From contig JAMYWO010000214.1 in NCBI GenBank assembly GCA_024220525.1, positions 47,946 through 71,039 of the forward strand: DNA of 23,094 bases, written 5' to 3'. Source of the DNA: Cochliopodium minus. Lineage: Eukaryota; Discosea; Himatismenida; Cochliopodiidae. Within the stretch, counting starts at the first letter, position 1. Each line of letters opens with the position of its first letter. The notes under the pieces are model-generated. The model was given only the letters and a program-made list of their open reading frames with translations. It was not told where the DNA came from and ran no database searches. This document shows, piece after piece, positions 1 through 23,094 of the stretch. The position numbers were made by a program, and so were the translations under genes.

Positions 1-255
1 GTCTATTTGACTGCAGTTTTGGAGTATCTTGCAGCAGAAATTCTTGAATTGGCAGGAAATGCAGCAAGAGATAACAAGAAAACAAGAATCATTCCAAGAC
101 ACATCCAACTTGCAGTAAGAAATGATGAAGAATTGAATAAATTATTGCAACATGTAACCATTGCTAATGGAGGTGTAATTCCTTCTATCCATACAGTTTT
201 GGTTCCAAAGAAATCCAAATCAAGAAAGGGTGGATCTTCTTCTCAAGAATACTAA
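1..255 (+). CDS. H2AX: Histone H2A.X, C-terminal part (5' end outside window)
   Basis: Frame 1 is open from the first base to TAA at 253-255 and gives the last 84 residues of histone H2A. It covers the end of the histone fold ([19 protein letters not shown], then [20 protein letters not shown]) and the docking region ([17 protein letters not shown]). The tail ends in SSSQEY. An SQ-[E/D]-hydrophobic C-terminus is the known H2A.X signature, whose serine is phosphorylated by ATM/ATR/Tel1-type kinases at DNA breaks, so this copy should work both in nucleosomes and in damage signalling. No intron is visible in this part. The true start and the L1 loop lie upstream. The first in-frame ATG is not in the window. 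A histone-type stem-loop follows 45 nt after the stop. The H2A assignment is certain and the H2A.X assignment is strong. Confidence 0.97.
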
Positions 256-300
256 ACACTATATTCCTAATATAAAAACAAAATCACAAAAAAACAAAAA

Positions 301-316
301 GGCGATTTTTATCGCC
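301..316 (+). promoter_or_regulatory. Histone 3' stem-loop (SLBP-type) of the H2A.X mRNA
   Basis: GGCGAT-TTTT-ATCGCC forms a perfect 6-bp stem with a 4-nt U loop, starting 46 nt after the H2A stop. It is flanked by A-rich sequence 5' and ATTCA 3'. Stem length, loop length, GG/CC base and distance all match the replication-dependent histone mRNA 3' element known from animals, green algae and some protists. It is one of very few GC-rich spots outside exons. A purine run (AAAAGAAAAAA, about 333-348) follows and might act as the downstream element; that part is speculation. Confidence 0.85.
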
Positions 317-503
317 ATTCAAATATACAACCAAAAGAAAAAAAAAAACTATGTTTAATGTTTTCAAACCCTCTCTAAAAATATTTAATCCTGATTTGAT
401 GGATTTTACAAGTTATGTAAAATAAGAATGGAAAAGATATTCATATCAAAATTAACTGCCAATTTCATAAAAAATTTGAATTATTGCTTCAAAGTTTTTT
501 TGA

Positions 504-1068
504 TTAAATAGTTAAAAACCCAATTTCAACTGCATCACTGACATCGTAAAGGGAAATTGCAGGTACCCAAATTTTGTTTTCGTTGAATATTATTTTCCCT
601 ACTTGAACCTTGTTTTTATAATAGGTAATTACTTTATCATTTACATCCACATCCATCCCGATCACATCCCCTTTTCCATAGGTAGGAGCATCGAATGAAG
701 CATTTGTTCCATTGAAATATTTATGTCCATTCGTACCATAATATCCATATCCAACACAATTTTGTGTTTGTCCCAATTGTTGAGAATAATTATTATTTTC
801 TTTATCACAAATACCAAACATCAAATGATTATTTGTGGAGCATGAATTTATTCTCATTTCAATGTATTCTAAATAATAAATAATCAAATCATTAATTATA
901 ATTCATAACAAACTTACTTCTATCTTTTATAACACCCGTAAATTTTATCATTTTCCAACCAGGAGTGGTTGAGATACAACTAAAATTTCCGTTAAACACA
1001 TTGATTCCAGGATGTTTTGCATTAGAATCTAAAAAGCTCATTTCTAAACGTGAATTATTTGAAGACAT
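504..1068 (-). CDS. Stand-alone SPRY-domain protein
   Basis: Two exons on the minus strand, 1068-918 and 868-504, separated by a 49-bp intron (donor GTAAGT, acceptor TTTAG). Together they make 171 residues. The start ATG follows an A-rich leader and is the first in frame. The body has the SPRY pattern: a GWKMIKFTG strand, then MFGICDKEN, LGQTQNCVGYGYYGTNG, GKGDVIGMDVD and ITYYKNKVQVG, ending in VEIGFLTI. SPRY domains are protein-interaction modules found in RanBPM, Ash2L and ubiquitin-ligase adaptors. Here the domain fills almost the whole protein after an N-terminal stretch of about 55 residues, with no RING, LisH or SOCS partner domain. The partner is unknown. The gene is convergent with the H2A gene and divergent from the next gene. 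Confidence 0.85.
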
Positions 1069-1297
1069 TTCCTTTTTTCTTTTTTTTTTTCAAATTTAAT
1101 TTTTAAATTTTCAAATTTTCTTTTTTATTTTATGAAAAATCATGAAATAAAATCAATAAAGAGCAAACCTTCTAAAATTTTTTAGTTTTTTTAATATTCA
1201 AGTCATGAAGGTTGATCATTAACAATCTTTCATGGAATTCCCACAAAATAATTTCCAATTTTAAATCTCAAAAAAATAAATAAAAAAATTTGGTATT
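1069..1297. promoter_or_regulatory. Shared divergent promoter region (SPRY / GST-guanylate kinase)
   Basis: This 229-bp spacer lies between two divergently transcribed start codons, so it should hold both promoters. It is mostly A/T runs. The one structured part is an imperfect palindrome at 1204-1234 with a CATGAA arm and a TTCATG arm, near the middle. No TATA box can be singled out in such AT-rich sequence. Confidence 0.45.
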
Positions 1298-4200
1298 ATG
1301 CAAGAAAAGGATCAATCCAACTTTCCTATAAAAGGAGTATCATTAGGTGCTGGAATATTGACAGTCTCAACCTTTGGATTATATCATCTATACAGGAGAT
1401 TCAACAACACAAACAAAAATAACACAGAAAATACAAAGAAAGATGATATAAATACAAACAATAAGAAAGGATCTGAATCTAAAGTCACTTTATACTTCAC
1501 TACATTGAATGAACAATCAAGATCTATCTGGCATTATTGCTTGTTGAATGATGTAGATGTGGCTGTAGATTTATTGGAGTATAATACTGAGAAATTGGAG
1601 AAAGTTAATCCTTTCAAAAATGGAATCATTCTAAAGGATGGTGATTTCTTTCTTACAGAAGGTAAAAAATTTCAGAAAGGGATATCCCAAATATAATACA
1701 ATCAAATAATTGAGCATTCATTGAATCCCACATCCTGTTATACAAAAAACTTTAATTATATGAAGAAATTTCTTAGCATGAAATTTTTTATATCTGTTTA
1801 AATCAGATGAATAAAAGAATAATGATTGTGATACATTATCTCTAAAATACATTTAAATAATTTTCTTAAAATTTTTTTTTGGGATTCTAATTGTGCCCTA
1901 TTAACATATCTTTATTAGAAAGAAATAAAATTTTTTTTTTTTTTGCTTTAATTTCTGAGTCATTCTTGGTTTTTGAACAATTTGATCAGATAGAGAATAC
2001 TTTGTATAATATTATTTCTTAACACAAATAAAAGATGGAGAATTATGTTTTATATTTGATGTTAATGTGATATATATAATAAGTCATTTAATTCTTTTTG
2101 CAGAGAGATATATGTTTTATGTTTACATAAAATTTTGTTTATTTTCGCATTAATTTTTATTTGAACATTATTCGTCATTTAGCACCTGCTATTGCAAGAT
2201 ATCTCTCAGAGAAGGAGGGAAAGGTCTCAGAATGGTTCGGAGACAACAAGGAAACGAGATCTTTGGTGGATCAATATATGAGCTGGCATCAAAGGTAATT
2301 TAAAATGAATAACAAATGAAATAAAAACAAGAATTTTTTAAAAAATGTCAATTAATCTAATTTTAAATGATAAATTCTTTTTTTTTATTTTTTTATTTTC
2401 CTTTTTTGAAGAAATTTGGGATTTTGCAGTCAATTGTGGAAAGACAGAATTCAAGAGAATCTCAAAGAGAACGGAGAATCCACAGTATTAACCAATGAGG
2501 GTAAAACCACTTTTAATTTTTTTTTTTTTTTGAAACAATCACAAATAATTATTTTTTAATTATTTTTTAATTATTTTTAATTATTTATTTTTCAATTAAT
2601 TTTTTTTTTAATTTTTTGATTTAGGAACCGAACAGTTGATTTCATCTTTGGAGGTGATTGAGAACATCTTCCTTAAGGACAGCCCTTATCTTTGCGGAGT
2701 GAGACCCACCTTCGCTGATATTTTGGCGTGCCACCAAATTTGGCAATTAACCACTTTCAAAGGTAAAAATTGAAACAAAAATTAATTAAAACAACTTCAC
2801 TTTATACTGAAAAATTTTAAACAGAATTTTAATTATCATTTCTTTTTTGTTTTTAGTTTGCTTTTAATATTTTTTCATCATCATTGTTTTTAAATTATTT
2901 TTAATCAAAAGTATGGTGTTAATAAAAAGTTTTTTTATTTTATTTTATTTTTTGTTTCTCATTTCTTTAATAGTTTTTTTGATTATTTTTGGTAGTTTTT
3001 TAGTATTTCATCATTCTCTTGATTTTTTATTAATAAAATTATTTTTATTTTAAAATATTTTTTTTTTATTATATTTTTTTTTTATTATTTTTTATTTTGT
3101 TCTTTATTATTTTTTTTTATTTTTATTTTTCTGCTTATTATTTTTTTTTTTTTATTTAAATTATTTTTCAAAAAAAAAAAAACAAAAAAAATAGGTACAT
3201 TCGGAGTGAAAGTGGGAGAAAAAACAGAACAATGGTTGGCAAAACTCGACAAAATGTTGTTCACAGACCAAGTGTTGGCAGAACTCCGCGAGTTCGCCGA
3301 ATCCGAGAAGGTCCTCCGTCTCAGAAACGACTTGCAACTTTGCGACAAATACAACTTGTCTTCCATCCATCAGCTTCAGTTCTATCAGAGGGGAATTTTG
3401 AACAAGAACTGTTTGTTCAGACCTGTTGTCATTTGTGGTCCTAGCGGTGCTGGAAAGAGCACTTTGATAAGTAAAAAAAAATTTATTTATTTTCATTTAT
3501 TTTATTTTATTTTTTTACTTATTATTTTTTAAAAATTTTTTATTTATTTTATTTTATTTTATTTTTATTTTGTTTTGTTCATTTTTGTTTCTTAAAATTT
3601 GATATTTTGTTATTTTTTTTTTTTTTTGAATTTTTTTTTGTTTGATTAAATTTTACTGTTTTATCAAATTTTATTTATTATTTTTATTTTAATAATTCCA
3701 TTTTTTTTTATTTATCTCATTTTTGTTTCTTAAAATCTGATATTTTGTTATTTATTTTCAATTATATATTTTTTTTTATTTTTTGATTTTCATTTGATTT
3801 GTTTTTTTTTTATTTTAAAAATTTTATTTTATTTTTAATTTTTTTTAAATTTTTTTTTTATTGAAAAAAATAGATTTAATCACAAAGAAATTCCCAGAAG
3901 TATTCACATTCAGCATTTCCCACACCACAAGAAAAATGAGAGAAGGAGAAAAGGACGGAGTGAACTACCACTACGTCTCCCGCGAAGAGTTTGTCAAGCT
4001 CCAAGAACAAAAGATATTTATCGAGAACGCTGAGTACTCTGGAAATCTCTACGGAACTTCCTACATGACTTTGCAAGATGCTAAAAAGAATGGAAAGATT
4101 TGTTTGTTAGATATTGATTTACAAGGTTATTTTTATTTTTGTTTATTCATTTTTATTTTTTTTTTTATCATTTTTTTTTTAATTTCTTTGGTTTTTATTT

Positions 4201-4691
4201 TCTTATTTCATTTGTCAAGATTTTATTTATTGTTTTATTATTTTTTTATATTTATTTTTTTTAATTTTCAATTAATTTTGGTTTTTCTATTTTTATTTTT
4301 TTATTTTTATATTTATTTTTATTTTCATTTTTTTTATTTTTTTAATATTATTTTTTAATTTTCAAAAATTTATTATATTTTTTTTTTATTTTTATTTATG
4401 TTTTTTTGGACGACAGGAGTACAAACAATCAAAAGCGTATGGAACAAAGAAAACGGACCAATGCCTGCCTTCATCCAAATCGTCCCGCCAAACTTTCCAG
4501 AGCTGAAAAAACGTCTCGTAGGACGTGGAACCGACTCCGAGGAAGTAGTCAACAGAAGATTGGAGATTGCATTGGGCGAACTTAAGTACACTCACGTCCC
4601 TGAGTTCTTCGACCATGTTATCATCAATGAGGACAAGGATGTTGCTTACTTGAAACTTACCCAAGCAATCAACGAATGCCAATTCATTTAA
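1298..4691 (+). CDS. Membrane-anchored GST-like / guanylate kinase fusion protein
   Basis: Seven exons: 1298-1661, 2183-2294, 2412-2500, 2625-2762, 3195-3470, 3874-4125 and 4417-4691 (1506 nt, 501 aa). Residues about 11-32 are a hydrophobic, likely membrane-anchoring segment, followed by an Asn/Lys-rich linker. Residues about 61-270 resemble a theta-class glutathione S-transferase: a thioredoxin-like start VTLYFTTLNEQSR, then VNPFKNGIILKDGDFFLTE and PAIARYL, then the helical part with YMSWHQRNLGF and CGVRPTFADILAC. Residues about 311-501 are a full-length guanylate kinase (GMP + ATP to GDP + ADP): P-loop GPSGAGKST, SHTTRKMREGEKDGVNYHYV, ENAEYSGNLYGT, LLDIDLQG and RGTDSEEVVNRRLE. All expected GUK motifs are intact. 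The GST part lacks the usual cis-Pro and the Ser after Glu in the glutathione site, and is probably structural. The joined exons carry both domains through four intact splice phases, so this is one gene. Confidence 0.85.
1662..2182 (+). other. Long first intron of the GST-guanylate kinase gene
   Basis: A 521-bp intron (donor GTAAAA, acceptor TTTAG). It is less simple in sequence than the other introns of this gene. I looked for tRNA, C/D-box snoRNA and a nested reading frame on both strands and saw nothing supportable. Confidence 0.7.
2547..2587 (+). repeat. Short tandem repeat, AATTATTTTTT units
   Basis: Two 11-bp units AATTATTTTTT, a 10-bp unit and a partial copy lie in the third intron of the GST-guanylate kinase gene. 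Confidence 0.8.
3580..3753 (+). repeat. Direct repeat pair inside an intron
   Basis: A 36-bp block at 3580-3615 recurs at 3718-3753 with one T/C difference. The core is GTTTCTTAAAAT, then GATATTTTGTTATTT. The copies are offset by 138 bp inside the fifth intron of the GST-guanylate kinase gene. The intervening bases are T-rich and do not repeat clearly. Confidence 0.85.
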
Positions 4692-4847
4692 ATTGATTAA
4701 ATTTTTTAAAAAAAAATGTGAAATAATATAATTTTTTTACAAGAAAAAGTTAATTTAAAAAAAAAAAACAAAAAATTTCTTGTCAGAAATCAAATTTTTT
4801 TTATATTTTTTTTTTTAAAGATACAAATTTTAATTCCATTTAAGTTT

Positions 4848-5781
4848 TCAAACTCTTGTTATGGTGAACATAAGTTTCCCTTTGGCTCCTACTTTCTTGC
4901 CTTCGGGTCTTTCGGAAAGATCGACTTCTAATTGTTGTCCAAAACTCAATCTGACCCAATCTTCCCACTGATCAAAAAAGACAAAGAAATTTTTTTAAAA
5001 AAAATGAAAGAAAAAAGAAAAAAGAAAAAAAATAATTTATATTATAAAGGCTGATATATTTGATGTTTTAATTGATTTTCACATCATTTGATTTTGTGTT
5101 CCTTAATCTATATTAACATCTTTATTATATATGAAATAATTTTGTTACCACATAAGTTATTTGTCCCAAGAAATCATCAGTGATCATATCCTTATCAAAA
5201 ATATCGAATTTGAAGCCAGTGGTTCCTGTCAATTCTTTTTCAGTCAAATTGATTTCGAATGTTTCGTCAAAGATGGGATTCAGTGTTTTGGGGAATACTT
5301 TGGTCTTTCCCAATTGCTTCACTTTCTTATTTTGCATCAATCCAAAGATCACATATGGCTGTACAAAGCAAGGAATTAAATTAATTAAAAAATTATAATA
5401 AATCTCAATTTGCACTAATTAAATGATTATCATAATTTAATTGTTCAATTATTTATCATTTCAAAATCGAATTTATATTCTATCTCAAATATATGGTATG
5501 ATCCAATTGGGAAAGGATTTGATTTTATAAATGTAGGGAATTTATTTTTTCAAAATAAAAAGAAATTTCATTTACATCAGAGAACCCATTTGAATCTGCC
5601 GATTTCAAATTATGTGCATGGTGTATTTCCACTTTATATTTTCCTATTATCTTCAAAAATGAAAAAAAAAAGTTCATTTTAATTTCATTTCTTAATTTTT
5701 CAGAAAGAAATATCAAATTATTTTTCAAAATTCAGATTTTACTTTTTCTTTCACTTCTGATAAACTAAATTCGAACAACAT
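4848..5781 (-). CDS. Single C2-domain protein
   Basis: Four exons on the minus strand: 5781-5743, 5650-5576, 5358-5149 and 4967-4848, all joined in phase 0 (444 nt, 147 aa). The C2 fold starts at about residue 16 with GKYKVEIHHAHNLKSADSNG and FSDPYV, and continues with KTKVFPKTLNPIFDETFEI and FDIFDKDMITDDFLGQITYV. It ends with GKLMFTITRV. Acidic residues of the calcium-binding loops are present (Asp32, Asp38, Asp93, Asp95 and Asp99/100), so calcium-dependent phospholipid binding is likely. No signal peptide or second domain is seen. Small one-domain C2 proteins of this kind are common in plants and protists. The 39-nt first exon is the weakest part of the model: its ATG follows an A-run and its donor is GTAAAA, but both phase and sequence fit. 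Confidence 0.87.
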
Positions 5782-6021
5782 TTTTTTTTTTATTTATTTT
5801 TATAATAATTTAATTTTTCATATTTTATTTTAATTTTGGATATTAGAATGGGATCTATTTGCAAAAACTTGGATTCTCTTAAATGAACTTTCTTTAGATT
5901 CAAAACAAACAAAAAAAGAAAGAATTAAATTAAAAATAAGGTTTTATTGTTTAAAAAAAATGAAAAATGAAAAATAAATAAATTTTTATAAGTTTAATAT
6001 TAAAAATTTTTTAAAAGTTTA

Positions 6022-6961
6022 TTAACTAAAAATATTGTCGTCATCATCGTCATCATTGTTGTCGTGATCAAAAGCTTCTAAAGTTCCGTTGTAGGAAACT
6101 TCTTGGGAAAAGTCGATGGTGTCCTTGAACACGATGGAGAAAGGGCCTCCCTTAGCAGGTTTGTCCAAACCCAACATACCCATATTGTCTTTTACAAGAT
6201 CTTGTAATCCCTTGTATGTTTTTTTTCCTCTATTAAAAAATAAATTAAAAAATAAAAAATGTAAAAAAAATTGTAAAAATAAAATAAATGATAAAAATGA
6301 TATTACAAAAATGTAAAAAGTAAAATAATGATAATGAAAAATTAAAAATATTCAATAAAAAAATTAAAAAACAAAATTGTAAAAAATAAAATAAATGATA
6401 AAAATAATATTTTAAATAAAAATAAAAAATAAAAAATAAAATGACAAAAAATAAAAATAAAATCGACTATAAATAAAAATAAATAATAAATCAAATAAAA
6501 ATTAAAATATTTAAAAAAACTGTACGTTTGTCCATCAACGGTGAATTCCAAGGATCCGTAAGGATGGATGATACGAGTGTGGTAGATGCGATCTTCCACT
6601 GCATAACTCAGAGTATAGTTGCTTTCAGAAGAAGAGAAACGTACCATATATTGACCTACTCCCTTTTGTAAACCCTATTTCCAAAATAATTTAATTATCA
6701 GTTTTATTATTTATTTATTTTTTTTATTTTATTTGATAATAAATTAATTTTATTTGATTTAATTAATTAAATTATTTTTATTTTTTATTTATATCTATTT
6801 GAAAATCATTTTTTATTTCATCAATTTATGTTGTAATTTTTTTTATTTTTATTTAATTTCTCCAAAACTAAATATTTTATTTTTATTTTATTTTTATTTT
6901 ATTTTAATATCACTTAAATTTTTTATTTTATTTTTACATTTATTTATTATTTTATTTTACA

Positions 6962-6992
<31 letters not shown>

Positions 6993-9740
6993 ATTTTTTA
7001 TTATTTTATATTTTTTATTTCAAATTTTTTATTTCAAATTTCAAATTTTTTTTTTTTATTCCAAATTTTTTATTATTTATTTTATATTTATACCTTTTCA
7101 GCTTCTTGAGCAGAAGTGTTTCCCCAAAACCAGTCCTCAGCACAAAGAGAGGTGACATACTGGAGCCACTTGCTAGGAACGAACTTTGGAAAAAAGCCCA
7201 AAATGAAACCAAACTTCTTCAGTGTCACCACCTTGTTTCCGTCCACCATTGATGCGAAGAGGGTGTCCAAACATTTGTAGTATGGTGATGTGTGTTTAAG
7301 ATCCTTTAAAAAAAATAAAAATAAAAATAAAAATAAAAACATAAAATATGAAATAAAATATAAAAATAAAATAAAAATAAAAATATAAAAATTTTAATTT
7401 AATACCTAAAACTAATAAAAAAATAAACAAAATAAAAAATATGACTTAAAAGTTATATTTAAAATCAAAAAGAAATATTCAAACAAAAGTCAAAAACTAA
7501 AAATTAAAAAAACATATATTAATAAAAATAAAATAATCATAATAATTAAAAAATATTACAAATGAAAAATAAAAATTAAAATTTTTTTTTTTTTAAAAAA
7601 ATAAACAATTAATGAAAATAAAAATTATTGAATCAAATAAATTTTAAAAAAATAAAAGAAAGTTACCAATTTGGAAATTTTGCTGAAGGAATTGGCAAAT
7701 TTTTCGAAAGGAACGTCATCTGGGGTGGAGAAGTTGGATTTCCAGAACTTACGTGCGTCCTTGTCAAAGACTGCACAATCAATGAGAATGTGCTTGTTGA
7801 ATTCAGTGACAACTCCTAAAGAAATTAAATTTTAAAAACAATTAAAAACAAATAAGATAAGTTAAAAATAAAAATGAACCAAAATAATAAAAAATTAAAA
7901 AAAATTAAAAAAAAAAAATCAAAAAGAAATTTATTAAAATTAAAAAATAAATAAAAATAAATAAAAAGTAAATAAAAAATGAAATAATTAAATAAACAAA
8001 AAAAAAATTTAAATAAATGAAAAATAAATAAAAATTAAAAAAATTAAAAATAATATCAAAAATAAATTAAAAAATTAAAAATAAATAATATCAAAAAAAT
8101 TTGTTTTTTAACCCTCGAAAGAAGGCCTTTTGCTTGGAGTTCCATGCCAGCAGGTCTCTGCAAGTTTGAGAAGACTTTCAGGGCACTTGAAAGGGTCAAT
8201 AGGGAGTTTTGGGCGAGCGGGGTTTTTCTTCATGCAGATTGCTTGCAAAAACTCTGACAAGTTGTCGTATTCTTGGAAAGGTTCTTGCAATGTGATGAAT
8301 TCATACAAAGCTAAAGGAATTTAAAAATAAAAATAAAATAAAAATAAAAAATAAAAAATAAAAAATAAAAATAAAAATAAAAATAAAAATAAAAGTAAAA
8401 ATAAAAATAAAAATAAAAATAAAAAATAAAAAATAAAAAATAAAAATAAAAATAAAATAAATAAAATAAAAAATAAAAAATAAACTATAATAAAAATAAA
8501 ATAAAAATAATCTCACCAATTCCGAATGAGTAAACATCTCTAGAGTGATCAATGTGATCATTTTCGAGTGCTTCTGGAGCGACCTTTTTTTTTTTTTTGC
8601 AAAAAAAATAAAATTAAATTAAAATTTTAGTAATAAAATTGTATTAAAAACTAAAAAGAAAATATTCAAAAAAAAAAAGTTACGTATAAAGGAGTTCCTG
8701 CGCATTCTTCAGTGGACAAGATTTGTCCCATAGGAACCAACAAAGAGAGCCCGAAATCACAAACCTTTACTGAGTCGTCTTTTTTGCAGTACAACAAGTT
8801 ACTTGGTTTGAAGTCACAGTGAATGACACCTGCTCCATGCAACCAAGACATTCTTTAAAAAAATATTTGAATTTAAAATATTTAAAATTGATATTTAAGT
8901 AAAAAATTAATATTTAAAATAATGAATATGTAAAAAAAAATTAAAAAATAAAAGCAATATTAAAAAAAATTTATAATGAAGTAATAAAAAAAAAATATTG
9001 AACAAAAAAAAATTAATGAATTAATTTTTTTTCATTTTTTTTTTACCCTGCAGCTGCTTGACTTGCATATCTCATTCTGTCGTACAAAGGCCATGTTTTA
9101 CCCTTTGAAAACAAAAGTTTTTCGAAATCTGCATCAAGCAATTCAGTTACCTTTTTTATAAGAGAATAAAAATGAATAAAAATGAACAAAACTTAATTTA
9201 AAAAATTTAAAAAATTTAAAAAATAATAATTTAAAAATCAAGAAATATTTTTTTACAATTTTTATTTCCTTTTTAGAGATATAGGCACCCATAAACAATG
9301 CTACGTTAGGATGTGCGATTTTTTGCCACACTTCTACTTCTTGTTTGAAGGCGGAGGTTTGTTTGCTGTCGAATTCTTTTCCTCCTTTAGGTTGGGGAAT
9401 TTTGATCGCTACTGGGAATCCACGGCATGTTCCTTTGTACACTTTACCGTAATTTCCTTCTCCCAAAAAATCTGATTCTTGGTACTTTATTTGAAAAAGA
9501 AAATGATAAATGAAATTTCTCAATATAAAACAAGATTCTTATTGTAATATATTTGAAAATATTAATATATTAATTTAATGAATCCTATTTATTTCAAAAT
9601 TTAAATATTTTTGAACCATTTTAAGGAATAATTTTTTTTTTTATAAATTTAACTTGTTATGATGGATTTATTACCTTTATTTCATCAGAATTAATGAAAT
9701 ATGACCAATCTTTTTTTGTAAACATATTATCTGTACTCAT
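6022..9740 (-). CDS. Shk-type protein kinase with C-terminal SH2 domain
   Basis: Ten exons on the minus strand: 9740-9675, 9484-9257, 9150-9047, 8852-8684, 8583-8517, 8310-8113, 7815-7667, 7303-7094, 6674-6526 and 6229-6022 (1548 nt, 515 aa). Kinase domain, residues about 22-278: FLGEGNYGKVYKG (P-loop), VAIK (Lys50), IHCDFKPSNLL (catalytic loop), CDFGLS, VAPEAL and RPSF. A middle region (FNKHILIDCAVFDKDARKFW) is typical of the Dictyostelium Shk family. The SH2 domain is at about 384-480: DWFWGNTSAQEAE, then YMVRFSSS with Arg409 as the phosphotyrosine-binding Arg. The tail is acidic (six Asp in a row). Order and length match Shk kinases, dual-specificity kinases of the TKL group. The HRD motif reads HCD, so this is a non-RD kinase. 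Domain calls are strong; exact ends of the AT-rich introns are less so. Confidence 0.92.
8323..8484 (+). repeat. AAAAATA-type microsatellite in a kinase intron
   Basis: About 160 bp made almost only of 5- to 7-bp units (A4-6 followed by T), within the intron at 8311-8516 of the Shk-type kinase gene. On the gene's own strand it is T-rich. Confidence 0.9.
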
Positions 9741-10075
9741 TTTTTTTAACGATCTAAAAATTTCAATTTTATTTTTTTTTATATTTTTTTGTATTTCTTA
9801 TTCTTATTGTGATGAATGAATAGGTGTTAAACAAATGGATTTTTTTCTCTTTCTTTATCAATAAGAAGGTTTAATGTTTTTTTTTGTTAGCTTAAAAAAA
9901 AATAAATAAAAAAAGGAAATTGTGATAGGTAAATAGATCTCACAATCGTTTATTTTCAAAGCATATTTTTTTTATGAAGAAAATGAATAGATTTAATTTT
10001 TTGAATGATCATGAATTTTGTGAAGATCTGAATTAATATTTTTTTTATAAAGTTTCAAAGTGGAGGAATTGATAA
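9741..10075. promoter_or_regulatory. Divergent spacer between the Shk-type kinase and TERT
   Basis: These 335 bp separate two start codons facing away from each other and should contain both promoters. ATTGTGAT occurs at about 9807 and again at 9919. The second copy forms a 7-bp inverted repeat with TCACAAT at 9940-9946. The rest is A/T runs with no frame or RNA gene that I can support. The element call is a suggestion only. Confidence 0.45.
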
Positions 10076-13000
10076 ATGAGTGATATGATTGTATACAATG
10101 TGATCAATAAACTATGCTATGGTATACAATCACTCAGAGATTTCTTTATAAAGCATAAGGATCTCGAAAATATTGATAAATCAGAAAAAACATTCCTACA
10201 ATTTCTCCAGGATACAATAATATGCTTCCATGATAAAGATAAGATCCTCAATATCAATAATATGGCGATAGAAAATATCACAAAAGATTCAATGAACAAT
10301 ATTATGAGGAAGATAATAAAAGAATCAAGGAGAGAAGAAAATATAATGGGAAATGGATACAGAAAGAATTATAATTGTGAGAATATCAAAAAAAAAAAAA
10401 ATTATTAAAATTTATAAATATATTTATTCATATTTATTCATATTTAAGCATTGGAAATATCTTTTCCTAATACTGTGAATAATTTGCTTACTTCCAAGAA
10501 TTGGGAAACATTGTTGTCTATCATTGGAAACAAAATGATGAGTGAAATAATTTCCAAAAGCATGATTTTTGTAAAACTGACTGCCAACAACTATTTGCAG
10601 GTGACAGGAGTCTCCATATTTTCCCTACAAGAAAGAAGCAAAGCCAAGTTTGTCAAAAGGTTCGATTCGATGGTGTTTTATGGGAACTACACCACTTTTG
10701 GATATGGTTTGTATGGCGAGCACATGCTTTCTAAATTTGAAATATCTAACAGGGCTGCAAGTAAATTGTTGAGACACATTTTTGTTGTGAGTAGAGAAGA
10801 TGAAATGTTGACACCAAAACAAAGTTTTAACAAGAACAATGTGAAAAAAAGCAATGTGAAGAAAAACAATGTAAACAAAATTTTCCAAGAAAAGAATAAA
10901 GTACGAGAAATTAGAAATTATTTAAACAACCAAGCTCCAAAAAATCAAAATGAGAACCAAGAAAATAATATGAATATTCAAGTCAGACAAATACAAGAAA
11001 AAAGGAGCAGGGACGTTAACAAAAACGATGCAAACGAAAAACCCCAAGAAAAAAGAGTTCGAAATACCGAAAACAATGTGAACAAACATGATGTAGAGAA
11101 TAAAGAAGATCAAGTACCAAACGACAAAAAAAATGATGAAAAAAAACCCAAAAAGAAGAAAAAGAAGAAAAAGAAAAAGGAGAGAATCAGATTGCCTGGA
11201 TCTCTTACCACACTCGTCCCTATCTTCAAAATGCTGATCCGAAAACACAAACAGATGAACTACAAGTACTTATTGAACCGAATTTGTCCTATTCCTTCCC
11301 ATTTGGTAGAACAGGATCCCAACCAGAAGAGCTCTACTTTCATCATCAAAAAAGAGTTTACTGTTCCAGAGTTGATTAACGAAACTGTCCCTACTTTTAA
11401 GGTTTGGATCTTTTTGTTGAGGGTTTGCGACAAGTTATTTCCGAGAAAAATATTTTTCGGTAACAAGTATAATCTAACTCTGTTTCAAAGAGGTATCATA
11501 TTTTTAATTTTTTTTTTAATTTGTTTTAAAATTCTTAAAAATTATTTTATTTTTAAACTTTTTAGTTTTTTTTTAATTTTTTTAAATTTTGTTTTTTCGT
11601 TTTTTTGAAAAACTGTTTTAGCATTGAAACTTCTTCTTAATCTCAGAAGATTTGAAAAGTTTCCAATCCTTAGTTTCATCCAAAGATTCAAAACAGAGAA
11701 GATGCATTTTCTCTTACTTTCTTACCCTGATAAACTCAAAACACATTTCGTTCAAAGAAGAAATATGTGTAAGAAGTTCTTCTCCTGGGTCTTCAAAGAC
11801 GTCGTCTGTCCTCTCATCAAATTCAACTTTTATGTCACTGAGAAAGTTCATCAGAAGCACAAAATGTTTTTCTTTAGGAAGGTGGTCTGGGAGAAGCTGA
11901 CAGAATTGAGTTTATTGACTTATCAAAAGGAACCAACAAAGTTATTAAAGAAAATAGAAATAAGTAAATTTTTTTTTTGAATAATTTTTTGAATAATTTT
12001 TTTGAATTTTAATAAATTTATTTTTTGAATTTTTTGAATTTTTTTATGAATTTTTTTATTTTGAAAGGAAATCAGTTTGAGGGAAAACAAACCAAAAGTA
12101 ATTATTTTTTTATTATTTGTTTTTATATTTTATTTTTTGTTAGGTTCTCTAAAATATCCTTCTTTGAGATTTCTTCCTAAAGAGAAAGGTGTTCGTCCCA
12201 TCATGAATCTTAAAATGCAAAATGCAAAAATGAGGGAAACTCTCTCTGCGCTCTACTTTGAGAAAGATAGACAACCTCACTTACTGGGGTAAATTTTTAA
12301 AATTTTTTCATTTTATTTTATAATTTTTGTTAATTTTTATTTTATCATTGTTTTTTCTTTTAAAATATTTTTATTATTTATTCTTTTATTTATTATTTTT
12401 ATTTGATTTTAGATCAAGTGTATTTAATTTTGAGCAAATATACCAAAAATATCTCAACTTTGTTTCAGAAATGAAACAATTCTGCCAAAATTACAACATC
12501 CAAAAAGGAGTAGAAAGCCTCAAATTCTACTTTGTCTGCGTGGACATCACCAAAGCCTTTGACACCATACAACAGAAGAAAATGTACGAAATCATCGAGA
12601 AGATGCTGAAAGAAGAACAATACATCGTCCACGAATACGTCGTCACTTCTCCTTCAATCGGAAAAATAAAAAATCAATTCCGCAAAATCTCCTACAGCGC
12701 GGAATTACCTGAACAGTTCCCTGATTTGGCATTGAAGTTTTCCAACGACAATCCTGTCAAGAACTCTGCCTTTGTCGATAAAGTTTTCCATTCCAGCTGT
12801 AATAGGGAGACCATCTTGAAGAACTTGAAGGAACAAATTTTTAGTAACATTGTAAAGTGTGGATCTGAGTATTTTGTACAATGCAACGGGATACCTCAAG
12901 TATTGCTTTATATTTTTATTTTATTTTATTTCGATTTATATTTAATTATTTTCTGAATTGTAATTATTTTTTTTTTGTCAACTTTTTTTTTGTAGGGTTC

Positions 13001-15143
13001 CATTTTGTCTTCTTTGCTTTGTAGTCTTTATTTTGGTGACATGGAGCGAAAACATCTCGGTTTCTTGCACACCTCTTGTGCTATATCTCCTCCAACCTCA
13101 CAAATGAATTCTCAAAACAAAACACAAATCAAAATAGGTAAATATCATAACATTTAACCTGATTATTTTAATATTCTATTTATTTTAATTAATTTTTTGA
13201 ATCATTTATTTATTTATTTATTTATTTTTTTGATTTATTAATTTTTTGAATTAATTTTCATTATTTATTATTTGTTTTTTACTCAATTATTATTTCCAAA
13301 ATTTATTTTTTTATTTTAAAATATTTTTAAAATTTTATTTATTAATTTATTCTCTTTTTTAAATAATTTTTTGTATCATTTATTTATTTTTTTTTTGATT
13401 TATTATTTTTTATTCTAAAATTTTATTTTATTTTTTATTTTTAAATATATATTGATTTTTTATTTCATTTAAAATATCAAATAAAGATTAAATTTCAAAA
13501 AAATATTATTTCATTTTATTTTAATCAATTTTTTAATATCTTTAGATGAAAGATATATAGACAGTAACAGCAACAGCAACGAGAACATAAAAACATCGCA
13601 ACTTCCACCAGTAGGGCTACTAATGAGATTCACCGACGATTTTTTTTACATAACCAACTCCAAAGAAAGTGCCTTTTCGTTTCTCAAGTTTATGGACAAC
13701 GAGAACAACGACTACAACTTCAAAATCAACACCCTCAAGACTAAAATCAATTTTGACTGCCATTTGAGTCCTGAGAAGATTGTGAGGGCTTCTCAGGACA
13801 ACTTGGTTGCTTGGTGTGGTTACCTGTTTGATTGTGACACTCTCGAAGTTTATGCAGATTATTCCAAAAGTTTATCTGCTCGTAAAATATTAATTAATAT
13901 ATTTTTTTTTATTTTTATTTTTTAAACATTTTTTTAAATATTTTTATTATTATTATTTTTTATTTTTATTATTTTTTATTTATTTTTTAATATTTTTATT
14001 ATGAACAGTTTTATTAATATCTTTTTACTTTTGAATTTTTTTTTACTTAATTAGAGATGTTCAAAACTGTAGAAAAAAATATTGTTATATTATAAATTAA
14101 TATCCACTAACAAAGTTGTAAATTTTGGACAAGTCTAACAATATATTTACTTTTATTTCTTGAATATTTTATTATTATTTATTATTTTTAATTTTTTATT
14201 ATTTATTTTTTATTTGTTATTCTGATTTTTTTAATTTTGATTTTATTATGATTTTTTTGATTTTTAAAAGCTATTTATAATGCAATGACTATTGAGAGGG
14301 AAATCCATCCAGGTCTTAGTTTAAAGGACAAAATGAAAGCGCTCATCCAACCCAGGTGTTTCCCCATTATCTTCGACGGAAACATAAACTCCAAAAAAGT
14401 TGTTCTCATAAACATCTATCAAAGTATAATACAAACAATTTTTTTTTATTTTTTATTTTTTTGTTTTTTTGTTTTTTATTTTTTATTTTTTTTATTTTTT
14501 TTATTTTTTATTTAAAATTAATATTTTTTTTTTGTTTTTATTATTTTTATTATTTTTTAGTTTTCTTGTTTTGTGCTTTAAAGTATCATTGCATTGTAAA
14601 AACACTCAAAAAGAAAAAGAACGAAGAACATTTTTTGTTGACAGTGATCGAAGAACTCATCGTTTATTGCAACTCCCTCATCCTTTCCCGCATCAACTCT
14701 TTGGTTCTCAGAAAGATCAAACCCATTTTAAAAAGAGAATTTAATTTTGAGGAAATCAAGTATCTAGCTCTCAGTGCATTTATTCATGTCTTAAAGAAAA
14801 AACAAACAAGTAAACATTTTTTTTTAAAAATAAATTTGATTTTTTGTTTTGTTTTTATTTTTTTCGAAAAAATTTTGGTTTTATTCTATTTTTAATTTAT
14901 TATTTTGTTTATATTATTTTTATTTTAATTTATTATTTTGTTTATTTTGGTGTTTATTTTTATTTTTGTATTGGTTTAATTTGTTCATTTTTGTTTTGTT
15001 TATTTTGTTTTTGGGCAGGATACAATTCACTATTGATCTCTTTGTACCAAAAGATCCCTATTTTGAACAATCAAGATATTTTTTTGATGGATCTTGCCAC
15101 AAACAGTCCAAGAAACAAAATTTTTGAGGAATTTATTTATTAA
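10076..15143 (+). CDS. TERT: Telomerase reverse transcriptase (TERT)
   Basis: Eleven exons: 10076-10376, 10449-11492, 11622-11963, 12068-12097, 12144-12288, 12413-12899, 12996-13137, 13546-13881, 14271-14423, 14561-14809 and 15019-15143 (3354 nt, 1117 aa). A TAA sits directly before the start ATG. Parts in order: TEN-like domain (to about 215; NSLEISFPNTV); a charged Asn/Lys linker with a poly-Lys run near 335-345; CP motif (YKYLLNRICPIP, about 377); QFP region (FFGNKYNLTLFQR); T motif (FNFYVTEKVHQKHKMFFFRK, about 517); motif 1 (LRFLPKEKGVRPIMNL); motif A (FVCVDITKAFDTI, Asp665); B' (GIPQGSILSSLLC); C (LLMRFTDDFFYIT, Asp861-862); D (NTLKTKINF); E (WCGYLFD); and a C-terminal extension with INIYQ. 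All three catalytic aspartates are present. T, CP and QFP separate it from retroelement reverse transcriptases. It should extend telomeres by copying the telomerase RNA, which is not in the window. Confidence 0.95.
13204..13227 (+). repeat. (ATTT)n microsatellite
   Basis: About six ATTT units in the intron at 13138-13545 of TERT. Confidence 0.85.
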
Positions 15144-15368
15144 ATATCAAATCTAATTCTATTATATAAAATATTTTTTTGAGGATATTAAATTTTCAAA
15201 AGATAAAATTGTCCAGATATCCATAATTGTGTCTAAATTATAAAAAAAATAAGCCGAATTTACAAATTTTATACTGTAAAAAAAAATATAAAAAAAAAAA
15301 ATAACGATATTTTTTTCTAATATTGTTTACAAATACAATCAATAAACATTCCATCCTTTGAAAGATAA

Positions 15369-16682
15369 ATGAGGAAATTTTCCAATTTAGGATGGAGAAT
15401 GAAATTATTGATCTTCTTCGGTCTCTTTCTGATATTCCTTTTCCTTTTCATCCTCTATCTGGAAAATCAAGGTGAAAATATTCACCACAACAGAATGAGA
15501 CAACAGAAGGAAGGCCATTGGGGCTTTCCTACCTCCACCATCGATTGGTGCGAGCCAAATTACAATCAGAGCTTCTATATCGCAGAATTTTTTAATTCTC
15601 TATCTTCTATACCGTATCTCTTATCTTCCATCATTGGATTGATCATCTCATTTAAATATTCCTTTGAAATAAGATGGTAAAAATAAAAATAAAAAAAAAA
15701 GAAAAAATAAAAATCAAATACACTATTAAATTTCAGATATTTTTTGCGATATATCGAAATGATTTTCAATTTAGTTATTATAACCTATTTAATCTCTCCA
15801 TTTTAAAGGATGATAGTGCATTTGTTGATTTTTGTGATGGGAATAAGCTCTACGATGTTTCATGCAACTTTGGACAGGAGCTTCCAAGTGATGGTAAGAA
15901 ATAAAATATAATTTCCTCCGCCAAATTCGAAATTTAAAAGAAATATTGAATTAATACATATTAATATTAATATTTAAAAATACAACATTTAATAATTAAT
16001 TTCTAGATGTATTAATATTGATTAAAACTTCAAAAAAAATAATAATATAGGTTGAATTAACTGCCATAAACATAGTGCTGATGTGTATTTACATATCTTT
16101 GGCACTTGAAAACGATCAATTCAGCAGAAAACCACTGATATACATTCTAACACTAATCCTCCTTCTGACATACTCTATCTACTTTCTATTCTTCGACAAC
16201 CCAGCAGTGTTTCAATCCATTTTTTCGTTATTGACGATTTATGTCATTTTGAGATCGTTGAGGGACTACGTGAGACCTACCACACACTTTACCGCCAAAT
16301 TGCTGATAGAGTTGGGGTTTTTTTGTTTTGTTTTGGCTGTCTTTTGTTGGATCCTTGAGCCCATTTATTGTTTTAGATATGTATGTTTTTTTAATATATT
16401 TTTTAATTGTTAAAATTTTTTTAAATTAAAGGGTTATCTTCAATTTCATTCAATTTGGTAAATAATCAACAAAATTTTTTTAATCAAATAGTTTTTTTCA
16501 TTAAAAAGTTATATATTTTAATTTTATTTTTTAGGCATATTTTCTCTGATTTAGGAATTTACTTCTTCATTCTTTACAGTCAATTCCGAAGGCTTGGAAA
16601 GTTACAGAGAAAGCCAAAATTGAAGATCTTCTCGCACTTCCTTTATCCTGTAGTGATTTCTCCCAAGCAATACATATTATGA
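15369..16682 (+). CDS. Alkaline ceramidase-like membrane hydrolase
   Basis: Five exons: 15369-15676, 15809-15893, 16051-16380, 16432-16457 and 16535-16682 (897 nt, 298 aa). A TAA lies directly before the start ATG. The family signature is near the N-terminus: GHWGFPTSTIDWCEPNY, then YIAEFFNSLSS, with the Asp, Trp, Glu, Asn and Glu that bind calcium in human ACER3. Several hydrophobic segments follow, the first at about residues 12-30. The metal site is visible as SSTMFH (Ser-x3-His) and, near the end, FHSIWH (His-x3-His). The enzymes cleave ceramide to sphingosine and a fatty acid in ER or Golgi membranes. One oddity: eleven residues after the first metal His, where the family has Asp (LLDEL), this reads VMVEL, across the exon 2/3 junction. 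A 26-nt micro-exon carries the first His of the His-x3-His pair. Confidence 0.9.
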
Positions 16683-16943
16683 AAGGAGAAAAGAAATTAT
16701 TATTTGTATGAGTGTATATTGTGTCAAAATTATATTTTTTTTTAATTAAAGTTTTATTTAAAAGTTATTTCTAACTTTTTTTAAATAAAAATAACAAAAG
16801 TTAAGTAATAAATACAACTTTAAATTTTTGAGTTTTTTTTAAAACTACTTTTATTTTCTTTTTAAAGGATCATTTTCAATCTTTATAAGCATTCTTCGAA
16901 CAAAAAAAAAATAAAAAAAAGTCAGAAAAAAATAAATAGGATT

Positions 16944-19478
16944 ATGTTAATTTCTTCAAATCAATATGCTGCAAATTCATTGACTTGGATTAAAAATTTC
17001 ACCTTTGGACAATTAGTGGCACCAGGTATATTAAAGATATTTATTCCAAAATACCTTTATTTATCATTCCTTCAATCTATCTATAGAGGCACGTAATGCA
17101 CATCTTATCTTCATCTATAACAAAGAAATGTATGTGTATGGTGGAAGAACAGAAACCACAAGACCCAATGATTTATGGTGTTATAATTTTGGTAAGATAT
17201 CTCCTCAAATATAATTATATAAGTCTTTTAATTGAATTATAATATGACAATACCTAAAATATATTTGAAATTTTTTATAAAAACATTAAAAACCAATAAT
17301 CACATCGAAATTATAACAAATAAATGTTTTTTGTAAAAAGGATTGATAAATAATCAACATACAAATGATAATTTGGATACCATTGATTAATAATATACAA
17401 TCTTATGTTTGAGATTTCAAAAACAATTAAAATAATCAAAAATTTTTAAGAAAAATCCATATTAAAATTAGCACATAAAGTATTAAAAAGTTTTTAAAGT
17501 GTTTGTTATATGATGATTTAATTCATTTTTTTTTAAAATAATTTTAAATCAAGATAATTGGTTTTTTTAAATAATTTTTTAAATTTTAAAATTTTTTTAA
17601 TGAAGAAAAAAAAACATGGAGAGTGGTGGAAAAATTAAGCGTTACAGGACCCAAAAACAGAAGTGGATGCACTTTTTCATTGGTAAAAGACGATTTATAT
17701 GTGTTTGGAGGAGTGGATGAGGCTGGTACCCCTCTTAATATTCTCTCCAAATATGATCTCATAAATAAAAAATGGGAGGAAATTAATCCTCTGGGTGAAA
17801 AACCTCCTGCTGTAAATTTTTTTTTTGAATTTTATTTTTGAATTTTTTAAACAGATTTTTTTTTTTTTTTTTCTTTTTTATTGAAAAAAAGGTTCATTCA
17901 TCAACATCATGTAAAAAAAATATTTTTTTAATTTATGTTTATTTTTTTGTTTATTTTTAATAATTTAGTTAATTGATGTTTTTCATTTATATTATTTATT
18001 TATTTTTAATAATTACATTTAACATTATTTTTTATTTATAAAATTTTATTAATTTGTTAATATTTTTTTTATTTTTAAATTTTATTTTTTACGTTCATTT
18101 TGAAATTCATTTATTTATTTTGTTAGGGTACCATAAAGGAAACATATTTGTTTTTGGAGGATTGACCAAGCAAATGAAAACAATGATAGGAGCAGAATGT
18201 ATGAAAGATTTATACAAGTACAACATCAAAAACAACGAATGGCAAAAGATCCACACTTTGGGTGATTTCCCAATTCCTGTTTTTGGGTAAATAAAAATTA
18301 AAAAAATTAAAAAATAAAAATTTTCAATTAAAAAATAAAAAATAAAAAATAAAATATTAAAAAAATTGAAAAAAATAAAAAAAATATTACAAAAAATAAA
18401 AAATAAAAAATAAAAATAGTTGAATTAAATATGAGATTTACAATAAAAAATTGTTTGTAGAGTTACTTCAGTTTTGAGAGATAATAAAGCATTTATTTTT
18501 GGAGGATCCCAAACTAGTGAAGTTAATTACAACCAATTTCATGTTTTTGATTGTGGTATATAAAAAAATAATTTTTTATTTGATTTTAATTCAATTTAAA
18601 TATTTTTTTTAACCAATAAATTTAAATTTTTGATTAAAATTTTGTTTTTAAAATTAAAGTTTTTTTGAAATTTAATTTTAATTTTTTTTATTTTTTTTTT
18701 TATAAATTTTTTTTTATTTTATTTTTTTAATAGATACAATGAACTGGGAAAAAGTAAACTATGACACTAAAAACGGAATAATTCCACCCTGCTTAAGCGG
18801 ACACTCCTCCCTCTTACTTTACAACGACTACATGTTGGTAAATTGTGGGTGGTCTAATGGAAACTGCTCTGCCGCTTCGTACTGTTATGACTTTAAGAAT
18901 AACGTTTGGTCGAAGCTTGAAACTACTGGTGATTTGGAGAAGAGAGATAGTTGTCGTTCTGTTGTTTACAATAATGTTGTTTATATTTTTGCTGGTTGGA
19001 ATGGTTTTTCAAGTAAAAAAAATTTCATTTTTATTTATTTTTTATTCATTTTTTATTTTTTTATTTTTATAGTATTTTAAAAAGTATTATCTTTTTATTT
19101 TTTTTCAAATTTTTTTATATTATTTTTAAATTTTTTAAATTTTTATTTTTTTTTATTGTTTATAATTATTTTCTTTATTTTTTATTTTTATTTTTTTTAT
19201 TTCAATATCAATTTATTTATTTTTTAAAAGTTTTTTTATAATTTATTTATTAACGATTAATTGTAAAATTCTTTTACTTAGGACTGGACTCACTTGTCTA
19301 CCTTGATTTAAAAACTCATTTTTTAAAGCAAAAATGGTCAATAGAAACCCATTCTTTCTTCCCTCCCCATATCCGTGACTGTGTAGTTTTACTTCACTCT
19401 ATTCACAAAGCAAAGGACTCTACCCTCAATACCTTGCCTAAAGTCATTTTAAGACACATCATTCGATTCATTCTTTGA
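16944..19478 (+). CDS. Kelch-repeat beta-propeller protein
   Basis: Eight exons: 16944-17025, 17087-17191, 17606-17811, 17892-17910, 18127-18286, 18461-18555, 18734-19012 and 19282-19478 (1143 nt, 380 aa). Six kelch-like blades are seen, several with the diagnostic double Gly and later Trp: MYVYGGRTE, LYVFGGVDE..KKWEEI, IFVFGGLTK..NEWQKI, AFIFGGSQT..MNWEKV, MLVNCGWSN..NVWSKL and VYIFAGWNG..KQKW. Such propellers bind partner proteins; no BTB, F-box or Rab-type domain precedes them. The protein ends in LNTLPKVILRHIIRFIL, a short amphipathic Leu-Pro-led helix slightly like the first helix of an F-box; that likeness is weak. Exon 4 is a 19-nt micro-exon (VHSSTS) that restores the usual His-Ser before the third blade. 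The start ATG is the first in frame in exon 1, but a short extra 5' exon cannot be excluded. Confidence 0.88.
17892..17910 (+). other. 19-nt micro-exon of the kelch gene
   Basis: Flanked by AAAG and GTAAAA, it encodes VHSSTS plus one base of the next codon. It joins exon 3 in phase 0 and exon 5 in phase 1. Without it exon 3 and exon 5 do not stay in frame, and the HS motif expected ahead of the blade is missing. Confidence 0.75.
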
Positions 19479-19801
19479 CAAAATATTTATTCAAAAATTT
19501 TGGAATTAAAATAATTTCTATAACTATTTTAAAAAAACATTTTTGATTATTTTAAAATTTTCTTTGATTTTATTTAAAAAAAAAAATTTTTCCATTTTTG
19601 TTTTTTTTTTTTTTTATTTTTAAAAAAACTTTTTCTGTTTAAATTTATCGAAAATTTTTAATTCTTTTCCAAGACAAGAAGTGAAATAATGATTTCTTTG
19701 ATTTTTTGCACTTTAAAAAATGAGAAATTAACAAGAAAATAAATTTCAATCAAATCATTTTTGAACATTAAAAAAAAAAAAATAAAAAATAAAAAAAAAA
19801 A
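19479..19801 (+). promoter_or_regulatory. Spacer between kelch and nucleotidyltransferase-DHH genes
   Basis: These 323 bp hold the 3' end of the kelch transcript and the promoter of the next gene. The left half is T-rich. The last 34 bp before the ATG are almost pure A, an A-rich leader like those before other start codons here. A minus-strand frame through this stretch is low-complexity Phe/Ile and is not a gene. Confidence 0.5.
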
Positions 19802-22800
19802 ATGAAAGAAGACATCACAGAGATAAATAAACCAAAAAATGAAATCAGCCTTGAATTCATTCAAACTAGATTGCAAGATCAGGTCAAAAAATCCTTGGGC
19901 GAGAATTCCAAAGACGTGAAAATCTTGTTTGGGATGCCTTTTGGATCTTTAGCTCTCAATCTCAATTTGCCAGAGTCAGATACTGATTTATTTGGGATCT
20001 ATATGGCACCTGGGGAATCTTATTTGATGTCCACCTCGAGACATTATCCTGAGAAGATCTCAAGTTCCACAGGTGATTGAAAAGAAAAAATTATATATTT
20101 AAAAAAGATATTGAGTTTATCTTTTCATATATTTCATTATAATGAATAATCAATGATTGATGAAGATTTATCAACATATCTCTTTGTAATATAAAATTGA
20201 AAAGAAAATATTATATTTAATTCAATGACACATTAAGATTTTATTAGATTGATTTGAAGATTTTTTCTCATTATGAAACTTTTTTGATAATTATATGGCC
20301 ATAGCCAATTAAATTCTAATTCAAATTACAAAAAAATAAAATAAATATTTCACTTTCTAAAAAAAGAAGTTTTAATGTGGGGAACAATGAGAATTCCCAA
20401 AATTTTTTTTTTTTGTAAAATTTATTTTGAATGAATTATAAAGATATTGGAAAGATTTTGAATCCATTAAATCTGATAAAAACAATTATTTTTTTCAACC
20501 AATTTTTTCATGATTTTTATTTTATTTTATTTTAATTTTATTTTATTAATTTTAATTTGATTTGTTTTAATTTTTATTTTAATTTTCAATTTTTATTTTT
20601 CATTTATTTTTTGGGTAGGAGGTTCAAAGAAGAACCAAAGCTCAGACATAGACATAGAGTTGTTCGAGTTGGGATACTTCATAACACAGTTAAGAGAAGG
20701 GAACTCCCAAGCACTAGATCCTTTGTTCTACGAGGGTCCTCTGTGTTTCACCACCCCTGAATGGGAACTCATGAAAAAAAACAGAAGGGATATGTTGGGT
20801 AATAATAAATTTAATTTTTTTATTTTATTTAATTTAATTTGATTTTTTTTACATAACATTTATTTTTATTAAATTTTTTGATCAAAATAATTTTTTAAAT
20901 AAAGTTTTAAATAAAGTTTTTTAAATATTTAATTAATCAAAATAATTGAAGTTGATAAAAAAATTTTTTGAATTTTTTGAATTTTTAACGCATTTTTATC
21001 AATTTTTTTTTAAAAATTGGTTTTTTTAATCAAAAAAAATAGGAAAAGAATTTTTTTCTATGTTTTTAAAGTCTGCAAGTGGGATGTACCAAATTTCTTT
21101 GAAGAAAGCCACTAAAAGAATTTACACTAGTTTGAGAAAGTTTAAAGAGTGCTTGAGAATGATGGAAGGTGAAGAGCCAAAAGGTAAAAAATTTTCTAAA
21201 AAAATATATGAAAAATAAAAAATAAAATAAAAGAAATAAAAAATAAAAATAAAAATAAAAATAAAAATATAATATGAAATAAAAATAAAAAAATAAAACA
21301 AAATAAAATAAAATAAAATAAAATAGTAAGAATAATAATAAAATTTTTTAAAATAAAAAATAAAAATAAAATACATCAAAATTATTAAAAATAGAAATAT
21401 AAAAAAAATAAAAGCAACAAAAAAATGAAAATAAAAAATAAATAAATAAATAAATAAAACAAAATAAAACAAAATAAAATAAAATAATAATAATGAGAAC
21501 AAAAATAAAATTTTTTAAAATAAAAAATAAAAAATAAAAATAAAATAAAAAAACTATTAAAAATATAAATATAAATGAAAACAATAATTTTTTTTTTTTA
21601 AAAAAGTGTATTACACGGGAGAGGAAAGGGAGTTTTTGATGAATTTCAGGTTGGATTTGTTGGAACCAAACAAAATCGAGGCATGCAAGAAAGTGGTAGA
21701 GGAAGTTAAGAAAAAGTGTTTCGTGATGATCCAAAATAGTTCTCTCCCAATGAAAAACACCAATTATGACAACTTTGAAAAAGTAATTTTTTTGAATTTT
21801 TTTTAATTGTTTTTATTTTTTTAATTTTTTTATTTTTTTATTTTAAAAAATTTATTTTATTTTTAATTTATTTTTATTTTTTTTATGTGAAACAGACGCT
21901 TTTGGAAATCAGGTTGGAGGACATGAAAAAGAGATTGGGCATCAGTCTTTCCATCTCCAACATCGACACCTCAACAAGAAAGGTTGTCATCTTATATCAT
22001 TAGTAATCAAAAAAAAAAAAATTTTTTTCACCAATTATGACAACTTTTAAAAAAAAATGATATTTAAATATTAAAAATTTCATTTTTTTTTTATAATTTT
22101 TATATTAAAATAATTTTATTTTTAATTTTAATTATAATCATTTTTAAAATTCAGTTAAAAATAAATTTATTCTCATTTTTGTAAAATTTAAATATTAATT
22201 TTAATTTTTTATTTTTAAATATTATTTTTTATTTTTTATTTTTTATTCAATTTGTTTTCTTTCAAAATTTATTTTTCAATTATTAACTTTTAAATTTATT
22301 TTTTATTATTTTTTAAAGTCCTTGTTTTGACGGAATATTTTCAGCATTGGCTGCATACTTGAGATTCAAAAACATGCCAAATACAACAGTAACATTCATC
22401 CCACACTCCACAGTAGTCCCTTTAGATTTCTCCGAAAAAAAAGAATTGTTCAATGAACTGTCGGAAGTTTATTTATTGGATTACGTCGGACCTAAAAATT
22501 TTATTCCGACGTTGTCTAAGATCGTCAAGAAAGTTGTTTTGATCGATCACCATAAGACTGCTGCTAATTATGTTGAAGAATGGAAAAAAGATAACTTGCT
22601 TTCAGATAATGGTAAAAAAAAAAAAAAAATTTTTAAATTTAAAATTTTTTATTTATTTTTTTATTTTTATTTTTTAATTTTTTTATTTTTTTTATTTATT
22701 TATTCATTTTTCATTTTTTATTTTATTTTTTAAATTTAAATTTTTTTTATTTTTTTATTTTACTTTTTAAATTTAAATTTAAATTTTTTTTTATTTTTTA

Positions 22801-23094
22801 TTTTTTTATTATTTATAATTTATTAATTATTTAAAGTTGAAATTAACTTGAAGATGGAGAACTCAGGAGCAATGATGTGTTACCTTTACTTCAAAGAACA
22901 GAATCCTACCATGGTCGACCCTCTCAATCTCGAAAGAATTGATCTTTTGTACGCCTACATTCAAGATCATGATTTGTTCCTTCACGTCCAACCTAACATT
23001 GAAGTAAAATAAATAATAAATAATAAAAAAATAAAAAATAAAAAATAAAAAATAAAAAATAAAAAATAAAAAATAAAAAATAAAAAATAAAAAA
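19802..23094 (+). CDS. RlaP/YcgL-type nucleotidyltransferase fused to a DHH phosphoesterase (3' end outside window)
   Basis: Seven exons in view: 19802-20072, 20619-20798, 21043-21183, 21607-21782, 21896-22002, 22319-22611 and 22837-23003 (1335 nt, 445 aa so far). The window ends inside the next intron. Residues about 35-290 match the DNA-polymerase-beta-like nucleotidyltransferase family that includes bacterial RlaP/YcgL: ILFGMPFGSLALNLNLPES and SDTDLFGIYMAP (Gly-Ser plus Asp-x-Asp), then SSDIDIELFELGYFITQL with the acidic third site, and LDPLFYEGP. From about residue 322 a DHH phosphoesterase starts: VVILYHYPCFDGIFSALAAY, EVYLLDYVGPKNF, VVLIDHHKTAANYVEEW, NSGAMMCYLYF and YIQDHDLFLHVQPN. DHH proteins usually hydrolyse phosphodiesters or pyrophosphate with Mn2+. 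Exon 5 carries both the end of the first domain (LLEIRLEDMKKRL) and the first strand of the second (VVILYH), so the fusion does not rest on a guessed intron. The substrate is unknown. Confidence 0.85.
20073..20618 (+). other. Long first intron of the nucleotidyltransferase-DHH gene
   Basis: A 546-bp intron, the longest in the window (donor GTGATT, acceptor GGTAG). A block starting ATTGAAAAGAAAA at 20076 recurs at 20196 followed by similar TTATATTTAA sequence, a loose direct repeat 120 bp apart. No RNA gene was recognised in it. Confidence 0.65.
21206..21590 (+). repeat. A-rich AAAATAAAAAT-type low-complexity block in an intron
   Basis: Most of the intron at 21184-21606 is built of short A-rich units, including AATA and AAAATAAAAC types near 21300-21320 and 21438-21490. 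It is A-rich on the gene's own strand, opposite to most introns here. Confidence 0.85.
23032..23094 (+). repeat. Perfect (TAAAAAA)9 heptamer array at the window edge
   Basis: T occurs at every seventh base from 23032 to 23088 with six A between, giving nine perfect copies that run off the window. The array lies in the last, incomplete intron of the nucleotidyltransferase-DHH gene. It has no G run, so it is not a telomere-type repeat. Confidence 0.95.

Follow-up and report, generated by a model that had tools for sequence, protein, structure and literature searches.

A Cochliopodium minus gene that appears to join a hydrophobic N-terminal stretch, a GST-like fold and a guanylate kinase

Guanylate kinase, which converts GMP to GDP, is commonly regarded as a diffuse housekeeping enzyme. 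Its fold also recurs inside larger proteins: in MAGUKs, PDZ and SH3 modules stand ahead of a kinase fold whose nucleotide site has been lost. GST folds, for their part, are found at membranes or as docking modules in metaxin/Tom37, GDAP1, mPGES-2, EF1B-gamma and MetRS/AIMP. To our knowledge none of these GST-fold proteins carries a guanylate kinase, and we know of no GST fold in MAGUKs, FAP42 or the leucine-rich repeat and guanylate kinase protein.

Here we describe a gene of Cochliopodium minus in which the two folds appear to be joined. It lies in a window, the whole stretch of DNA that was analysed, of 23,094 nucleotides, on a contig of an AT-rich, intron-bearing genome (44.65 Mb in 598 contigs). 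The A+T content is 76.7% in the window, 74.4% in a 15-kb genome sample and 86.9% in the introns of the gene. For comparison, PMC11550330 lists higher A+T values for Anaeramoeba ignava, 80.65% in its genome and 91.86% in its introns. The fusion gene occupies positions 1298-4691 of the plus strand: seven exons join to 1488 nt, that is 495 codons and a TAA stop, in an unbroken frame. All six introns are GT-AG, and GC ranges from 31 to 45% in the exons and from 8 to 21% in the introns. The original prediction of seven exons without a frame break is thus borne out, and the two introns that it gave, 2763-3194 and 3471-3873, are both exact in the joined model. The parts of the gene are as follows, with the basis of each assignment in brackets.

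1298-1661, plus strand: exon 1, residues 1-121; start methionine, hydrophobic stretch at residues 13-32 (1334-1393), Asn/Lys-rich spacer and first half of the GST N-terminal domain (joined model, hydropathy, flank)
2183-2294, plus strand: exon 2, residues 122-158; the N-terminal GST domain ends here (APAIARYL) and the C-terminal one begins (joined model, PDB and GST alignments)
2430-2500, plus strand: exon 3, residues 159-182; GST C-terminal domain (joined model, GST alignment)
2625-2762, plus strand: exon 4, residues 183-228; GST C-terminal domain including the TFAD motif (joined model, Pfam, GST alignment)
3195-3470, plus strand: exon 5, residues 229-320; final 39 aligned GST residues (229-267), linker and kinase P-loop GPSGAGKSTLI (joined model, GST alignments, frame check)
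3311-3412, plus strand: linker between GST and kinase, 34 residues (268-301); GC 0.431, third-position GC 0.647 (frame and composition)
3874-4125, plus strand: exon 6, residues 321-404; GMP-binding part of the guanylate kinase (joined model, PDB, yeast alignment)
4417-4691, plus strand: exon 7, residues 405-495; remainder of the guanylate kinase with conserved arginines, stop TAA (joined model, PDB, yeast alignment)

Several other gene pieces lie in the window. Upstream, the C-terminal part of a histone H2A (1-255, plus strand; PF16211, 65.4 bits) ends in SSSQEY, which we take to resemble the H2A.X tail, and a SPRY domain lies at 504-902 on the minus strand (44.4 against a cut-off of 26.3). 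Downstream, the minus strand holds a C2 domain (5125-5418; 46.2 against 22) and, within 6342-9538, a kinase domain (9143-9538; PF07714, 40.6 bits against 23.1) followed by an SH2 domain (6342-6674; 22.3 against 21). These two are candidates for a single gene, in an order that is presumably that of the amoeba SHK kinases. On the plus strand we find a probable telomerase reverse transcriptase gene at 10448-13925, with TEN_TERT in 10448-11605 (37.4 bits, cut-off 25) and, in 13485-13925, a reverse-transcriptase-like piece that stays below cut-off (17.1 against 29.6). The same strand carries a match to the Ceramidase family (16051-16413; 37.3 against 32.5) and a nucleotidyltransferase-like piece below cut-offs (19793-20080).

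We propose, with a probability of roughly 0.55, that the fusion gene encodes a single 495-residue protein in which a short N-terminal anchor and a flexible Asn/Lys-rich spacer would lead into a theta-type GST, with a 34-residue linker connecting this to an active guanylate kinase. The GST fold, of full length and devoid of a normal glutathione site, would most likely act as a dimerisation or docking module. Together with the anchor it would hold the kinase on the cytosolic face of a membrane, for which the outer membrane of a mitochondrion-type organelle is the likeliest candidate. The continuous frame, the assignment of the folds, the intact residues of the kinase, the altered GST site and the second, stand-alone kinase gene can be read from the DNA; a transcript, catalysis, membrane insertion with its site and topology, and the docking role are inferred.

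The anchor is plausible, and is the weakest part of this reading. Residues 13-32, GVSLGAGILTVSTFGLYHLY, form a moderately hydrophobic stretch whose 19-residue Kyte-Doolittle maximum of 1.24 was reached by 3 of 10000 shuffles of residues 1-62. This falls short of 1.6, the usual threshold for a membrane span, so the stretch may not cross a membrane; the kinase, too, has a stretch (from residue 306) that scores 1.08. The N-terminal hydrophobic anchor of the original prediction therefore stands as a moderately hydrophobic stretch, clustered beyond shuffling, and as a plausible anchor. Its link to the GST is close: following a stop, exon 1 is open in its frame from 1280 onward, and by itself this exon joins the stretch to the start of the GST. 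After M1 the protein has no methionine until M154, leaving M1 as the only one ahead of the GST; barring an unseen upstream exon, a product with the whole GST would therefore start at Met1 and carry the stretch.

The stretch is followed by RRFNNTNK, and its mean on the Wimley-White octanol scale is at most 0.247 over windows starting at residues 9-20. According to section 5 of the review PMC4010795, which does not state which Wimley-White scale is meant, over 89% of the signal anchors of mitochondria and chloroplasts score under 0.4, and at least three basic residues are usual in the flank that follows the span. The low hydrophobicity and the flank fit a signal anchor of an organelle outer membrane; the low hydrophobicity also fits the absence of any span. 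If the stretch is an anchor, our best guess is that it sits in the outer membrane of an organelle and that the enzyme faces the cytosol. A 102-residue N-terminal query matched the fusion gene alone in the genome, the next matches having E-values of 0.285 and 0.293.

It is possible, if rather unlikely, that the fusion is soluble: its GST fold would dimerise the active kinase or dock it to a cytosolic complex, and the N-terminal stretch would not be a span. GST folds are established docking modules in tRNA-synthetase complexes, and a hydropathy so little above that within the kinase would suit such a protein. However, the clustering of hydrophobic residues beyond shuffling, their position at the extreme N-terminus ahead of a basic flank and their tie to the GST, which no other methionine precedes, all argue for the anchored form. 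As to the earlier suggestion that GDP might be produced at a membrane, the sequence speaks well for a competent kinase (see below), and much more tentatively for attachment to a membrane.

Among the PDB matches listed by phmmer, the middle module comes closest to theta-class GSTs (2C3N/2C3Q, theta 1, and 4MPF, theta-2; E 1.4e-13 to 4.5e-13). In Pfam, the module passes GST_C (22.3 against a cut-off of 20.7) and fails GST_N (13.9 against 20.9), on which a stand-alone GST from contig 227 of the same genome scores 54.0. The theta-GST-like fold of the original prediction thereby finds partial support, from the PDB relatives and the C-terminal domain, while the N-terminal domain stays below its cut-off.

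The nearest stand-alone GSTs by protein search are this gene and one on the minus strand of contig 137 (C227 and C137 hereafter), both theta-type, with five exons each, 222 residues and the same layout in exon models made by eye. Our comparison covers these two of the GST-like genes in the genome, where at least 15 GST_N and at least 12 GST_C exon matches occur at E 0.01 or better. With them the module shares 31-32% identity over its whole length and, once exon limits are mapped on the alignment, no intron position; C227 and C137 thus give no support to a recent origin of the module by copying of a local GST gene. C227 also has a match to Tom37 below cut-off (17.6 against 25.1).

Three positions of the glutathione site are changed in the module: the catalytic Ser is N, the cis-Pro is I and the serine of the Glu-Ser pair is A. 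We take the Ser, the cis-Pro (in the thioredoxin-like half) and the Glu-Ser to be glutathione-site residues; C227, C137 and the PDB theta GST chains have all three. Columns that are invariant with the two stand-alone GSTs include the Glu of Glu-Ser, TFAD, WH and YLCG. Probably, then, the GST fold has been kept and its glutathione site lost, and the GST_N score below cut-off is in keeping with the decay of that site. The presence of every expected motif, claimed for the kinase, does not extend to the GST active site. Because the Ser, cis-Pro and Glu-Ser serine are gone, docking or dimerisation appears likelier than transferase activity, which lends indirect support to the docking platform put forward in the original prediction.

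That the module is instead a working enzyme or a glutathione sensor with an unusual site, coupling thiol state to guanine nucleotide supply, seems to us improbable. The Glu of Glu-Ser and the other invariant fold features are indeed retained, but the three substituted residues are precisely those that both stand-alone GSTs compared here retain.

The joining of GST and kinase is carried by exon 5. In one frame it runs without a stop from the C-terminus of the GST through the 34-residue linker into the kinase P-loop, LFRPVVICGPSGAGKSTLI; both alternative frames hold stops, and the chance of an open frame of 92 codons at intron base composition is about 0.0008. Aligned with C227, the window protein is covered over residues 61-267 and reaches position 218 of the 222 residues; the gaps measure 3, 2, 1, 7 and 1 residues, and the last falls shortly ahead of the exon 4/5 junction. 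With C137 the alignment stops at this same pair (267 and 218 of 222). Since both whole-length alignments cross the exon 4/5 junction, residues 229-267 can be read as the end of the GST, encoded in exon 5. PDB 4hi7 likewise matches across the junction, as far as residue 253. The best PDB matches, those to theta GST chains, end ahead of it, at residues 222-225. Taken alone, the exon 5 tail gives modest support: with C227 its score of 47 was equalled or exceeded by 4 of 2000 shuffles; with C137 it scored 38 (70 of 2000 shuffles) and aligned elsewhere.

It would thus be very surprising if a GST gene and a separate guanylate kinase gene had been mistaken for a single one. A GST terminating in intron 4 would miss the 39 residues aligned within exon 5, and this exon alone bridges the GST end and the P-loop. 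Two objections to a single gene had been named at the outset. The first, a poly(A) site before 3195, is weakened: it would truncate the GST fold, because residues 229-267 match the end of the two stand-alone GSTs. The second, a start codon inside exon 5, has an in-frame candidate in Met249 (codon at about 3254-3256), which counts for two genes but sits within the last part of the GST; initiation there, giving a GST fragment with the kinase, is conceivable as a minor form. The doubt about two transcripts is largely answered by the DNA itself, and the reading as one gene with three modules is supported by the continuous frame and by exon 5.

The kinase part matches Pfam PF00625 over residues 304-490 (160.2 bits, cut-off 25.2, E 5.8e-47) and the NCBIfam equivalog for guanylate kinase, TIGR03263 (180.1 bits against 160.45). 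Its best PDB relative is 1EX6 (E 2e-46, 161 bits), which together with 1GKY we take to be the yeast guanylate kinase, and 82 of 177 residues aligned with the yeast enzyme are identical. We assume the P-loop and GMP/ATP site of the latter to comprise G8, G13, K14, S15, S34, R38, R41, Y50, E69, Y78, S80, D98, D100, R131, R135 and R146. At these active-site and structural positions the fusion is identical in 15 of 16, the exception being a T for S80 that is also found in the stand-alone kinase of the same genome. The claim that the kinase is complete and keeps every expected motif therefore holds, save for this one substitution, and from its residues we expect it to be active (GMP + ATP to GDP + ADP).

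The stand-alone kinase is a second gene, on contig 36, encoding 200 residues with no GST (PF00625, 182.6 bits). It is identical to the fusion kinase in 85 of 185 aligned residues and to the yeast enzyme in 81 of 177, so that the two kinases are about as close to each other as each is to yeast. In the genome the PF00625 profile picks out four matches, two per gene; like the GST tallies above, this number is a lower bound, the search having been run exon by exon. A MAGUK-like scaffold that uses its kinase fold only for protein binding is the least credible reading: the fusion to further modules and the possible membrane site resemble MAGUKs, but the P-loop and GMP-site residues are intact, the yeast enzyme scores 161 bits against 88 for the best MAGUK chain, and neither SH3 nor PDZ is present among the best 25 of the 27 Pfam families matched by the fusion protein, for which reasons MAGUK membership was rejected.

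In its fullest form, our preferred reading of an anchored fusion would describe a hitherto undescribed membrane-bound guanylate kinase, whose GST fold, stripped of glutathione chemistry, would serve as a platform for dimerisation or docking and bring GDP production to the surface of a mitochondrion-type organelle, beside the stand-alone kinase. We offer this extended version tentatively and hold it to be doubtful. If true, the coexistence of a stand-alone kinase and one held by a pseudo-GST would point to GDP/GTP being supplied locally, for instance to the GTPases or carriers of a single membrane, and a metabolic kinase would join the enzymes that dock via a GST fold. A kinase feeding the GDP/GTP carriers of a reduced mitochondrion was considered in the light of PMC12343136 and set aside.

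We looked for the same combination elsewhere. No PDB chain matched both the GST and the kinase parts among the matches listed (the best 60 of 77 for the GST, 44 for the kinase), and one scan of viral contigs for a fused relative returned 10 pattern matches, none of which was confirmed. No description of a GST joined to a guanylate kinase was found in the literature searched, namely titles and the beginnings of abstracts, a range that leaves most subscription papers outside.

Compared with known systems, the kinase is alike to the canonical enzyme (1EX6/1GKY) in the residues and site positions counted above, and differs in its setting: the canonical guanylate kinase is a single domain with chains of 186-187 residues, whereas the fusion kinase comes after a putative anchor and a GST fold. 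Theta-class GSTs (2C3N/2C3Q, 4MPF), the best PDB relatives of the middle module, keep the Ser, the cis-Pro and the Glu-Ser serine; the fusion module is changed at all three and is joined to a kinase. MAGUKs, FAP42 (7n6g) and the leucine-rich repeat and guanylate kinase protein (9ijj) likewise combine the guanylate kinase fold with other modules, MAGUK chains scoring at most 88 bits with the fusion kinase. Metaxin/Tom37, GDAP1, mPGES-2, EF1B-gamma and MetRS/AIMP place a GST fold in a membrane or docking setting, as the fusion would on our preferred reading. Altogether, the parts are known, and it is their order, putative anchor, GST and guanylate kinase, that is new as far as we know.
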